DNA of 54,735 nucleotides from a virus: positions 1-54,735 of the IMG/VR virus record IMGVR_UViG_3300031687_000016; one strand, given 5' to 3'. Under the pieces are notes generated by a model. The model had not been told where the DNA came from. It saw only the letters and a list, made by a program, of their open reading frames with translations, and did no database searches. The stretch's first letter is position 1. Every line of letters starts with the position of its first letter. Of the stretch, positions 1-54,735 are shown one piece after another. The position numbers and the translations under genes were made by a program.

Positions 1-2
1 AT

Positions 3-215
3 ACATTTGAGCATACTAAATGGTACGAGTCCGATGATTGGTGTAAAGAGATCGTTAATTGGTTAATATCTGGAGAGATGGATAAAATTGACAGACAAGA
101 TGGTGTTGATGATGTGTTTTGTATAGGATTAGGAGAAGATGGACAAGTACATTCTGTAATAGGAGATTATTATGATTATGTAGAACGTGTGTGTGATATT
201 AACTTAATAGATTAA
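3..215 (+). CDS. hypothetical acidic protein, 5' truncated
   Basis: An open frame runs in from the window edge and ends at TAA 213-215, giving the last 70 residues of a protein whose start lies outside. The visible part is acidic and rich in aromatic residues (WYESDDW near the left edge, then GDYYDY, then a VCDINLID tail). I recognise no domain. It is the first of a run of very small plus-strand genes that are typical of phage early regions. The frame has no internal stop over its whole length and its composition matches its neighbours, so it is probably a real gene. Confidence 0.6.
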   Translation, partial: TFEHTKWYESDDWCKEIVNWLISGEMDKIDRQDGVDDVFCIGLGEDGQVHSVIGDYYDYVERVCDINLID

Positions 216-229
216 TTAAATTGAAATAT

Positions 230-412
230 ATGAAAGTAAAAGAATTGATAGAAAAACTACAACAATGCGATCCTGATTTAGAAATCAATACTTACAGAGA
301 TGATTTTGAATGCGATGCAACAAATTACTGGGTAACTGATATTCAGGAATATAAAAAAGGTAGTAGTGGACATGAAGAAGATGGCGAGGTTTTACTGATA
401 ACCTCAGAATAA
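230..412 (+). CDS. hypothetical small acidic protein (60 aa)
   Basis: The product begins MKVKELIEKLQQCDPDLEI. This opening is common in small phage and plasmid proteins of unknown role, where an N-terminal helix is followed by a beta-rich acidic half ending GEVLLITSE. I chose the ATG at 230; an in-frame TTG at 221 would add three residues but is a weaker start. It follows the truncated gene by 14 bases. The KELIEKLQQ...PDLEI pattern is seen in many small proteins placed before replication genes, but no biochemical function is known to me. Confidence 0.65.
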   Translation: MKVKELIEKLQQCDPDLEINTYRDDFECDATNYWVTDIQEYKKGSSGHEEDGEVLLITSE

Positions 413-460
413 TTAGGAAATGTAAATTAAATGTATTAATATTGAACTTAAATTAAAATT

Positions 461-631
461 ATGAATAAATTAAATCAAAAAGAATTAGAAGAATTAGAAG
501 GGCTTAAAGAGAAATTGTTTAAAGATGCGACATGGAGTTTACTGGTTAATCCTCTGTATTCTACTATGGTATCTAGGTATAATTACTTGGTAATGAAGAA
601 TATAAATAGTTTATTAACTTTAGATAAATAA
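461..631 (+). CDS. hypothetical small helical protein (56 aa)
   Basis: The frame starts at ATG 461 after an A-rich leader (aattaaaatt) and ends at TAA 629-631. The N-terminal half is strongly helical and charged (MNKLNQKELEELEGLKEKLF); the rest is mixed (ATWSLLVNPLYSTMVSRYNY). No domain is recognised. Position and orientation fit the early operon of tiny genes. The call rests on composition, spacing and the absence of any competing frame. Confidence 0.5.
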   Translation: MNKLNQKELEELEGLKEKLFKDATWSLLVNPLYSTMVSRYNYLVMKNINSLLTLDK

Positions 632-645
632 ATAAATATATAATT

Positions 646-795
646 ATGACAAAAAAAGAACATAACAAAATTGATCAGTTTGCTTCTACTATTGTAAGAA
701 AAGTAATAGATAAGAAAAAATCTGATACAAAAAAAAGCAAAGAAAAAACTGACAAACCTAGTGAATGCTACATACAATTTAATCATGCTAGTTAG
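646..795 (+). CDS. hypothetical lysine-rich protein (49 aa)
   Basis: ATG 646 follows the previous stop by 14 bases and the frame ends at TAG 793-795. The centre is very lysine-rich (VRKVIDKKKSDTKKSKEKTD), suggesting a nucleic-acid-facing or disordered segment. The 3' end overlaps the next gene's start at 785 by 11 bases, a sign of translational coupling. No family is recognised. Confidence 0.5.
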   Translation: MTKKEHNKIDQFASTIVRKVIDKKKSDTKKSKEKTDKPSECYIQFNHAS

Positions 796-967
796 TAAAT
801 GTTGTGGTGCTGACTATATGGATATAGAGGATAGTTATGGAGATGCTCAAGTAGTATGTAAAGATTGCGAGGATATATGCGAAACACAAAATGAGTATGA
901 CTATGATGATCTAATGAGGGGAGAAAGAGCAGAAGCTGATGCTGATGATAAAAGATTAGGATTATGA
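785..967 (+). CDS. small zinc-ribbon protein (60 aa)
   Basis: Four cysteines form a ribbon-like pattern: SKCCGADY near residues 4-11 and VCKDCEDIC near residues 23-31. This CCGA...CxxC layout is common in small phage and bacterial zinc-ribbon proteins. The C-terminal half is very acidic (EYDYDD, EADADD), which could mimic DNA or contact a basic partner. I prefer ATG 785 to the upstream in-frame ATG 761 because the shorter form begins right before the ribbon, as in other members. It overlaps the previous gene by 11 bases and the next by 4. Zinc binding is inferred from spacing only and the function is unknown; a role in host take-over is speculative. Confidence 0.6.
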   Translation: MLVSKCCGADYMDIEDSYGDAQVVCKDCEDICETQNEYDYDDLMRGERAEADADDKRLGL

Positions 968-1062
968 AAGTAAGAAAAGTAATGTATTATAGTGGAAAGC
1001 CTTTATACAATGATTGGATAATATATATATATAGTGAGTATTCTAAATTATATAAATTATGA
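964..1062 (+). CDS. possible very small protein (32 aa)
   Basis: ATG 964 overlaps the previous TGA by four bases (ATGA), and its own stop TGA 1060-1062 overlaps the next ATG in the same way. The product is short, aromatic and basic (MKVRKVMYYSGKPLYNDWII). The double ATGA linkage is the main reason to accept it, since the length alone would not support a gene. No family is recognised. Confidence 0.35.
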   Translation: MKVRKVMYYSGKPLYNDWIIYIYSEYSKLYKL

Positions 1063-1190
1063 AAGAAGTATACCAGTTGATGATAGATGAAAAGATGAAA
1101 GAAAACCCCAACAAATCATACATACAATGGCTTCAAAAACTTAATGAAGCTATATTGAAACAAATTATAATAGATAATTACAGAAAATAA
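1059..1190 (+). CDS. hypothetical small helical protein (43 aa)
   Basis: ATG 1059 overlaps the preceding stop by four bases; the frame ends at TAA 1188-1190. The product is helical and charged (MKEVYQLMIDEKMKENPN, then YIQWLQKLNEAILK). It is the last gene of the first early run; a stem-loop with a T-run follows within 30 bases. Function unknown. Confidence 0.5.
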   Translation: MKEVYQLMIDEKMKENPNKSYIQWLQKLNEAILKQIIIDNYRK

Positions 1191-1216
1191 GGGTAATTAG
1201 GCGAGATCAATTTTTA

Positions 1217-1252
1217 AGGAATACTGCATGGCGTGTATCCTACCTTTTTTTT
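1217..1252 (+). terminator. putative intrinsic terminator after the first small-gene run
   Basis: AGGAATAC (1217-1224) can pair with GTATCCT (1235-1241), leaving one bulged A and a 10-base loop. A run of eight T follows at 1245-1252. It lies 26 bases after the last stop of the tiny-gene run and before the next gene cluster, where a terminator is expected. Confidence 0.5.
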
Positions 1253-1266
1253 AACTTAAAATAGCT

Positions 1267-1306
1267 GGGAATAATCCCTAATCTTAATGGGTACATAAGA
1301 GTATCC
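1267..1306 (+). other. two small hairpins in a structured intergenic region
   Basis: GGGA-ATAA-TCCC (1267-1278) and GGGTAC-ataaga-GTATCC (1289-1306, one G-U pair) lie between the terminator at 1217-1252 and the longer hairpin at 1345-1393. The 225-base gap 1191-1415 holds no convincing gene on either strand but four successive stem-loops. It may be a leader or a small RNA. The individual hairpins are short and could be chance. Confidence 0.3.
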
Positions 1307-1344
1307 TTTAATATTAAATGTTTAGTTATTTTAATAGCATAATG

Positions 1345-1397
1345 GGAGAGCATAAAGGCACAAGCCAACAATCAGTTAATACTATTGCTCTCCTTTT
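1345..1397 (+). ncRNA. structured, terminator-like RNA (copy 1)
   Basis: GGAGAGCA (1345-1352) pairs perfectly with TGCTCTCC (1386-1393) around a 33-base loop, followed by TTTT. The loop contains AAAGGCA and an inner hairpin GGC-acaa-GCC. The element after the major capsid gene (30266-30325, minus strand) has the same 33-base loop length, the same AAAGGCA, an inner hairpin at the same place and a similar 3' half, while the inner pairs of its outer stem differ in a compensatory way. This copy ends 22 bases before the ATG at 1416, so it could act as a terminator, attenuator or leader of the replication cluster. Its function is an inference. Confidence 0.5.
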
Positions 1398-1415
1398 GTG
1401 TTAACCCTAAATCAA

Positions 1416-1655
1416 ATGAAAAAAGAAACAAGACAAATAATACAAGATCTTAAATATTTAAACGAAAATAATAGTTTAATTAAACAAAATACCATAGATT
1501 TGGATAACTATTTTAAGTATTCTGGAATGCAAGAATATCAAGATAACATTATATCTATGACTCCAAGTTATAGAAAAAAAGATGTAAATAAAGTAGCTAA
1601 AGTTTATAATGACATGAGTAGATACAAATTAAAAGATTACAGAAAGTATGAGTAA
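1416..1655 (+). CDS. hypothetical protein (79 aa)
   Basis: I chose ATG 1416; a GTG 18 bases upstream lies on the 3' flank of the hairpin and is unlikely to start translation. The product is helical and basic: MKKETRQIIQDLKYLNENN, then a tyrosine-rich C-terminus (NDMSRYKLKDYRKYE). The leader aaatcaaATG is the same as at the gene starting at 8624. It overlaps the next gene by eight bases and opens the replication cluster. No domain is recognised. Confidence 0.6.
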   Translation: MKKETRQIIQDLKYLNENNSLIKQNTIDLDNYFKYSGMQEYQDNIISMTPSYRKKDVNKVAKVYNDMSRYKLKDYRKYE

Positions 1656-1887
1656 AGAGATCCAAGTTCCAAATTATTATATAGGAGATACATATAGAGA
1701 AGGGTATTATCAAGCAAGATATGTAGTAGAAGACTTTAATTGCACATGGAATATTGGTAACGTTGTAACCTACTGTTTGCGTAGTTCAGAGAAGCATGAA
1801 TCTCCAATAGAATGTTTGCAAAAATCAATTAACCATCTCAAGTTTGAGATAGAAAGGTTAGAAAAATTAAATAAAAAGAAAAAATAA
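1648..1887 (+). CDS. DUF3310-like protein (79 aa)
   Basis: The sequence has the DUF3310 layout: an early YY with following helix (VPNYYIGDTYREGYYQA), the central NIGNVVTYCLRSSEK block matching the family's GNAxKYxxRxxxK core at about residues 36-50, and a C-terminal helix of the LxKSINHLKFEIERLEK type. DUF3310 proteins are small, common in phage replication regions and often called nucleotide kinase-like or SaV-like; their activity is not settled. The usual Arg-Ala-Gly after the core tyrosine is changed here to CLRSSEK. It overlaps the previous gene by 8 bases and its stop shares one base with the next start. Confidence 0.6.
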   Translation: MSKEIQVPNYYIGDTYREGYYQARYVVEDFNCTWNIGNVVTYCLRSSEKHESPIECLQKSINHLKFEIERLEKLNKKKK

Positions 1888-2186
1888 TGAAACGAGAAAT
1901 ATTTGACAACTACGCATCTGCAATAGCAGAACAATTCCATCTTACTCTTGATGAAATGTTTACAAAAACCAAGAGGAGAGATAGTGTTGAAGCAAGACAA
2001 ATGCTATATTTTTTAGCCAAAGAACGCCCAATCAGACTATCATACATAAGATTATTTATGGAAGAGAACGGACATCCAGTAACACATTCTACTATTATAC
2101 ATGGATACAAGAAAGCAAAAGAATACATAAACAAAGATGAAGACTGGAAAAACATAGTAAATGAGTTACAAAAAAAGAATGTATAG
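1887..2186 (+). CDS. free-standing DnaA domain IV-like DNA-binding protein
   Basis: Residues about 12-80 match the C-terminal domain IV of DnaA: an N-terminal helix, a RQMLYFLAKE helix equivalent to DnaA's RxIAMYLxRE, LSYIRLFMEENGH (a helix like LSLPEIGRxFG) and the signature helix THSTIIHGYKKAKEYI, parallel to DnaA's DHTTVLHAxRKIE. In DnaA this helix-turn-helix reads the DnaA box. The AAA+ and oligomerisation domains are missing. The gene sits at the head of the replication cluster, so it may mark or melt the phage origin or compete with host DnaA for boxes. Family match by motif reading is good; role is inference. Confidence 0.65.
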   Translation: MKREIFDNYASAIAEQFHLTLDEMFTKTKRRDSVEARQMLYFLAKERPIRLSYIRLFMEENGHPVTHSTIIHGYKKAKEYINKDEDWKNIVNELQKKNV

Positions 2187-2592
2187 TATAGAGGACATAT
2201 ATAGCCAGGCTTTACAAGACGATACATTATACATGGAAAGGAATAATAATGTAAGCATGATCAATATTGGTATTAAAATACAAAAGTTTCCTAGCAAGAC
2301 AGAGATATTAAATTGCTCAAAAAACGGAGATTATTTTCAAGAATTAACAACAGATGAATACAATACCTTTTTTACTTATGGATGGGTTATTGGTTGTTTA
2401 AAGATGGCTGTAAATAATTGTGTCAGAAAATTAGACATGATACAGAAAAATATGCAAGAGGAGGTAAATACGAGGAAGAACGATAAGTATATTAAGAATT
2501 TAAAAACAAAACGGGAGTTTGTTATGAATAAGTATTCTTACCATACAAAAAAACTAATCAAATTAAATAACAAAAATGGAAAATTATTTTAA
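2179..2592 (+). CDS. hypothetical protein (137 aa)
   Basis: ATG 2179 overlaps the previous stop by eight bases; an in-frame ATG at 2161 would overlap it by 26 and is less likely. The N-terminal half is mixed alpha/beta, with a tryptophan- and glycine-containing turn (YGWVIGCLKMAVNNCVRKLD); the C-terminal half is one long lysine-rich helix region with coiled-coil character (MIQKNMQEEVNTRKNDKYIK). The 3' end overlaps the recombinase gene by 17 bases, linking its expression to recombination functions. I do not recognise the family. Confidence 0.6.
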   Translation: MYSIEDIYSQALQDDTLYMERNNNVSMINIGIKIQKFPSKTEILNCSKNGDYFQELTTDEYNTFFTYGWVIGCLKMAVNNCVRKLDMIQKNMQEEVNTRKNDKYIKNLKTKREFVMNKYSYHTKKLIKLNNKNGKLF

Positions 2593-3157
2593 AAAGTTGT
2601 CAGCCATCAACGTAAAAGGAATGGCTGAAAAAAAAGGAAGGTTTAACTATTTGTCATGGGCAAACGCATGGGCTTTGATAAAGGAGAATTATCCTGAAGC
2701 AAACAGAAAGGTGTATGAAAGTGAGCATACGGGATTAAACTATTTTACAGATGGAAAAACAGCCTCTGTCAAGGTAGGAGTTACAGTTAATGGTATTGAA
2801 CACATAGACTACCTTCCAGTAATGGATTACAGGAACAGTTCTATACCTATTGATAAAGTTACCTCAATGGATGTAAATACCACAATACAGAGATCAACTA
2901 CTAAAGCTATTGCTATGCATGGACTGGGAATATCTATATTCAAAGGAGAGGATCTTGTTGACATAGCCACACCACCAGCACCACCTAAACCAATATCAGT
3001 AGTTCTTGACTTAGGAGATGTTGATATGAAAAAAACTCTTGACTGGATCGCTTCAAACAAATCAATGGGACTACCTAAGATAGTTAAAACATTAGAGCAG
3101 AAATACAAGATAACTGCAAAAGTAAAAAAGGAGATTGCTAATATTATAAAAGATTAA
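2576..3157 (+). CDS. DUF1071 single-strand annealing protein (Sak3-like)
   Basis: The first 130 residues carry the DUF1071 marks: YLSWANAWA (25-33), an aromatic-rich YFTDG segment, LPVMD (80-84), MDVNTTIQRSTTKAIAMHGLG (98-118, with its Asn-Thr-x-x-x-Arg core) and IFKGEDL (121-127). DUF1071 proteins have been linked to Rad52-like phage annealases of the Sak/Sak3 kind. They bind single-stranded DNA and pair complementary strands. The last ~60 residues form a proline linker (TPPAPPKP) and a helical lysine-rich tail. The next gene encodes a RecE-like exonuclease four bases away, the classic exonuclease plus annealase pair. Confident on family, less on the exact subgroup. Confidence 0.75.
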   Translation: MENYFKKLSAINVKGMAEKKGRFNYLSWANAWALIKENYPEANRKVYESEHTGLNYFTDGKTASVKVGVTVNGIEHIDYLPVMDYRNSSIPIDKVTSMDVNTTIQRSTTKAIAMHGLGISIFKGEDLVDIATPPAPPKPISVVLDLGDVDMKKTLDWIASNKSMGLPKIVKTLEQKYKITAKVKKEIANIIKD

Positions 3158-3160
3158 GCT

Positions 3161-3940
3161 ATGATGACTAAAAAACAAATGGATTCAGATGATATGGATA
3201 TTAGCAGACACCTAGAAATTCTCATGAATTTAAAAGATGATGAGAAGTATTACGGAGAATATGGAAAAAAATGGCTTTCTAATTCTGATATTTATTCATT
3301 ACTAAATAATCCTAAAGAGTTTAATAAGCCAAAAAAAGAAACAAAGGCGATGCTTGAGGGAAGGTATTTTCATACTGCTATGTTAGAGCCTGAAAAGTTA
3401 GATAGCTTTATAGTTGTTGATTTAGCTAGTAGAAATTCAAAAGCATATAAAGAATTTTCAGCAGAGCATGATGGTAAGATGTTTTTATTAGCACCTGAAG
3501 TGTTACAGCTTGATAAAGTTGTAAACGCTATGAAGTCTAGCTTTGATTTACATCAGCAAATATACGAGGAAACCAATAAGTTTGAAGTACCAATGGTTAA
3601 AACTATTGAGGGAATTAAATGGAAAGGTAAGGCAGATATTGTAGGTACTCATAAGCTAATTGATTTAAAAACCACCTCAGATATAGCTAAGTTTAAATAC
3701 TCAGCTTCTAAGTATAACTATGACAGTCAGGCGTTTATATACGAAGAGCTGTTTGGAAAGCCTTTAGAGTTTTATGTAATAGACAAGACAACACATCAGC
3801 TTTCAGTGTTTACACCTGGAGAGGAGTTTCTTAAGAGAGGGGAAGCAAAGGTAAAAGAAGCAGTAAGAATATATAATGAATTTTTTAAGGAAGGATGTAC
3901 TAGCGATATAGATCAACATATTAATTATGAAATACTTTAA
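3161..3940 (+). CDS. RecE/YqaJ-like PD-(D/E)XK exonuclease
   Basis: The motifs are those of phage exonucleases of the RecE C-terminal/PDDEXK_1 type: GRYFHTAMLEPEK (67-79, the G-x-x-x-H helix), KADIVG with metal-binding Asp159, IDLKTT with Asp168 and Lys170, and a later YNYDSQAFIY helix (185-194) holding the conserved Gln. Such enzymes chew one strand from DNA ends and hand the other to the annealase encoded just upstream. Length (259 aa) fits the family. ATG 3161 and ATG 3164 are adjacent; either could be used. The stop overlaps the following small gene by 14 bases. Confidence 0.85.
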   Translation: MMTKKQMDSDDMDISRHLEILMNLKDDEKYYGEYGKKWLSNSDIYSLLNNPKEFNKPKKETKAMLEGRYFHTAMLEPEKLDSFIVVDLASRNSKAYKEFSAEHDGKMFLLAPEVLQLDKVVNAMKSSFDLHQQIYEETNKFEVPMVKTIEGIKWKGKADIVGTHKLIDLKTTSDIAKFKYSASKYNYDSQAFIYEELFGKPLEFYVIDKTTHQLSVFTPGEEFLKRGEAKVKEAVRIYNEFFKEGCTSDIDQHINYEIL

Positions 3941-4079
3941 AAAACTATTATCTTTTTTTAAATGGAAAAGAGAGGTATTTACAGTAGAAGTTCCAACTAC
4001 TTGTAAAGATGAACAGTCTAAGCATAGGCTTATGGCTGACATACTAGAAATTTTGGAGCAAGAAATTAAATTACACTAA
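3927..4079 (+). CDS. hypothetical small protein (50 aa)
   Basis: The frame starts inside the end of the exonuclease gene (14-base overlap) and ends one base before the next ATG at 4081. The N-terminus is amphipathic and basic (MKYFKKLLSFFKWKREVFTV) and the C-terminus is helical and acidic (RLMADILEILEQEIKLH). The basic aromatic start could lie on a membrane surface, but there is no full membrane segment. No family is recognised; tight packing supports a real gene. Confidence 0.5.
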   Translation: MKYFKKLLSFFKWKREVFTVEVPTTCKDEQSKHRLMADILEILEQEIKLH

Positions 4080-4080
4080 A

Positions 4081-4341
4081 ATGGAAGAAAAAATTTATGT
4101 AGGATCAGGTAAGTCAAAGTTTGATGGAAACCTAGTGTCTTGTAGTTTGTGTTTGACTGATTTACCAGTAGAGCATATTTACGAGTACAACAATAAGAAG
4201 TATATAAAACTTAACGTACAAAAGAAAAAAGAAGAAGATCAATACGGTAAGTCGCATTCTGTTTCTGTTGACACATGGAAACCTGAAGCCACAAAGGCGG
4301 TAGCACCTCCTGTTGAAGAAAAGGATGACCTCCCTTTTTAA
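4081..4341 (+). CDS. small protein with SSB-type C-terminal tip
   Basis: The 86-residue product is beta-rich up to about residue 60, with CSLC (21-24) and a KKYIKLNVQKKKEEDQYGK stretch, then a Pro/Ala linker and the terminus EEKDDLPF. The last residues resemble the acidic DDIPF tip by which bacterial SSB recruits replication proteins. The beta core, flexible linker and acidic tip are the layout of an SSB, at roughly half the usual length. Its place between exonuclease and primase genes fits. A full OB fold cannot be confirmed by eye. It might instead use only the tip to bind host SSB partners. Confidence 0.55.
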   Translation: MEEKIYVGSGKSKFDGNLVSCSLCLTDLPVEHIYEYNNKKYIKLNVQKKKEEDQYGKSHSVSVDTWKPEATKAVAPPVEEKDDLPF

Positions 4342-4365
4342 ACTTGTTTAGAGAGGTTATTACAG

Positions 4366-4399
4366 AAAGGGGGAGTTTTATCAGCTTCCCTTTTCTTTT
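4366..4399 (+). terminator. putative intrinsic terminator before the primase
   Basis: AAAGGGGGAG (4366-4375) can pair with CTTCCCTTT (4385-4393), with one bulged G and one G-U pair, around a 9-base loop. The T-rich run TTTTCTTTT (4391-4399) follows. It lies 24 bases after the stop of the SSB-like gene and 35 before the primase start, so it may lower read-through into the primase. Confidence 0.55.
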
Positions 4400-4434
4400 A
4401 CACAAATACAATTTAATGAAATAGAACACAGCAG

Positions 4435-6816
4435 ATGGAGATTACAATATTTAAAGACATAAAAGACACCTCTCAACCATTTTATAGAAATGTTGGGTTA
4501 GTTTTAGAAAGAATAGAGAAAGGAAATTCTAAGGAAATAGTAAAAAAAATTAGATCTAAGAAAAATAAAGAAGAAAGGAACGACTTAAAGAAACAATTAC
4601 CTGCAATATGTTTTAGTGGTAACTTTACAAAAAGGAATGACGCCTCACTTACCGAACATAGTGGATTAATTTGTTTAGATTTTGATGGATACAAGTCAAG
4701 TAAAGAATTATTGCAAGAAAAAGAAAAGCTAACTAAGAATAAGTTTGTATTTTCTGTATTCATATCTCCTAGCGGTAAGGGATTAAAAGTTATAGTAAAA
4801 ATACCTAAAGATGTAGATAATCATACAAATTATTTCTCTTCATTAAACACATATTTTAATTCACCATATTTTGACACTACCTCTAAAAATATATCTAGAG
4901 TTTGTTATGAGTCTTACGATCCATTAATACATATAAACATTAACTCTAACTTATGGGAGAAAATAGATGAAATAGAATTTGTAGAACTTAACAAGTATAA
5001 AGACAAGCCTACAATACCAGTAATAGATGAGAATAAAATTGTAGAGATACTTATGAAGTGGTGGGAAAAAAAATACGGATTAAAAAATGGAGAAAGAAAC
5101 AATAACGTATTTATATTAGCATCAGCATTTAATGACTTTGGAGTTCCTAAAAATTTAGCTGAATTTATCATGGGTAATTTTGATTCTAAAGATTTTAATA
5201 TAGCAGAAATTAGGAGGACAATTAATTCTGCCTATGCTCATGTCCAAAACTTTGGAACTAAATACTACGAAGACCAGGATAGGGTTAACCTAGTCAAACA
5301 GCAACTTAGACGGGGGGTGTCAAAAAAAGAAATCCGATGTCAATTAGAAAGCGAAAAGATTGATGTCGGAGATATTGATGAGGTCATAATTCGCCTGGAG
5401 GAAGAGCAATCAAACCATAAGTTTTGGACAAAGAATGAAAAAGGAGTAATTAAAATAGTACACATACTTTTTAAGAATTATCTGGAAGACAATGGGTTTT
5501 ATAAGTTTAGTCCTGAAGGGAGTAAGAGTTATATATTTGTAAGGGTAACAAACAACTTAATTGACCATACCTCTGAAAAAGAAATAAAAGATTTTGTATT
5601 ATCATTTCTTTTAACAATAGACGATCTTTCTGTTTACAATTACTTTGCTGAGCAGACAAGATATTTTAGGGAAGAGTTTTTAACTTTAATATCATCTATA
5701 AATGTATTTTTTATAGCCGACACTAAAGATGTTTCTTACCTGTACTATATGAATTGTGCAGTAAAAATTACAAAGAATGATATAATACTTATTGACTACC
5801 TAGATTTAGGAGGCTATGTTTGGAGAGACCATGTTATAGATAGAATTTTTACATTGTGTCAGGTAGGAGATTGTAATTACAAAACATTTATCTCAAATAT
5901 TAGCGGAGAAGATGATAGCAGAATAATCTCAATGGAATCAACCATAGGATACCTACTGCACGGATGGAAAAACTTATCATATTGTCCTGCTGTAATACTT
6001 AATGATGAAATTATATCTGACAACCCTGAAGGCGGTACAGGTAAAGGGCTGTTTATGAACGCCTTAGCTAAAATGAAGAAATGTGTTACAATAGATGGTA
6101 AAAGTTTTTCTTTTGAAAAGTCTTTTGCATACCAGTTAGTTTCAGCAGATACTCAAATACTTTGTTTTGATGATGTAAAAAAATCTTTTGATTTTGAAAA
6201 GTTGTTTTCTGTTATTACGGAAGGGCTAACCCTTGAGAAGAAAAATCGTGACTCTCTGAAAATACCATTTGAAAAATCTCCTAAAGTTGCACTAACAACA
6301 AATTATGCTTTGAGAGGAAAGGGATCTTCATTTGAGAGAAGAAAATGGGATCTAGAGTTGGCTCAATTCTATACTAAAGACTTTACGCCTCTTGTTGAGT
6401 TTGGTAAACTAATGTTTGGAGAGTGGGATGATAACGAGTGGTGTCAGTTTGATAACTACATGATAACCAACCTTCAGGTGTATTTAGACAAAGGTTTAGT
6501 TAGGGGTAATTTTGTCAACAAAAAGATAAAAGATTTATCCAGTGAAACTAATCATGAGTTTATAGAATGGTGCGGACTTGTTAGTAACTCACAGCCTAAT
6601 GATAAATTAAAACCTAACAACAGAGTTTATAGAACAGAATTGTATGATGATTTTGTAGAAGAATATCCTGATTATGCTCCTAAATCTAAATTTACCGTTC
6701 CAAGACGTAGGTTTTATAATTGGGTAAAAGCATACTCTTTATATAATTTTGGTACTGAACTTGAAGAAAGTAGAGATTTAGGGGGAAGATATTTTATTTT
6801 TAAATCTAATGATTAA
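4435..6816 (+). CDS. primase-helicase (VirE-N/BT4734-like primase, D5/SF3-like helicase)
   Basis: The N-terminal ~165 residues match the BT4734/VirE-N type of archaeo-eukaryotic primase: LICLDFDG with Asp82 and Asp84, then FISPSGKGLK (109-118), then SRVCYESYDP (154-163). A PriCT-like helical region follows at about 205-275. The C-terminal part carries a superfamily 3/D5-like ATPase: GGTGKGL (533-539), QILCFDD (574-580, acidic Walker B) and a sensor KVALTTN (617-623). It should prime and unwind at the phage fork. The Walker A ends GKG, not GKS/T, which may be a family feature. It overlaps the next helicase by eight bases. No polymerase gene is seen, so host polymerase is probably recruited. 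Confidence 0.82.
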   Translation: MEITIFKDIKDTSQPFYRNVGLVLERIEKGNSKEIVKKIRSKKNKEERNDLKKQLPAICFSGNFTKRNDASLTEHSGLICLDFDGYKSSKELLQEKEKLTKNKFVFSVFISPSGKGLKVIVKIPKDVDNHTNYFSSLNTYFNSPYFDTTSKNISRVCYESYDPLIHININSNLWEKIDEIEFVELNKYKDKPTIPVIDENKIVEILMKWWEKKYGLKNGERNNNVFILASAFNDFGVPKNLAEFIMGNFDSKDFNIAEIRRTINSAYAHVQNFGTKYYEDQDRVNLVKQQLRRGVSKKEIRCQLESEKIDVGDIDEVIIRLEEEQSNHKFWTKNEKGVIKIVHILFKNYLEDNGFYKFSPEGSKSYIFVRVTNNLIDHTSEKEIKDFVLSFLLTIDDLSVYNYFAEQTRYFREEFLTLISSINVFFIADTKDVSYLYYMNCAVKITKNDIILIDYLDLGGYVWRDHVIDRIFTLCQVGDCNYKTFISNISGEDDSRIISMESTIGYLLHGWKNLSYCPAVILNDEIISDNPEGGTGKGLFMNALAKMKKCVTIDGKSFSFEKSFAYQLVSADTQILCFDDVKKSFDFEKLFSVITEGLTLEKKNRDSLKIPFEKSPKVALTTNYALRGKGSSFERRKWDLELAQFYTKDFTPLVEFGKLMFGEWDDNEWCQFDNYMITNLQVYLDKGLVRGNFVNKKIKDLSSETNHEFIEWCGLVSNSQPNDKLKPNNRVYRTELYDDFVEEYPDYAPKSKFTVPRRRFYNWVKAYSLYNFGTELEESRDLGGRYFIFKSND

Positions 6817-8041
6817 ATATAGGGACTATCAGCAGAATATAATAAACAAGTCTGTTGAAATTTTTAAGACTAGCTCTTTTGTTTATTTAGCTATGGAGGT
6901 TCGTACAGGTAAAACCCTGACTAGCTTAGGAATAGCTAGTAAATTAGGGTTGCGTTCTGTTTTGTTTATTACTAAAAAGAAAGCAATATCAAGCATTGAA
7001 GAAGATCATGATCTTTTAAAGCCAGGATATGATCTTACAGTAATAAATTATGAAAGCGTTCATAAACTTCCTAAAAACAAATACGGAATGATTATATGTG
7101 ATGAGGCTCATTCAATGGGAGCATTCCCAAAGCCTAGTAAAAGAGCTAAGCAAGTTAAAGAACTTATACAATACTCTAGCCCTTATGTTATTCTTCTGTC
7201 TGGAACTCCTACACCAGAATCTTTTAGTCAAATGTATCATCAACTTTATGGTATACCCAATAATCCTTTTATTAGGTGTAAAAACTTTTATGCTTTTTCA
7301 AAGTTATATGTTAATGTAAAACAAAGAAAGATTAATGGTATGTTTATTAACGATTACTCCAATGGTCTTAAAAAAATATTAGACCATATAGATCCTTATG
7401 TAATAAACTACACACAAAAATTAGCTGGATTTAAAACTGAAACAACCGAAAAAATACTATATGTAGATTTAAAGGAGTCTACTAATAAAATTATTAAAAG
7501 GTTAAAAAAAGACAGAGTAATAGAAGGTAAGGAGGAATTGTTGCTTGCAGATACGCCAGCCAAACTTATGATTAAAGTTCATCAATTATGCTCAGGGACT
7601 ATTAAATTTGAAAGCGGAAACTCTAAAATAATAGATTATTCAAAGGCTGAATTTATACATAATAAATTTATAGATAAGAAGATAGCTATCTTTTATAAAT
7701 TCACACAAGAGTTTAAGGCTTTAAAAGAAATTTATAAAGATCAGATTACTAACGATTTAGAAGAATTTAAATCTACAGACAAATGTATTGCTTTGCAAAT
7801 TGTTTCAGGAAGAGAAGGTATTAGCTTAAAAGAAGCTGAGTGTTTAGTTTATTATAATATAGATTTTTCAGCTACATCTTACTGGCAAAGCAGAGATAGA
7901 ATGACAACTAAAGAAAGAAGACATAATAATATATTTTGGATATTTAGTAAAGAGGGAATTGAAAACGATATATACAAAGCAGTCGTTAAAAAGAAAGACT
8001 ATACGCTTGCTCATTTTAAAAGAGATTTGTTAGATTTGTAA
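6809..8041 (+). CDS. SNF2-like DEAH-box helicase
   Basis: All main superfamily 2 motifs are visible: an N-terminal Q-motif-like YRDYQ, Walker A EVRTGKT (30-36), ICDEAH (96-101), LLSGTP (129-134), motif V IVSGREGISL (331-340) and motif VI YWQSRDRM (358-365) with two arginines. The compact 410-residue form and the SGTPTPE segment fit phage SNF2-like translocases. It likely remodels forks or recombination intermediates. It starts inside the end of the primase gene (8-base overlap) and is followed one base later by a VRR-NUC gene, a pairing seen in many phages and suggestive of a helicase-nuclease team. Confidence 0.85.
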   Translation: MIKYRDYQQNIINKSVEIFKTSSFVYLAMEVRTGKTLTSLGIASKLGLRSVLFITKKKAISSIEEDHDLLKPGYDLTVINYESVHKLPKNKYGMIICDEAHSMGAFPKPSKRAKQVKELIQYSSPYVILLSGTPTPESFSQMYHQLYGIPNNPFIRCKNFYAFSKLYVNVKQRKINGMFINDYSNGLKKILDHIDPYVINYTQKLAGFKTETTEKILYVDLKESTNKIIKRLKKDRVIEGKEELLLADTPAKLMIKVHQLCSGTIKFESGNSKIIDYSKAEFIHNKFIDKKIAIFYKFTQEFKALKEIYKDQITNDLEEFKSTDKCIALQIVSGREGISLKEAECLVYYNIDFSATSYWQSRDRMTTKERRHNNIFWIFSKEGIENDIYKAVVKKKDYTLAHFKRDLLDL

Positions 8042-8042
8042 T

Positions 8043-8282
8043 ATGACAGAGCAACAGATCCAAGCAAAAAGGATTAGCCAACTGGAGGACGAAGGGTATT
8101 ATGTTATCAAGTTAACCATGACAAACAAAAATGGTATTCCTGATTTAATAGCTATTCCAAAGAACTCAGATGTATTGTTTTCTGAAATAAAAAAACCTAA
8201 GGGTAAGTTATCAGTTATACAACAATTTAGATTAAAGCAGTTAAATGAACACGGAATTAAGACAGAAGTATATAGAGGATAA
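8043..8282 (+). CDS. VRR-NUC domain nuclease
   Basis: The 79-residue protein is essentially one VRR-NUC domain: a helix at the N-terminus, GIPDLIAI (31-38, metal ligand Asp34), FSEIKKPKGKLS (46-57, Glu48 and Lys50) and Gln60 in a helix with QQFRLKQL. This is the PD-(D/E)XK-related fold found in structure-specific nucleases. Stand-alone phage versions usually follow an SNF2-like helicase gene, as here. It likely cuts branched recombination or replication intermediates. The 3' end overlaps the next frame by 38 bases if that gene starts at 8245. Confidence 0.85.
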   Translation: MTEQQIQAKRISQLEDEGYYVIKLTMTNKNGIPDLIAIPKNSDVLFSEIKKPKGKLSVIQQFRLKQLNEHGIKTEVYRG

Positions 8283-8586
8283 GGGGTATGATGTAGATGA
8301 TTCTTTCATGGATGAGCTGGGGAAATTTGATCTTTATACCGCATTAAGAATAGCAAGGTTCATAGAACAAAATTTAAAATTAATGCCTGTAAATCATTTT
8401 ACCTCTTACGTTTTAGGGGGTTGTATTGTTCATAGCATTGGAGAGCCAATTACATTTGCTTTAGAATTTGTGAGGATAAAAAATGAGTTTACTACCTTAA
8501 CAGACGTAACATTAATTAGCATGGACGAATACTTAGATCTTATGCTTTTAAATTGTTATATAAAAAACCCAAAATTAATAGGCTGA
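8245..8586 (+). CDS. hypothetical protein (113 aa)
   Basis: The product is mainly helical (DLYTALRIARFIEQNLKL), with a central hydrophobic stretch (FTSYVLGGCIVHSIG) that is too polar for a sure membrane segment. No family is recognised. The start is uncertain: ATG 8245 overlaps the nuclease gene by 38 bases, while ATG 8308 would avoid any overlap and yields 92 residues. The N-terminus read from 8245 looks like normal protein, so I kept the longer form. A -7-like promoter follows its stop. Confidence 0.6.
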   Translation: MNTELRQKYIEDKGYDVDDSFMDELGKFDLYTALRIARFIEQNLKLMPVNHFTSYVLGGCIVHSIGEPITFALEFVRIKNEFTTLTDVTLISMDEYLDLMLLNCYIKNPKLIG

Positions 8587-8600
8587 GTTAAATATTTTTT

Positions 8601-8608
8601 TATATTTG
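8601..8608 (+). promoter_or_regulatory. putative -7 promoter element (TATATTTG)
   Basis: TATATTTG matches the Bacteroidota -7 consensus TAnnTTTG and lies 15 bases before ATG 8624, after the stop at 8586. I see no clear TTG at the usual -33 distance. It would drive the last three early genes. Confidence 0.35.
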
Positions 8609-8623
8609 ATAAAACCAAATCAA

Positions 8624-8815
8624 ATGCCTAGAGTAGCACCAGAAGACACCCCTATTATAAGCCACATCACCTATGTAACTGACGCTGTACATAAATTCGG
8701 AGATGAGCTTTACGAAGATTTAATGGATAGAGAGCATGAAAATGCAAAGAAGAAGGCACAAGATTTAATTAAAGTTTTGGCTGACCTAATTCAATCTCTA
8801 ACAGATGAAATCTAA
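8624..8815 (+). CDS. hypothetical helical protein (63 aa)
   Basis: I use ATG 8624; an in-frame TTG at 8606 overlaps the putative -7 element and is unlikely. The product begins MPRVAPEDTPIISHITYVTD and ends in a long amphipathic helix (AKKKAQDLIKVLADLIQSLT). No domain is recognised. The leader aaatcaaATG is identical to that of the gene at 1416. The end overlaps the phosphoesterase start by 11 bases, so the two are probably translated together. Confidence 0.6.
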   Translation: MPRVAPEDTPIISHITYVTDAVHKFGDELYEDLMDREHENAKKKAQDLIKVLADLIQSLTDEI

Positions 8816-9914
8816 AATAAAAAAACAAAGCAAAGAGTACGGGAAAAGATTAAGACTCTCCAAAGAAGAGGTAGACGTTATATTACAAAAAAGAGCAAAT
8901 CCTTTAGAAAATATAAATAACAATACAGCATTAGATATTCATTGCGAAAACAGGGGTATTGATAAGAATGATATTGTAAGTGTTAAGCACTGGCAGAGCG
9001 GGGGCGGAGAGTATAGATTTTCTATTGTAACTAAAGAAAACTTAGACCTAGATGAAGATCAGTTGTTTGGAAAAGTAAATGATTTTATAGCAACCTACTC
9101 TCCTGACTACAAGATAATTAAAAGAAATCCAGGAACACACCTGTTAGTAATAAATCCAGCAGACATTCATATAGGTAAGTATGCTAGTGTGATAGAGACT
9201 AATCAAGAATATAATTGCGAGATTGCCGTCAATAGAGTAATAGAAGGGGTAACTGGCCTGATAGAGAAAGCTAAAGGATTCCCCATAGAAAGAGTCTTGT
9301 TTTGTATTGGTAATGATGTGCTACATATAGATAATGTGTATTCAACCACAACGAAAGGAACGTATCAGGACACGGACAAAAAATGGTGGGAACATTATGA
9401 GATAGCATTAACTCTTTATGTAAGATGTGTTGAGATGTTAAGAAAAATAGGCCCTGTAGACATTGTACACAGCATGAGTAATCATGATTATCAAAGTGGA
9501 TTTCATTTAGCGCACACATTACAAAGTTGGTTTAGAAAAGCTAAAGACATTACGTTTGATATTAGCGTGGCGCACAGAAAGTATTACAAGTACGGAACTA
9601 ATCTACTAGGTATAGAACATGGAGATGGAGCAAAAATGGACAACCTTCCTCTTCTTATGGCTCAAGAAAACCCTTCGGATTGGGCGCAAACAACGCATAG
9701 ATACTGGTATTTACATCATTTACATCACAAGATAAAACACAAATGGAGAGATGGTAAAGACTTTATAGGGGTTACTGTAGAGTATATGAGGTCTCCTTCT
9801 TCTGCTGATAGCTGGCATTCAAGAAAAGGCTTTACAGGCGCTCCCTTGGCTTGTGAGGGGTTTATACATAGCAAGGAAACAGGACAAGTAGCACGATTAA
9901 CACATTATTTTTAA
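8805..9914 (+). CDS. calcineurin-like metallophosphoesterase
   Basis: The two-metal phosphoesterase motifs occur in order: NPADIHIGK (Asp120, His122), FCIGNDVLH (Gly169-Asn170-Asp171), MSNHDYQSG (Asn226, His227), IEHGDGAK (His272, Asp274) and a His-rich YLHHLHH (302-308). This is the Mre11/SbcD-type core. About 110 residues of unknown fold precede it. It may be a nuclease that processes ends or hairpins alongside the DUF1071 and RecE-like proteins, but phages also use such enzymes on nucleotides or RNA ends, so the substrate is open. It overlaps its upstream neighbour by 11 bases, and its stop shares one base with the next ATG. Confidence 0.78.
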   Translation: MKSKIKKQSKEYGKRLRLSKEEVDVILQKRANPLENINNNTALDIHCENRGIDKNDIVSVKHWQSGGGEYRFSIVTKENLDLDEDQLFGKVNDFIATYSPDYKIIKRNPGTHLLVINPADIHIGKYASVIETNQEYNCEIAVNRVIEGVTGLIEKAKGFPIERVLFCIGNDVLHIDNVYSTTTKGTYQDTDKKWWEHYEIALTLYVRCVEMLRKIGPVDIVHSMSNHDYQSGFHLAHTLQSWFRKAKDITFDISVAHRKYYKYGTNLLGIEHGDGAKMDNLPLLMAQENPSDWAQTTHRYWYLHHLHHKIKHKWRDGKDFIGVTVEYMRSPSSADSWHSRKGFTGAPLACEGFIHSKETGQVARLTHYF

Positions 9915-10078
9915 TGAAAAGTTATTTTTGTTCGTATACTCTCAATGACGGGAGTAAGGGGTCTGTTAATTTTAACACAGATGATATAAAAAAGAGTTTA
10001 GAACAATATGAAAGAAACAGGGATATAAAAAACTGGGATATTGTTAGAGAAAAGAAACCTGGGATGTTTCATTTTTAA
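9914..10078 (+). CDS. hypothetical small protein (54 aa), last plus-strand gene
   Basis: The TAA of the phosphoesterase gene and this ATG share one base (TAATG), a strong sign of coupling. The product starts MKSYFCSYTLNDGSKGSVNF, a beta-hairpin-like opening, and ends in a basic stretch (IVREKKPGMFHF). No family is recognised. Its last 35 bases overlap the tail of the convergent minus-strand gene that ends at 10044. Confidence 0.55.
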   Translation: MKSYFCSYTLNDGSKGSVNFNTDDIKKSLEQYERNRDIKNWDIVREKKPGMFHF

Positions 10079-10292
10079 TTTTTACTAGCTCCTGACATTT
10101 TTCATATTCTTCAGTGTAAATAAAATGATCTATTAAAACATCATAAACTTCATTTTCTCCATGTAATATAGGCTCATCAGGATTATGAATAAAATACAAA
10201 TCTTCTTTACTTTTAAAAAAATCGTTTAATTTTTTTTTACCTGTAAGTAAAAGGTAAGAATTATTCATGCACTTGTCTTCGTCAAAAATCAT
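10044..10292 (-). CDS. hypothetical protein (82 aa), last minus-strand gene
   Basis: The product is mixed alpha/beta and acidic in its second half (LYFIHNPDEPILHGENEVYD). The start ATG overlaps the stop of the 2226-residue gene by four bases (ATGA), so it belongs to the virion operon. Its 3' end overlaps the plus-strand gene 9914-10078 tail to tail. No domain is recognised; it may be an accessory protein of the large internal virion protein. Confidence 0.6.
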   Translation of the reverse strand: MIFDEDKCMNNSYLLLTGKKKLNDFFKSKEDLYFIHNPDEPILHGENEVYDVLIDHFIYTEEYEKCQELVKIKNETSQVSFL

Positions 10293-13200
10293 CTTCTAGG
10301 TCTTCTTGGTTTAATTGGGCGTTTTGTATTTGGGTTTTCTTTTTTCCATTTACGAGTATTTGCTCTATAAGTATTATATTTTATTAAATCTCTGTCGTAT
10401 TTTTCTGTTTTTTTCTTAAAAATATAATTTCTATATACTGTTGGGTTTTTTCTTTTTAGCTTAAGTAGTTCTTGTTTATTGTAAGTCTTTTCTTTTTTAC
10501 CCATTCCTTTATAGATATCTTTTATCAAAAGGCTTTTAACATCTTTGTATAAAGGTACCATACCCAAATTACCCAACAACTCAAGAGGTACTCTTTCTTC
10601 TTTTTCTCTTATTTGTCTCTCTCTAGCGGATCCTCCTTCCTTAAAATCTTTTTCGGTATATTTTTTTAAACCAAAAAGCATTGAGTTAACTAGAGGTGTA
10701 TACGCTCCTAAAAAACTTGTAAGAAACTTATCTCCATCTCCCGCATTACCTAACGCATCAAATTGAATTGCATCTCTATAGCGATCATACTCTCCATCTC
10801 TTAAGTCTTGACCAAAACCTTCATTACCCATCTCTATAAAATACGCTTGTGCTGCCCTGTTTAGATTACCAAAGTTTCTTCCTAAAAGTAATCCTGTAAA
10901 TGATGTTGCTAGAGACTGAGCTAATTGCAGCTCTATATCTTTAGGCTCATCATCTTCATCATCAAGATCTAATGCCTCAAACAATGCGTCATTCATTACT
11001 TTTAACACAAAAGTATACGCTGTCATTCTTAAACTAACTGCCGCTAAAAGCTGCGCCCCTTGAGCCTTTGTTCTGTCTCCTTTACCCATTAACTCATAGG
11101 TACCTTGACGAGCTGATATAAATTCTTGTTTTAAGAAGTTTAACATAAAACTATTGTAATTAGCAAAAATTACACCAAGAGGAGTTTTAGGGTTAGCATC
11201 TTTAATTGATCTCATAAAAGGATTGTCAGAAGAACCAACGGTATTAGTCCACCTATCAGCAGCGTCTGTTGCAGCGTCTAACGCCTCTTTGTTTTCTGTT
11301 ATATATACCTCATCATTAGCCTCAAGCTTTGTCCAATCAGGTTTTTTACCAGTCTCTTTCTTATAAGTATTTGCAAAAGTAGCTTTCCAGAATGGTTGTG
11401 TAATCATCTTATCAGGTGCGCTAATAATAGATTCAGCTATTATAGAAACTCCTTTGCTCCAGTTCTTTCCAGACAACCTCCATATTTGCATAATTTTATT
11501 ACCCATTTTACTACTTAAGGTGTCTCCTGCTGTTTCTCTAGTGTTTAATAAGCCAGTGTCAATCTTAGATGAATTTAATCCAGACCCTGTTACCCTTGTG
11601 GTTACTGAAGACCCTAAGTTTTTCATTATAGTAGACAAAGAAGTGGCATTAGGAAGGCGATTAGCCATACCTATTCCTTGAGCAAAAAGAACAGGGTGTG
11701 TAATAGCAAATTGCATATTGGCTATAACCTCAGCACTAAACCTTTTAGCACCAGCTAACATAGTGTAATAACCTAGTTTTTGTATTTTACTAATTATCTC
11801 GCCCGCAAAAGTATTATCTGTGTAACTATCTACTAATACATTATTAATAACCTCTTTTTGAGCGTCGGCTAAAGCTGTTAATATTCTCTGGGTGTTTTCA
11901 GGAACACCATCAGGATTTTGTTCATTAATAGTTCTTATTAATTTATTAACAGCAAAGTTAGATTCTTTAACCCCGTCAGTCATATAAAAATCTAGGTTTG
12001 TAAACTTAGATCCTCTTGCCGAAGCCTGGAAAGAATCCCAGTAAATAGGACTAACAGCTCCCGTACGCTCTATACCAGCCTTAGATTTTGTAGAAGGTCT
12101 ATTGACGGATGAAGAGCTTATAAAATTTTCTATAATGTCCTTGTTAGGATCAGATATCTTATCACTTATACTAGGCTTAACAGCAATATGAACATAATTA
12201 ATTCTTGGAATAAAACCTTCTCCTCTTCTTTCTGCTGCAAATTGAGCTTTCTCTTGGTTTTTAGTATCTATGCTTTGTAAAATTTCTAATGCTTGCTTTT
12301 CTCTTTTACTAAAGCTATTAAAAAGTTTATCATTATTCAACGCTCCATCTTCAACAAATTTTTCCTGTAGTTTTTTTAATAAATTTACTACTCTTTTGTC
12401 TGGATTCTCTGTTCCTTTCTCATAATCCCTTATGCTTTCAGCCAACCACTTATCTGCACTTTGTAATTTTTTATCTCTTAACTCTGGATTAGATATATAT
12501 TCTAGCTGAATACGATAAAGCATTTGCTTATACTTAGACTCAATAATTTTGTTTGAGTTTTTTAGAAACTGTCTATTTAAAAGTTTTGAAGCCTTTTCTC
12601 TTAGGTTTCCATCCTGCTGGTTAGCAGTTTTAAAAGAAGAGTAAGCTTTAGCCATAGGCTTAAATAGTGAATTATAAAGATCCATAGATCCAAAATTATT
12701 TAACAACTGATCAATACCATATAGTGTATTTCTTTTTATAGCACTTAAAGCAAAGTTTTCTTTCTTGTTAAATAAGGAGGTTACTTTAGCGTATAGTTTT
12801 GAAACACTTAAAAAATCAAATTTGCTAAATTTATCCGCTACTTTAGCTACATTTTTATTAGCATTAAGTTTTGAGCTTAAATTACTAATTAATGAAACTG
12901 GCATATAACCCTTGTTTAAAGAGTCTACAGTTCTTATAATTAATTTTAAATCATCTACAGACAACCCCTCTATAGCTGATATGTCTTTTATTAGTTTATT
13001 AAAAGCGTAAGCTGCTCTTCTTGATATTTCAGAAGGAAAACTTTTTGGGCTTGCTGGAGCTGTTCTGTCACTATCTACTTTGATATTTTTAATTTCGTCA
13101 ATTAAAACCTTTTTTTCTTCTGCTATTTCCTCTGCTGTTTTGGGTTGAGCATCTGGCTTACTATTAATATCCTTTTTATATTTTTTCATCAAATCGGCAT

Positions 13201-16200
13201 CTTCCTCTGTAATAACATTATCCTTAAGCATTTTAGCTATAGTGTCTAAATAATTAACCTTACCGTTTTTATATAATACTTTTCCCTCAAAATTATTAAA
13301 CGCCTGAGTAAGCTGTGGAAGAGTTTGTTCTTGTTCAGCTACGGCTGCTAATACCTCTTGAACCTTTTCAGCCATAACACTAGCCTCCGTTATATTTTTT
13401 TTATCATACGCTTTAGTACGCTGACCTATTTGCTCTATAATAGACTTATAAGTATTATATACTTTATTTGGAATAACAGATGGATCTATATTTACTAATG
13501 ATGATAGTTGTGCTTCTAAAGATATAGTCGAACCATCTTCTTTGCCAGCTAACATTCTACCTATAAGTTTTTTGATATTTTTCTTAGCTTGTGCTGCTAA
13601 TTTTCTTAATGTTCTTTGTTCTGACCTTACAGATATATCACTTAATACTTTCTTTATATAATTTACAGTTTTATCTCTTGACTTTTCATTATCAAATGAG
13701 GTTTTTTCAATTTGATCCATGATTAAAGACATCTGCTTAAAAGAAATCTTATCATCTTCTCTCAATGTTTTTAAATAGTCTCGTATAGATTTAAAACCTT
13801 TAGAAAAATCCATTTCAGTTAAACGTTTAAATACATTTTCTTGAATCTCATTCTTAAGATCAACTTCTTGAGCCTGTTTGTCTTTCTCGGCCGCTTCTTC
13901 TTGAGCAACTTGTTGCTGAGCCGATTCTAATTTTTTATTTACCGCCGCTTTTACATTAGCTTTTGTTGGTCTAACCCCTGTTACTGCCTTAAACCTGTCT
14001 TTTAATGCATTAAGAATAGCCCTAGGATTTCTTTTTGGTTCTTTTTCAGAAAGGATATAATTAAAGTATTCTTCCATTACAGCCTCAATAGTCTGCCCAC
14101 TCTCCTCAGCAATATTTTCTATCATATTATCAAAACCTTCCCCACCCACATTCGTCTCTCTACCTAACGCATCTTTTACAGGCTTGCTAATAAATTTCCA
14201 GATTCTACTTCTTTTATCTTTAGGAAGATTATTTTTGTCATTATACCTGGCAAAATCAGCTTCTGAAATTGTACCCCTGTAAGTTCTATTATCTTCGTTT
14301 TCTTGATCTTGTTCTGACTGATTCTTTTTCTCTTTAGAACTTAGTTCTTCTTGCTCTATAGCCTCAGCTATCTCTCTTATATTATCGCTATTGTCTGCTA
14401 TGTCTTCATTATATTGATCCACCGTCATGCCAGGATTAGTCTCAGCTTTTTTCCCTTCATCTACATTTAAATCATTATTAATAATATTTTTTTCAGCTGT
14501 AGCTAGTCTTTTTCCTTTTAAAGGTTTTCCTTTTTTATCATTTATAGAAACAACCTCGCCACTTTTATCTCTAACTATATTATAAGTTTTTTGATTTTGT
14601 ACTAACTTCTTCTCCTTCTCGTCATCAGCGACCTCCTTTGGCGATTGGTTTTTATTGGCGTTTTTCTTTCCTTTTTCGTTGGGAGTGACTGAAGGGATTC
14701 CGTCTCCTGCTCCCACCTTTGGGCTATCTTCGGAAGATTCTTGTGCATCCACCTTCTCTGTGCTTGACTTTTGAATGGCATCGGATTTTTTATTTATTTC
14801 TTCTACTTTTTGTTTAAATTCTGCTTGATTATTATCTAAAGCAATTTTCTTCTCCTCTTCAGTTAATTCAATATTCTCTTTTATTTTTTGATCTTTTTTA
14901 TTAGACTCTCTTACTAATTTTTCATACTCAAGATCTAAAAGATACTGTTCTCTCTTTGATATTTCTGCTGAACTTAACACATTGTCTGCCCCAGCATCTG
15001 TTTGTTTTTTTAATTCGCTTAATCTTTCTAGTTTTTTATCTTCCGCAGCCTCGTAAGCAGCATCCTTTTCTGCCGACTCTTCATCAGTCATATTCATATT
15101 TCTTTGAGCCAGTGAATACTCCTTACCTGCGGCTCTTAGTATTCTGTTTAGTGGGCTTATCTTGAAATATTTAGCATCTAAAGCATCTACCTCGTCTTCA
15201 TACTCGGTTTCTATTTGTTCATTTTCAGCATCCACCTCATCTTTCGTTATTTGGGTTTCTTCTGTATAGCCGCTTAATTCTGCTATTTTATTTTTAATTT
15301 CTCGTAATTTTTCTTTTCCAGCTTCCGTATCATTACCTGTAAATTTATTCTTTTCTAATTCTAAATCAACAAGCGCATCAATGTTTGTTTCACTTACTCC
15401 AGCTTCTTGTAATTTTAACTTTATATCTTGACCAGCAAGCAACTTCATCTTTCTCTTAGAGTATTCATTCTTAAGATCAGGATCGTTTTGAATATCTATA
15501 TTCATACCCAAAAAAGCCTCATCACTAGAGTCAAATACAGCCTCAGCCATTAAACCAGATTCCACAGGCTTGCCTTTAATTGTATATGTAGGCATTTTAC
15601 CCCTATACTTTGTTATTGCATAACTTATTGGAGTTTTACCAATCCCACCAATCGTTTCAAAACCTATCTCCCTAACATCTAATGCGTCTACACCTTCTGT
15701 AGCTAAAATTGCAGCGGTTTCTCCTACACCTCCTCCAATAGCATCTGCTCCTGCTGCTAATAATTTACGTCTTGCAACTGTTGATCCAGCTTTTGCCGCT
15801 CCCGTTACTAATAAACTACCACCTCCAGCAGCTAATGCGTCTATTGTTCCTATAATACCACCTCTACCTAAAGAGTTTAATCTAATTCTAGATAAAGCCT
15901 CAGGATCGTTTAAAACTTCCTTTATATTTGCCTCATTCATTTCAAGATTACGAGTGTCTAATTCTTTTTGTAAGAACTGAGAAAAAGATAAACCTGTTTC
16001 TAGTGCTGCTCCTGCTGCCCCAAAAGCAATTCTTAAAGTAACTGGGTTAAAAACTGCTGCTCCCGCTCCTGGAATAGCACCTACACCACCAAAACCTACA
16101 CCTACTGCGGCTCCTCCTGCTGCGGCAGTACCAAGTACTCCTCCTGCTGCGGAAATTGATGCCGTGTTAAACATTTGAGTAACTGTTTCGGCTAGTAACT

Positions 16201-16969
16201 GAAAAATAACTGAAGGGTTTTTAGCCATACCCTCCATAAACCCTATCGCTTTATTATCTGCATTATCATATATATTGTTAAAGTTAGCCATCTCGTCTGT
16301 TTGACCATTTGCGGCCAATCTTCTTTGAGCAGCTAAAAAATCCTGTATATCTTCAGAAGTAGCGTCACTACCATCATATAATAATTCCAGAGATTCGTCC
16401 GCTGTGTTTCCTTGAATAAACCCAGCTTTACCTGATCTATATATATCACTAATAAAATCTGTTACTGAATTTTTACCCACTATATCCTCTAAGTAAGTAT
16501 CTTTTTCTTGACTATTCTTAATAGTAAATTTCCCATTTCCATATATATCTGTAATTGGATCTTGGGGTTCTTCTTCAGGCTCAGCATTGGTTATTGCCAC
16601 CCCTTCCTCTTCCACAACTGGCTGTTGAGCAAATTGATTTGGAGCCTCTCCACCTGTAGGGTCTATCGGAGTATTAGGCTCTGGATTTGAAGATCCCGAA
16701 GAAATAGCAGGATCCGTAGGCGCAGAAACAGAACCCGTAGGATCCGTTGGAGAAATAGGTTCTGAAACATCTTTTTTTTTTACTCCCCAAGCTGAAGAAA
16801 AAGTATTGAAATCTGTTTCGCTACTTAAAAGCTTGTTTTTTACCCCTAAGTCGTACAAGCCCTGCTTTAACTTGTCGTCTGCTTGAGAAAACATTTCAAA
16901 AGTAGTCTCTTTACTTAGTAAACTCTTTCTTAGATATAATTCGTATAGTTGTTTTAATTGTTCTTCCAT
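10289..16969 (-). CDS. giant internal/ejected virion protein candidate (2226 aa)
   Basis: The N-terminus has two related segments, LLSKETTFEMFSQA and LLSSETDFNTFSSAWG, then a Pro/Ser/Thr linker (about 70-140). Residues ~240-400 are glycine- and alanine-rich and hydrophobic, able to enter a membrane. The middle is highly charged with long coiled-coil helices. The region from about 1690 to 2120 is hydrophobic-helical, with FANYNSFMLNFLKQEF and VSLRMTAYTFVLKVMNDALF, resembling the C-terminal domains of phage large polyvalent (LPD38-type) proteins. As the last large gene of the tail module, with two other internal-type genes just upstream, it fits a core or ejection protein that travels into the host with the DNA. 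I see no convincing peptidoglycanase, protease or RNA polymerase motif. Confidence 0.6.
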   Translation of the reverse strand: MEEQLKQLYELYLRKSLLSKETTFEMFSQADDKLKQGLYDLGVKNKLLSSETDFNTFSSAWGVKKKDVSEPISPTDPTGSVSAPTDPAISSGSSNPEPNTPIDPTGGEAPNQFAQQPVVEEEGVAITNAEPEEEPQDPITDIYGNGKFTIKNSQEKDTYLEDIVGKNSVTDFISDIYRSGKAGFIQGNTADESLELLYDGSDATSEDIQDFLAAQRRLAANGQTDEMANFNNIYDNADNKAIGFMEGMAKNPSVIFQLLAETVTQMFNTASISAAGGVLGTAAAGGAAVGVGFGGVGAIPGAGAAVFNPVTLRIAFGAAGAALETGLSFSQFLQKELDTRNLEMNEANIKEVLNDPEALSRIRLNSLGRGGIIGTIDALAAGGGSLLVTGAAKAGSTVARRKLLAAGADAIGGGVGETAAILATEGVDALDVREIGFETIGGIGKTPISYAITKYRGKMPTYTIKGKPVESGLMAEAVFDSSDEAFLGMNIDIQNDPDLKNEYSKRKMKLLAGQDIKLKLQEAGVSETNIDALVDLELEKNKFTGNDTEAGKEKLREIKNKIAELSGYTEETQITKDEVDAENEQIETEYEDEVDALDAKYFKISPLNRILRAAGKEYSLAQRNMNMTDEESAEKDAAYEAAEDKKLERLSELKKQTDAGADNVLSSAEISKREQYLLDLEYEKLVRESNKKDQKIKENIELTEEEKKIALDNNQAEFKQKVEEINKKSDAIQKSSTEKVDAQESSEDSPKVGAGDGIPSVTPNEKGKKNANKNQSPKEVADDEKEKKLVQNQKTYNIVRDKSGEVVSINDKKGKPLKGKRLATAEKNIINNDLNVDEGKKAETNPGMTVDQYNEDIADNSDNIREIAEAIEQEELSSKEKKNQSEQDQENEDNRTYRGTISEADFARYNDKNNLPKDKRSRIWKFISKPVKDALGRETNVGGEGFDNMIENIAEESGQTIEAVMEEYFNYILSEKEPKRNPRAILNALKDRFKAVTGVRPTKANVKAAVNKKLESAQQQVAQEEAAEKDKQAQEVDLKNEIQENVFKRLTEMDFSKGFKSIRDYLKTLREDDKISFKQMSLIMDQIEKTSFDNEKSRDKTVNYIKKVLSDISVRSEQRTLRKLAAQAKKNIKKLIGRMLAGKEDGSTISLEAQLSSLVNIDPSVIPNKVYNTYKSIIEQIGQRTKAYDKKNITEASVMAEKVQEVLAAVAEQEQTLPQLTQAFNNFEGKVLYKNGKVNYLDTIAKMLKDNVITEEDADLMKKYKKDINSKPDAQPKTAEEIAEEKKVLIDEIKNIKVDSDRTAPASPKSFPSEISRRAAYAFNKLIKDISAIEGLSVDDLKLIIRTVDSLNKGYMPVSLISNLSSKLNANKNVAKVADKFSKFDFLSVSKLYAKVTSLFNKKENFALSAIKRNTLYGIDQLLNNFGSMDLYNSLFKPMAKAYSSFKTANQQDGNLREKASKLLNRQFLKNSNKIIESKYKQMLYRIQLEYISNPELRDKKLQSADKWLAESIRDYEKGTENPDKRVVNLLKKLQEKFVEDGALNNDKLFNSFSKREKQALEILQSIDTKNQEKAQFAAERRGEGFIPRINYVHIAVKPSISDKISDPNKDIIENFISSSSVNRPSTKSKAGIERTGAVSPIYWDSFQASARGSKFTNLDFYMTDGVKESNFAVNKLIRTINEQNPDGVPENTQRILTALADAQKEVINNVLVDSYTDNTFAGEIISKIQKLGYYTMLAGAKRFSAEVIANMQFAITHPVLFAQGIGMANRLPNATSLSTIMKNLGSSVTTRVTGSGLNSSKIDTGLLNTRETAGDTLSSKMGNKIMQIWRLSGKNWSKGVSIIAESIISAPDKMITQPFWKATFANTYKKETGKKPDWTKLEANDEVYITENKEALDAATDAADRWTNTVGSSDNPFMRSIKDANPKTPLGVIFANYNSFMLNFLKQEFISARQGTYELMGKGDRTKAQGAQLLAAVSLRMTAYTFVLKVMNDALFEALDLDDEDDEPKDIELQLAQSLATSFTGLLLGRNFGNLNRAAQAYFIEMGNEGFGQDLRDGEYDRYRDAIQFDALGNAGDGDKFLTSFLGAYTPLVNSMLFGLKKYTEKDFKEGGSARERQIREKEERVPLELLGNLGMVPLYKDVKSLLIKDIYKGMGKKEKTYNKQELLKLKRKNPTVYRNYIFKKKTEKYDRDLIKYNTYRANTRKWKKENPNTKRPIKPRRPRR

Positions 16970-16974
16970 GTTTA

Positions 16975-18639
16975 TTATATTGGGTTGCCAAATAAGTCAG
17001 TAGTTTGGTCAGATTTGTTTTTCTTTTGTAACTCTATAAATGTTTTTGTTGTTGGGTTTACTACAAAATCCTGGATGAATTGATATATGTTTGCTGTTTC
17101 TTCGTAAGTAGACCCCCTTAAACCATCTTTAATTGCTCTGCCATCGCCAATCCCTGGAAGTACAACACCATTTGACAATGTTACTTCTTTAATAGGAGGG
17201 TAACGCACATCTACATCCCCTATTTTTACTGTAAAGAAATCTCCTTTAGAACCTCCGCCACCAGAATCAAATTTAAAATCAAGAGGAGCCATATTTGGAT
17301 ATCTACCTTCCTGAAGGTCTGTTAATATATTATTATCTAAAGTTCCAGTAATTAATTTTTTAATTACAGAAGCAACTTTTTTATCTTTATTACCTACTGT
17401 TGACTCATTTAATTGCTCTTTTAGGTATTCTAAACCAGTTGTGTTTGGATCATCCCCAAACATATTATAAGCATTTCCACTATAGTTAGGAGGAAGATAA
17501 GTAAGATCTTCTATTTCATCTGTTTCCTTCTTATTAATTTGCTGTTTTTGAAATTCTAAAGTATCTCGCTTAATCTTATTAACTTCTTTTTGGTATTCTG
17601 TATATATGGCCCCAGCTTTAGCTGATTCTTTTCTGTCTAGCATTAAAACCATTTTATCTTTAATAATTTCTTGTGCCGCCTCCACTTGTTTGCTCCAATT
17701 TGTCCCTTCTTTAACTGGAACAGGGATGCCATCAGCATTGTACTCAACTAAAACTTTATATGGATCATTAGCAGCTTCATTCGCATCAAAAGTAGGTCTG
17801 TAGTCTCCGTTTATATCTCCTAAAATACTAAAAACTGTGTTTGGATTTGTAGTATATTGCTTAGCGGTGCTATTTAAAAATGCCTGTATATTTTCTTCTT
17901 TTAAGGCTTGTTGTTGACCTTCAATACTAAACACTTCGCCATTTGCCTTTACAGTTGTTAGTATTAGTTCGCCAAGAGTATCAACTTTAGCACTTAACTT
18001 ATTTGTTAATCCATCTTTATAAGAAACATTATCAACCCTTGTATTAAACCTGTTATTTATAACATTCATACTGACGTGCTTAGAAGGGTCGTCAGGTATT
18101 TTTCCGTTTTCATCCAGCTGAACTAAGGAAAGATTTCCCGTTGCTGGATTTACATACCCAGTTACATTTTTTAAATTACCAAATTCTGCGTTTTGTTGGC
18201 TAAAGATGGCTTCAAAAACAGATCCTTCTGTAGAGTCTATTCTACCTTTCATTTCTGCGTACTGACTTTCAAACTTCTTACTTACGTTACCAAACTGCTT
18301 CCAGTCCCCCAATACTCTTTGTTTAGCTTGAGCAAATTGAGTTTCATTAATCTGCCCTCTTTTAAATAAATCAGCTTGTACCCTTAAAAAACTTGCTGAA
18401 TCTCCTGACATTCCTAATGCTAAATTTTGTAAGGTTTGATTGGTATAATCCTCTAAAGTATTAAGCTTGTCTTCTACCTCTATAGTGTTATCGTCTATAA
18501 ACGCTTTTCTTTGCTCTCTATCTTTTCGTATCTCTCCTAGTTGAGTAGTTAGATTATTGGCTACCGTTCCCCAATCAACAGTGGTTTTAGTTAAGTCTCG
18601 CTCAACGTATGTGTTAAAATTTATATTTTTTTTAGCCAT
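16975..18639 (-). CDS. putative internal virion protein (554 aa)
   Basis: The N-terminal ~150 residues are helical and coiled-coil-like (QLGEIRKDREQRKAFIDD; later KRGQINETQFAQAKQRVLGD). The centre is beta-rich (VTGYVNPATGNLSLVQLDE), and a helical charged region (VEAAQEIIKDKMVLMLDRKE) precedes a glycine-containing end. There is no signal peptide or enzyme motif. It lies between the 288-residue alanine-rich protein and the 2226-residue protein with gaps of six and five bases. In podoviruses three successive genes after the tail stabiliser commonly encode the internal core proteins, and this is the middle one. Role inferred from place and composition. Confidence 0.5.
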   Translation of the reverse strand: MAKKNINFNTYVERDLTKTTVDWGTVANNLTTQLGEIRKDREQRKAFIDDNTIEVEDKLNTLEDYTNQTLQNLALGMSGDSASFLRVQADLFKRGQINETQFAQAKQRVLGDWKQFGNVSKKFESQYAEMKGRIDSTEGSVFEAIFSQQNAEFGNLKNVTGYVNPATGNLSLVQLDENGKIPDDPSKHVSMNVINNRFNTRVDNVSYKDGLTNKLSAKVDTLGELILTTVKANGEVFSIEGQQQALKEENIQAFLNSTAKQYTTNPNTVFSILGDINGDYRPTFDANEAANDPYKVLVEYNADGIPVPVKEGTNWSKQVEAAQEIIKDKMVLMLDRKESAKAGAIYTEYQKEVNKIKRDTLEFQKQQINKKETDEIEDLTYLPPNYSGNAYNMFGDDPNTTGLEYLKEQLNESTVGNKDKKVASVIKKLITGTLDNNILTDLQEGRYPNMAPLDFKFDSGGGGSKGDFFTVKIGDVDVRYPPIKEVTLSNGVVLPGIGDGRAIKDGLRGSTYEETANIYQFIQDFVVNPTTKTFIELQKKNKSDQTTDLFGNPI

Positions 18640-18645
18640 TTAATA

Positions 18646-19512
18646 TTATTTATTATACTTAAAAGGATCTAACGCTCTTAATCTATCCTGAAAAGTAAAC
18701 CCATAGTTAACATCAGGAGTAAAATTACTCTGAGGATTAGGTGGTTTAATATTACCACCTAAGTTGGTGTTTTGATCAAACATACCTAAAGAAATATTAG
18801 TAGGAGCCATACGGTCAAAAGGTCTTCCCTGAAAATTCCCAACAGAATTTAAAGATAATGCGTTACCAGTTGCATCAACGCTTCCTATTTTCTTCTGATT
18901 TAGTAAAGCCTGTTTATCTAATTTATTTTTAGCCAATGTCTCTTCTACACCTAAGCCTTGTTTTTTGTATAAGCCTTGAGCTTCAGCAGCAGAAGTTATC
19001 CCTCCTACAAAAGCATTAGCCGCTCCAGCCTGCAACATACCTACTCTCTCATCTGCTTGCGCAGCTCTAGCCGCCTGATCTTGCGCTCCAGCCACATCCA
19101 TTCCAGCTAATTGCTGATTCATATCGTCTTTGTTTTCTGCCTTCATTTTATCCAACTCAAACATTTCTTTAGCCTGAGCAGCTCTTAACTGTTCAGTATT
19201 CATGTTAGAGGCCATTGCCACCTTTCCAACACCCGCCGCTAATGTTCTTGAGTCTGCCTGCTGTAAAGCCTCTACATTCTGCTGTTGAGATTGAATATTA
19301 GCTGTATAGGCCTGATCATAAGCGTCCATAGGTAGGTTTAAACCTTCGTAAAAATCTTTTTCTAACTTTCTTTTTGCGTCTGCCATTAATTCTCCTGCTC
19401 TTTCGTCAGCATCTTTTTGATCATCTCTAGCTTGAGCCGCCTGAACTAGATTCATACCACCACCTATTGCAGCGCCCCCTAAGGCTATTATTGTTGCTGT
19501 TGTTAATGCCAT
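18646..19512 (-). CDS. putative internal virion protein, Ala/Gln-rich (288 aa)
   Basis: The N-terminus is a Gly/Ala hydrophobic segment (ATIIALGGAAIGGGMNLVQA, residues 5-24) that could enter membrane. A long helical Ala/Gln/Asp-rich region follows (DQAARAAQADERVGMLQAGA). The C-terminal 80 residues are loop-rich with Pro/Asn/Phe. This layout resembles the small internal core protein of T7-like phages (gp14-like), but only in character. It begins one base before the GNAT-like gene's stop in transcription order and is followed by two larger internal protein candidates. Confidence 0.5.
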   Translation of the reverse strand: MALTTATIIALGGAAIGGGMNLVQAAQARDDQKDADERAGELMADAKRKLEKDFYEGLNLPMDAYDQAYTANIQSQQQNVEALQQADSRTLAAGVGKVAMASNMNTEQLRAAQAKEMFELDKMKAENKDDMNQQLAGMDVAGAQDQAARAAQADERVGMLQAGAANAFVGGITSAAEAQGLYKKQGLGVEETLAKNKLDKQALLNQKKIGSVDATGNALSLNSVGNFQGRPFDRMAPTNISLGMFDQNTNLGGNIKPPNPQSNFTPDVNYGFTFQDRLRALDPFKYNK

Positions 19513-19513
19513 A

Positions 19514-19915
19514 TTATAATTTTTTTATCATTTCTTGCGTATTGCTATCTCCTTTTAAATACCCTATCTCTTGATAAATATCAATTAATGATTTACTTTT
19601 CAAAAGTGAATATACATATTTCTTTCCCAAGTTGGCCGACAACGATGTTATTGTTTGTATTAACATAAATATAGCCTCCTTTCTAATCTTTCTGTCTTTA
19701 AATTCAAAACTAGATATAATCCATTCTAACAAAACAACATTAGAATTTGTTACATACATATACCCAGCACAAATAGGCTTATCATTATAATAAACCATAT
19801 AGCCCATGTCAGGTAAAAAATCCTTTGCAGGAGCTGTCCATTTCCAATCCTTCCACCATTTGCATAATATATCATCATAATCATTATCACTTAATGGTTT
19901 TATATTTAAAGTCAT
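19514..19915 (-). CDS. GNAT-like acetyltransferase (133 aa)
   Basis: The order of elements resembles the GNAT fold: a beta strand and helix at the start (IKPLSDNDYDDILCKWWKDW), a hairpin YMVYYNDKPICAGYMYVTN (39-57), a strand VVLLEWIISSFEFKD (60-74), a positively charged turn and long helix (RKIRKEAIFMLIQTI) where acetyl-CoA would sit, and a C-terminal strand/helix (YSLLKSKSLIDIYQEIGY). The glycine-rich pyrophosphate loop is degenerate, with Lys/Arg in place of the glycines, so activity is uncertain. It sits inside the tail gene block, 20 bases after the gene upstream, with its own -7-like element. It might modify a virion or host protein. Confidence 0.55.
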   Translation of the reverse strand: MTLNIKPLSDNDYDDILCKWWKDWKWTAPAKDFLPDMGYMVYYNDKPICAGYMYVTNSNVVLLEWIISSFEFKDRKIRKEAIFMLIQTITSLSANLGKKYVYSLLKSKSLIDIYQEIGYLKGDSNTQEMIKKL

Positions 19916-19920
19916 TTTTA

Positions 19921-19928
19921 CAAAGATA
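19921..19928 (-). promoter_or_regulatory. putative -7 promoter element (TATCTTTG, minus strand)
   Basis: TATCTTTG on the minus strand fits TAnnTTTG and ends just before the GNAT-like gene's ATG at 19915, so the transcript would be almost leaderless. The same octamer lies before the genes at 29439 and 44229. No TTG stands at the expected -33 distance. Confidence 0.3.
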
Positions 19929-19935
19929 GTAAAAT

Positions 19936-20736
19936 CTATGGATAACTTTTCATGACGCTACTCCCTACAGAAAATAATTCTACCGCTGCTGTATTTGTAT
20001 TTTGTAATGTAAATCTCATATAATAACCTCTTGCTCCATGTGACTCTGCAACAACATTTTTATAGAAAAACATATACCTTCCCGCCACTGGTAAATTATT
20101 TAATAAAGAGGTTTGACCAACTGATACTGAGTTGTTTACGCTATTAACAGAAGATACTTTTCCTATTAATTCACTTGTTCCCGCAATAACATCTCCAGTT
20201 AAAGGATCAACTTCTGATTGATACATCTCATCTCCTACGCTTATTATAGTTCCAGCCCCATTTAAAAAAGTTATCTGCCTTGGTGTAAGCGGTGCTATTC
20301 CAAATGTAGGAACTACCGTTACGGCTATTCCAATACCATTAGTAGACCTTAATTTAAAATTAACCTGTTTATCATCGTTTCTAATAAAAGAAAACCATTC
20401 AGCCTCCTTTTCTTCAAAATATGTTTGCAACATATTACCGACGCTAAGTTCTGTAGATAGGCTTGTAACAGCCCATGCGTCATCACTTTCAAAAGACATG
20501 GTTTTAAACAACTTAATTGTCTGAGGCTCAACATTAAAAACAGATGTTATGTTTGAATTATACTGAACTCCGTAATAATTATTACGAATAACATTGGTAT
20601 TGTGCCTGTATAAGTTTCCTTCATTAAACGTATATAGAAAGCTGTTCATTCCTATCATAAAATCAGGTAAAAAAGAATAAAAAGAAGGCCATCCTTTTAC
20701 TCCGTCACTATACGATACAGTTTCTTTTATAGCCAT
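19936..20736 (-). CDS. putative tail structural protein (266 aa)
   Basis: The N-terminal half has a dense aromatic pattern (GWPSFYSFLPDFMIGMNSFL, then YTFNEGNLYRHN and NYYGVQYNSNITSVFN), which I associate with a conserved protein in the tail region of Bacteroidota podoviruses. The C-terminal half is beta-rich and holds a segment with GDEMYQ, IGKVSSVNSVNNSVSVG and YMFFYKN that resembles modules in other virion proteins of this phage. No catalytic motif. It follows a 55-residue gene by three bases and precedes the GNAT-like gene. Probably a virion component near the stabiliser. Confidence 0.55.
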   Translation of the reverse strand: MAIKETVSYSDGVKGWPSFYSFLPDFMIGMNSFLYTFNEGNLYRHNTNVIRNNYYGVQYNSNITSVFNVEPQTIKLFKTMSFESDDAWAVTSLSTELSVGNMLQTYFEEKEAEWFSFIRNDDKQVNFKLRSTNGIGIAVTVVPTFGIAPLTPRQITFLNGAGTIISVGDEMYQSEVDPLTGDVIAGTSELIGKVSSVNSVNNSVSVGQTSLLNNLPVAGRYMFFYKNVVAESHGARGYYMRFTLQNTNTAAVELFSVGSSVMKSYP

Positions 20737-20739
20737 ATT

Positions 20740-20907
20740 TTAACAAGTTATAAGTGTTTGTAATTTACCTCCTAATTGTTGTCTTACATATCCATTTGCT
20801 GAATAATATCCATCAACAGCAGGAATAGTTAGTTCTTCGTCTTGATATAATGCGTAAGCAAATTCAAAATTTGCTCCGTCATGCCAAAAGTTTAATAGTA
20901 TAGCCAT
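20740..20907 (-). CDS. hypothetical small protein (55 aa)
   Basis: The frame starts at ATG 20907, 17 bases after the stabiliser's stop, and ends three bases before the next ATG. The product begins MAILLNFWHDGANFEFAYAL and is aromatic, with a beta-rich second half (VDGYYSANGYVRQQLGG). Without it there would be a 188-base hole in an otherwise closely packed operon. Probably a small virion protein; no family recognised. Confidence 0.6.
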   Translation of the reverse strand: MAILLNFWHDGANFEFAYALYQDEELTIPAVDGYYSANGYVRQQLGGKLQTLITC

Positions 20908-20924
20908 TTTTTATTTTTTTAGTT

Positions 20925-23900
20925 TTAACAAGGCCCGTTAGAGTTAGATAAACATTCTCCAAAATTACCTACTTCAATTACGCTTTGCGAGTTTAAATAA
21001 TAAAATCCTGGATCCATAACTTTTCCTCCATTACAACAATTAGTTGGAATATTTCCGCATAGCTTGTAACAAGTATCCCCTGGCTGCGGATCATTAGTTG
21101 ATCCAGTAGGAGGAGAAGTATGCCACCCATCTACTTGAACACCTCCAGGCCCCAGACCTCCATTACAAGCTAATGCGTATGTTGCTTGAGGCCCGCTATC
21201 ATCATACTTAAAGAACGGAGTCCCAGGCGTCCCAGGATTACCTGGTGCGATAGGCCCCACACAAGGAGAGTTAGGGGAACAATTATTACAAGCAGATACT
21301 GCGCTTACTTGAGAGAAACAGAAATTAGTTACACCTCTATCTCTTAAATCCCATACTAAGTATAAAGTTTGTGTTGTGCTAGAAATAGATATAGCATTTG
21401 ATTTAGCCTCAAACAATCCTGTCTGAGGGTTGGTAATAGGCGATAATGGTAATGTATTTGCTGGCTGCAATAAAGCTAAGTTAAAGTTATCTCCTGATAG
21501 AGGCGCAGCTGATGTGTCTGAAAATACATAAAACTTGTTTTCTAATATATCAAAATTATATGTGTCTCCAGGTAATTTATTTGATCTCATAGTTACAAAA
21601 GATCCATCAGCTGGACAGCTACCTATGGAGGACTGACAGGAGTTAATACTATAAGCGCTATAAAAATTAGTAGCCGTGCTTTGCATCACGTTAGAAGTAA
21701 CTGGGCTAAAGTATGCATTATCATCCCAAGAATATTCATAATGAATTGTTTTTATTGGAGTCGTAAGCCCCATAACAGGAGTTGTTAGAACAATAGAAAC
21801 AACATTTATAAGCTGAGTAACAACACAATTAGTTAAAATTTGATAAGAAGAGTTAGTGTTTGGTATTATAGTAATTTTTACTATTTGAGGATTAGATAAA
21901 GTTTTATCTATCGTTATAGATGTACTTGTTGTAACATTACTAAGGGTATTGCTAATATTATTCCATTCTGTTGTTATATTAACATCTGATCCGTTTGTAA
22001 GCATAGTATAATCAATTACTACGTCACCTAAACCTACACCTACATCAACTTGAAAAGAAAACTCTTGTTCTGTATTTTGTTTTTCCAATATACTATCGCA
22101 AGGAACTGTTCTTACATCTACAGGTAGTCCTATGTTGTTAGAAGAAAAAATATACTCATCCATATACGGATCGTATCCTCCCAGCTTTTGACTTGTTAGC
22201 TGAGTAACAAACTTGTCTCTGAAATAAGACCTCATTCCATAAGTGGAAATAACTTCTAGCTTATCATTTTTAAAACTTGATCCCGTAAGTTTTATAATAG
22301 CACCTCTTTTAGCGTCAGAAAAATACATATCAGACCCCCAGTTTACAAAACTTTCTGGATTAAAACTTATACCATACTCTTCTATTCTAGCTATCTGTGT
22401 TCCTAATATAGTTGGAGAAGAAATAATAGGGCCTCCTCCTTGAGCATCACTTATTATTTGTTTGTTTGCTAATACATAAGAAATTTTATCTTCTTGTAAA
22501 ACAAGAATATCTGTTTCTCTGTTATGCAGTTTCATAACAGGCCCAAAGATTAATTCTAAATCTTTAAAATTTACTAGTCCTAAATTAAATTCATTAAGAT
22601 TATTAACATTATTACTTCCACTAAAAATTCCGCTGTAAGTTAGTCCTGCAAATCTATCAGCTTCTTTAAACGCATTATTTGAAACTGCCGTTTGTCTTTC
22701 TCCTAAAAGAAAATCTTTTGATGTAGACAAGTCTCTATATCTATAGCTTTCAACACCGTTTCCATAACTATATACATCATAGAATGGTAGGTTTACTATA
22801 GCTGGAGTGTTTGTTGCAATAATTTGATTCTGACTACCAGGAGAAAACCCTCCTTGATGAGCAAGATTTCCATTTACATCTGGTAAAATTTTATACATCT
22901 CCGACGAGTCGTAAAAAAAGTTAGGATCAACTTCCTTTGGCTCAGTTTCAAAAGCCATAAAGTTGTTATTTATGTTTACTTGTATTTGTGCTTGAACACA
23001 GAGGTTCTTATATGGTGGAAAACCACCGTAACACCCGCTTTGGCAAGCTCTAATTCCTAAAAAAGTAGGATCAGTAGCGCTGACTCGTGTCCAGTAAAAT
23101 TGCACTTCATCTTGCACATAAATTGGGTGAGTACCTGGTGCGAAAAATAAATTGTAATACTGAACAGTAAGCTCTATATCCCCAGTGCTTACCATAAAAA
23201 GAGCTGGATCAATATTTTCTTGATTCCAAAAGTCCCTAAAATTTGTCGCATTTTGTGATGCCGTTACTAGGTAATTCCCTGGACTAGTTTTCACTTTAAT
23301 ATCATTAACACATAAAAACCCAGATCCCTTTCTAACCTTAAACTTCATACTTACTATTGATCCTATTGGAATTATAAAATCGTCCGTTCCTCCTGACGGA
23401 GGAAGTGTACCAACAGGATATTCTATAAAAGGGTTGTCATGGGTAGGGCTGTTTGAACTACCACCGTAAAAAGAACATTTTTTAACAAATCCGTTATTAA
23501 CATTAGACCCTGAATTTGTAGTTGCTATATAACCTTGAGGCTGAAGCTTCATATATAATCCAGCTGGCGCCCCTTCAGGGAGTGGTGATAAAATTGGAGG
23601 TGTGGAAGGGTCTTGCCCTTTTGACAAAGCCTCTATATCTAGAACTGTTGTTTGAACAAAAGTAGGTACAGGATCTCCTGTGCTTTCAATTTTAACTGTT
23701 AAAATATCTCCTTTTGAAACTAAAGACGTTGCCTCTCCTTGTAGTCTTACATAAGATATATTTGCTTTTTCTGTAGATGTATAAACCTCAATACTGTATA
23801 TAATATTGTAATCACCCAATGATGGTTTTAATAAAAACTTATACTTAGATGCCCAATACGGAGGAGCATTATTTACAAAAGCTTTTATTATATTTTTATC

Positions 23901-25904
23901 GGTAGATGTAGAAGCGTTAAAATATACTGTATTATTTGTAGAAACTAAAGCTGTAGTTGATCTGCCGTAGTCGTCCATATACATAATAGCTGCATCATAA
24001 TTTCTGTTACTGTGCAAACTAGAAGAGTCCGACACACTTGAAAAGGAAAAAACACTGTCTGTTGCTAACCCACGAGAAAGAGCTTGATTTGGTGGAGACA
24101 CAACTTGAGTAATACTAGAATAAGAATAACTAAAATACTCATAAACATCCACAATAGTTCCTAATCCATCATCATATTGATATTGAATAGCAGGAGCCTG
24201 AATCCTCAACTCAGTTCCATTGACAACTAGCCTAAACCCCTGCTGAGGAGGTGTGTTTGTAAATTTCCCTGAATTAATAAACTGATAATTAACAGGATAT
24301 GTCGGTGTTGATGGTGGATTTATTATTTTATAAAATTGATCAGACAAAGAATTTCCGTATACAGCTCCTGGAGAAATAGGTGTTAATGTGCTTCCTACCC
24401 CTATAGCGGCGGCCATCTCTGGACTATTTAAAAATGCATTATAAGTGGTATAATCACTTGTAGCTACTACTCTTGTTTCTAAAAAAAACTCTGTAGAAGG
24501 GGTGTTAGTAGAAAAACCAGTTGGAAACAAAGGGCTACCAGTGTCTCCCCCTAAAGGAATATTATAAGGAGCAGTCTGAACTACACTAGATGTTAACTTA
24601 ACCTGAATATTAAATTCAGAATTTATTAAAATAGGTAAAGTTATTGCTAAAGTAGACAAGTCAAAATCTAAACGATCTAGCGGTACATCTACTGACGCCG
24701 CAGGGTTTATTATATTGCTCGCTCCTTGCTGTAAAGTTGCGGAAATATTTGCATTTATTATAGTTTCTGACTTTCCTCTTGCTGTAAAATCAATAGGTAT
24801 CTCTACTCCATTTTTAGTAACTATATCATATTGATCTATGTAGTTACCATAAATAAGTCTATTACCCATTATTGTTTGGGCTTTAGCAAAACGAGGAACA
24901 TTGTCATACCATCTTAGTAGCTCATCTTGCCCTATAACACTATAAATCTTAGAATTAGTAAACCTTATAGACTGAATTGAATTGTCTGACCAGCCCATAT
25001 CTGATTTCTTAAATCTTTCTATAACAAAAATTGTGCTAGTCCCTGATTCTTTGTATAATAATTCAACAGCTATAACTTGATCATTTCCCGTTCCAAAACT
25101 TATATCTACACCGTTATAAATATTCTCCATCCCTTCGTTGTAGTAATTGTCTGGATCAAAATAAAACTGACCTGGCTCATACGCAGGAGTAGTAAACAAA
25201 GAGGTTGCGCTGTATTCATTATCAACATATTGATAACGATAAGCAAAACACAAAAACTTATCTACCATATAATTCTCATCTCCTGCTACTTGTACTAAAC
25301 TTAAAGAGGGTACAGGAAGCTCATATATTGTTGCCCCGAATGTGTCTAAGTAGGATGAAAATCCAGGAGGTTTTACAATAACGTTTATCTCTTCATTTGT
25401 AAATGTATCTGTAGACCCTAAAGGGTTTCCATAACTTTTATTAATATTTATTTTTCGTGGAGGATTAAAATCATCTGTCCAAAATAATAAATTCTCTATT
25501 AAATCTACTCCTGTAATTAAATATTGAGGATTAAAATTTAAATTAACAACGCTAATTAAATGATAATCTACTATACCTGTGGTAGTATTTAAAGATACAA
25601 TTAAGTCTACCTTACCTGTTCCCGATACAGGATTTGCAGGATCATGAACAAACCAATATATGTTTTCATTAACTCCATCTTCATAAGCCCCTATACACCT
25701 TGCTTCATTTGATATGGGAGCGCCTTGATACCTTAATGTAGTTATCTGTGTGTTTCCTTTTGAATTTTCAACAGCTCCTATTTCTGTCCCTTCAGTTGAA
25801 CCAAGTCTTACGTTTAAAGCATCTATATATTGTCCAGCAGGTATTAAGCGTTCATCAACGCTTTTATTCATTTTACCAGCTATAAAATTTGTTTTAATAT
25901 CCAT
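20925..25904 (-). CDS. tail stabilisation/muzzle-type protein candidate (1659 aa)
   Basis: The N-terminus, FIAGKMNKSVDERLIPAGQY followed by DALNVRLGSTEGTEIGAVEN, is the opening I associate with very large tail-tube or stabilisation proteins of podoviruses (P22 gp10/T7 gp12-like beta-propeller; muzzle protein in crAss-like virions). Most of the chain is beta-rich, with no helices of note and no signal peptide. Residues ~1300-1400 contain Ig-like repeats (VDVGVGLGDVVIDYTMLTNG). The last ~130 residues are Cys-, Gly- and Pro-rich (GPIAPGNPGTPGTPFF, then TNCCNGGK and a final GECLSNSNGPC), as in an exposed, disulfide- or metal-stiffened knob. Its place right after two connector genes supports a tail-end role. 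Confidence 0.65.
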   Translation of the reverse strand: MDIKTNFIAGKMNKSVDERLIPAGQYIDALNVRLGSTEGTEIGAVENSKGNTQITTLRYQGAPISNEARCIGAYEDGVNENIYWFVHDPANPVSGTGKVDLIVSLNTTTGIVDYHLISVVNLNFNPQYLITGVDLIENLLFWTDDFNPPRKININKSYGNPLGSTDTFTNEEINVIVKPPGFSSYLDTFGATIYELPVPSLSLVQVAGDENYMVDKFLCFAYRYQYVDNEYSATSLFTTPAYEPGQFYFDPDNYYNEGMENIYNGVDISFGTGNDQVIAVELLYKESGTSTIFVIERFKKSDMGWSDNSIQSIRFTNSKIYSVIGQDELLRWYDNVPRFAKAQTIMGNRLIYGNYIDQYDIVTKNGVEIPIDFTARGKSETIINANISATLQQGASNIINPAASVDVPLDRLDFDLSTLAITLPILINSEFNIQVKLTSSVVQTAPYNIPLGGDTGSPLFPTGFSTNTPSTEFFLETRVVATSDYTTYNAFLNSPEMAAAIGVGSTLTPISPGAVYGNSLSDQFYKIINPPSTPTYPVNYQFINSGKFTNTPPQQGFRLVVNGTELRIQAPAIQYQYDDGLGTIVDVYEYFSYSYSSITQVVSPPNQALSRGLATDSVFSFSSVSDSSSLHSNRNYDAAIMYMDDYGRSTTALVSTNNTVYFNASTSTDKNIIKAFVNNAPPYWASKYKFLLKPSLGDYNIIYSIEVYTSTEKANISYVRLQGEATSLVSKGDILTVKIESTGDPVPTFVQTTVLDIEALSKGQDPSTPPILSPLPEGAPAGLYMKLQPQGYIATTNSGSNVNNGFVKKCSFYGGSSNSPTHDNPFIEYPVGTLPPSGGTDDFIIPIGSIVSMKFKVRKGSGFLCVNDIKVKTSPGNYLVTASQNATNFRDFWNQENIDPALFMVSTGDIELTVQYYNLFFAPGTHPIYVQDEVQFYWTRVSATDPTFLGIRACQSGCYGGFPPYKNLCVQAQIQVNINNNFMAFETEPKEVDPNFFYDSSEMYKILPDVNGNLAHQGGFSPGSQNQIIATNTPAIVNLPFYDVYSYGNGVESYRYRDLSTSKDFLLGERQTAVSNNAFKEADRFAGLTYSGIFSGSNNVNNLNEFNLGLVNFKDLELIFGPVMKLHNRETDILVLQEDKISYVLANKQIISDAQGGGPIISSPTILGTQIARIEEYGISFNPESFVNWGSDMYFSDAKRGAIIKLTGSSFKNDKLEVISTYGMRSYFRDKFVTQLTSQKLGGYDPYMDEYIFSSNNIGLPVDVRTVPCDSILEKQNTEQEFSFQVDVGVGLGDVVIDYTMLTNGSDVNITTEWNNISNTLSNVTTSTSITIDKTLSNPQIVKITIIPNTNSSYQILTNCVVTQLINVVSIVLTTPVMGLTTPIKTIHYEYSWDDNAYFSPVTSNVMQSTATNFYSAYSINSCQSSIGSCPADGSFVTMRSNKLPGDTYNFDILENKFYVFSDTSAAPLSGDNFNLALLQPANTLPLSPITNPQTGLFEAKSNAISISSTTQTLYLVWDLRDRGVTNFCFSQVSAVSACNNCSPNSPCVGPIAPGNPGTPGTPFFKYDDSGPQATYALACNGGLGPGGVQVDGWHTSPPTGSTNDPQPGDTCYKLCGNIPTNCCNGGKVMDPGFYYLNSQSVIEVGNFGECLSNSNGPC

Positions 25905-25905
25905 A

Positions 25906-26826
25906 TTATTTCAGCCATTTGTCCTGTCCTCTCATGTTCATTAATAACCTACCTGGATGCATATTGCTTAATCTTAATTTAGCATTTCTCAATAAAGATG
26001 ATTTATCTTTTCTAGCTCTATTAACTACATATTCTTGTACTCCATACTTACTATTTAAAATAGCAAATCTTATATAAGCATATATAAACTCTTCAAAAAA
26101 TTTATTTATTTGTATCTTAGAGTTGTTACCCTGTTCCATTCCGTCCGAAACATATTCTAATACCACTGACCTACCAGCCATATCAGATGATAAATATATT
26201 ACTCCTTGTTCTTTGTTTATAGTAAACGTAGGATTAACATTTGCTGTTTCTGTATTTAACCCAAATCTTGCTCCTATTCCATACTCAAAATACCATTCTC
26301 CATTACAGCAAATACCTTCTTGACCGTTATAAGGGCCACCTCCTAAATACATAGACCTCATTCCTCCCCCTTGTCTTGATAAATCTACAAGCGAGTTCTC
26401 TGGCTTTAAAACATTACCATCTAAGTCAAATAAAATCTGTGAATTGTTATCTTGCAGGTAAGCGCTACTCCATTGTGTCTGTATGTTTTCTGTTAACGGA
26501 AACAACACTCCGTCTCTGTATTCTGATATTCGCACATAATTAACGTAATCTTGAGGAAGAACAAATCGTATCTGTGAATCTACAGTTAATTGCAATATCT
26601 TAATTTCCTTCATAGCGTCGTAGTTCAATTCTTGAATACCACGCTTTGCATGAAACAACACTTGATACCTTTCTATGTTGTTTAATATCTCATTGTTTCC
26701 TTGGTAAATTAACATAAAGTTAGATACAATATCTTCTAAACTTACATATTGATATGATCCCCAATTAGCCTCTTTAGGACTAACCTGATTGTTTTCATAA
26801 TATTGATAGTCAGTAATGTAAGTCAT
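25906..26826 (-). CDS. head-tail connector/ring protein candidate (306 aa)
   Basis: The N-terminal half is helical and holds a conserved-looking block (YQVLFHAKRGIQELNYDAMK), then VLPQDYVNYVRISEYRDG, the strand-loop pattern found in adaptor or gatekeeper proteins that bind below the portal. A two-cysteine segment (EGICCNGEWYFEYG) and a basic C-terminus (NMRGQDKWLK) follow. The neighbours are another connector candidate upstream (gap of 3 bases) and the stabiliser downstream (gap of 1 base). In crAss-like phages such proteins form rings of the tail barrel. The assignment rests on pattern and place. Confidence 0.55.
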   Translation of the reverse strand: MTYITDYQYYENNQVSPKEANWGSYQYVSLEDIVSNFMLIYQGNNEILNNIERYQVLFHAKRGIQELNYDAMKEIKILQLTVDSQIRFVLPQDYVNYVRISEYRDGVLFPLTENIQTQWSSAYLQDNNSQILFDLDGNVLKPENSLVDLSRQGGGMRSMYLGGGPYNGQEGICCNGEWYFEYGIGARFGLNTETANVNPTFTINKEQGVIYLSSDMAGRSVVLEYVSDGMEQGNNSKIQINKFFEEFIYAYIRFAILNSKYGVQEYVVNRARKDKSSLLRNAKLRLSNMHPGRLLMNMRGQDKWLK

Positions 26827-26829
26827 TTC

Positions 26830-27807
26830 TTATACTTGTATTTGGTTATCCTGCACTTCTTCGTTTTGTCCAAATTGCGAAACAGCAGGCTCTCTTATTT
26901 CAATACCTACATACTGACAAATTTTAGCAACTAAACCTGGTTCATCAGATAGAGGTAGCTCAAAGTCTTGATAATCAACTGCTGAAGAATTAAAAACTGG
27001 CTCTCCTATATTTACATTAACGTATGTCCATTTTGGAACTTTAGGGTATCTAACATATTGTGTTTTAACAGCCCCAGCCGCCTGTATAGTTGTAGGGTAA
27101 ACAGTTATAGTATTGCCTGACAATACATAAGCTGGAAATAATGTTGATGGAGCAGTAAGAGTAGAGCTTGTTAAATAAAACAATTTATTTTGACTAACTC
27201 TTTCTACTTCGGCTATCGTTGAAGCATCAAATATACTATAGTTTTCAGCCCCTAAAACAACCGAAAATATATTTGTAGCCAAATTTAATGTTGTGGCATC
27301 TACTACAGAGTTTACGAATGATTCTACCAATGTATCTGTGTTTACCACTAAACTTCCTGTAAGAGGAAATACAGTAAATCCAGTAGCTCCCGTGTTAAAC
27401 GCAGGAGGAGATGGTTGTCCTAATAAAGCTGTATTAATTAATTGATTTGTATTTGATGAGGTTGTTGTTCCTATTCCTAACAAAGTAGGGTAATGATATA
27501 TTTTATTTATTAAATAATAATCCAGTGGTAATGACCATTGATTTGCAGTTTGTCCAATTAAAAAAGACTCTACTGAAAATGAGTCTATAACTTCTACCAA
27601 GCTTTTAACAATGTCAGCATAACCAGATCCTGATAAACGTTGGTTTTCCTTGTTTATCCACTGATTGTATTGATAAAAATAATCTTCAAATAAATCCATC
27701 TGCGCTTGTTGTGCATACAGATTGAAATCTTGAGGAGATAAATAGCCGTAATTATTCTTATTAATAATAGCTAATACCGTATTCCTAACATTATTGATCA
27801 TAGCCAT
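26830..27807 (-). CDS. head-tail connector/ring protein candidate (325 aa)
   Basis: The N-terminal ~75 residues are a helical block (NNYGYLSPQDFNLYAQQAQM, then DLFEDYFYQYN) that I have seen in connector proteins of Bacteroidota phages. The sequence then reads QWSLPLDYYLINKIYHYP, a common adaptor strand pattern. A beta insertion around residues 150-205 (ATTLNLATNIFSVVLGAENY) resembles a stretch of the 265-residue virion-like protein at 52987-53784. The C-terminus ends QEVQ-like with an acidic Gln-rich tail. It is the first gene after the strong terminator at 27841-27874 and likely has its own promoter, separating it from the capsid genes. Confidence 0.55.
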   Translation of the reverse strand: MAMINNVRNTVLAIINKNNYGYLSPQDFNLYAQQAQMDLFEDYFYQYNQWINKENQRLSGSGYADIVKSLVEVIDSFSVESFLIGQTANQWSLPLDYYLINKIYHYPTLLGIGTTTSSNTNQLINTALLGQPSPPAFNTGATGFTVFPLTGSLVVNTDTLVESFVNSVVDATTLNLATNIFSVVLGAENYSIFDASTIAEVERVSQNKLFYLTSSTLTAPSTLFPAYVLSGNTITVYPTTIQAAGAVKTQYVRYPKVPKWTYVNVNIGEPVFNSSAVDYQDFELPLSDEPGLVAKICQYVGIEIREPAVSQFGQNEEVQDNQIQV

Positions 27808-27830
27808 AGAAAATACTTTTTAAATATTTA

Positions 27831-27838
27831 CAAATATA
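27831..27838 (-). promoter_or_regulatory. putative -7 promoter element (TATATTTG, minus strand)
   Basis: TATATTTG on the minus strand matches TAnnTTTG and lies 23 bases before the ATG at 27807, right after the T-run of the terminator at 27841-27874. A terminator followed at once by a promoter would uncouple tail-gene expression from capsid-gene expression. Confidence 0.4.
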
Positions 27839-27840
27839 AC

Positions 27841-27874
27841 AAAAAAAAAGAGGTTACTTTTTTTAGTAACCTCT
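27841..27874 (-). terminator. strong intrinsic terminator after the head-protein genes
   Basis: On the minus strand a perfect 10-bp stem, AGAGGTTACT/AGTAACCTCT (plus-strand arms 27849-27858 and 27865-27874), has a 6-base A loop and runs into nine T. It lies 25 bases after the stop of the 280-residue head protein gene. It is the cleanest terminator in the window. Confidence 0.85.
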
Positions 27875-27899
27875 CTTAAATATATATTAAATACTTTTT

Positions 27900-28739
27900 T
27901 TATGCAGTTACAGAACCTATAAAGAAATATTCTTTATTTGCTAAAGATGGAGCATTTGTAGCATCTGTATCTGGATTTGTTAATCCTGGGAAATCAAATG
28001 TTACAGCAGTCCATTCTGTCAATAAAGATTCAGTTACAGCGTCTGATAAAGCAGTTTGCATAGCTACTAATTCTGTAGCTGTCGGAGCTGCTTTAGACAT
28101 AGCGTATGTTAACGTAGTAGCCTCTGCACCATTTCCTGCATAGCTAAGTAATACTTGAGCATTTATAGCGTCTGCTGTATTAGCAACCATTTTTAGGTTA
28201 GACGACATAATCATTTTCATAAACTGATCTGGTTGATTTGCACGATATACAATAAACACATCTCCTGCAACAAATATATCATCTGCCACTATTAAAGTGT
28301 CATTTGGATTTGTAGTAGTTTCTATTCCTGTTACTGTTGTTGATACACCTCCAGTTATATCATTTACAACATCTCCAATTCTTACACTTAAACCAAAGTT
28401 TACTGAAGTATCAATTAAACGTGAAGCTTCAGTTGCATCAGCAACTCCAAAAGCTTGAACTCTATTCTCTGGAGAGAAAATTTGATAAGTAGCACCTGTC
28501 GCTATACCAGTTCCTCTACCAGCAGTTAAGCCAATAGCATTTAGAGCCAATACAGTATTAGATGTTACCGCTGTTACAACGTACATTTCATTGTTTGTTG
28601 TGTCAAAAACGATAGCTCCTACAAGTACATAAGATTGAAAATTAGATAACGTAGTGTCATCTAATGTTACCCCTGTTGGAGCAGTTGAAGTTCCTGTTCC
28701 CACTACATTTAAAATAGGTATGTTTAGATATTTTTCCAT
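27900..28739 (-). CDS. head protein of the MEK[F/Y]L paralogue family, with inserted module (279 aa)
   Basis: The product starts MEKYLNIPILNVV like the two upstream paralogues (MEKFLSIPV, MEKFLSVPI). Its last ~75 residues align with their C-terminal halves (a strand pair, then an AVTESLLTEWTAV helix like their EALKTGWTNV and EALQSSWTNP). Between these lies a ~140-residue beta-rich insert with GLSVRIGDVVNDITGG, VTGIETTTN, LIVADDIFVAGDVFIVY. I chose the ATG at 28739 by analogy with the paralogues; ATG 28745 would add two residues. The position after the capsid gene suggests a decoration, head-fibre or capsid-stabilising protein. The function is inferred. Confidence 0.6.
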   Translation of the reverse strand: MEKYLNIPILNVVGTGTSTAPTGVTLDDTTLSNFQSYVLVGAIVFDTTNNEMYVVTAVTSNTVLALNAIGLTAGRGTGIATGATYQIFSPENRVQAFGVADATEASRLIDTSVNFGLSVRIGDVVNDITGGVSTTVTGIETTTNPNDTLIVADDIFVAGDVFIVYRANQPDQFMKMIMSSNLKMVANTADAINAQVLLSYAGNGAEATTLTYAMSKAAPTATELVAMQTALSDAVTESLLTEWTAVTFDFPGLTNPDTDATNAPSLANKEYFFIGSVTA

Positions 28740-28752
28740 GTTCATATATATT

Positions 28753-29079
28753 TTAATTTATTGCTATTGAAGCAAGAGGGTTAGTAACTATTCCTGTTGT
28801 TGGAGCTGTTGTTGATCCTACAGGAAAATATTTAGTTGCTACATTTGTCCATCCAGTTTTAAGAGCTTCACTCATAGCGTTCTGAACTGAAACCGCTAAT
28901 AAAGGTGGAGCTGTTGCTACTGCAAAAGTTAATGTTGCAACCTTTGTGTTAATATAAGCAAGTGTTACCGCAGTTGTAGATGTCTGTGTTACAGATACTA
29001 CATCTTTAATTGAAACAAGTTGCTCTTGGTTGTTTGCACCATTGGCGTCTAAGACGGGGATGCTAAGAAATTTTTCCAT
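28753..29079 (-). CDS. small head protein, MEKFL paralogue (108 aa)
   Basis: It begins MEKFLSIPVLDANGANNQEQ and ends in a helix-strand pattern (VQNAMSEALKTGWTNVATKY) shared with its two neighbours. It has about 100 residues with mostly beta character between. The 30-base gap in front, and the first codons, are identical to those of the upstream paralogue (direct repeat 29068-29106/29428-29466), showing a recent tandem duplication. Placed downstream of the capsid gene and the 250-residue gene, it may be a capsid decoration or head-completion protein. No known family is recognised with certainty. Confidence 0.6.
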   Translation of the reverse strand: MEKFLSIPVLDANGANNQEQLVSIKDVVSVTQTSTTAVTLAYINTKVATLTFAVATAPPLLAVSVQNAMSEALKTGWTNVATKYFPVGSTTAPTTGIVTNPLASIAIN

Positions 29080-29106
29080 AATAAATAATGTGATTAAGGT
29101 TAATAA
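29068..29106 (-). repeat. 39-bp direct repeat, copy B (leader and first codons)
   Basis: These 39 bases are identical to 29428-29466. They cover codons 1-4 of the 108-residue gene and its whole leader. The gap between copies is 321 bases, and the repeat marks a tandem gene duplication or a conserved translation leader. Confidence 0.9.
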
Positions 29107-29109
29107 TTG

Positions 29110-29439
29110 TTATAATTTAACTATAGCTGACACTTGAAACGTAGGGCTAAATACTAAAGCTGGATTAGTCCATGACGATTGTAATGCCTCAACTACTGCA
29201 ATTTGTAATTCTTGTCTAAATTGAGTTCCAGAATTTGTTGCCGATGGCGCTCCTACAGTTGCATGAGTAATCTGAACTTCAGAGTTATCTCCATACCATA
29301 AAGTTGTTGTTGTTGCGGGATTAGCACCAGGCCCTGCCTGATCTCCTACCTCTATAACTTTGATGTCCGTACAAGGCACTAATTGATAGTTTACTATAAC
29401 TCCAGCAGCCCAAATTGGTACGCTTAAAAATTTTTCCAT
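29110..29439 (-). CDS. small head protein, MEKFL paralogue (109 aa)
   Basis: The product begins MEKFLSVPIWAAGVIVNYQL and carries the same C-terminal pattern as its neighbours (LQIAVVEALQSSWTNPALVF). The middle has strands (TLWYGDNSEVQITHAT). It is the first of three paralogues and has a -7-like element 31 bases before its ATG. Members of equal length and sequence style follow at once, suggesting a dosage-sensitive structural role on the capsid surface or at head completion. Function inferred from position. Confidence 0.6.
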   Translation of the reverse strand: MEKFLSVPIWAAGVIVNYQLVPCTDIKVIEVGDQAGPGANPATTTTLWYGDNSEVQITHATVGAPSATNSGTQFRQELQIAVVEALQSSWTNPALVFSPTFQVSAIVKL

Positions 29440-29466
29440 AATAAATAATGTGATTAAGGTTAATAA
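29428..29466 (-). repeat. 39-bp direct repeat, copy A (leader and first codons)
   Basis: Identical to 29068-29106; covers the start and leader of the 109-residue gene. The minus-strand leader reads TTATTAACCTTAATCACATT followed by ATTTATT and the ATG. Confidence 0.9.
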
Positions 29467-29470
29467 AGAA

Positions 29471-29478
29471 CAAAGATA
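29471..29478 (-). promoter_or_regulatory. putative -7 promoter element (TATCTTTG, minus strand)
   Basis: TATCTTTG on the minus strand lies between the stop at 29485 and the ATG at 29439. It is the same octamer as at 19921-19928 and 44260-44267. The upstream DNA is very AT-rich but has no clear -33 TTG. Confidence 0.4.
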
Positions 29479-29484
29479 GATAAA

Positions 29485-30237
29485 CTATTTTTTATTATTT
29501 AAGCTCTTTTTTAAAAGTTTATATGTTTCTAGGCCGTCATCAGACTGCATATATGAAGCTACAATGTAATACGCTTCTTCTCCAAAAGGAACAGTAAGCA
29601 ATTTGCTTTTATTCTTTTTAAGATTAAAATAAACGTCTTTCTCTCCATTTTGAAAAGTAAGAAATCCTTCTTCAAAAAATTGAGCAACTACATTGGTCAA
29701 CTCTAACATTGGATCATCTAATACCTCCATAAATTCATAAGGCTGATGTTTTGCAAAAAGCAATACGTCTCTTTTCAATTCAGGTATAGACATTTTGTCT
29801 ACTGAAGCCCCTAAGAAAACTCTACACACGCTTATTAATTTATCTGTTTCTAGTTCTCTTGCTAAAATTTGTGCATCTAACTCTATCTCTACACTTTCTA
29901 ATTGTTCAGCAGCATCTCTTTTAGCGTTAATCTCTTCAAATACATTTCCGTTACCAGGATGTATAGCTAAAAATTTCTGTAATACTTGATTTTCTTTTGA
30001 TACTGCAAGCATTCCATCTTCAAAAACAATAGGTTCTAATATTGCATTACCGTCTTGCTCGTCTTCAAATGGACTTTTTTGGTTTTTTGCATAACGAAGA
30101 GGTCTGTTAACTCCTTGCTCTTCATCAAAATACATTAGTGTGCTTCTTCTGTGATGTCTTGATGCTAACATGAATGCTAAAGGTGTTTTACCTCCCATTA
30201 GCTTATATGATTTGTTTTCTATCTTTTGCTTTTTCAT
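29485..30237 (-). CDS. hypothetical head-module protein (250 aa)
   Basis: The N-terminal part has a distinctive basic and acidic pattern (FMLASRHHRRSTLMYFDEEQ, then GVNRPLRYAKNQKSPFEDEQ), and the centre is helical and acidic (AAEQLESVEIELDAQILARE). The second half contains AKHQPYEFMEVLDDPM and FEEGFLTFQNGEKDVYFNLKKNK. I recall similar proteins next to capsid genes in marine Bacteroidota phages, but no function is known to me. It follows the capsid gene after a terminator-like RNA, so it is probably made at a lower level than the capsid protein. It could be a head assembly factor or a minor head protein. Confidence 0.55.
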   Translation of the reverse strand: MKKQKIENKSYKLMGGKTPLAFMLASRHHRRSTLMYFDEEQGVNRPLRYAKNQKSPFEDEQDGNAILEPIVFEDGMLAVSKENQVLQKFLAIHPGNGNVFEEINAKRDAAEQLESVEIELDAQILARELETDKLISVCRVFLGASVDKMSIPELKRDVLLFAKHQPYEFMEVLDDPMLELTNVVAQFFEEGFLTFQNGEKDVYFNLKKNKSKLLTVPFGEEAYYIVASYMQSDDGLETYKLLKKSLNNKK

Positions 30238-30265
30238 TCTATTTAATTTTAAGTTTATTTAATTT

Positions 30266-30325
30266 AAAAAAAAAGGAGAGGGTTACTAAGAGAACGTTTG
30301 CATGTATGCCTTTGGCCCTCTCCTT
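30266..30325 (-). terminator. intrinsic terminator/structured RNA after the capsid gene (copy 2)
   Basis: On the minus strand AAGGAGAGGG pairs with CCCTCTCCTT (plus-strand arms 30273-30282 and 30316-30325) around a 33-base loop, then a run of nine T (30274-30266). The loop begins CCAAAGGCA and folds GCA-taca-TGC. Loop length, the AAAGGCA sequence, the inner hairpin and the TCnnTTAnTA end all match the plus-strand element at 1345-1397. It starts about 24 bases after the capsid stop, where a terminator would end the abundant capsid transcript. Confidence 0.8.
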
Positions 30326-30348
30326 CTATTATTGTACTACCTACCTAC

Positions 30349-31821
30349 TTACTGTTGGAATATAAAGAAGTTATTCGCTCCTAAAGTACATACAGCTCTT
30401 TCAGACAAGAAATTTACAGTCATACTATCCGTAGTATTTGTTCTTGCACCACCAGCAGAACCAGTAATCCAAGTCTTGTAACGTCTGTCTTCAGATTCTG
30501 AAGCTCTGTATCTAACATGAAGGAATGGTCTTTTAGCATTCTTCCCTAAGATTTGGTCATAAACAGTAGTTGAACCAGCAGGAACCATAAGTCCATTTAC
30601 TCGTCCACCTTCTATACCACCTCTCATTGTAGGATCGTTTAGGTATTTCCAGTCAGACTTATAGAAATCGTAACCTCTTCTAAATCCTGTGAAACCTAAA
30701 TTAAGAGCCATCTCTTTATCATTATCAAATAAACCGTATGAAGTACCACCCGCTCCGTAAGAGTTTTGTGCAGCTAACATATCATCTATATCAAATGAGA
30801 AATTTCTATTAACGAATATTACATTCTCTTCAATAGAACCTTGTCTGTCTAATCTCTGAATAACTGAGTCAAAACCTGCTAAAGCAACTGGGTTACCTCC
30901 ACTCCAGATGTTTCCTCTGTTTTGAACCGCAAAGAAAATACCATCAGAACCAGAACCATTAGCTACACCAAGTCCAGAACCTACCGCTTGACCTTGTAAG
31001 AAATCTGCTGCACCAGAAGCCGCATCTGCTGGAACTGCTTCCACCATAGCTGTTTCTAGGTAATCTTCAAAACGTAGTCTTGTTTCATGCTCTGATTTTA
31101 GGTACCATAAGTATCCATTAGCTCCATTTTCAGTAGTAACTTCTACCCATCCAATTTGAGCCATATCAGAACCATTAACAGTATACTGGTCTTTAATAAT
31201 AATAGGCTTATTGTCAAATATTAGATCTTGAGATTCTAAAGACCCAGCCATCCCTGGTGTTCCTTTTCTAAATTCAGATCCATAAATGAACATTGTTGCA
31301 GTGTTATTTGCTCCTGCCCACGCTAATCCAGTTGCTTCATACAAAGCTACTGTAAATACACCTGCTGCTGCTGCTGTAGGTGCTACTGTTACAATTCCTT
31401 TATTAGATAATGTTGTTCCATTAGTATCTAAAGAAATCATAATTGTTTGACCTTGTCTAATTGCTCCAAACCCATTTGCTGGTGCAGTTGATGTTGGTGA
31501 AACACTAGTTAATTGTGGAGCTGGAATTGTAAAAGTAACAGTAGTAGCTCCTGCAATCGCTGGAGTTGTCATTCCTGTATACTTAGTATGTAATCTTCCT
31601 TGCTCTGCCCACTTAATCAAATCTGAGTTAGTTGGCATTTCAGCGCCTACCATTCTTAAGAATGATGCTACTGATCTATTTCCATAACGCTCAAATTCCT
31701 TCTCATAAGTATCTGGAAGATACTGATTAAGAAAGTCAAAGTTTGTTATGTAGTTTGTTGGTTGGGCAACTTGCTGCGCACTTGGCTGCAAGTTAAACCC
31801 AGGGACTGCATTTACTGGCAT
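30349..31821 (-). CDS. major capsid protein (490 aa)
   Basis: The 490-residue length, position after scaffold and portal genes and before a strong terminator, and composition all fit a HK97-fold major capsid protein. The N-terminal arm (NYITNFDFLNQYLPDTYEKE) is followed by a helical FERYGNRSVASFLRMVG block. Residues ~85-185 form a beta-rich, Ala/Thr-rich insertion (GQTIMISLDTNGTTLSNKGI) like an insertion domain on the capsid surface. The later part has RRGYDFYKSDWKYLNDPTMR and the end VCTLGANNFFIFQQ. No prohead protease gene is recognised nearby. The fold itself is inferred, not seen. Confidence 0.75.
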   Translation of the reverse strand: MPVNAVPGFNLQPSAQQVAQPTNYITNFDFLNQYLPDTYEKEFERYGNRSVASFLRMVGAEMPTNSDLIKWAEQGRLHTKYTGMTTPAIAGATTVTFTIPAPQLTSVSPTSTAPANGFGAIRQGQTIMISLDTNGTTLSNKGIVTVAPTAAAAGVFTVALYEATGLAWAGANNTATMFIYGSEFRKGTPGMAGSLESQDLIFDNKPIIIKDQYTVNGSDMAQIGWVEVTTENGANGYLWYLKSEHETRLRFEDYLETAMVEAVPADAASGAADFLQGQAVGSGLGVANGSGSDGIFFAVQNRGNIWSGGNPVALAGFDSVIQRLDRQGSIEENVIFVNRNFSFDIDDMLAAQNSYGAGGTSYGLFDNDKEMALNLGFTGFRRGYDFYKSDWKYLNDPTMRGGIEGGRVNGLMVPAGSTTVYDQILGKNAKRPFLHVRYRASESEDRRYKTWITGSAGGARTNTTDSMTVNFLSERAVCTLGANNFFIFQQ

Positions 31822-31841
31822 TTTTTTTTGTTTTTAATTGT

Positions 31842-32966
31842 TTATAATTTTTTTAAACTTCTAATTTTGAGTCCTCTACCACTGTCGTTAAAACTAGAGC
31901 CTACAGCTCTTATTTTAGACCCATCTTTTACAACACTTTGTTGTGATTGTCTAACATCCATATTAATGTTTTTTGATTTTTTAGAAACATTATCTACAGC
32001 GTCAGTCACACCTTGGTCATAAAAGAATTTAGCATACTTGTCTGGATTCATGGCCATTGACAGAGCTTTATGATACCCTTTGGTATCGTTAATTAACCCG
32101 TCTTTATCCATGTATTTGCCTAAGAAATTATTTACATCCGATTGTTTGCTTTTTAATTCTTGTGCATCTCCAGGCTTAAAAGTCATATCTCTTTCCCCTA
32201 CATTGAACTCAAAACCTTTGAACTCATTGCTGAAAACCTCATCAGTTTTCTTAAGAAACCAATCGTACTTTTTTTTGTTTGCCTCACTAACAGTTTTTGA
32301 TTCTTCTATGTAACTCTTATAAGCACTTAAACTTTCTTTGTCATTGTCAGATAATCCACTCCCACTTGACTCAAGAGGAATTTTATATTTATCTTTTTGA
32401 TCTCCGAAATATTTCTTAGCTTTCGCAAGTTCTCTTTTTTTAGCTAATTTTAATTTCTTAATTTCTTTTGGTTCATCTTCTTCTTCATCAAAAGAAAACT
32501 TATCCTCCATCAAATCTTGAATATCTATAGCGTCTAAACCATCTTCGGTTGCGCTATAATAATTAGCTAATACTTGGTCAGAATCCATAGTATCGTAGTC
32601 TTTTTGTAATTCGTAAAAGTCTTTAATACCACGTCCTGTTTCTTTTTTAAACTTTAAATAAGCAGATACGTCTTCAGGTAACTCGTCATTGTCTTTTGTT
32701 TGCGTAAACAAATCATCTACTGAAGATATATCTCTATCATACCTATTCTTAATGTAAGAAAGCACATCTTCGTCATTTAACTCTGACGAGGGAGTTTTTT
32801 CTTCATTAGAATCTTCAGGCTTAACCTCTTCATCTAATTTTATTTCTTCTACTACATCTACAGGCTTTGTCTCTTCAAACTTTTCATCATGCTCTTTTAA
32901 AAGTTGCGCCTCTATTTCTTGTGTAGATTTTTCTTCTTTAGTAACTTCTCTTACTTTTATTTCCAT
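31842..32966 (-). CDS. putative capsid scaffolding protein (374 aa)
   Basis: The protein is extremely acidic in its first 170 residues (EDSNEEKTPSSELNDEDVLS; FSFDEEEDEPKEIKKLKLAK), with long helices and a basic C-terminus (GRGLKIRSLKKL). It lies between the portal-linked basic gene and the capsid gene, the usual place of a scaffold. High charge, helix content and a positively charged C-terminal end that can bind capsid protein are typical of podovirus scaffolds. There is no protease motif. A -7-like element lies 21 bases in front. Confidence 0.65.
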   Translation of the reverse strand: MEIKVREVTKEEKSTQEIEAQLLKEHDEKFEETKPVDVVEEIKLDEEVKPEDSNEEKTPSSELNDEDVLSYIKNRYDRDISSVDDLFTQTKDNDELPEDVSAYLKFKKETGRGIKDFYELQKDYDTMDSDQVLANYYSATEDGLDAIDIQDLMEDKFSFDEEEDEPKEIKKLKLAKKRELAKAKKYFGDQKDKYKIPLESSGSGLSDNDKESLSAYKSYIEESKTVSEANKKKYDWFLKKTDEVFSNEFKGFEFNVGERDMTFKPGDAQELKSKQSDVNNFLGKYMDKDGLINDTKGYHKALSMAMNPDKYAKFFYDQGVTDAVDNVSKKSKNINMDVRQSQQSVVKDGSKIRAVGSSFNDSGRGLKIRSLKKL

Positions 32967-32986
32967 TTTATTTAATTTAATTTGTA

Positions 32987-32994
32987 CAAAGTTA
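32987..32994 (-). promoter_or_regulatory. putative -7 promoter element (TAACTTTG, minus strand)
   Basis: TAACTTTG on the minus strand lies in the 40-base gap between the basic protein and the scaffold gene, 20 bases before the scaffold ATG at 32966. It would boost scaffold and capsid transcription. Confidence 0.35.
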
Positions 32995-33006
32995 ATGTAA
33001 TTTTAT

Positions 33007-33285
33007 TTACTTTTTTGAGCCTTTTTTTTTCATATTCCTGACTTTTTTTATTAATGCTTTTTCTTTTCTATCAGTTTTCATTAAGTCATTGTTATTCTTA
33101 TTGTGTGGATTCGTAGCGTCTCCTAATCCTTGAGGAAATGGATCTAAAAGATTACCTGCTATTGAGGTTTTAGCTCCAAAAGACAATCCCGCTTTAACAA
33201 CATTTTTTGCAATCTTAAATGCTGACTTTTTAGTCAGTCTAAATGCTTTTTGTTTTGCTCTTTTTTTTCCTGAATTTGTTGTCAT
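33007..33285 (-). CDS. small basic protein between portal and scaffold (92 aa)
   Basis: I use ATG 33285, one base after the portal's stop, instead of an upstream in-frame start at 33321 that would overlap the portal gene. The product is strongly basic (MTTNSGKKRAKQKAFRLTKK; end KKVRNMKKKGSKK), with a short hydrophobic centre (FGAKTSIAGNLLDPF). It may bind DNA inside the head or neutralise charge near the portal. Family unknown. Confidence 0.6.
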   Translation of the reverse strand: MTTNSGKKRAKQKAFRLTKKSAFKIAKNVVKAGLSFGAKTSIAGNLLDPFPQGLGDATNPHNKNNNDLMKTDRKEKALIKKVRNMKKKGSKK

Positions 33286-33286
33286 A

Positions 33287-35725
33287 TTATCGTGGATCAA
33301 ATTCCGCCATATCAAAACCATCTAAACTATCTTCATTAGATTCAAATTTTATTGGAGGTAAGTTATTTTTTCTTTGAGTAATTAACTGAGACTGCTCAGA
33401 AGATTGCTGACTAACTCTTTTATCTTTTGCTTGTTCTCTTGCTTCTTCTCTATTGTTTAACGCTTTCTCTTGCCCTCCTTGTAATTGCATTTGCAACTGA
33501 AACTCAGTCATCATTAACTGTTCTTTTAATGCCGCTTCATTTTTAAGTTTTTCTATTTCAAATCCTATTGTAGCTTGTGCAATTTGCATTTTAGATTGAG
33601 TATCAGCTTGTATTTTAGCCATTTGTATTTGAGCTTCTGCTTGCTGAGCTTGCATATTGTTTTGTTGCTGCATCTGCATTTGCTCAGCTTGTTGTTTTTG
33701 TTCGTCCTTTTGCTTTTGCCTTCTTTTAACCTTTAAAAGCTGATTAGCCATTTTAATATTTCTAATCTCTCTAATATCAATAGCATCTTCTAGATCAATA
33801 CCTCCTTTAGATAAGGCCATTTGTATGTTTTGCTCTAACATAGCTTTTTCTTCTTCATCAGGAGACATCTCTATAAAAATACCAAAGTCATATAAGTAAA
33901 GATTTTTAATATCATCAAGTATACCTACATTATATTTACCTATTTGCATTGCAAACTCATCAGCAAAATCAGAATATTCTAATACATCCGCAGTTCTTAT
34001 TGATAAGGCCTCTGCTAAAGTTTTAGTTAAAAACAAACTAGACTCTAAAATATGACGAGTAGCTGTGTTAGAATTTAGTGCTGCTAGTTTTTGAACACCT
34101 ACCAGTGCATTTGAGTCAGGAGTAGATCCATCTCTAGCCTCGTTTAAACCAGTTACTTGTCTTATCATGTCTAAGTAGTGATTATAGTTACCAATTAACA
34201 TTTGCATCTTTTGACCTCCACTAGATGACGTAAGTTGTGTTATCGGAACTCTTGCCTGATTGTATTCCCCATCTTGGGTATAGCTTCTGCCCACCACACT
34301 ACCTGTCTGAAAATATAAACGCAAAGCATCTTCTGGAGAATAAGCATTTCCTGTTCCTAAATCTACATCATTCATTCCATCAGCATCAATAAATACACCA
34401 TCTGGGACTACTTTAGAAATTACTTGTTGTAGTTTCAAATGTGTCATTTGTATTAAATCAGCAAATGGAATCATTCTTCTCACTAAAGATTCTATATTTC
34501 CTTTATACATTCTAGGAGCTGTAGCTACATAATTAGGCATAGCATACTGACTTGCTGATTGAGGCCTTACCATGTTTTTAGCCATTTCCCACTTAATAAG
34601 AATATTAGTTCCCATAACCATAACCCCCTCATACCAAACATCTATTCTTTTTTCTACTCTTTCAAATTTTCCCTCTTCCATCATGTCTTCTGGAGGATTA
34701 AACTGATCGTCTTTTTCTACAGTTTTATAATTACCCTCTGCCGTTTCTTTCTTTTTATAAACAAAACTATTAGTAGATTTATAATTAAAATACAATAACG
34801 TGCAAGTGTCTCTATGAAACATACTATTTTCATACATTTGAGACACATTGTAATACTGATACCATGCTTGACTGTATTTAGAAATCTCTTCTAAATCTTC
34901 ATTTGTTAATTCTGGATTAATTTTTAAAACTTCTCCAATAGGAATTGTTTTAATTTCTCCCCAATAAAAACAATCTTTAAAATAAGGATCTTCCGTGTAA
35001 CTGTAAACAATATTTGCAGGATCAACATAATTTACTTTTATACCATCTCCTAATTGAAACTCATGTTTACATACAGATATACCAATAGTCATTAAATCCA
35101 TATCGCACCTTCTACGAACTTGATCGTAATGATTCTCGTCAAGTAAAGTATTAATTGCGCATTCATTAGCTATTTCAACAGCTGGCTTATAATTCATTTG
35201 CATATACAGCTCCATTTCTAAATCTGTCTCTGGTAAAGTTTCAGGATCTACTTGGAAAACATTAACGTCAAAATCTTTTTCTATTTGTTTAAATAGTGGG
35301 CCTGCAATAACATTGGTCTCTACCATTTCTTGAAACTTACCTCTTTTCTCAGAAGACATAGCGTCTTGTGCATAAGTCTTAACCGTAAAAAGTCTATCTG
35401 ACATTCCATTAACAACAATATCAACAAACTTTGGGATAATAGGAACTGGAGTCCAATCCAAATTAAGATAAGACAAATCTCCATCTACAGACATTTCGTT
35501 TTTATACTTAGCTATAGATTGCTCGCCTCTAGCATATAATCTCAAACGATTAAACTCTAACCATTGACTGTAAAACCTGCATTGGTTAACTCCTTCTTTT
35601 CTAAACCATTCGTATTGTATGGCTTGACCTATTTGCAATCCAAACTCTTTAGTTTTTTTCTCTGAATCAGATGCAAATTGATCAGGGAAAGCAGCAGATT
35701 TTATATCTATTGTTACTCCTTTCAT
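33287..35725 (-). CDS. portal protein (812 aa)
   Basis: The length and place directly after TerL fit the large portal type of podoviruses. The core has an opening helix bundle, a WTPVPIIPKFVDIVVNGMSD segment, the clip/stem-like middle (RRMIPFADLIQMTHLKLQQV; VVPDGVFIDADG) and the IRQVTGLNEARDGSTPDSNA segment, a portal hallmark close to GInexRxGsxP. From about residue 640 to 790 it is a Gln/Met/Lys-rich coiled coil (QAEQMQMQQQNNMQAQQAEA), like the C-terminal barrel of long portals. Start and TerL stop share one base. The portal forms the DNA channel. Confidence 0.85.
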   Translation of the reverse strand: MKGVTIDIKSAAFPDQFASDSEKKTKEFGLQIGQAIQYEWFRKEGVNQCRFYSQWLEFNRLRLYARGEQSIAKYKNEMSVDGDLSYLNLDWTPVPIIPKFVDIVVNGMSDRLFTVKTYAQDAMSSEKRGKFQEMVETNVIAGPLFKQIEKDFDVNVFQVDPETLPETDLEMELYMQMNYKPAVEIANECAINTLLDENHYDQVRRRCDMDLMTIGISVCKHEFQLGDGIKVNYVDPANIVYSYTEDPYFKDCFYWGEIKTIPIGEVLKINPELTNEDLEEISKYSQAWYQYYNVSQMYENSMFHRDTCTLLYFNYKSTNSFVYKKKETAEGNYKTVEKDDQFNPPEDMMEEGKFERVEKRIDVWYEGVMVMGTNILIKWEMAKNMVRPQSASQYAMPNYVATAPRMYKGNIESLVRRMIPFADLIQMTHLKLQQVISKVVPDGVFIDADGMNDVDLGTGNAYSPEDALRLYFQTGSVVGRSYTQDGEYNQARVPITQLTSSSGGQKMQMLIGNYNHYLDMIRQVTGLNEARDGSTPDSNALVGVQKLAALNSNTATRHILESSLFLTKTLAEALSIRTADVLEYSDFADEFAMQIGKYNVGILDDIKNLYLYDFGIFIEMSPDEEEKAMLEQNIQMALSKGGIDLEDAIDIREIRNIKMANQLLKVKRRQKQKDEQKQQAEQMQMQQQNNMQAQQAEAQIQMAKIQADTQSKMQIAQATIGFEIEKLKNEAALKEQLMMTEFQLQMQLQGGQEKALNNREEAREQAKDKRVSQQSSEQSQLITQRKNNLPPIKFESNEDSLDGFDMAEFDPR

Positions 35726-37971
35726 TATCTTATTATTTCACTTATTCTACTCTTATTATTATATCTCGCAAAGTTAATACTTATTTTTGAATTTTGTTGG
35801 GTCGGTGTGTATAAGTGTTTTTGATTAGCCATGATAGCCAAACCAGAACTTATAGCCGCATCAAACCTTGTTCTATTGCTAATATCAAACTTTGCCCAAT
35901 CTTCTAATGTTCTTTGAAAAAACATATCGCCCATTACATCTAAATCTCTATAAGCTCCTTCAAAATCTAAACCTATATGTTTTTCTATGTAAGATTCTAT
36001 AGCTGCGGCATGAGATTGTTTAACGTCTTCGGATGTGTTGGGAATACCTCCCAATTCTTTTTCCGTTTTAGATAATTTATTAAATCTCTTATCAGGACGA
36101 TTCATACTAAATCCTCTATAGCCTCTGTTTTTAAAATGATACAATAATCTAGGTTTATTATTTTCACATAAAATTGGCATACCGTAAAATACGCAAGCCA
36201 TTAAAACTTCTTCAAAAAATATTTCTGCCGTTTGTGGTCTTGCTATATATTCTAAAAAAAATTGATTAGAAGGCGCATCATCCATATTAAATTTTGTTAG
36301 TCCGTGTAAAGCCCCATTAGAACCCTTACCAACTACCACTCCTGAAATATCGTAAGAATCACATCCAAAAGTTCCTAAATGTTCGTTGCCAGGATGCTTA
36401 ATCCCGTTTTTCTCAACTACATTATTTTGCATATTAATTCCTGGAGTCCAAGTTACTAAAAATCTCCCACTTTTATTAGGGTGAAACACAACCTTACTAT
36501 CTTTGATTCCATTTTGCCATGAGAAGGAACCTCTTGTTGTGTGCTGACCTAACATTAGAGAATCATTATAATCAATTTGTTGATATATTTTAGTTAAATT
36601 AAATAATGATTGTTTTGATTCGTCTCTAAAAGCATGAGATTCTGTACGAGGAAACTGTCTGTAAAACTCATTTAAAGCATCAGCATCTTGAGTTAAAGAA
36701 TTTACTTCATTTTCCCAATAATCTATAGCTCCTGTACTTATATCTTCTCCATCAATACCTACAACATTATTTTTTGGAGTATATAACACAGGCATTCCAA
36801 ACTTGTCTATATATCCTTCAAAATTCCATTCCATAGGAATAAACAAATTATATAAGCCTGATTTAGTTTGGCCATTTTTATTTCTTTTTCCTCCGTCTGA
36901 GTCTTCAAATAACTTTTTAAAATTTGCACCACCTTTGTCTAACGCATTAGATGTTGAACCCATCATACATTTTCCAATAATTTTACTACCAAGCCTTAAA
37001 CAAGTTTTTGTTACTCTCCAGTTATTTAAAATGTTTTCTGGCCTTTCCCATTTTCCACTCTCATCATGCAATAAGTATTGTAATTTCTCTCCATCATAAG
37101 AGTTGTCAGAAGTGTTTTTCCAATCAATAGTTGTGTCTAATCCGTCAAGTTCTTCACTACCTATATCATACATATTTTTTTTAGTAATCTTAGAAGCAGG
37201 AACCCTGTATGCTAATTCTGTTTTTGGTTTATCCATACCATCTTGAATAGGTTTAAAAAAGAATGGGTAATTATTAGATATAGGAACAACCTTGTCTGTA
37301 AACATTTTTTTTGCATCAGCTCCAGTTTTAGAAAGTATACCAATACGAGCATCTCTAGTTATGGTAGCTTGATTTACGCCTTCGCAAGAACTCATAAACG
37401 AAAATCCAGAACGTCTTATTTTTAAGTAACACATTCCAAAACTCCTTTTATCTGCCTTACAAGCTTCCCAGAATATATAAAATATTCTATTTGCTTCTCT
37501 AAAATCTGGATGTCCAATATCTATTTTAGTCCATTGAAGATACATATAATGAGTTCCTGTAATATAAACATCAGTTCCATTATTTTTAAACCAATGCCCC
37601 TGCTCTCTTCTGTCAAATTCTTTTTCAATATAATCCACCCATTCTGCTTTAAAATTAACAGGAGCTTCATGCCATTGAAAAATACTTTGTATTCTTTTTA
37701 AAACTTTAGGAACAGGTGCGGCTTCCCATGTTTGGTTTTCTTTTTTTTCTTTTTCATTAACGAAACTTTTTGGTGCCTTTGGTAATGCTATTTTAACATT
37801 ACTTACTTCATAAACTTGACCAACAGTTCCATCTCTAGAAATAACAATAACGTCATATTTTTCATTATACCCATACTGCCATGTCTTTGCTCGGTTTTTA
37901 TTAGACAATACTCCTTTTGGAATATAATCTTTTAAGACTCTAAATATTTTATTTTGATCTTGACTCTGCAA
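35725..37971 (-). CDS. terminase large subunit (748 aa)
   Basis: Packaging ATPase and nuclease motifs are in order: Walker A-like KIRRSGFSF (184-192, without the canonical GKT), a Walker B LQYLLHDE (297-304; Asp303, Glu304), a coupling motif MMGSTSN (336-342) with a GG-containing loop, then the RNase H-like nuclease acids FGCDSYD (Asp538), LCENNKP (Glu603) and RFDAAIS (Asp704). The deviating Walker A is common in this TerL group. The only usable start is TTG 37971: an in-frame stop lies six codons upstream and the next Met is residue 144. It overlaps the upstream small gene by 23 bases. Confidence 0.88.
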   Translation of the reverse strand: MQSQDQNKIFRVLKDYIPKGVLSNKNRAKTWQYGYNEKYDVIVISRDGTVGQVYEVSNVKIALPKAPKSFVNEKEKKENQTWEAAPVPKVLKRIQSIFQWHEAPVNFKAEWVDYIEKEFDRREQGHWFKNNGTDVYITGTHYMYLQWTKIDIGHPDFREANRIFYIFWEACKADKRSFGMCYLKIRRSGFSFMSSCEGVNQATITRDARIGILSKTGADAKKMFTDKVVPISNNYPFFFKPIQDGMDKPKTELAYRVPASKITKKNMYDIGSEELDGLDTTIDWKNTSDNSYDGEKLQYLLHDESGKWERPENILNNWRVTKTCLRLGSKIIGKCMMGSTSNALDKGGANFKKLFEDSDGGKRNKNGQTKSGLYNLFIPMEWNFEGYIDKFGMPVLYTPKNNVVGIDGEDISTGAIDYWENEVNSLTQDADALNEFYRQFPRTESHAFRDESKQSLFNLTKIYQQIDYNDSLMLGQHTTRGSFSWQNGIKDSKVVFHPNKSGRFLVTWTPGINMQNNVVEKNGIKHPGNEHLGTFGCDSYDISGVVVGKGSNGALHGLTKFNMDDAPSNQFFLEYIARPQTAEIFFEEVLMACVFYGMPILCENNKPRLLYHFKNRGYRGFSMNRPDKRFNKLSKTEKELGGIPNTSEDVKQSHAAAIESYIEKHIGLDFEGAYRDLDVMGDMFFQRTLEDWAKFDISNRTRFDAAISSGLAIMANQKHLYTPTQQNSKISINFARYNNKSRISEIIR

Positions 37972-38227
37972 ACCCTTTAGGTGTAATTAATTTATTATCT
38001 ACCACGTTTCCTTCTAACAAGTTTTTCTCTTCGTCTATTCTTTTAAGAATTTCAAACGCATCAAATATAGCAAGTTTTTTTGTTGCCGCAGCATTTTTTA
38101 ATCTATCAGCAGCTAATTCATCTTCAGCGTCAAATTTAATAATATCTTCTTTTGCTACTCTTATTAATTGACTAACAGCTTTTTTAGCCGCTTCAATTAT
38201 TTGTAGTTTTAATTCTTTATTATCCAT
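37949..38227 (-). CDS. putative small terminase subunit (92 aa)
   Basis: The product is all-helical and charged (MDNKELKLQIIEAAKKAVSQ; FDAEDELAADRLKNAAATKK), and lies directly before TerL with a 23-base overlap. This is the usual place of TerS, and the size suits the small helical subunit. I see no clear helix-turn-helix. It could instead be a coupling factor, but co-translation with TerL makes a packaging role likely. The C-terminal TPKGFAESRSK is basic. Confidence 0.4.
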   Translation of the reverse strand: MDNKELKLQIIEAAKKAVSQLIRVAKEDIIKFDAEDELAADRLKNAAATKKLAIFDAFEILKRIDEEKNLLEGNVVDNKLITPKGFAESRSK

Positions 38228-38789
38228 TTAAAATAGTTGTTATATTATTAGTAAACATTCTATATAATAATTCTCCTTCTACTTTAAATTCGTAATCACT
38301 AAAAGGCTCGTAAACAATTACATCATTTTCTTTAAAACCTAAAGATAATAATTGTTTGTTAATGTATTTTATAGTTCCCTGCAAAGGTTCATATTTTCCT
38401 GTCTTTTTTAGAAACGAATCTTTAACTTCTAATGGTTTAATAAAACAATATTTACCTGGAGCAGTCCATTTATTATTGTGCTTGTATAAAAAATACTGAT
38501 CATCATCAATAAAAAATAAATTTTCTTTAAAATAACTTTTACCACTTTTTCTTCTTCCTTGCATATCATTGTAAAACTTAAAAACATTATGATGAACTAA
38601 AAGTGTGTCTCCTATTTCTATCTCTCCTTTATAATGTAATGGTAATGATATTACTTTTGCGTATCTATTTGCTATAGTATGATCTTCTTCTGACACACTT
38701 GTAATTAAATCTACACGATCTAATTTTTGTATGTTATCGTATCTCCTTTCGTTTAAAGGTTCTACAATAAATGAGTATAATGCTCTCAT
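38220..38789 (-). CDS. GroES-like co-chaperonin (189 aa)
   Basis: The start MRALYSFIVEPLNERRYDN and the strand-rich body (VISLPLHYKGEIEIGDTLLV, then HHNVFKFYNDMQGRRKSGKS) are followed by YCFIKPLE, KYEPLQGTIKYIN and the end NDVIVYEPFSDYEFKVEGEL/LYRMFTNNITTIL. This end parallels the GroES D-K-V-I-Y...V-x-x-DGEEY-L-I-L-R-x-x-DILA pattern. Marine phages commonly encode such proteins. At 189 residues it is about twice GroES and may hold two barrel halves. It could help fold the capsid protein with host GroEL, as T4 gp31 does. The upstream gene's stop shares one base with its start region. Confidence 0.65.
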   Translation of the reverse strand: MRALYSFIVEPLNERRYDNIQKLDRVDLITSVSEEDHTIANRYAKVISLPLHYKGEIEIGDTLLVHHNVFKFYNDMQGRRKSGKSYFKENLFFIDDDQYFLYKHNNKWTAPGKYCFIKPLEVKDSFLKKTGKYEPLQGTIKYINKQLLSLGFKENDVIVYEPFSDYEFKVEGELLYRMFTNNITTILNG

Positions 38790-39013
38790 TAAAAGTTTAT
38801 ATTATACTCTACTGTAATTGGTAATGTATAAAGAAACTCTTTCCAAATAAAAACTTCCTGGTCTTTAATTACCCAAAGCTTATATGTAGAATCTTGTTCT
38901 TTTGCTTGTATTAAATGTATTTTATATTTGCCGCCTAGAACATCTTGACCCACAATATAATGCATTGCCCCAGACTTATAATCTGCGCCAATAGAAATCT
39001 TTCTTATATCCAT
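38789..39013 (-). CDS. hypothetical protein (74 aa)
   Basis: The short protein is beta-rich (MDIRKISIGADYKSGAMHYI; YKLWVIKDQEVFIWKEFLYT), with no cysteines or membrane segment. It precedes the GroES-like gene with a one-base overlap and may act with it. Proteins of this type next to GroES-like genes are familiar to me from marine phages but not understood. Confidence 0.6.
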   Translation of the reverse strand: MDIRKISIGADYKSGAMHYIVGQDVLGGKYKIHLIQAKEQDSTYKLWVIKDQEVFIWKEFLYTLPITVEYNINF

Positions 39014-39019
39014 TTTATT

Positions 39020-39154
39020 TTATTTTACTTCCTCTACTAAACCTTTGCTAATAATTTCTGTTATTTCTTTTACTGTATCTATTGTGCTAATAGGTAAAGA
39101 ATTTAACAAACGTTGTATTGTTTTAATAGATTCATCGTTTAATTCTACTTTCAT
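39020..39154 (-). CDS. hypothetical small helical protein (44 aa)
   Basis: ATG 39154 follows the stop of the 1592-residue fibre gene by 11 bases, and the frame ends six bases before the next gene's ATG at 39013. The product is helical and amphipathic (KVELNDESIKTIQRLLNSLP; IDTVKEITEIISKG). Tight spacing supports it. Function unknown. Confidence 0.55.
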   Translation of the reverse strand: MKVELNDESIKTIQRLLNSLPISTIDTVKEITEIISKGLVEEVK

Positions 39155-39165
39155 TTAATTTAATT

Positions 39166-42100
39166 TTATGCAGCATACATTGGAATTTTATAATCTGTTC
39201 CGTTTATTTTTACTGTCCATGTTGTTGTTGTTGTTGCTGGAGGTGCAACAATTACAGTACCTACAGGGTATGTTGATGACCCCACAACAAATTGATTGGC
39301 ATCTGTTGATGTTGCAGACCTACCTATTGCTACTGAATTATTAAATTGTGCTTCGGCTTGAAACCCTATAGCTATTGACCCAGCTTGTGCTGCTCCACCC
39401 GCTTTAGCAAGTCTTCCCACAGCTATCGTCTCCGCTCCTTCGGCCATAGCACTAGAACCTAGAGCTATAGTGTTACCTTGTATAACACCATTTAATAATC
39501 CTGCCGCTCTATGACCTATAGCTATATTTCCTGATCCCGACCTCGTTATACTGCCGTAAGTTGTTGTTTGTCCTTCCGCTTCAACTCCTATTGCTATACC
39601 GTAAATTGATGTGTTGTATGTATCTATGTTTGTATTCGCATTACCAAATGAAGAATTATAACCTATAGCTATTTGTCCTTTTCTAGCAGAACCACCTGAT
39701 TGCCCCATAGCACCATACCCTATCGCAACATGCCAACCGCTATCAGCCGTAGATTCTTTTCCAATAATACCTCTTCCAGCTTCCAAGCCAATATATACAC
39801 CTCCGCCAGAAGAAGATGCGTTTGTTGTAGGTTGTACTGATGATGCAAATTGACCTATAGCTATTTCTCCTACATTATATCTTCTTACTAATCCTGGATT
39901 AATACCTGCCATAGCAAGTGATCCTATCGCAATCCTACCACCAATAAATGTTACTGTTGGATCGTTTGTGTTATTAACAGCGCTTTGACCAGCTCCAAAT
40001 CCTATAAATACGTCTTGATTTGAATTAGCATTTTGTCCTGCGCTTTGCCCTACTATTACATTTCGTGACATCACCTTTCCTAAACCAGTGGTTTGGCCTA
40101 CAGCGTTTTTACCTATTAATACATTTCCTGTTCCTGTAGTTATTAACATACCAGTTCCCGATCCTAATCCTATATTTGCAGATCCTGTTGTTATATCTCT
40201 AAGCGCACCACCATTACCTATAGAAATAGTATCGATCACATTAGAATAATCATTACCCATCTTAGAACCTATTTGTATATTAGGTAGCTGAGTATCTGAT
40301 ATATAGCCTATATCTCCTGCCACTGCTATATTAATTCTGTTTCTAATTCCAACAATAGGGTTACCTATAGTTATAAAAGGAGTGGTTTGATTACCAGTTC
40401 CTGAAGGAACTTGTTCTTTTAAACCAACACTACTATAAAGATCTGTAGCTCCTTCAAAAGTTGAAAAAGTTCTTGTTACATAGTCTGGGCCTTGAGCTGT
40501 GCTTTTTGCAATTCCAGAAATACCATTCCATGAAGATGCAGAAATTGTAGTTGCTGATTGAACAGATACCACTTCGCATTGAGCAAGCGTTGTTCCATAC
40601 TTAACCGTAAACGTATCATTGGCTGTCCAGTTTTTTCCATTAGCAAGTAATTGAAGAGTTAATATACCTCCTATACCATCTACCGCTATAACCTTAACAA
40701 CTACACCTGTTGCGTTTGGATTAACAGAAGCTAACTTATTAGTTGGGTAAATTTGTCCAACAATATAACCAGCCCCTATACTTCCACTAACCATTCCTAT
40801 TGTCCCAACTCCATTCTGTCCTACTACCGTGTCTCCTGTACCTGACACAGTTAATGCTCCCGATAAACCATTTAATAAAGAAACACCTGAAGCCGCACCT
40901 GTAACCCAAGCAAAACCTCCTAGTCCGTCTGATTCCAATAGTTGATTTACGGTTCCTGTACCTGGCGCTCCAGCAAGTTGAGTAGTAGAAACACCTAAAG
41001 TTAAATTTGCTGCATCACCTGTTGTTATAGAAAATTGTGATCCACTTAAAGTTAAAGTAGTAGAATCAGCTGAATACACATCATTTGTATCTGTTGGTAT
41101 TACCCATGTACCATCTCCTCTTAAGAAATGTAAATTTTGTGCATTAGTAGCAGAAGGAACATAGCCCACTACACCTGCTGAAACTGTAGCAACTGCTCCA
41201 ACGTATGTAGGAGGTGTTACCCAGTTACCAGTTCCTTGTAAAAACTGTATTTCATTTGCAATTAAAGGAGCTGGAACTGTCCCTTTTAAACCATTAGCAA
41301 GACTTGTGGCTCCTGAAAAATCATTAATATCTAAAGCTGGTATAGCAGGATCTGTAACAAGATCTACAGTTATTGGTAGTGCTGCTGTAATAGCGGTTAG
41401 TGTTCCCGCACCCGCAGGCGTAGCCCATGTACCATCTCCTTTTAAAAATTTATTATAGTCTAGTGAAGCTCCTAAAGGCTGAGGAACTAATCCACTTGTT
41501 CCGTCTGCTGGAGCATTAGTAGCTCCAGTAAAAACATTGTAAGTAGTGTCTGGCGGAACTGCCCATGTGTTGTCCCCCCTTAAGAAAGTAGTTGGAGATG
41601 GAGATCCTGTAGCAGAAAGATCTCCTGTTAACGTCACTGTTCCTGTCTGACTAGTTACAGGTGTAAAATTAATAAAAGCTCCGCTAGTAGCTGTAAAAGT
41701 TGCAACTCCTGCTGCTGCTGCTGCATTTATAGTTACCGTGTTTCCCACTACATTTGTAGTAACATTAGTACCTCCTGTAAATGTAAATTCTCCATTCGTT
41801 GTTATTCCTGTTCCATTACCATTATCAGCAACTATACCTACCGATGTAACCGTTCCAGTTCCTGCTGGAACAGAAGAGTTTATAGTAACAGCACCCGTTC
41901 CTCCACTAATAGTAACATTAGTACCTGCAACAATACTTGTTACACCTGTATTATCTATAGTTAAAACCTTTGTTATTCCGTTTAATGTTGATGTTATGCC
42001 TGTGCCTCCTGCGATTGTTGCTGTTACTCCGTTTGTAATAGCAGCCTGAACAGAATCTCCTGCTAACACCCATGAGGACATATTACCTCCTCCTGTTTGA

Positions 42101-43944
42101 GCAACCCATTCCATATATCCACCTGAAGCACTATTAAACGCTAAAACTTGTCCAGCTGTAGCGACTGATGGTGTAGCAGATGTTCCTAAAACAAATGCAT
42201 TGTTTGTTGTCCCGTTACCGTTTTGTATTGTTAAAGCTTTATTCAATAAAGTAGACCCTACCGCTGCAACTACTTGTATTGTAGGCGTTTCTGTGCTTAA
42301 TGTTATGCCTAATCCACTTGCCGCTGACGTTGTTCTTAAATATGTTGATGATGCAGCTTGTTCGGTAAATGTAAATGAACCGCTATTTGTAATAGGCGTT
42401 CCTATCGTTCCAGTTGAATCAGTTAAAGATATACTTTGAACCGTTCCAGTTCCTGACCCACTAAAAGCTAACTCTATGTTGTTACCCCCTGCGTTATTAA
42501 ATACCGCTCCTCCTGAACCTTGTAAGGTAAAAGAACTAGAGTTAGTTCCGTCTGAATTAGTAATAGTCATTAAACTTCCTACATTTGAAACTGTTAAGTC
42601 CCAATCATTTCCTTTAGGTACAGAAAACGCTCCTGACGCATCGTAATAATTAGTATTAAGCCCTCCTGAAGATCCGTTAACAATTAATGCTGATTTAAGA
42701 TCTGGCTGCGAAGGAATTGTAAGGTCAACTGTTGAGTCAATGTAAGCTGTGTCAGTCATAGTTACCGCAGTCAATACCCCCGTACCTACTGATGACCATG
42801 TAGGAAAACCTAATGCTCCACCAGAAATCAATACTTGACCCGCTAAACCTCTGTCTGCGTTTAATGTTATAAATGATGTTGCTCCTAAATTTAATTCACC
42901 TGTAGCTCCAAGTAAATTAACTGCTCCTGTTAAATTTATAGTTTGTGTAGCTGCGTTTCCAACATCTAATACTTGTTGCAAATTCTGATTAGAACCCGCA
43001 ACTGTTTGCCATGTTGGAGTAATAAAAGGCCCATTAGAAACTAAAGCTTGACCTGCCGTTCCTGAGTTACCAAACAATATAATAGGTGTGTTTGGCCCGT
43101 TCAAATTAAATGATCCTGAAGCTATGCTTATTTTTCCTGTAGTAGAATTTGTTGTTCCTGTTCCATTACCATTTAAAGTAATATTTCCTTGCCCTGTAAT
43201 TGTGTTTGTAGAGGATAGACTTACTCCTCCTGTGCCTGTAAATAATATACTACTATTTAAAAGAGTATTTCCAGATGTTACTACTTGTTGTAATGTTGGA
43301 ACATTGAGAGTTCCATTACTCGTCCACCTCATTCCTGTAGGCGTTAAACTTAAGAATTGTCCTGTTGTGCCTGGTGCGCCTGCTATTATTATTTGAGATG
43401 TTGCGCTAACATCAAGATTAGATCCTGGACTCCATTTAGAAGAACTAAAGAAATAAGAATTACCCTGAAAGTTAGATTGAGATGTTCCTAATACATTTAA
43501 ACCACCTCCTGTTTGTATTGTAAATACACCTGTTAGATTTGGATTTGCTGTTGCTACTGGACTAACATTTAATGTGTCATCCCAAGATTGATTAAGTCCT
43601 GGTGAGTTAATCCATGCTAAGCCTGTTCCTGTAGAACTTAATACTTGACCTGCGACACCATGAGACCCTAGTCCTCCAGCTGATATAGTAGTAGGAAATA
43701 TATCTATTACCGTTATACTAGATCCTAACGCAGAGGCGTTACCATTTAGTTCAATATTAAGTAATGAGGTATTCCCCACACCTAATACTGAATCTAAATC
43801 TTGATTTATTGCTACGCCACCCCCTAATGCGCCGACTAGAAAAGTTACCGTTTTATTTCCATCATTAACGTCTGTACCAATTATTAAATCACTAACTGAA
43901 GGCGTTACTGTTGGGTAAGCGGTAATGTTTTTTATTTTAGCCAT
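39166..43944 (-). CDS. large tail fibre/adhesin with YadA-like repeats (1592 aa)
   Basis: The N-terminus has the anchor-like motif PSVSDLIIGTDVNDGNKTV, related to the 240-residue protein's SIIVGSDKVIGTDALNNG. The body is Gly/Thr/Ser/Asn-rich, with repeats such as LDSVLGVGNTSLL, LQQVLDVGN, GTVTSVGI and FLRGDGTW/FLKGDGTW. Residues ~1240-1560 carry YadA head-type repeats (e.g. GNIAIGHRAAG, NTIALGSSAMAEGAET, GSIAIGFQAEA, NSVAIGRSATS), a left-handed beta roll found in trimeric adhesins. The C-terminus TTWTVKINGTDYKIPMYAA may be a cap or trimerisation element. It probably binds host surface receptors; phage use of this repeat for adhesion is an inference. Confidence 0.75.
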   Translation of the reverse strand: MAKIKNITAYPTVTPSVSDLIIGTDVNDGNKTVTFLVGALGGGVAINQDLDSVLGVGNTSLLNIELNGNASALGSSITVIDIFPTTISAGGLGSHGVAGQVLSSTGTGLAWINSPGLNQSWDDTLNVSPVATANPNLTGVFTIQTGGGLNVLGTSQSNFQGNSYFFSSSKWSPGSNLDVSATSQIIIAGAPGTTGQFLSLTPTGMRWTSNGTLNVPTLQQVVTSGNTLLNSSILFTGTGGVSLSSTNTITGQGNITLNGNGTGTTNSTTGKISIASGSFNLNGPNTPIILFGNSGTAGQALVSNGPFITPTWQTVAGSNQNLQQVLDVGNAATQTINLTGAVNLLGATGELNLGATSFITLNADRGLAGQVLISGGALGFPTWSSVGTGVLTAVTMTDTAYIDSTVDLTIPSQPDLKSALIVNGSSGGLNTNYYDASGAFSVPKGNDWDLTVSNVGSLMTITNSDGTNSSSFTLQGSGGAVFNNAGGNNIELAFSGSGTGTVQSISLTDSTGTIGTPITNSGSFTFTEQAASSTYLRTTSAASGLGITLSTETPTIQVVAAVGSTLLNKALTIQNGNGTTNNAFVLGTSATPSVATAGQVLAFNSASGGYMEWVAQTGGGNMSSWVLAGDSVQAAITNGVTATIAGGTGITSTLNGITKVLTIDNTGVTSIVAGTNVTISGGTGAVTINSSVPAGTGTVTSVGIVADNGNGTGITTNGEFTFTGGTNVTTNVVGNTVTINAAAAAGVATFTATSGAFINFTPVTSQTGTVTLTGDLSATGSPSPTTFLRGDNTWAVPPDTTYNVFTGATNAPADGTSGLVPQPLGASLDYNKFLKGDGTWATPAGAGTLTAITAALPITVDLVTDPAIPALDINDFSGATSLANGLKGTVPAPLIANEIQFLQGTGNWVTPPTYVGAVATVSAGVVGYVPSATNAQNLHFLRGDGTWVIPTDTNDVYSADSTTLTLSGSQFSITTGDAANLTLGVSTTQLAGAPGTGTVNQLLESDGLGGFAWVTGAASGVSLLNGLSGALTVSGTGDTVVGQNGVGTIGMVSGSIGAGYIVGQIYPTNKLASVNPNATGVVVKVIAVDGIGGILTLQLLANGKNWTANDTFTVKYGTTLAQCEVVSVQSATTISASSWNGISGIAKSTAQGPDYVTRTFSTFEGATDLYSSVGLKEQVPSGTGNQTTPFITIGNPIVGIRNRINIAVAGDIGYISDTQLPNIQIGSKMGNDYSNVIDTISIGNGGALRDITTGSANIGLGSGTGMLITTGTGNVLIGKNAVGQTTGLGKVMSRNVIVGQSAGQNANSNQDVFIGFGAGQSAVNNTNDPTVTFIGGRIAIGSLAMAGINPGLVRRYNVGEIAIGQFASSVQPTTNASSSGGGVYIGLEAGRGIIGKESTADSGWHVAIGYGAMGQSGGSARKGQIAIGYNSSFGNANTNIDTYNTSIYGIAIGVEAEGQTTTYGSITRSGSGNIAIGHRAAGLLNGVIQGNTIALGSSAMAEGAETIAVGRLAKAGGAAQAGSIAIGFQAEAQFNNSVAIGRSATSTDANQFVVGSSTYPVGTVIVAPPATTTTTWTVKINGTDYKIPMYAA

Positions 43945-43956
43945 GGGGGATCATTT

Positions 43957-44229
43957 TTATTTTACTTGTTCTAACTTAGTTTCTTCTACTTTTTCTTTTT
44001 CAGTAACTTCACCGTTCTCTAAATTAATAACAGCATCTTTTCCGTAGACCTCCATAAGTTTAACTTCTTCAACAGCAAATTTTTGTTTTACAGCTTCTAC
44101 AGTTTCCATAAGTTTATGTTGTTGCAGAACACTGTCTCCTAACTGCATTTTTACAGTGTTAAATTCTTGTTGTAAGCCTTGTAATAATGTTAATTCTTTT
44201 TTTGAAAGATTTTTTACTTTTTTATCCAT
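43957..44229 (-). CDS. hypothetical coiled-coil protein (90 aa)
   Basis: The helix-rich product (LSKKELTLLQGLQQEFNTVK; METVEAVKQKFAVEEVKLM) ends with an acidic/lysine tail (KEKVEETKLEQVK). It has coiled-coil character and no membrane segment. It sits between two fibre genes with its own -7-like element and may be a chaperone for fibre folding, but that is a guess from place. Confidence 0.55.
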   Translation of the reverse strand: MDKKVKNLSKKELTLLQGLQQEFNTVKMQLGDSVLQQHKLMETVEAVKQKFAVEEVKLMEVYGKDAVINLENGEVTEKEKVEETKLEQVK

Positions 44230-44259
44230 TTGATTAAATTTTTTAGGTTATTAATTTAA

Positions 44260-44267
44260 CAAAGATA
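44260..44267 (-). promoter_or_regulatory. putative -7 promoter element (TATCTTTG, minus strand)
   Basis: TATCTTTG on the minus strand lies in the 60-base gap between the lectin-like gene (stop 44290) and the coiled-coil gene (ATG 44229), 30 bases before the ATG. It could drive the 90-residue gene and the 1592-residue fibre gene. Confidence 0.4.
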
Positions 44268-44289
44268 CATAAAATTTTTAAAATAATTA

Positions 44290-45168
44290 TTATGGAACAT
44301 TGGTACTCCAAGTAGGTGTATTTACTCCTGAACCCGTGAACTGACCGTTATCACTATCAGTATAAGAAGTTCCAGTTCCCTCGTTAAATCTCCACCATGC
44401 AATTAAATTAGAAGAATTAGTATAGTTACCAGAGTTTGCACTTAAGTCTATTGGGGTTCCACCATTATATACGGCAAGTAAACTATTTGTTGACAATGCT
44501 GCGCTCCAAACAGCTGCATTGTTTATTTGTCCATTATAAAAGTTTTGAGCAGAAGCTCTTGTTTGAGCGCCTATTTGTGATGTACCTGCGTAGGCTAAAT
44601 TAGTACTTTGATTACCTGAGGCCACAAGACTACTTTGACTAACACCGTTAACATATATTTTCCAATTTGCACGATTCATAGGCGACCCCATTGATCCCGC
44701 TGGCACTACAACCGCTATATGCTTCCATACATTATTTGGTATTGTAGTAGATGTTCTTATAGAGTTTCTGTTGTTTCCTCCTGCTCCTGGTGATGAACCA
44801 TTTAATCCCATAACATGAAACACTACATATCTACTAGTGTTTACATTCATTCTATAACCATAATAATTATTAGATCCACTTTGGCCAAAACTAAAAACAT
44901 AATCTGTTGGCGCTCCCGAAGGAAAATAAACCCATGCACTTATAGTAAAGCCAGTGGTATTCATAGATGATTGCGTTGGCTGTAAAACTGAATTAGTTAA
45001 AGTGCCTAATTGAACATATTGATTTGTTCCATTTAAACTTAAAGAATAGTCTGTAGAAAAACCTGAAGGAACATCTATTGTATTTATTTGTTCAATACCA
45101 GATACTGGAATTGTAGTTATTTCATTAATTCCAGAATACGGTATCGTGTTTATTTTTGATACCGCCAT
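44290..45168 (-). CDS. LamG/concanavalin-like lectin fibre protein (292 aa)
   Basis: The first ~35 residues contain three short repeats (INTIPYSGI, ITTIPVSGI, INTIDVPSG), likely an attachment stem. Residues ~40-285 match a LamG/Laminin_G_3 jelly roll: DYSLSLNGTNQYVQLG, FTISAWVYFP (74-83), NVWKHIAVVVP, WKIYVNGV, and LIAWWRFNEGTGTSYTDS near the end. Such domains bind sugars, so this is probably a receptor- or polysaccharide-binding protein. It starts one base before the 936-residue fibre's stop in transcription order, and belongs to a series of surface-binding genes. Confidence 0.75.
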   Translation of the reverse strand: MAVSKINTIPYSGINEITTIPVSGIEQINTIDVPSGFSTDYSLSLNGTNQYVQLGTLTNSVLQPTQSSMNTTGFTISAWVYFPSGAPTDYVFSFGQSGSNNYYGYRMNVNTSRYVVFHVMGLNGSSPGAGGNNRNSIRTSTTIPNNVWKHIAVVVPAGSMGSPMNRANWKIYVNGVSQSSLVASGNQSTNLAYAGTSQIGAQTRASAQNFYNGQINNAAVWSAALSTNSLLAVYNGGTPIDLSANSGNYTNSSNLIAWWRFNEGTGTSYTDSDNGQFTGSGVNTPTWSTNVP

Positions 45169-45169
45169 A

Positions 45170-47980
45170 TTAAGTTAGTTCAATAAAAGTGTTGTCTGGG
45201 TGAAAAAATATTTCTCCCGTAGAAGAGCTAAGTGCTGTTGCTAATATTCTTACAACATCTTGTGAGCCAGATGGTGGCTCATAATACATTTGTCCTTGTG
45301 TTGGAGATAAATATAATATATCCCCATCTCCTTGAGCTGGATTATAAGATAAAGTATACATTCCTCTTGTAAGCATTCCCGCAGATGCTGATGTTCCAAG
45401 AGCTATAGCTATTAATCCTTGAGATGTAGATACGGCATCAGCATCAGAAGCTATCCAATCCCCGCCTGAATAAACATATAGCTTGCCTTGTGCCATTCCT
45501 GCTCCACTTCCAAAATAAACTATTTCACCTTGAGCAGTAAAATCTGATGATCCTGTTTTGTCTAATTGAGTATTAGAGTTCCAAGTTCCTTTCGTTACCC
45601 CACCGTCAACTGCTGTTGATACATTAGTCGCTTTTATATTAGCCTGAACAAAATTTACTGTTGGGTTTACTGTTGATGTTCCTGATATAAAAAGAGGGCT
45701 ACCAACCGCTCCACCAGTAGTAGGATTTGCTGCTGAAACCGACGTTACTGATCCTGAACCAGCTGTAACCGTAGTCCATTCTAATCCTCCAGAAACACTT
45801 TTTAAAAATTTACCTACACCTGAATCGCCATCTATTTGTAATGTTGCGGTAGCTGATAATAACACATCAGTTCCAGCCTCCATGTTTAGTTCACCATTTA
45901 AAACAGTATCAGCATTTACTGTAAAGTCATCGCTTAATGTAAGGCTACCTGCTTTAGTTTGAACACCTGTTGTTCTTATAACTGTAGAATCTAATTGTAT
46001 AGTACCTGTTGTTGATATTGTACCACCTGTAATACCATTTGTAGTAGCAATAGATGTTACGCCAGTGTTGTCAAAATTAATTGTACTTGCGCTAGACTGA
46101 TTAAGAGTAAAAGATCCACCCCCTGATAATCCAGTTCCAGCAGTTAGTGTTATTGTTGGATTTTGTGCCGAAGAAGGTATGTTTGGAAAAGTAATAAGAT
46201 TTCCAGCTCCATTTATATATTGAGCTGCGGTTCCCTGCATATCTACAGTTAAAGTTCCTGAAGAAGCAATCGGAGTTCCTCCTACAGCAAAAGCATTTCC
46301 TGTATGAGATATTCCAACTGAAGTTACTGTTCCTTGTGGAATAGTAAAACTTGTAGTTAAAGTACCCCCGTCTTGTTGTGTTAATGTTAATGTTTTTGTA
46401 ACAGAACCTGAATTACCAAAACCTGTAACCATGTTATCATACGCAGAATTTGCATCTGTTGAATTACCACCACTCCAATTCATTACACCAGTAATAGTTA
46501 AAGCATTTGTACCGCCATTAAATGTAAATCCTGCATCACTTGTTATGCTGCTACCGCCGTTCCAATAAGTAACCCTACCACTTGTACCAGAACCTGTAAC
46601 CGTTCCTGTGTTTGTTGTATAGCCTGCTCCGTTTACTAATTGATTATTATTAAGCAAATCATTAGTTATGGTAACAGTGTTAGAAGATAGTGTAGTGGTT
46701 ATATTAGAACCACCAGCAATATCTACTGTTTCTCCATTTGAAATTGTATTAGTTCCCCCACTATCTGCATCTAAAATCCAGCTTGACATTGTACCGCCAG
46801 AGTTGTCAAACGGTAAATCGCTTACATTTCCGAAATTTATATCATTAGTAGTGACATCACTATATATTATCTTATCTGTTGCTTGTATAGCTGTTCCCGC
46901 AGCATTTACACTTCCTAATATAAAATTGTCTGCACCTGCATAGTCCATTGTAACCGTTATGGTTTCATTAGCAGACTGATCAGTTGTAAAGTTACCACTA
47001 GCACCATTATTTACACGAATACCATCAGCACCAGCAATAGTAATAGTTCCATTGTTTGCTGCCGCAGGTATAGTTGGAAAGGTTTCTAAATTACCATCTC
47101 CTGTTATATACTGAGTACCAGAACCTACTACATCTATAGCGATAGTTCCAGAAACTGTTACTGGAGAACTACCTACACTAAAAGCATTTCCTGTATGAGA
47201 CAATCCTACACTTGTAACCGATCCTATTCCTGCACCTATATCACTTCTTACTTCAGCAGCTGTTCTTGACTTAACTGTTCCGCTGGAAGCAGTTAAAAAT
47301 ATTGATGCAGCTGAACCTAATGTTCCTATTGTATCTATAGTTAAATTTCCCGCTATGTCTAAATCACCGCTTGATATATCAAGTTTAAAATTATCAACAT
47401 CAGAACCTGTTTCTCCTATAGAAAACTTATTGTCTTTAGAAATTAAATAAGTATCTGTATCGTCATCTTTAATTCTTATATTAGCATTGTCATCTGTACT
47501 TTCAAATATTGCAACATTGTTTGTTGTTCCTGTATTAACATCAAGATTACCGTTAATTTTAGCTTGGCCATTTACATCTAAAGTAGTAGATTCTAACTCA
47601 CCATTTATAAGAACACCGTCTGATTTAGTTGTAAGTTTTACAGAGTCATTTGCATATAATTCTATTTTACTATTACCGACTCCTGTGTATTCCCATATTA
47701 ATCCCTTATCACCCGTCCCAGGCACTATAACACCTGAACCGTTTACAGTTGTAACAAGAGCTTGTATTCTAAATTCCTCAACTTCAAGAAATAAAGGAAA
47801 AGGATTAACTGATCCATTTGGTCGTAAAGTTGAAATGCAGTTAAACTTAGAAACAAATGCTGATCCATTATTAAATGCTTGATGGAAAAATTTAAAATCG
47901 CCTACATTAGTAGACGAAGCGTTTCCTCCAAAACTAACATACACATTATCGTACGCATATTGATTACTAGTCCATGCCAT
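45170..47980 (-). CDS. tail fibre protein (936 aa)
   Basis: The N-terminal ~110 residues are unique to this protein (GDFKFFHQAFNNGSAFVSKF). The body is Ser/Thr/Gly-rich, with two ~64-residue near-repeats at about 253-316 and 549-612, each starting G-[ST]-VTSVG[LI]SHTGNAF. Residues ~400-425 have the SSWILDADSGGTNTISNGET block also seen in the other two big fibres. The C-terminus (GMLTRGMYTLSYNPAQGDGD, then ILYLSPTQGQMYYEPPSGSQ and IFFHPDNTFIELT) is a recurrent phage fibre-end domain. It lies downstream of a 78-base gap holding a large inverted repeat and a -7-like element. Confidence 0.75.
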   Translation of the reverse strand: MAWTSNQYAYDNVYVSFGGNASSTNVGDFKFFHQAFNNGSAFVSKFNCISTLRPNGSVNPFPLFLEVEEFRIQALVTTVNGSGVIVPGTGDKGLIWEYTGVGNSKIELYANDSVKLTTKSDGVLINGELESTTLDVNGQAKINGNLDVNTGTTNNVAIFESTDDNANIRIKDDDTDTYLISKDNKFSIGETGSDVDNFKLDISSGDLDIAGNLTIDTIGTLGSAASIFLTASSGTVKSRTAAEVRSDIGAGIGSVTSVGLSHTGNAFSVGSSPVTVSGTIAIDVVGSGTQYITGDGNLETFPTIPAAANNGTITIAGADGIRVNNGASGNFTTDQSANETITVTMDYAGADNFILGSVNAAGTAIQATDKIIYSDVTTNDINFGNVSDLPFDNSGGTMSSWILDADSGGTNTISNGETVDIAGGSNITTTLSSNTVTITNDLLNNNQLVNGAGYTTNTGTVTGSGTSGRVTYWNGGSSITSDAGFTFNGGTNALTITGVMNWSGGNSTDANSAYDNMVTGFGNSGSVTKTLTLTQQDGGTLTTSFTIPQGTVTSVGISHTGNAFAVGGTPIASSGTLTVDMQGTAAQYINGAGNLITFPNIPSSAQNPTITLTAGTGLSGGGSFTLNQSSASTINFDNTGVTSIATTNGITGGTISTTGTIQLDSTVIRTTGVQTKAGSLTLSDDFTVNADTVLNGELNMEAGTDVLLSATATLQIDGDSGVGKFLKSVSGGLEWTTVTAGSGSVTSVSAANPTTGGAVGSPLFISGTSTVNPTVNFVQANIKATNVSTAVDGGVTKGTWNSNTQLDKTGSSDFTAQGEIVYFGSGAGMAQGKLYVYSGGDWIASDADAVSTSQGLIAIALGTSASAGMLTRGMYTLSYNPAQGDGDILYLSPTQGQMYYEPPSGSQDVVRILATALSSSTGEIFFHPDNTFIELT

Positions 47981-47996
47981 TTATGATTATTTTTCA

Positions 47997-48004
47997 CAAA
48001 TATA
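47997..48004 (-). promoter_or_regulatory. putative -7 promoter element (TATATTTG, minus strand)
   Basis: TATATTTG on the minus strand lies 16 bases before ATG 47980. Its first five bases are the end of one arm of the inverted repeat at 48000-48048, so folding or a dimeric protein on the repeat would affect it. Confidence 0.4.
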
Positions 48005-48048
48005 CGAATTAAATTAAAAGCGTTTTGCTAATAATCTAATTCGTATAT
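48000..48048. repeat. 12-bp perfect inverted repeat with 25-base spacer
   Basis: ATATACGAATTA (48000-48011) and TAATTCGTATAT (48037-48048) are exact inverse copies; the spacer also holds a small AGC...GCT fold. It fills the gap between two fibre genes. There is no T-run after it, so it is more likely an operator or mRNA structure than a simple terminator. Confidence 0.7.
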
Positions 48049-48058
48049 GTAGTTTTTA

Positions 48059-50707
48059 CTAAAGTACCTCTGTAATTAACACTCTAGCCTCGTTTGTTGT
48101 TAAAGGCTCTACCGTTGATAGCGTTACTACACTTGTAGACGTTCTATCAACCTGTAATATTAAATTGTCATAAGGTGATTCATTTCTGTAACACTGAACC
48201 ATTACATCTCTTGTTCCTAAATTATGAGATACAGCATAAGTTGTTGCACTGCCATTTCCAATGTTTGCAACCGCATTATGATTGTCTCCAATACAAGTAG
48301 TCACCGCTGCACAGAAGTTTGTTATCTGAGAAGCTGGTATTGCAATCGTTGTGTTTGTTTGTGCTGTAACTTGTCCAAAAGCATTTGTTACAACTCTTGA
48401 TGTCTGTGTTGCAGTACCTGTTGTTGTATTTGCTCCTGCATCTAAGCTAATTGCTCCAGATCCGTTTACATTAATTCCTCCTGCTGTTGGAACGCTTACA
48501 AGTCCTACCGTAGTAGTTGTTGCAATATCAATGTTTGCTTGTACCTCAACAAAATCTCCTTGAACTGAAGTTCCAGCTCCTGCTGCTGTAATACAAATAA
48601 CCTGATCTCCTATTGATAAAGGCTCAGCAGCATTTCCAAAGAAATTACCCGCTGTTGTTACAACATAGAAATCACCGACAGCTATTGCTACCCTTGCAGC
48701 TCCTGATGTTAAGTTAGTTGCTCCTCCGTCAATTACACCTGTTGATGCATTAAATCCTCCTTTAAATTCTAGAAGACCAATAACCGCAGAATTTAACTGA
48801 TTTAAGTTTACTGCGTCAGTTCCTGCTGTTGCTGTTTTAAGGCCTGTAAGTTTATTATTACCCAGTGCAATATCTCCGTTAGGAGTACCCCAATCATTAA
48901 GAGGAATATTGCCAGATAAAATTTTAGCATTTGAACCTCCGTCAACTACAGCTAAGAAATCAGATCCTGAAGTCCATGTTGTTGTTGTAGATAATTCATT
49001 TAAGTCTAAGTTAATCGTTACATCATCTGTTGCGCTTACCGCTGTATCAATTCCTGTAGAACCTTGTATTGTTACTGTGTTACCATTAGTTATAGATTGA
49101 GCAGAACCACTGTCAGCGGCTAAACTCCAAGAACTCATTGAACCTGTTGGCCCTGTGTAAGCTATTGTTACAGCACCTGTCGCCGCTGAAACGCTTATGT
49201 TTGAACCAGCCACAGCTGAAGTAACACCTGTGTTTGATATTGTAACATTTCCTGTTGCGCTACTTACCCCTATGCCTGTTCCTGCAACATTACTAAGAAC
49301 ACCAGTATTTGAAACATCAAGTATAAATCCATTTGAAGATGTTGAAATACCAGTTCCTCCCTGTACATCAACAGTAGCTCCTGCCGTTATGTTTGCACTT
49401 GTACCTGAATCACCAGTTAATAACCACCCGCTATATACGGTAGGTGAAGTTGGCATTGTTACAGTTTTAGTATTTAAAGCTGTTATGTGACCTGTACTAT
49501 TTGTTGTTACAGAATCTACTGCTGTAAATGTTCCTGCCGATCCTGGAGAACCCGCACTAGTAGTATCAGATCTTGAAGTTGTATCGTGAGCTAAAGTTAC
49601 TGTTCTTGTTCCTCCAATAGAGCCGCTTATATATAAACCACCCACTACATCTACAACTTGTCCGTTAGCTACAGTTTGATTTGAACCAGTTGACGAACCA
49701 ATAGTCCATGACGTCATTGTTCCTGCTCCACCACTTGATGCAGCTGTTAATCTACCTTGCGCATCTACTGTAAAATTACCAGAAGTATAAGATCCTGCCG
49801 TAACTGCTGTATTGTCAAGAGATATAGTTAAAACATCTGTTGCAGCTGCTGCCGTAGTTAAACCAGTGCCACCTGTAAATGTTGCGGTGTTTCCGTCACT
49901 TATAGTTTGTGAACCTGAGTCACCAGCCATTGTCCATGAAGACATTGATCCCGTTCCCCCTGTATACGCTATTGTTACCGCTCCAGTTGCACTACTTACA
50001 GATATATTAGATCCAGCTACTGCCGAAGTAACACCCGTATTAGTAAATGTCATTCCTGATGCAGTAGTTGCAGTTCCAATTCCTGTTCCTCCAGCTAAAT
50101 CTACAGTTACTCCATTATTTACTGTTAAGTTAGATCCTGAGTCTCCTTGTAGAACCCATGCAGTATATCCTCCTGGTACTCCCGCCCATGTATTATCACC
50201 TCTTAAAAAAGTAGATGAACTTGGAGAACCTCCAGCAGATAAATCAATAGTACCCACTGTTACAGCTCCTGTTGCTCCTGAATTTACTGTACTAGCTGAA
50301 ACAAATGTTCCGTTAGCATTAGTAAAAGTTGAAACTCCTACAGTATCGGTTCCACTAGAAGCTGCTGTTACAACACCTTGAGCATTAACCGTTACAGTTG
50401 CATGAGTATAAGTTGCTGCTGTTACACCAGAATTTGGCATATTAACAGATATAGTTCCTGAACTTGTAATTGGAGAACTACCAATAGTAAAGTAATTACT
50501 AGATACTGCTACAGAAGTTACTGTACCAGCGTTTGAATCTAAAACAATCCAATTTGATCCATTGTAAAACTTTAACTGATTAGTGTCAGTTCTATATATT
50601 AATTGACCTTCTCCAGTAACGGACGGGTCAGAAGTTAAATTCTGAACCTTAAAGTTTTGTAGCTCGGTATTATTGAGAGATACATTTTGTAAAAAATTGA
50701 TTGCCAT
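48059..50707 (-). CDS. tail fibre protein (882 aa)
   Basis: The N-terminus (INFLQNVSLNNTELQNFKVQ, then EGQLIYRTDTNQLKFYNGSN) is a common phage fibre start. The body is a chain of Ser/Thr/Gly-rich units: GTVTSVAVS, FLRGDNTW, and repeated TGSMSSW[TS][ML]A-DSGS blocks followed by GN[TV]...GGTG[IL]. Near the end is a GLLEFKGGFNASTGVIDGG domain, then HNLGTRDVMVQCYRNESPYD, a domain also echoed in the 240-residue protein (NHGLNKYAAVSVS). It is a structural fibre, likely trimeric. The first half of the repeats resembles those of the 936- and 1592-residue proteins. Confidence 0.75.
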   Translation of the reverse strand: MAINFLQNVSLNNTELQNFKVQNLTSDPSVTGEGQLIYRTDTNQLKFYNGSNWIVLDSNAGTVTSVAVSSNYFTIGSSPITSSGTISVNMPNSGVTAATYTHATVTVNAQGVVTAASSGTDTVGVSTFTNANGTFVSASTVNSGATGAVTVGTIDLSAGGSPSSSTFLRGDNTWAGVPGGYTAWVLQGDSGSNLTVNNGVTVDLAGGTGIGTATTASGMTFTNTGVTSAVAGSNISVSSATGAVTIAYTGGTGSMSSWTMAGDSGSQTISDGNTATFTGGTGLTTAAAATDVLTISLDNTAVTAGSYTSGNFTVDAQGRLTAASSGGAGTMTSWTIGSSTGSNQTVANGQVVDVVGGLYISGSIGGTRTVTLAHDTTSRSDTTSAGSPGSAGTFTAVDSVTTNSTGHITALNTKTVTMPTSPTVYSGWLLTGDSGTSANITAGATVDVQGGTGISTSSNGFILDVSNTGVLSNVAGTGIGVSSATGNVTISNTGVTSAVAGSNISVSAATGAVTIAYTGPTGSMSSWSLAADSGSAQSITNGNTVTIQGSTGIDTAVSATDDVTINLDLNELSTTTTWTSGSDFLAVVDGGSNAKILSGNIPLNDWGTPNGDIALGNNKLTGLKTATAGTDAVNLNQLNSAVIGLLEFKGGFNASTGVIDGGATNLTSGAARVAIAVGDFYVVTTAGNFFGNAAEPLSIGDQVICITAAGAGTSVQGDFVEVQANIDIATTTTVGLVSVPTAGGINVNGSGAISLDAGANTTTGTATQTSRVVTNAFGQVTAQTNTTIAIPASQITNFCAAVTTCIGDNHNAVANIGNGSATTYAVSHNLGTRDVMVQCYRNESPYDNLILQVDRTSTSVVTLSTVEPLTTNEARVLITEVL

Positions 50708-50730
50708 GTTTTTTTCTTTTTTGTGTTATT

Positions 50731-51165
50731 TTAAAATTTATATGTTAAGCTTAGTTTAAGTTCTCCTTTATTATCTTCTTCCATTTTACCAACGCCATCA
50801 TCATCACACATTTCTGCGTCATCACTCATGTCGTACATATAAGATGGTTCTATATATAATTTGTCCCAAACTTTTAAAGAGTACCCTAAACCTAAAGACA
50901 TATCGTTGTCTTCAGTCATTAATCCAGAAACATATAAATTGTCATTAAGACTATATCTTCCAAATAAATCATAATCATCTCCATTCATCATTACTCCTAC
51001 AGTAAACTTATCCATAGTATATCCTAATCCTAAGTTTTCTGTTAAATCTTCTATTGCCCAATCAGCTCCTTCTTCTGGAGAACTTAATGAACTTGTTACC
51101 ATCATTTGTGCTGATGATATAATTGTAAATAAACTTAATACTGCTGTTAAAAATAATTTTGTCAT
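50731..51165 (-). CDS. secreted outer-membrane beta-barrel-like protein (144 aa)
   Basis: I use ATG 51165; an in-frame start at 51198 would overlap the preceding gene. The first 20 residues (MTKLFLTAVLSLFTIISSAQ) are a clear signal peptide, with a Bacteroidota-type site just before Gln20. The mature part alternates hydrophobic and polar residues in strand pairs (LGLGYTMDKFTVGVMM, YDLFGRYSLNDNLYVSG, SLGLGYSLKVWDKLYIEPSY) and ends LKLSLTYKF; a terminal Phe after alternating residues is the usual BamA-recognised barrel signal. The mature size suits a small barrel of about 6-8 strands. It may block receptors against other phages or change host adsorption. The function is inferred; the family is not identified. 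Confidence 0.65.
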   Translation of the reverse strand: MTKLFLTAVLSLFTIISSAQMMVTSSLSSPEEGADWAIEDLTENLGLGYTMDKFTVGVMMNGDDYDLFGRYSLNDNLYVSGLMTEDNDMSLGLGYSLKVWDKLYIEPSYMYDMSDDAEMCDDDGVGKMEEDNKGELKLSLTYKF

Positions 51166-51175
51166 TTTCTTTTTT

Positions 51176-51898
51176 TTAGTTAAAAAATGCCTTACCACTG
51201 GTAGGGCTATTAAATGTTATTGTCACTTGATTCAAACTGTCATACTGTACGTCTGCATACACCACCTCGTTTGCGGAACTTGATACCGATACGGCTGCGT
51301 ATTTGTTAAGTCCATGATTTACTACCCAAGGATTTAAATTAGTTGCCTGAGTAAACACATAGTTCTTGTCCCCTCCTGCTGTGGGAGCATACGTCAGCAA
51401 AGATATAAAATAATCTTTGTCCTTTTCAAGGTTGTTTGCTCCTGCGGTAAAGGTAACTCCTATATTAAAAAAACCTCCCTCAAAAGGTTTTACAACAGAA
51501 GAGTTCCATGTATATATTCCAAATATGGTTGGATTGTCTACTTGAGATATTAATACTGAAGACCCTATTAGTGGTACCGTGTAATAAGGGGATACATTAA
51601 TTAAAGAGTTTATTTGTCTAGAACTAAGAACAAAAGTAGATATACTTGAAAAGGCAGGAGTTCCAGCATCAGGTGCAGCAAAGCTTATTGTGCCGCTTTT
51701 TCGTAATTCTCCTGTTTTCCAGTTTTGATATTTATACCTTAAAGCATTATGTTCTATTTTATTATTTGTATTTAAAAATACTGCAATTTCATCAAAAGTA
51801 AAATTTTTAGTTGCACCATTATTTAAGGCATCAGTTCCAATTACTTTATCAGATCCTACTATTATGCTCTGTATAGGATAACTTGCTATTCTTGACAT
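51176..51898 (-). CDS. fibre-associated structural protein (240 aa)
   Basis: The N-terminus (IASYPIQSIIVGSDKVIGTD, then NFTFDEIAVFLNTNN) resembles the start of the 1592-residue fibre, pointing to a shared attachment module. The middle is beta-rich (RKSGTISFAAPDAGTPAF; FFNIGVTFTAGAN), and the C-terminal ~60 residues (NPWVVNHGLNKYAAVSVSSS) parallel the 882-residue fibre's HNLGTRDV domain. A short fibre or fibre adaptor is likely. It begins inside the end of the holin gene (13-base overlap), so lysis and fibre genes are co-translated. Confidence 0.6.
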   Translation of the reverse strand: MSRIASYPIQSIIVGSDKVIGTDALNNGATKNFTFDEIAVFLNTNNKIEHNALRYKYQNWKTGELRKSGTISFAAPDAGTPAFSSISTFVLSSRQINSLINVSPYYTVPLIGSSVLISQVDNPTIFGIYTWNSSVVKPFEGGFFNIGVTFTAGANNLEKDKDYFISLLTYAPTAGGDKNYVFTQATNLNPWVVNHGLNKYAAVSVSSSANEVVYADVQYDSLNQVTITFNSPTSGKAFFN

Positions 51899-52302
51899 TT
51901 CTTGTTTTTTATTTTAGTTCCTTTTTCGTATGAACGCCCCCCAAAGTATGCTGTAACAGCTGTTATTAGCAATACTTTTAATAGATCCTTCCATTCATCA
52001 TCAACTACAAAGGTAATAAATCCTGAGTCAATAAAAATAAGCAATATTGTACTTACGATTAAGGTGATTAAGACTAGTGGTCTTACAGATTTAGAAAGCT
52101 TGTTGTCAGAAGACATATCGCTAACCCACCTTTCTGTTACATTTTTTTGTTTTTCAATTTGCGCCTTATTTAACAGCTCAATCATTTCTTTTTTAAACGC
52201 AACTTTTTCATCAGGTGTATGAACAAACCTATCAACCACATTACTAAATTTATCGGCGACTTCTGCTCCTGCGGAACCAAATATGTTTTTCCAAAAACTC
52301 AT
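51886..52302 (-). CDS. holin candidate, GTA/3TM holin-like (138 aa)
   Basis: An amphipathic N-terminal region (residues 1-60, ending VTERWVSDM) precedes two hydrophobic segments at about 74-92 (RPLVLITLIVSTILLIF) and 107-121 (LLKVLLITAVTAYFGG), then a short basic tail. The WVSDMxSDxxLSxSVRPLVL pattern is typical of the GTA_holin_3TM group. It overlaps the amidase gene by four bases (ATGA), the normal holin-endolysin pairing. It should permeabilise the inner membrane at the time of lysis. Confidence 0.7.
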   Translation of the reverse strand: MSFWKNIFGSAGAEVADKFSNVVDRFVHTPDEKVAFKKEMIELLNKAQIEKQKNVTERWVSDMSSDNKLSKSVRPLVLITLIVSTILLIFIDSGFITFVVDDEWKDLLKVLLITAVTAYFGGRSYEKGTKIKNKKCQE

Positions 52303-52715
52303 ATTATTTTTTTATATTCTTCATACGCATTAAAACTTGGACATGGCTTAGTGGAGAAATCATTGTGTCCGCTTACTGTTGCTGCGTTGTGACATTTTTT
52401 CAACATTTTTATTAAAATTAAGAGGGACTCTTTTTGTTCTTCTGTCCTGGTGTCTTCCCAGTCTAACATATCCCTGCTCTTTCCTCCTATATAACATATC
52501 CCTACACTGTCTCTATTATGGCCTCTAACGTGAGCGCCTGATTTATCTACCATTCTCCCATACTCTATAGAACCGTCCAGTCTAACTACAAAATGATAAC
52601 CTATATCGTCCCATCCATTGCCCTTAACATGCCAGTCTCTTATATCTTCAGCACTAAAATCTTTATTTCGTGGAGTTGCGGAGCAATGAACAATAATTTT
52701 TGTTATTGTTCTCAT
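52299..52715 (-). CDS. N-acetylmuramoyl-L-alanine amidase (endolysin)
   Basis: The 138 residues form one Amidase_2/T7 lysozyme-like domain. Zinc ligands are His10 (IIVHCSATP), His117 (SGHNDF) and Cys125; Tyr40 (IGYHFVV) and Lys123 (STKPCPSF) match the catalytic Tyr and Lys of T7 lysozyme (His17, Tyr46, His122, Lys128, Cys130). It cleaves the amide bond between muramic acid and the peptide stem. There is no signal peptide, so it relies on the holin. It starts three bases after the 88-residue membrane protein gene's stop in transcription order. Confidence 0.9.
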   Translation of the reverse strand: MRTITKIIVHCSATPRNKDFSAEDIRDWHVKGNGWDDIGYHFVVRLDGSIEYGRMVDKSGAHVRGHNRDSVGICYIGGKSRDMLDWEDTRTEEQKESLLILIKMLKKCHNAATVSGHNDFSTKPCPSFNAYEEYKKII

Positions 52716-52718
52716 AAT

Positions 52719-52985
52719 TTATTTTCTTAATTGATAGACTCTGTCGTCCAGCCTTGTTAACATTTCTTTCATCTCCATCATTTCAGTTTTTATAAAAACT
52801 AACTCTTTTTGGATTTCTATCATTTGTTCCGTTGGAGTTTGACTTGGGACTGGTAATTCCTTTGCTATTTGAATATCCGCCTGCAAAGAATAATACATTC
52901 CCACCATACTTCCTACTAACACTATGATAGTAATAAGGTTTTTAGGACTAAGACTAACTTTTGTGTTTTCAGAAATAACTGTCAT
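52719..52985 (-). CDS. membrane-anchored coiled-coil protein, spanin/holin-like (88 aa)
   Basis: After a short polar start there is one membrane segment at about 17-33 (LITIIVLVGSMVGMYYS), then a Pro-rich linker and a coiled coil (MIEIQKELVFIKTEMMEMKE). One N-terminal anchor plus periplasmic coiled coil is the plan of an i-spanin; small holins or antiholins can also look like this. It precedes the amidase by three bases, so a lysis role is likely. No o-spanin lipoprotein is seen. Confidence 0.5.
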   Translation of the reverse strand: MTVISENTKVSLSPKNLITIIVLVGSMVGMYYSLQADIQIAKELPVPSQTPTEQMIEIQKELVFIKTEMMEMKEMLTRLDDRVYQLRK

Positions 52986-52986
52986 A

Positions 52987-53784
52987 TTACCAAATAGCTA
53001 AACAGCTTGTTAGAGCAGAAGTTGATGTTCCTGTGTCAAACAGTTGTTTTATTTGTATAGGTAAGTATTCCCCTACTTTAAAGTTAGTGAATGTTACATC
53101 GTTGTTTGCAGAAGTCAATACTCTAATATTTACATACTGAGTTGCAGCGCTCATAGCGTCAGGGGCAGTATTAGTTCCTACATATAACAAACAACATTCA
53201 GATGATAGCATTACAGTTGGTTGCGCCCCTTTTCCTCCTGCTAAAAATATACGATAAGTATCGTCAAATGTAATAAGAGATCCAAATATATCTACGTCTA
53301 ACGTAAGAACGCTGCCATTAACAAAAGTTACTAAAGCTTGTGTATTAGCCGTTGTATTAAACACTATATCTCCTGCACTAACGCCTAATGCTGAAAAATC
53401 TTTACCTATATCAATTAAAACATTTGATCTTATAATATGATAATTTTCTCCACCAGCAACTACTGCAAAAATATTAGCAGTTAACTCTAATAGCGTAGGG
53501 TCTACTTTAATAATATTTGCGTTACCTGCATTAGATACGTTAAATATACGATCTGTACCCGCAGCTGTTGTTAGTACAGGTCTTGGGGGTGTTGTTCCTG
53601 TAAAGTTTCCTGTTGTATCAATACATTCAGCTCCTCCGCCGCTGCTCGTTGTTGCAGACGATACTACTGCCTGACTAACACCTGTTATTACTGAAACTTG
53701 AGGTAAATTTGGAATGTGATTTGTATCGCTTGCAAGAACTGTAAGTGCTTGATTTGTGTTTACTACTATTTTTTGATATGCCAT
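52987..53784 (-). CDS. virion-like beta-rich protein (265 aa)
   Basis: The protein is almost all beta, with Gly/Thr/Ser loops. Two successive related segments lie at about 75-115 (NIIKVDPTLLELTANIFAVV) and 120-190 (LIDIGKDFSALGVSAGDIVF; NGSVLTLDVDIF). These resemble parts of the head protein at 27900-28739 and the connector at 26830-27807. The start MAYQKIVVNTNQALTVLASD and the C-terminal YVNIRVLTSANNDVTFTNFK suggest a capsid or tail surface protein. It begins the late block before the lysis genes. The role is inferred. Confidence 0.5.
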   Translation of the reverse strand: MAYQKIVVNTNQALTVLASDTNHIPNLPQVSVITGVSQAVVSSATTSSGGGAECIDTTGNFTGTTPPRPVLTTAAGTDRIFNVSNAGNANIIKVDPTLLELTANIFAVVAGGENYHIIRSNVLIDIGKDFSALGVSAGDIVFNTTANTQALVTFVNGSVLTLDVDIFGSLITFDDTYRIFLAGGKGAQPTVMLSSECCLLYVGTNTAPDAMSAATQYVNIRVLTSANNDVTFTNFKVGEYLPIQIKQLFDTGTSTSALTSCLAIW

Positions 53785-53813
53785 TTTTTTATATTAGAGG
53801 GTTAAAAATCTCT

Positions 53814-53999
53814 TTATTTACTATAAGGAAATGCTCTGTTTAAAGAATCTTTCCGATCGTTACATCCACAGTCAGATTTACCAGCTGCTTTTGCCATTTT
53901 TTGTGCTAACTTATCAAGCCCTGTTGCGCTTGTTAATTTTGCTATTGAATCTCCTAATCCTGCTGACCTATTAACTACTTTATTATCTCTTTGTTTCAT
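53814..53999 (-). CDS. small conserved CGC-motif protein (61 aa)
   Basis: The core GLGDSIAKLTSATGLDKLAQ followed by DCGCNDRKDSLNRAFPYSK is a pattern I associate with small proteins in phages and prophages of Bacteroidota. The CGC triplet and basic surroundings may bind metal or DNA. ATG 53999 gives 61 residues; a GTG at 54023 would add eight and overlap the preceding gene. Function unknown. Confidence 0.6.
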   Translation of the reverse strand: MKQRDNKVVNRSAGLGDSIAKLTSATGLDKLAQKMAKAAGKSDCGCNDRKDSLNRAFPYSK

Positions 54000-54013
54000 G
54001 AGCTTATTTACAT

Positions 54014-54142
54014 CTATTTGCACTTACACAACTTGTTAGGACAGTTTTCTATGTCAAAAGACATAAATCTCATTAACTCGTTCCACTTGCACTGTAACTT
54101 ACAATACAAAGATACTAATCTTATCTTTAGGTTTTTTAACAT
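54014..54142 (-). CDS. cysteine-containing small basic protein (42 aa)
   Basis: The frame from ATG 54142 to TAG 54014-54016 is packed between neighbours (one base after the stop at 54144). The product is basic with five cysteines (LYCKLQCKW; CPNKLCKCK), which could bind zinc. Tight packing is the main support. Confidence 0.45.
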   Translation of the reverse strand: MLKNLKIRLVSLYCKLQCKWNELMRFMSFDIENCPNKLCKCK

Positions 54143-54143
54143 A

Positions 54144-54296
54144 TTATTGAGGTCTTCTTTCTCTTTGATTAACTATTGTCTTAGGTCTAGCTGTTATATG
54201 CTGAACATGAGCATCTTTTTCTACCCATTTAGAAACAGGTGTTTTTAATTCTTTTTTTTCTACTAAATCTTTTTTCTTACTTTTATTTTTAGCCAT
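54144..54296 (-). CDS. hypothetical lysine-rich protein (50 aa)
   Basis: From ATG 54296 to TAA 54144-54146 the product reads MAKNKSKKKDLVEKKELKTP, then VSKWVEKDAHVQHITARPKT and an Arg-rich end. It is basic and probably disordered. It follows the 48-residue gene by 17 bases in the same run of small basic genes. Confidence 0.5.
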   Translation of the reverse strand: MAKNKSKKKDLVEKKELKTPVSKWVEKDAHVQHITARPKTIVNQRERRPQ

Positions 54297-54313
54297 TTTG
54301 ATTAATTTAATTA

Positions 54314-54460
54314 TTATTTTTTAGCCATTTTTTTAAAAGTCTTTGCTAAATTATATCGCTTAGACCCAGGAGGACATGAACTGCTCCCAAACTTTTTACC
54401 CGTGCAAGGCTTGTCAGTTCTCATTCCCTTAACTGCTTTTTGTATCCAGTTATTAGCCAT
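54314..54460 (-). CDS. hypothetical small basic protein, MANNWIQKA type (48 aa)
   Basis: The product begins MANNWIQKAVKGMRTDKPCT and ends NLAKTFKKMAKK, with two cysteines near GSSSCPPGS. I associate the MANNWIQKA start with short proteins seen in many marine phage contigs. It begins two bases before the adjacent gene's stop in transcription order. Possibly a head-packaged basic protein; no function is known. Confidence 0.55.
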   Translation of the reverse strand: MANNWIQKAVKGMRTDKPCTGKKFGSSSCPPGSKRYNLAKTFKKMAKK

Positions 54461-54462
54461 GA

Positions 54463-54654
54463 CTATTTTAAATGATCGTGTCTAACTACTTTTGCAGTGT
54501 GTCTGTATGACATAGACTTATCAGCCCCATATTTATGTCCGTACATTTTTTTTGACATTCCTTCCGACTCATGTCTTCTTGATGACATAGATTGAGACTT
54601 ATTACCATTTCTAGCTCCTAGTGACTCATTTAATCTTGAATTATATCCTTGCAT
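54463..54654 (-). CDS. hypothetical His/Ser/Met-rich basic protein (63 aa)
   Basis: The product is basic, low in hydrophobic residues and rich in Ser, Met, His and Gly (MQGYNSRLNESLGARNGNKS; KKMYGHKYGADKSMSYRHTA). It is likely disordered, like the other small proteins in this run. A partial gene of the same character precedes it by 17 bases. Function unknown. Confidence 0.5.
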   Translation of the reverse strand: MQGYNSRLNESLGARNGNKSQSMSSRRHESEGMSKKMYGHKYGADKSMSYRHTAKVVRHDHLK

Positions 54655-54671
54655 AATTTTTATTTTTTATA

Positions 54672-54734
54672 TTAATAACTTGAACTCATTTTTTTCTCCA
54701 TGCCGTAACCTGGATTGTTTTTCTTTGTTCCTCC
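54672..54734 (-). CDS. small Gly/Lys-rich protein, 5' truncated
   Basis: A frame entering from the right edge reads GGTKKNNPGYGMEKKMSSSY and stops at TAA (54672-54674). Composition matches the next genes in the run. The start lies outside the window. Confidence 0.45.
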   Translation of the reverse strand, partial: GGTKKNNPGYGMEKKMSSSY

Positions 54735-54735
54735 G

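Follow-up and report, generated by a model that had tools for sequence, protein, structure and literature searches.

In phage T7, an intrinsic terminator, T-phi, lies behind the capsid gene (gene 10), and RNase III sites lie between early genes; the put RNAs of phage HK022 are two adjacent stem-loops in the early phage region, just behind the early promoters. Here, RNA structures are described in IMG/VR virus record IMGVR_UViG_3300031687_000016, all 54,735 nt (54.7 kb) of which were analyzed and are called the window below. On comparative sequence evidence, the window has RNAs of three covarying families, A, B, and J, none of which has a counterpart in Rfam. We lean, if only slightly, toward reading them as two different cis-acting mRNA elements, a J-A unit at the 5′ side of an early gene (gene Y) and, in B, a capsid 3′-end terminator with a factor-binding tip.

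The window is from a marine Bacteroidota phage; its capsid protein shares 62% identity with the one in an uncultured podovirus record and 49%–38% with proteins of Maribacter, Flavobacterium (Elemovirus), and Cellulophaga (Pervagoviridae) phages, and it matches a Cellulophaga Calle_1 protein whose annotation is major capsid protein. The early genes (DnaA-HTH, Sak annealing protein, exonuclease, a primase-like gene, and helicase, by Pfam/PHROG) are on the plus strand, with gene Y as the first gene of the run to DnaA-HTH and Sak, and the structural genes are on the minus strand (Table 1). No tRNA genes were found in the window, and a Pfam/PHROG search gave no match for gene X. Between structural genes, at 27834–27884 on the minus strand, lies an ordinary terminator-like hairpin (AAGAGAGGT..ACCTCTTTTTTTTT).

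Table 1. Positions of RNA elements and neighboring genes in the window, with the basis of each assignment
Feature	Position	Strand	Basis
Gene X, 43-aa ORF	1059..1190	+	sequence; upstream of composite RNA J-A
Element J, three-way-junction RNA	1256..1334	+	R3 match, 69.5 bits
J helix P1	1256-1266/1324-1334	+	own arms pair
J helix P2, GGGAATAATCCC	1267-1278	+	sequence
J helix P3, then conserved TTAATATTAAATGTTT	1289-1306	+	sequence
Element A, 16-bp stem (1337-1352/1386-1401) and 33-nt conserved loop (1353-1385)	1337..1401	+	R1, covariation
Gene Y, 79-aa small early protein	1416..1655	+	homologues follow most J-A units; cluster Pfam/PHROG
DnaA-HTH gene	1887-2186	+	Pfam/PHROG
Sak annealing protein gene	2576-3157	+	Pfam/PHROG
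Element B, 8-bp stem, 33-nt loop, T9 run after	30275..30323	-	R2, covariation, terminator position
B core, 31 nt	30284..30314	-	inner pairs 30309-30290, 30305-30294
Major capsid protein gene	30349..31821	-	PHROG 13704 virion structural protein, E=1e-96

Relationship of the two hairpins

A preliminary description of the window had reported two GGAGAG..CTCTCC hairpins, and both are present, copy A at 1345–1393 (+) and copy B at 30323–30275 (−); the wider ends given there for copy B (30325–30273) take in flanking A/T bases. The 8-bp stem arms are GGAGAGCA/TGCTCTCC in copy A and GGAGAGGG/CCCTCTCC in copy B, and both loops measure exactly 33 bases, as described. When the 54.7-kb window is scanned for perfect stems (8 bp, at least 5 G/C, loop 3–60), three GC-rich sites are found, two of which are copies A and B, and the folding of each copy beats 200 of 200 shuffles (z = −4.8 for A and −3.6 for B). 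The placement of copy A was also given correctly: counted from the 8-bp stem, it lies 22 nt ahead of the next ATG (1416), which is 14 nt past the full 16-bp stem. Copy B starts 25 nt downstream of the capsid stop codon.

The same description took the two copies for one RNA element with a shared loop that one regulator could read in both phage phases. We consider this very improbable. The two share the GGAGAG stem start, the loop length, and AAAGGCA, and the covariance model of A-type RNAs (R1; 73.1 bits for copy A) reaches copy B in the window with 19.9 bits (E = 0.04), mostly through the stem and AAAGGCA; the majority of its weak matches elsewhere are likewise B-type loci, at 16–21 bits, not clearly over background. 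The reciprocal model of B-type RNAs (R2), however, scores copy B at 82 bits and does not have copy A among its matches at E up to 10, and an alignment of the A and B loop profiles that gives p = 0.044 falls to chance level (p = 0.37) once AAAGGC is removed. The conserved cores and inner pairs of A and B are also unlike each other, and most phages with one of the two elements are without the other. Given the reciprocal models and the profile test, a single family was rejected and A and B are handled as separate families; a very remote link between them is conceivable.

Several details of the preliminary description change with this separation. AAAGGCA and a TC..TTA.TA tail do occur in both loops, but out of register (AAAGGCA by one base, the tail by three), and the inner features said to form a small hairpin at the same place in both loops are not at the same place. 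For the GCA-TACA-TGC inner hairpin proposed in copy B, covariation gives no support versus shuffles; other inner pairs are supported. The CA/TG versus GG/CC difference, presented as a compensatory pair, compares two families, because A and B belong to separate ones; true compensation is found inside each. The broader claim, that both copies are conserved RNAs and more than two GC stems, holds: loops are kept and stems change with compensation, although the patterns used to collect A, B, and J account for part of the loop conservation.

The composite J-A RNA

Comparison of relatives shows positions 1256–1401 to be a composite RNA of ∼146 nt, J followed at once by A, between genes X and Y. In J, 13 of 21 pairs have changes on both sides, and G-U outnumber A-C cells 41:8 in the aligned relatives. 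Helix P1 differs from phage to phage yet pairs, with a mean of 11 bp for a phage's own arms versus 5.0 for swapped arms. P2 reads GGGAAUAAUCCC throughout the set used, as fixed by the scan pattern; the divergent members G027 and G034, found by the J model (R3), have other P2 hairpins, and UAAUAUUAAAUGUU is retained in G027. Three other contigs (L150 5616–5683 (−), L171 6715–6786, and L167 1934–2013) have J-like structures, though weak, on terminator-like stems, with the conserved UUAAAUGUUU and another P2 hairpin, which suggests a broader J family. J is not always accompanied by A. In L173, a J with no A next to it lies upstream of the DnaA-HTH gene region; in L174 and its kin, such a J is found where a gene run ends.

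The A loop is UAAAGGC..GCC..AGUUAAUACU in the window and UAAAGGC(N4-6)GCC..(A/C)GUUAAUACUNU in relatives, which were collected via the Sak gene and by pattern. Its stem differs in sequence among relatives yet pairs, with both-side changes at 13 of 16 pairs; 91.6% of stem cells are paired, as compared with 74% in shuffles and 48%–58% when the arms are slid. There are 55 G-U cells and 1 A-C cell, which points to the sense-strand RNA as the selected form. A DNA-level role (cruciform, origin) is disfavored for A by these counts and for J, A, and B by their constant orientation to genes. A adjoins DUF3846 and DUF932 genes in other phages. The 5′ arms of the A stem are often GGAGG-like, and in one contig (L034, ∼2107–2160) the 3′ arm is TTCACCTCCTTT, which we take to resemble the anti-Shine-Dalgarno tail of 16S rRNA; such arms may be nothing more than a sign that 5′ arms in these phages are purine-rich.

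That A and B are both ordinary intrinsic terminators whose loops are incidental appears improbable. TTTT does follow the 8-bp stem of copy A, but the longest T-run directly after the A stem is at most 4 in 23 of 23 distinct sequences, and stems are replaced while loops are kept. Because a T-run of 5 or more is never present, A is not an intrinsic terminator, and the plain-terminator reading was ruled out for it; the corresponding evidence for B is given below.

The spacing within the unit is narrow. In each of the 18 distinct J-A units, the J core ends 9–13 nt before the A stem, a distance taken up by the P1 3′ arm, so that P1 abuts the A stem in all 18 phage sequences. In all of them, an ATG follows 11–23 nt downstream of the A stem end (14 nt in the window). 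In many relatives P1 starts at or in the gene X stop codon, or the stop adjoins its 5′ arm, which leaves no promoter room between X and J there; the X-to-J spacer of the window (∼65 nt) is longer than in most relatives. Within the window, a weak hairpin followed by T8 is seen at 1209–1258, between gene X and J.

Such an arrangement could be a putative RNase III-like processing site between early genes, yielding separately stable X and Y messages. The intercistronic position, the 16-bp stem, the many relatives in which J starts at the X stop codon, and the constant J-A abutment fit this idea, but we think it unlikely, as it is the loop and junction that are conserved and not the stem that RNase III would read. 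We regard as quite unlikely that J, A, or both form a ligand-binding riboswitch or self-cleaving ribozyme of an undescribed class: conserved junction nucleotides amid variable helices, upstream of a start codon, would suit either, but Rfam, with the known ribozyme and riboswitch families included, gives no match, no alternative switch-type pairing was identified, and the downstream genes are phage genes without known function.

With the reading of J-A as a cis-acting mRNA element, its fixed short distance from the gene Y ATG implies that it probably controls Y translation or message stability. J-A would be a post-transcriptional element for control or stability, 5′ of gene Y, and would be placed at the upstream edge of the ribosome start-site footprint; the conserved junction and A loop would probably be read by a protein or small ligand. 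According to PMC9976891, flavobacterial/Bacteroidota ribosomes do not rely on Shine-Dalgarno pairing, and a structured leader could therefore matter.

Element B behind the capsid gene

Nearly all capsid relatives in the virus collection (∼80) have a hairpin at the 3′ site of the capsid gene, mostly an ordinary short-loop terminator with a T-rich tail; B therefore sits at a terminator site. Four contigs (L069, L075, L080, and L025) have instead a long loop of near-identical sequence behind the capsid gene. Most of the 23 matches of a first pattern scan look like chance, without stem and T-run context. Of the five contigs that proved relevant, four have copies identical to that of the window and the fifth is L025; pattern scans added many more copies of B.

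The apical part of B is shown by comparison to be a conserved core, predicted to fold over 31 nt, with a consensus of roughly GAAAG(G/U)CA(U/C)(A/G)CAUGNAAACG..CU..(U/G)AGUA, much of whose sequence conservation is a product of the scan pattern. Two inner pairs covary: 30309-30290 (core 6-25) is G-C in the window and U-A in others, and 30305-30294 (core 10-21) is A-U in the window and G-C in others. Both are standard in 20 of 20 distinct cores, with two Watson-Crick types each. Positions 6, 21, and 25 were free in the second scan pattern and position 10 was A/G; the covariation is therefore not made by the pattern. An internal loop of the GAA/AGUA kind is present in most relatives (CAA/AGUA in the window); the 5′ GAA opposite the 3′ AGUA would resemble a loop-E (bulged-G) motif, and in L205 and L209 helix pairs occupy this position. 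The B stem has changes on both sides at most pairs, with a count of double-change pairs that is modest relative to shuffles (45 and 57 of 500), and its G-U versus A-C cells (15:9) are weaker than those of A or J.

As a terminator, B has the GC stem and T-run of the intrinsic type (8 bp, T9) at the expected position, but its 33-nt loop with the conserved core departs from the short loop (∼3–8 nt) of such hairpins. A T-run of at least 5 is present in 14 of 18 relatives and lost in the other 4, which keep the core. In L080 (6440–6575), a complete ordinary hairpin with a T-rich tail precedes B in tandem behind the capsid gene, so B seems to be kept for more than termination; L212, L216, and L230 have the same spacing as L080 and similar upstream sequence. 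Persistence of the core without a T-run and next to a complete ordinary hairpin speaks against incidental loops in B.

Between L256 and the window, DNA identity at the end of the capsid gene is 95.7%, versus 77% for the B cores, with both inner pairs changed with compensation, as if the tip had been exchanged as a block. In L224/L227, B follows an HK97-type capsid gene (PF05065) and precedes a head-tail connector (PF05135). The B tip also lies behind a small 141–142-aa gene and before a DUF5675 gene in L207, L210, L218, and L221, and before a replication initiator in L225.

In the reading that we favor slightly, the terminator role of B follows from its position and T-run, and the factor-binding tip from its conservation across unrelated phages and in copies without a T-run. 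B would end or trim most transcripts behind the capsid gene, and its tip would bind a trans-acting factor, by which the 3′ end is shielded or read-through to the structural gene that follows is adjusted. Because the tip is common to unrelated phages, the factor is most likely of the host; its sharing by unrelated capsid genes suggests a common reader, plausibly a host RNA-binding protein.

Distribution and comparison with known systems

An Rfam search of the whole window gave nothing at the gathering threshold, and permissive Rfam searches of 1191–1420, of L064, and of copy B gave sub-threshold matches only. No description of the J, A, or B motifs was found in the literature, with the 2010-survey motifs that have no Rfam number (GUCCY-hairpin, Ocean-VI; PMC2864571) outside the comparison. 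In the virus collection, 25 stretches match the A pattern, and every one has a pairing stem; among 84,980 prokaryote genomes, the one match (L172, GTDB, a Verrucomicrobiales MAG) has no stem and was taken as chance. J and A were not found in the six cultured relatives searched, and no convincing match came from the collections of cultured phages and plasmids; for B, cultured phages were searched with BLAST alone, a weak method for a query of 70 nt. Short, weak BLAST matches to four other phages and a Microviridae record were set aside. Each element has at most one strong copy per record searched. B is absent from most capsid relatives and J-A from many Sak-bearing relatives, which means that this phage type can do without either.

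As far as our searches show, little is known of RNA-level control in Bacteroidota phages, and J, A, and B, at fixed places by a start codon and behind a capsid gene, are concrete, testable candidate regulatory sites. More tentatively, and with considerable doubt, J, A, and B might belong to a common set of three or more undescribed cis-acting RNA domains in marine Bacteroidota phages. These domains would pass from one phage to another, unrelated one and have the same host factor as their reader, with early-gene translation and capsid 3′ ends set by RNA tips on replaceable stems.

Among RNAs in Rfam, copy B has a sub-threshold match to Termite-leu RNA (RF01730; 25.4 bits versus a curated threshold of 51) in which the generic stem alone aligns; relative to Termite-leu, the B loop is inserted sequence and there is no second hairpin, and the match was rejected on this alignment. 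J-A is like HK022 put in having two neighboring stem-loops in the early region, but J adjoins the X stop codon in many relatives with no room for a promoter, and in the window the spacer is as given above. With the T7 RNase III sites, J-A shares the location between small early genes and a long paired stem, and differs in that conservation is in the loop and junction rather than in the stem. Like T7 T-phi, B is directly 3′ of the major capsid gene, with a GC stem and T-run and the next structural gene close; unlike T-phi, it has a conserved, predicted folded 31-nt tip in its 33-nt loop, and this tip persists even in copies that have lost the T-run.
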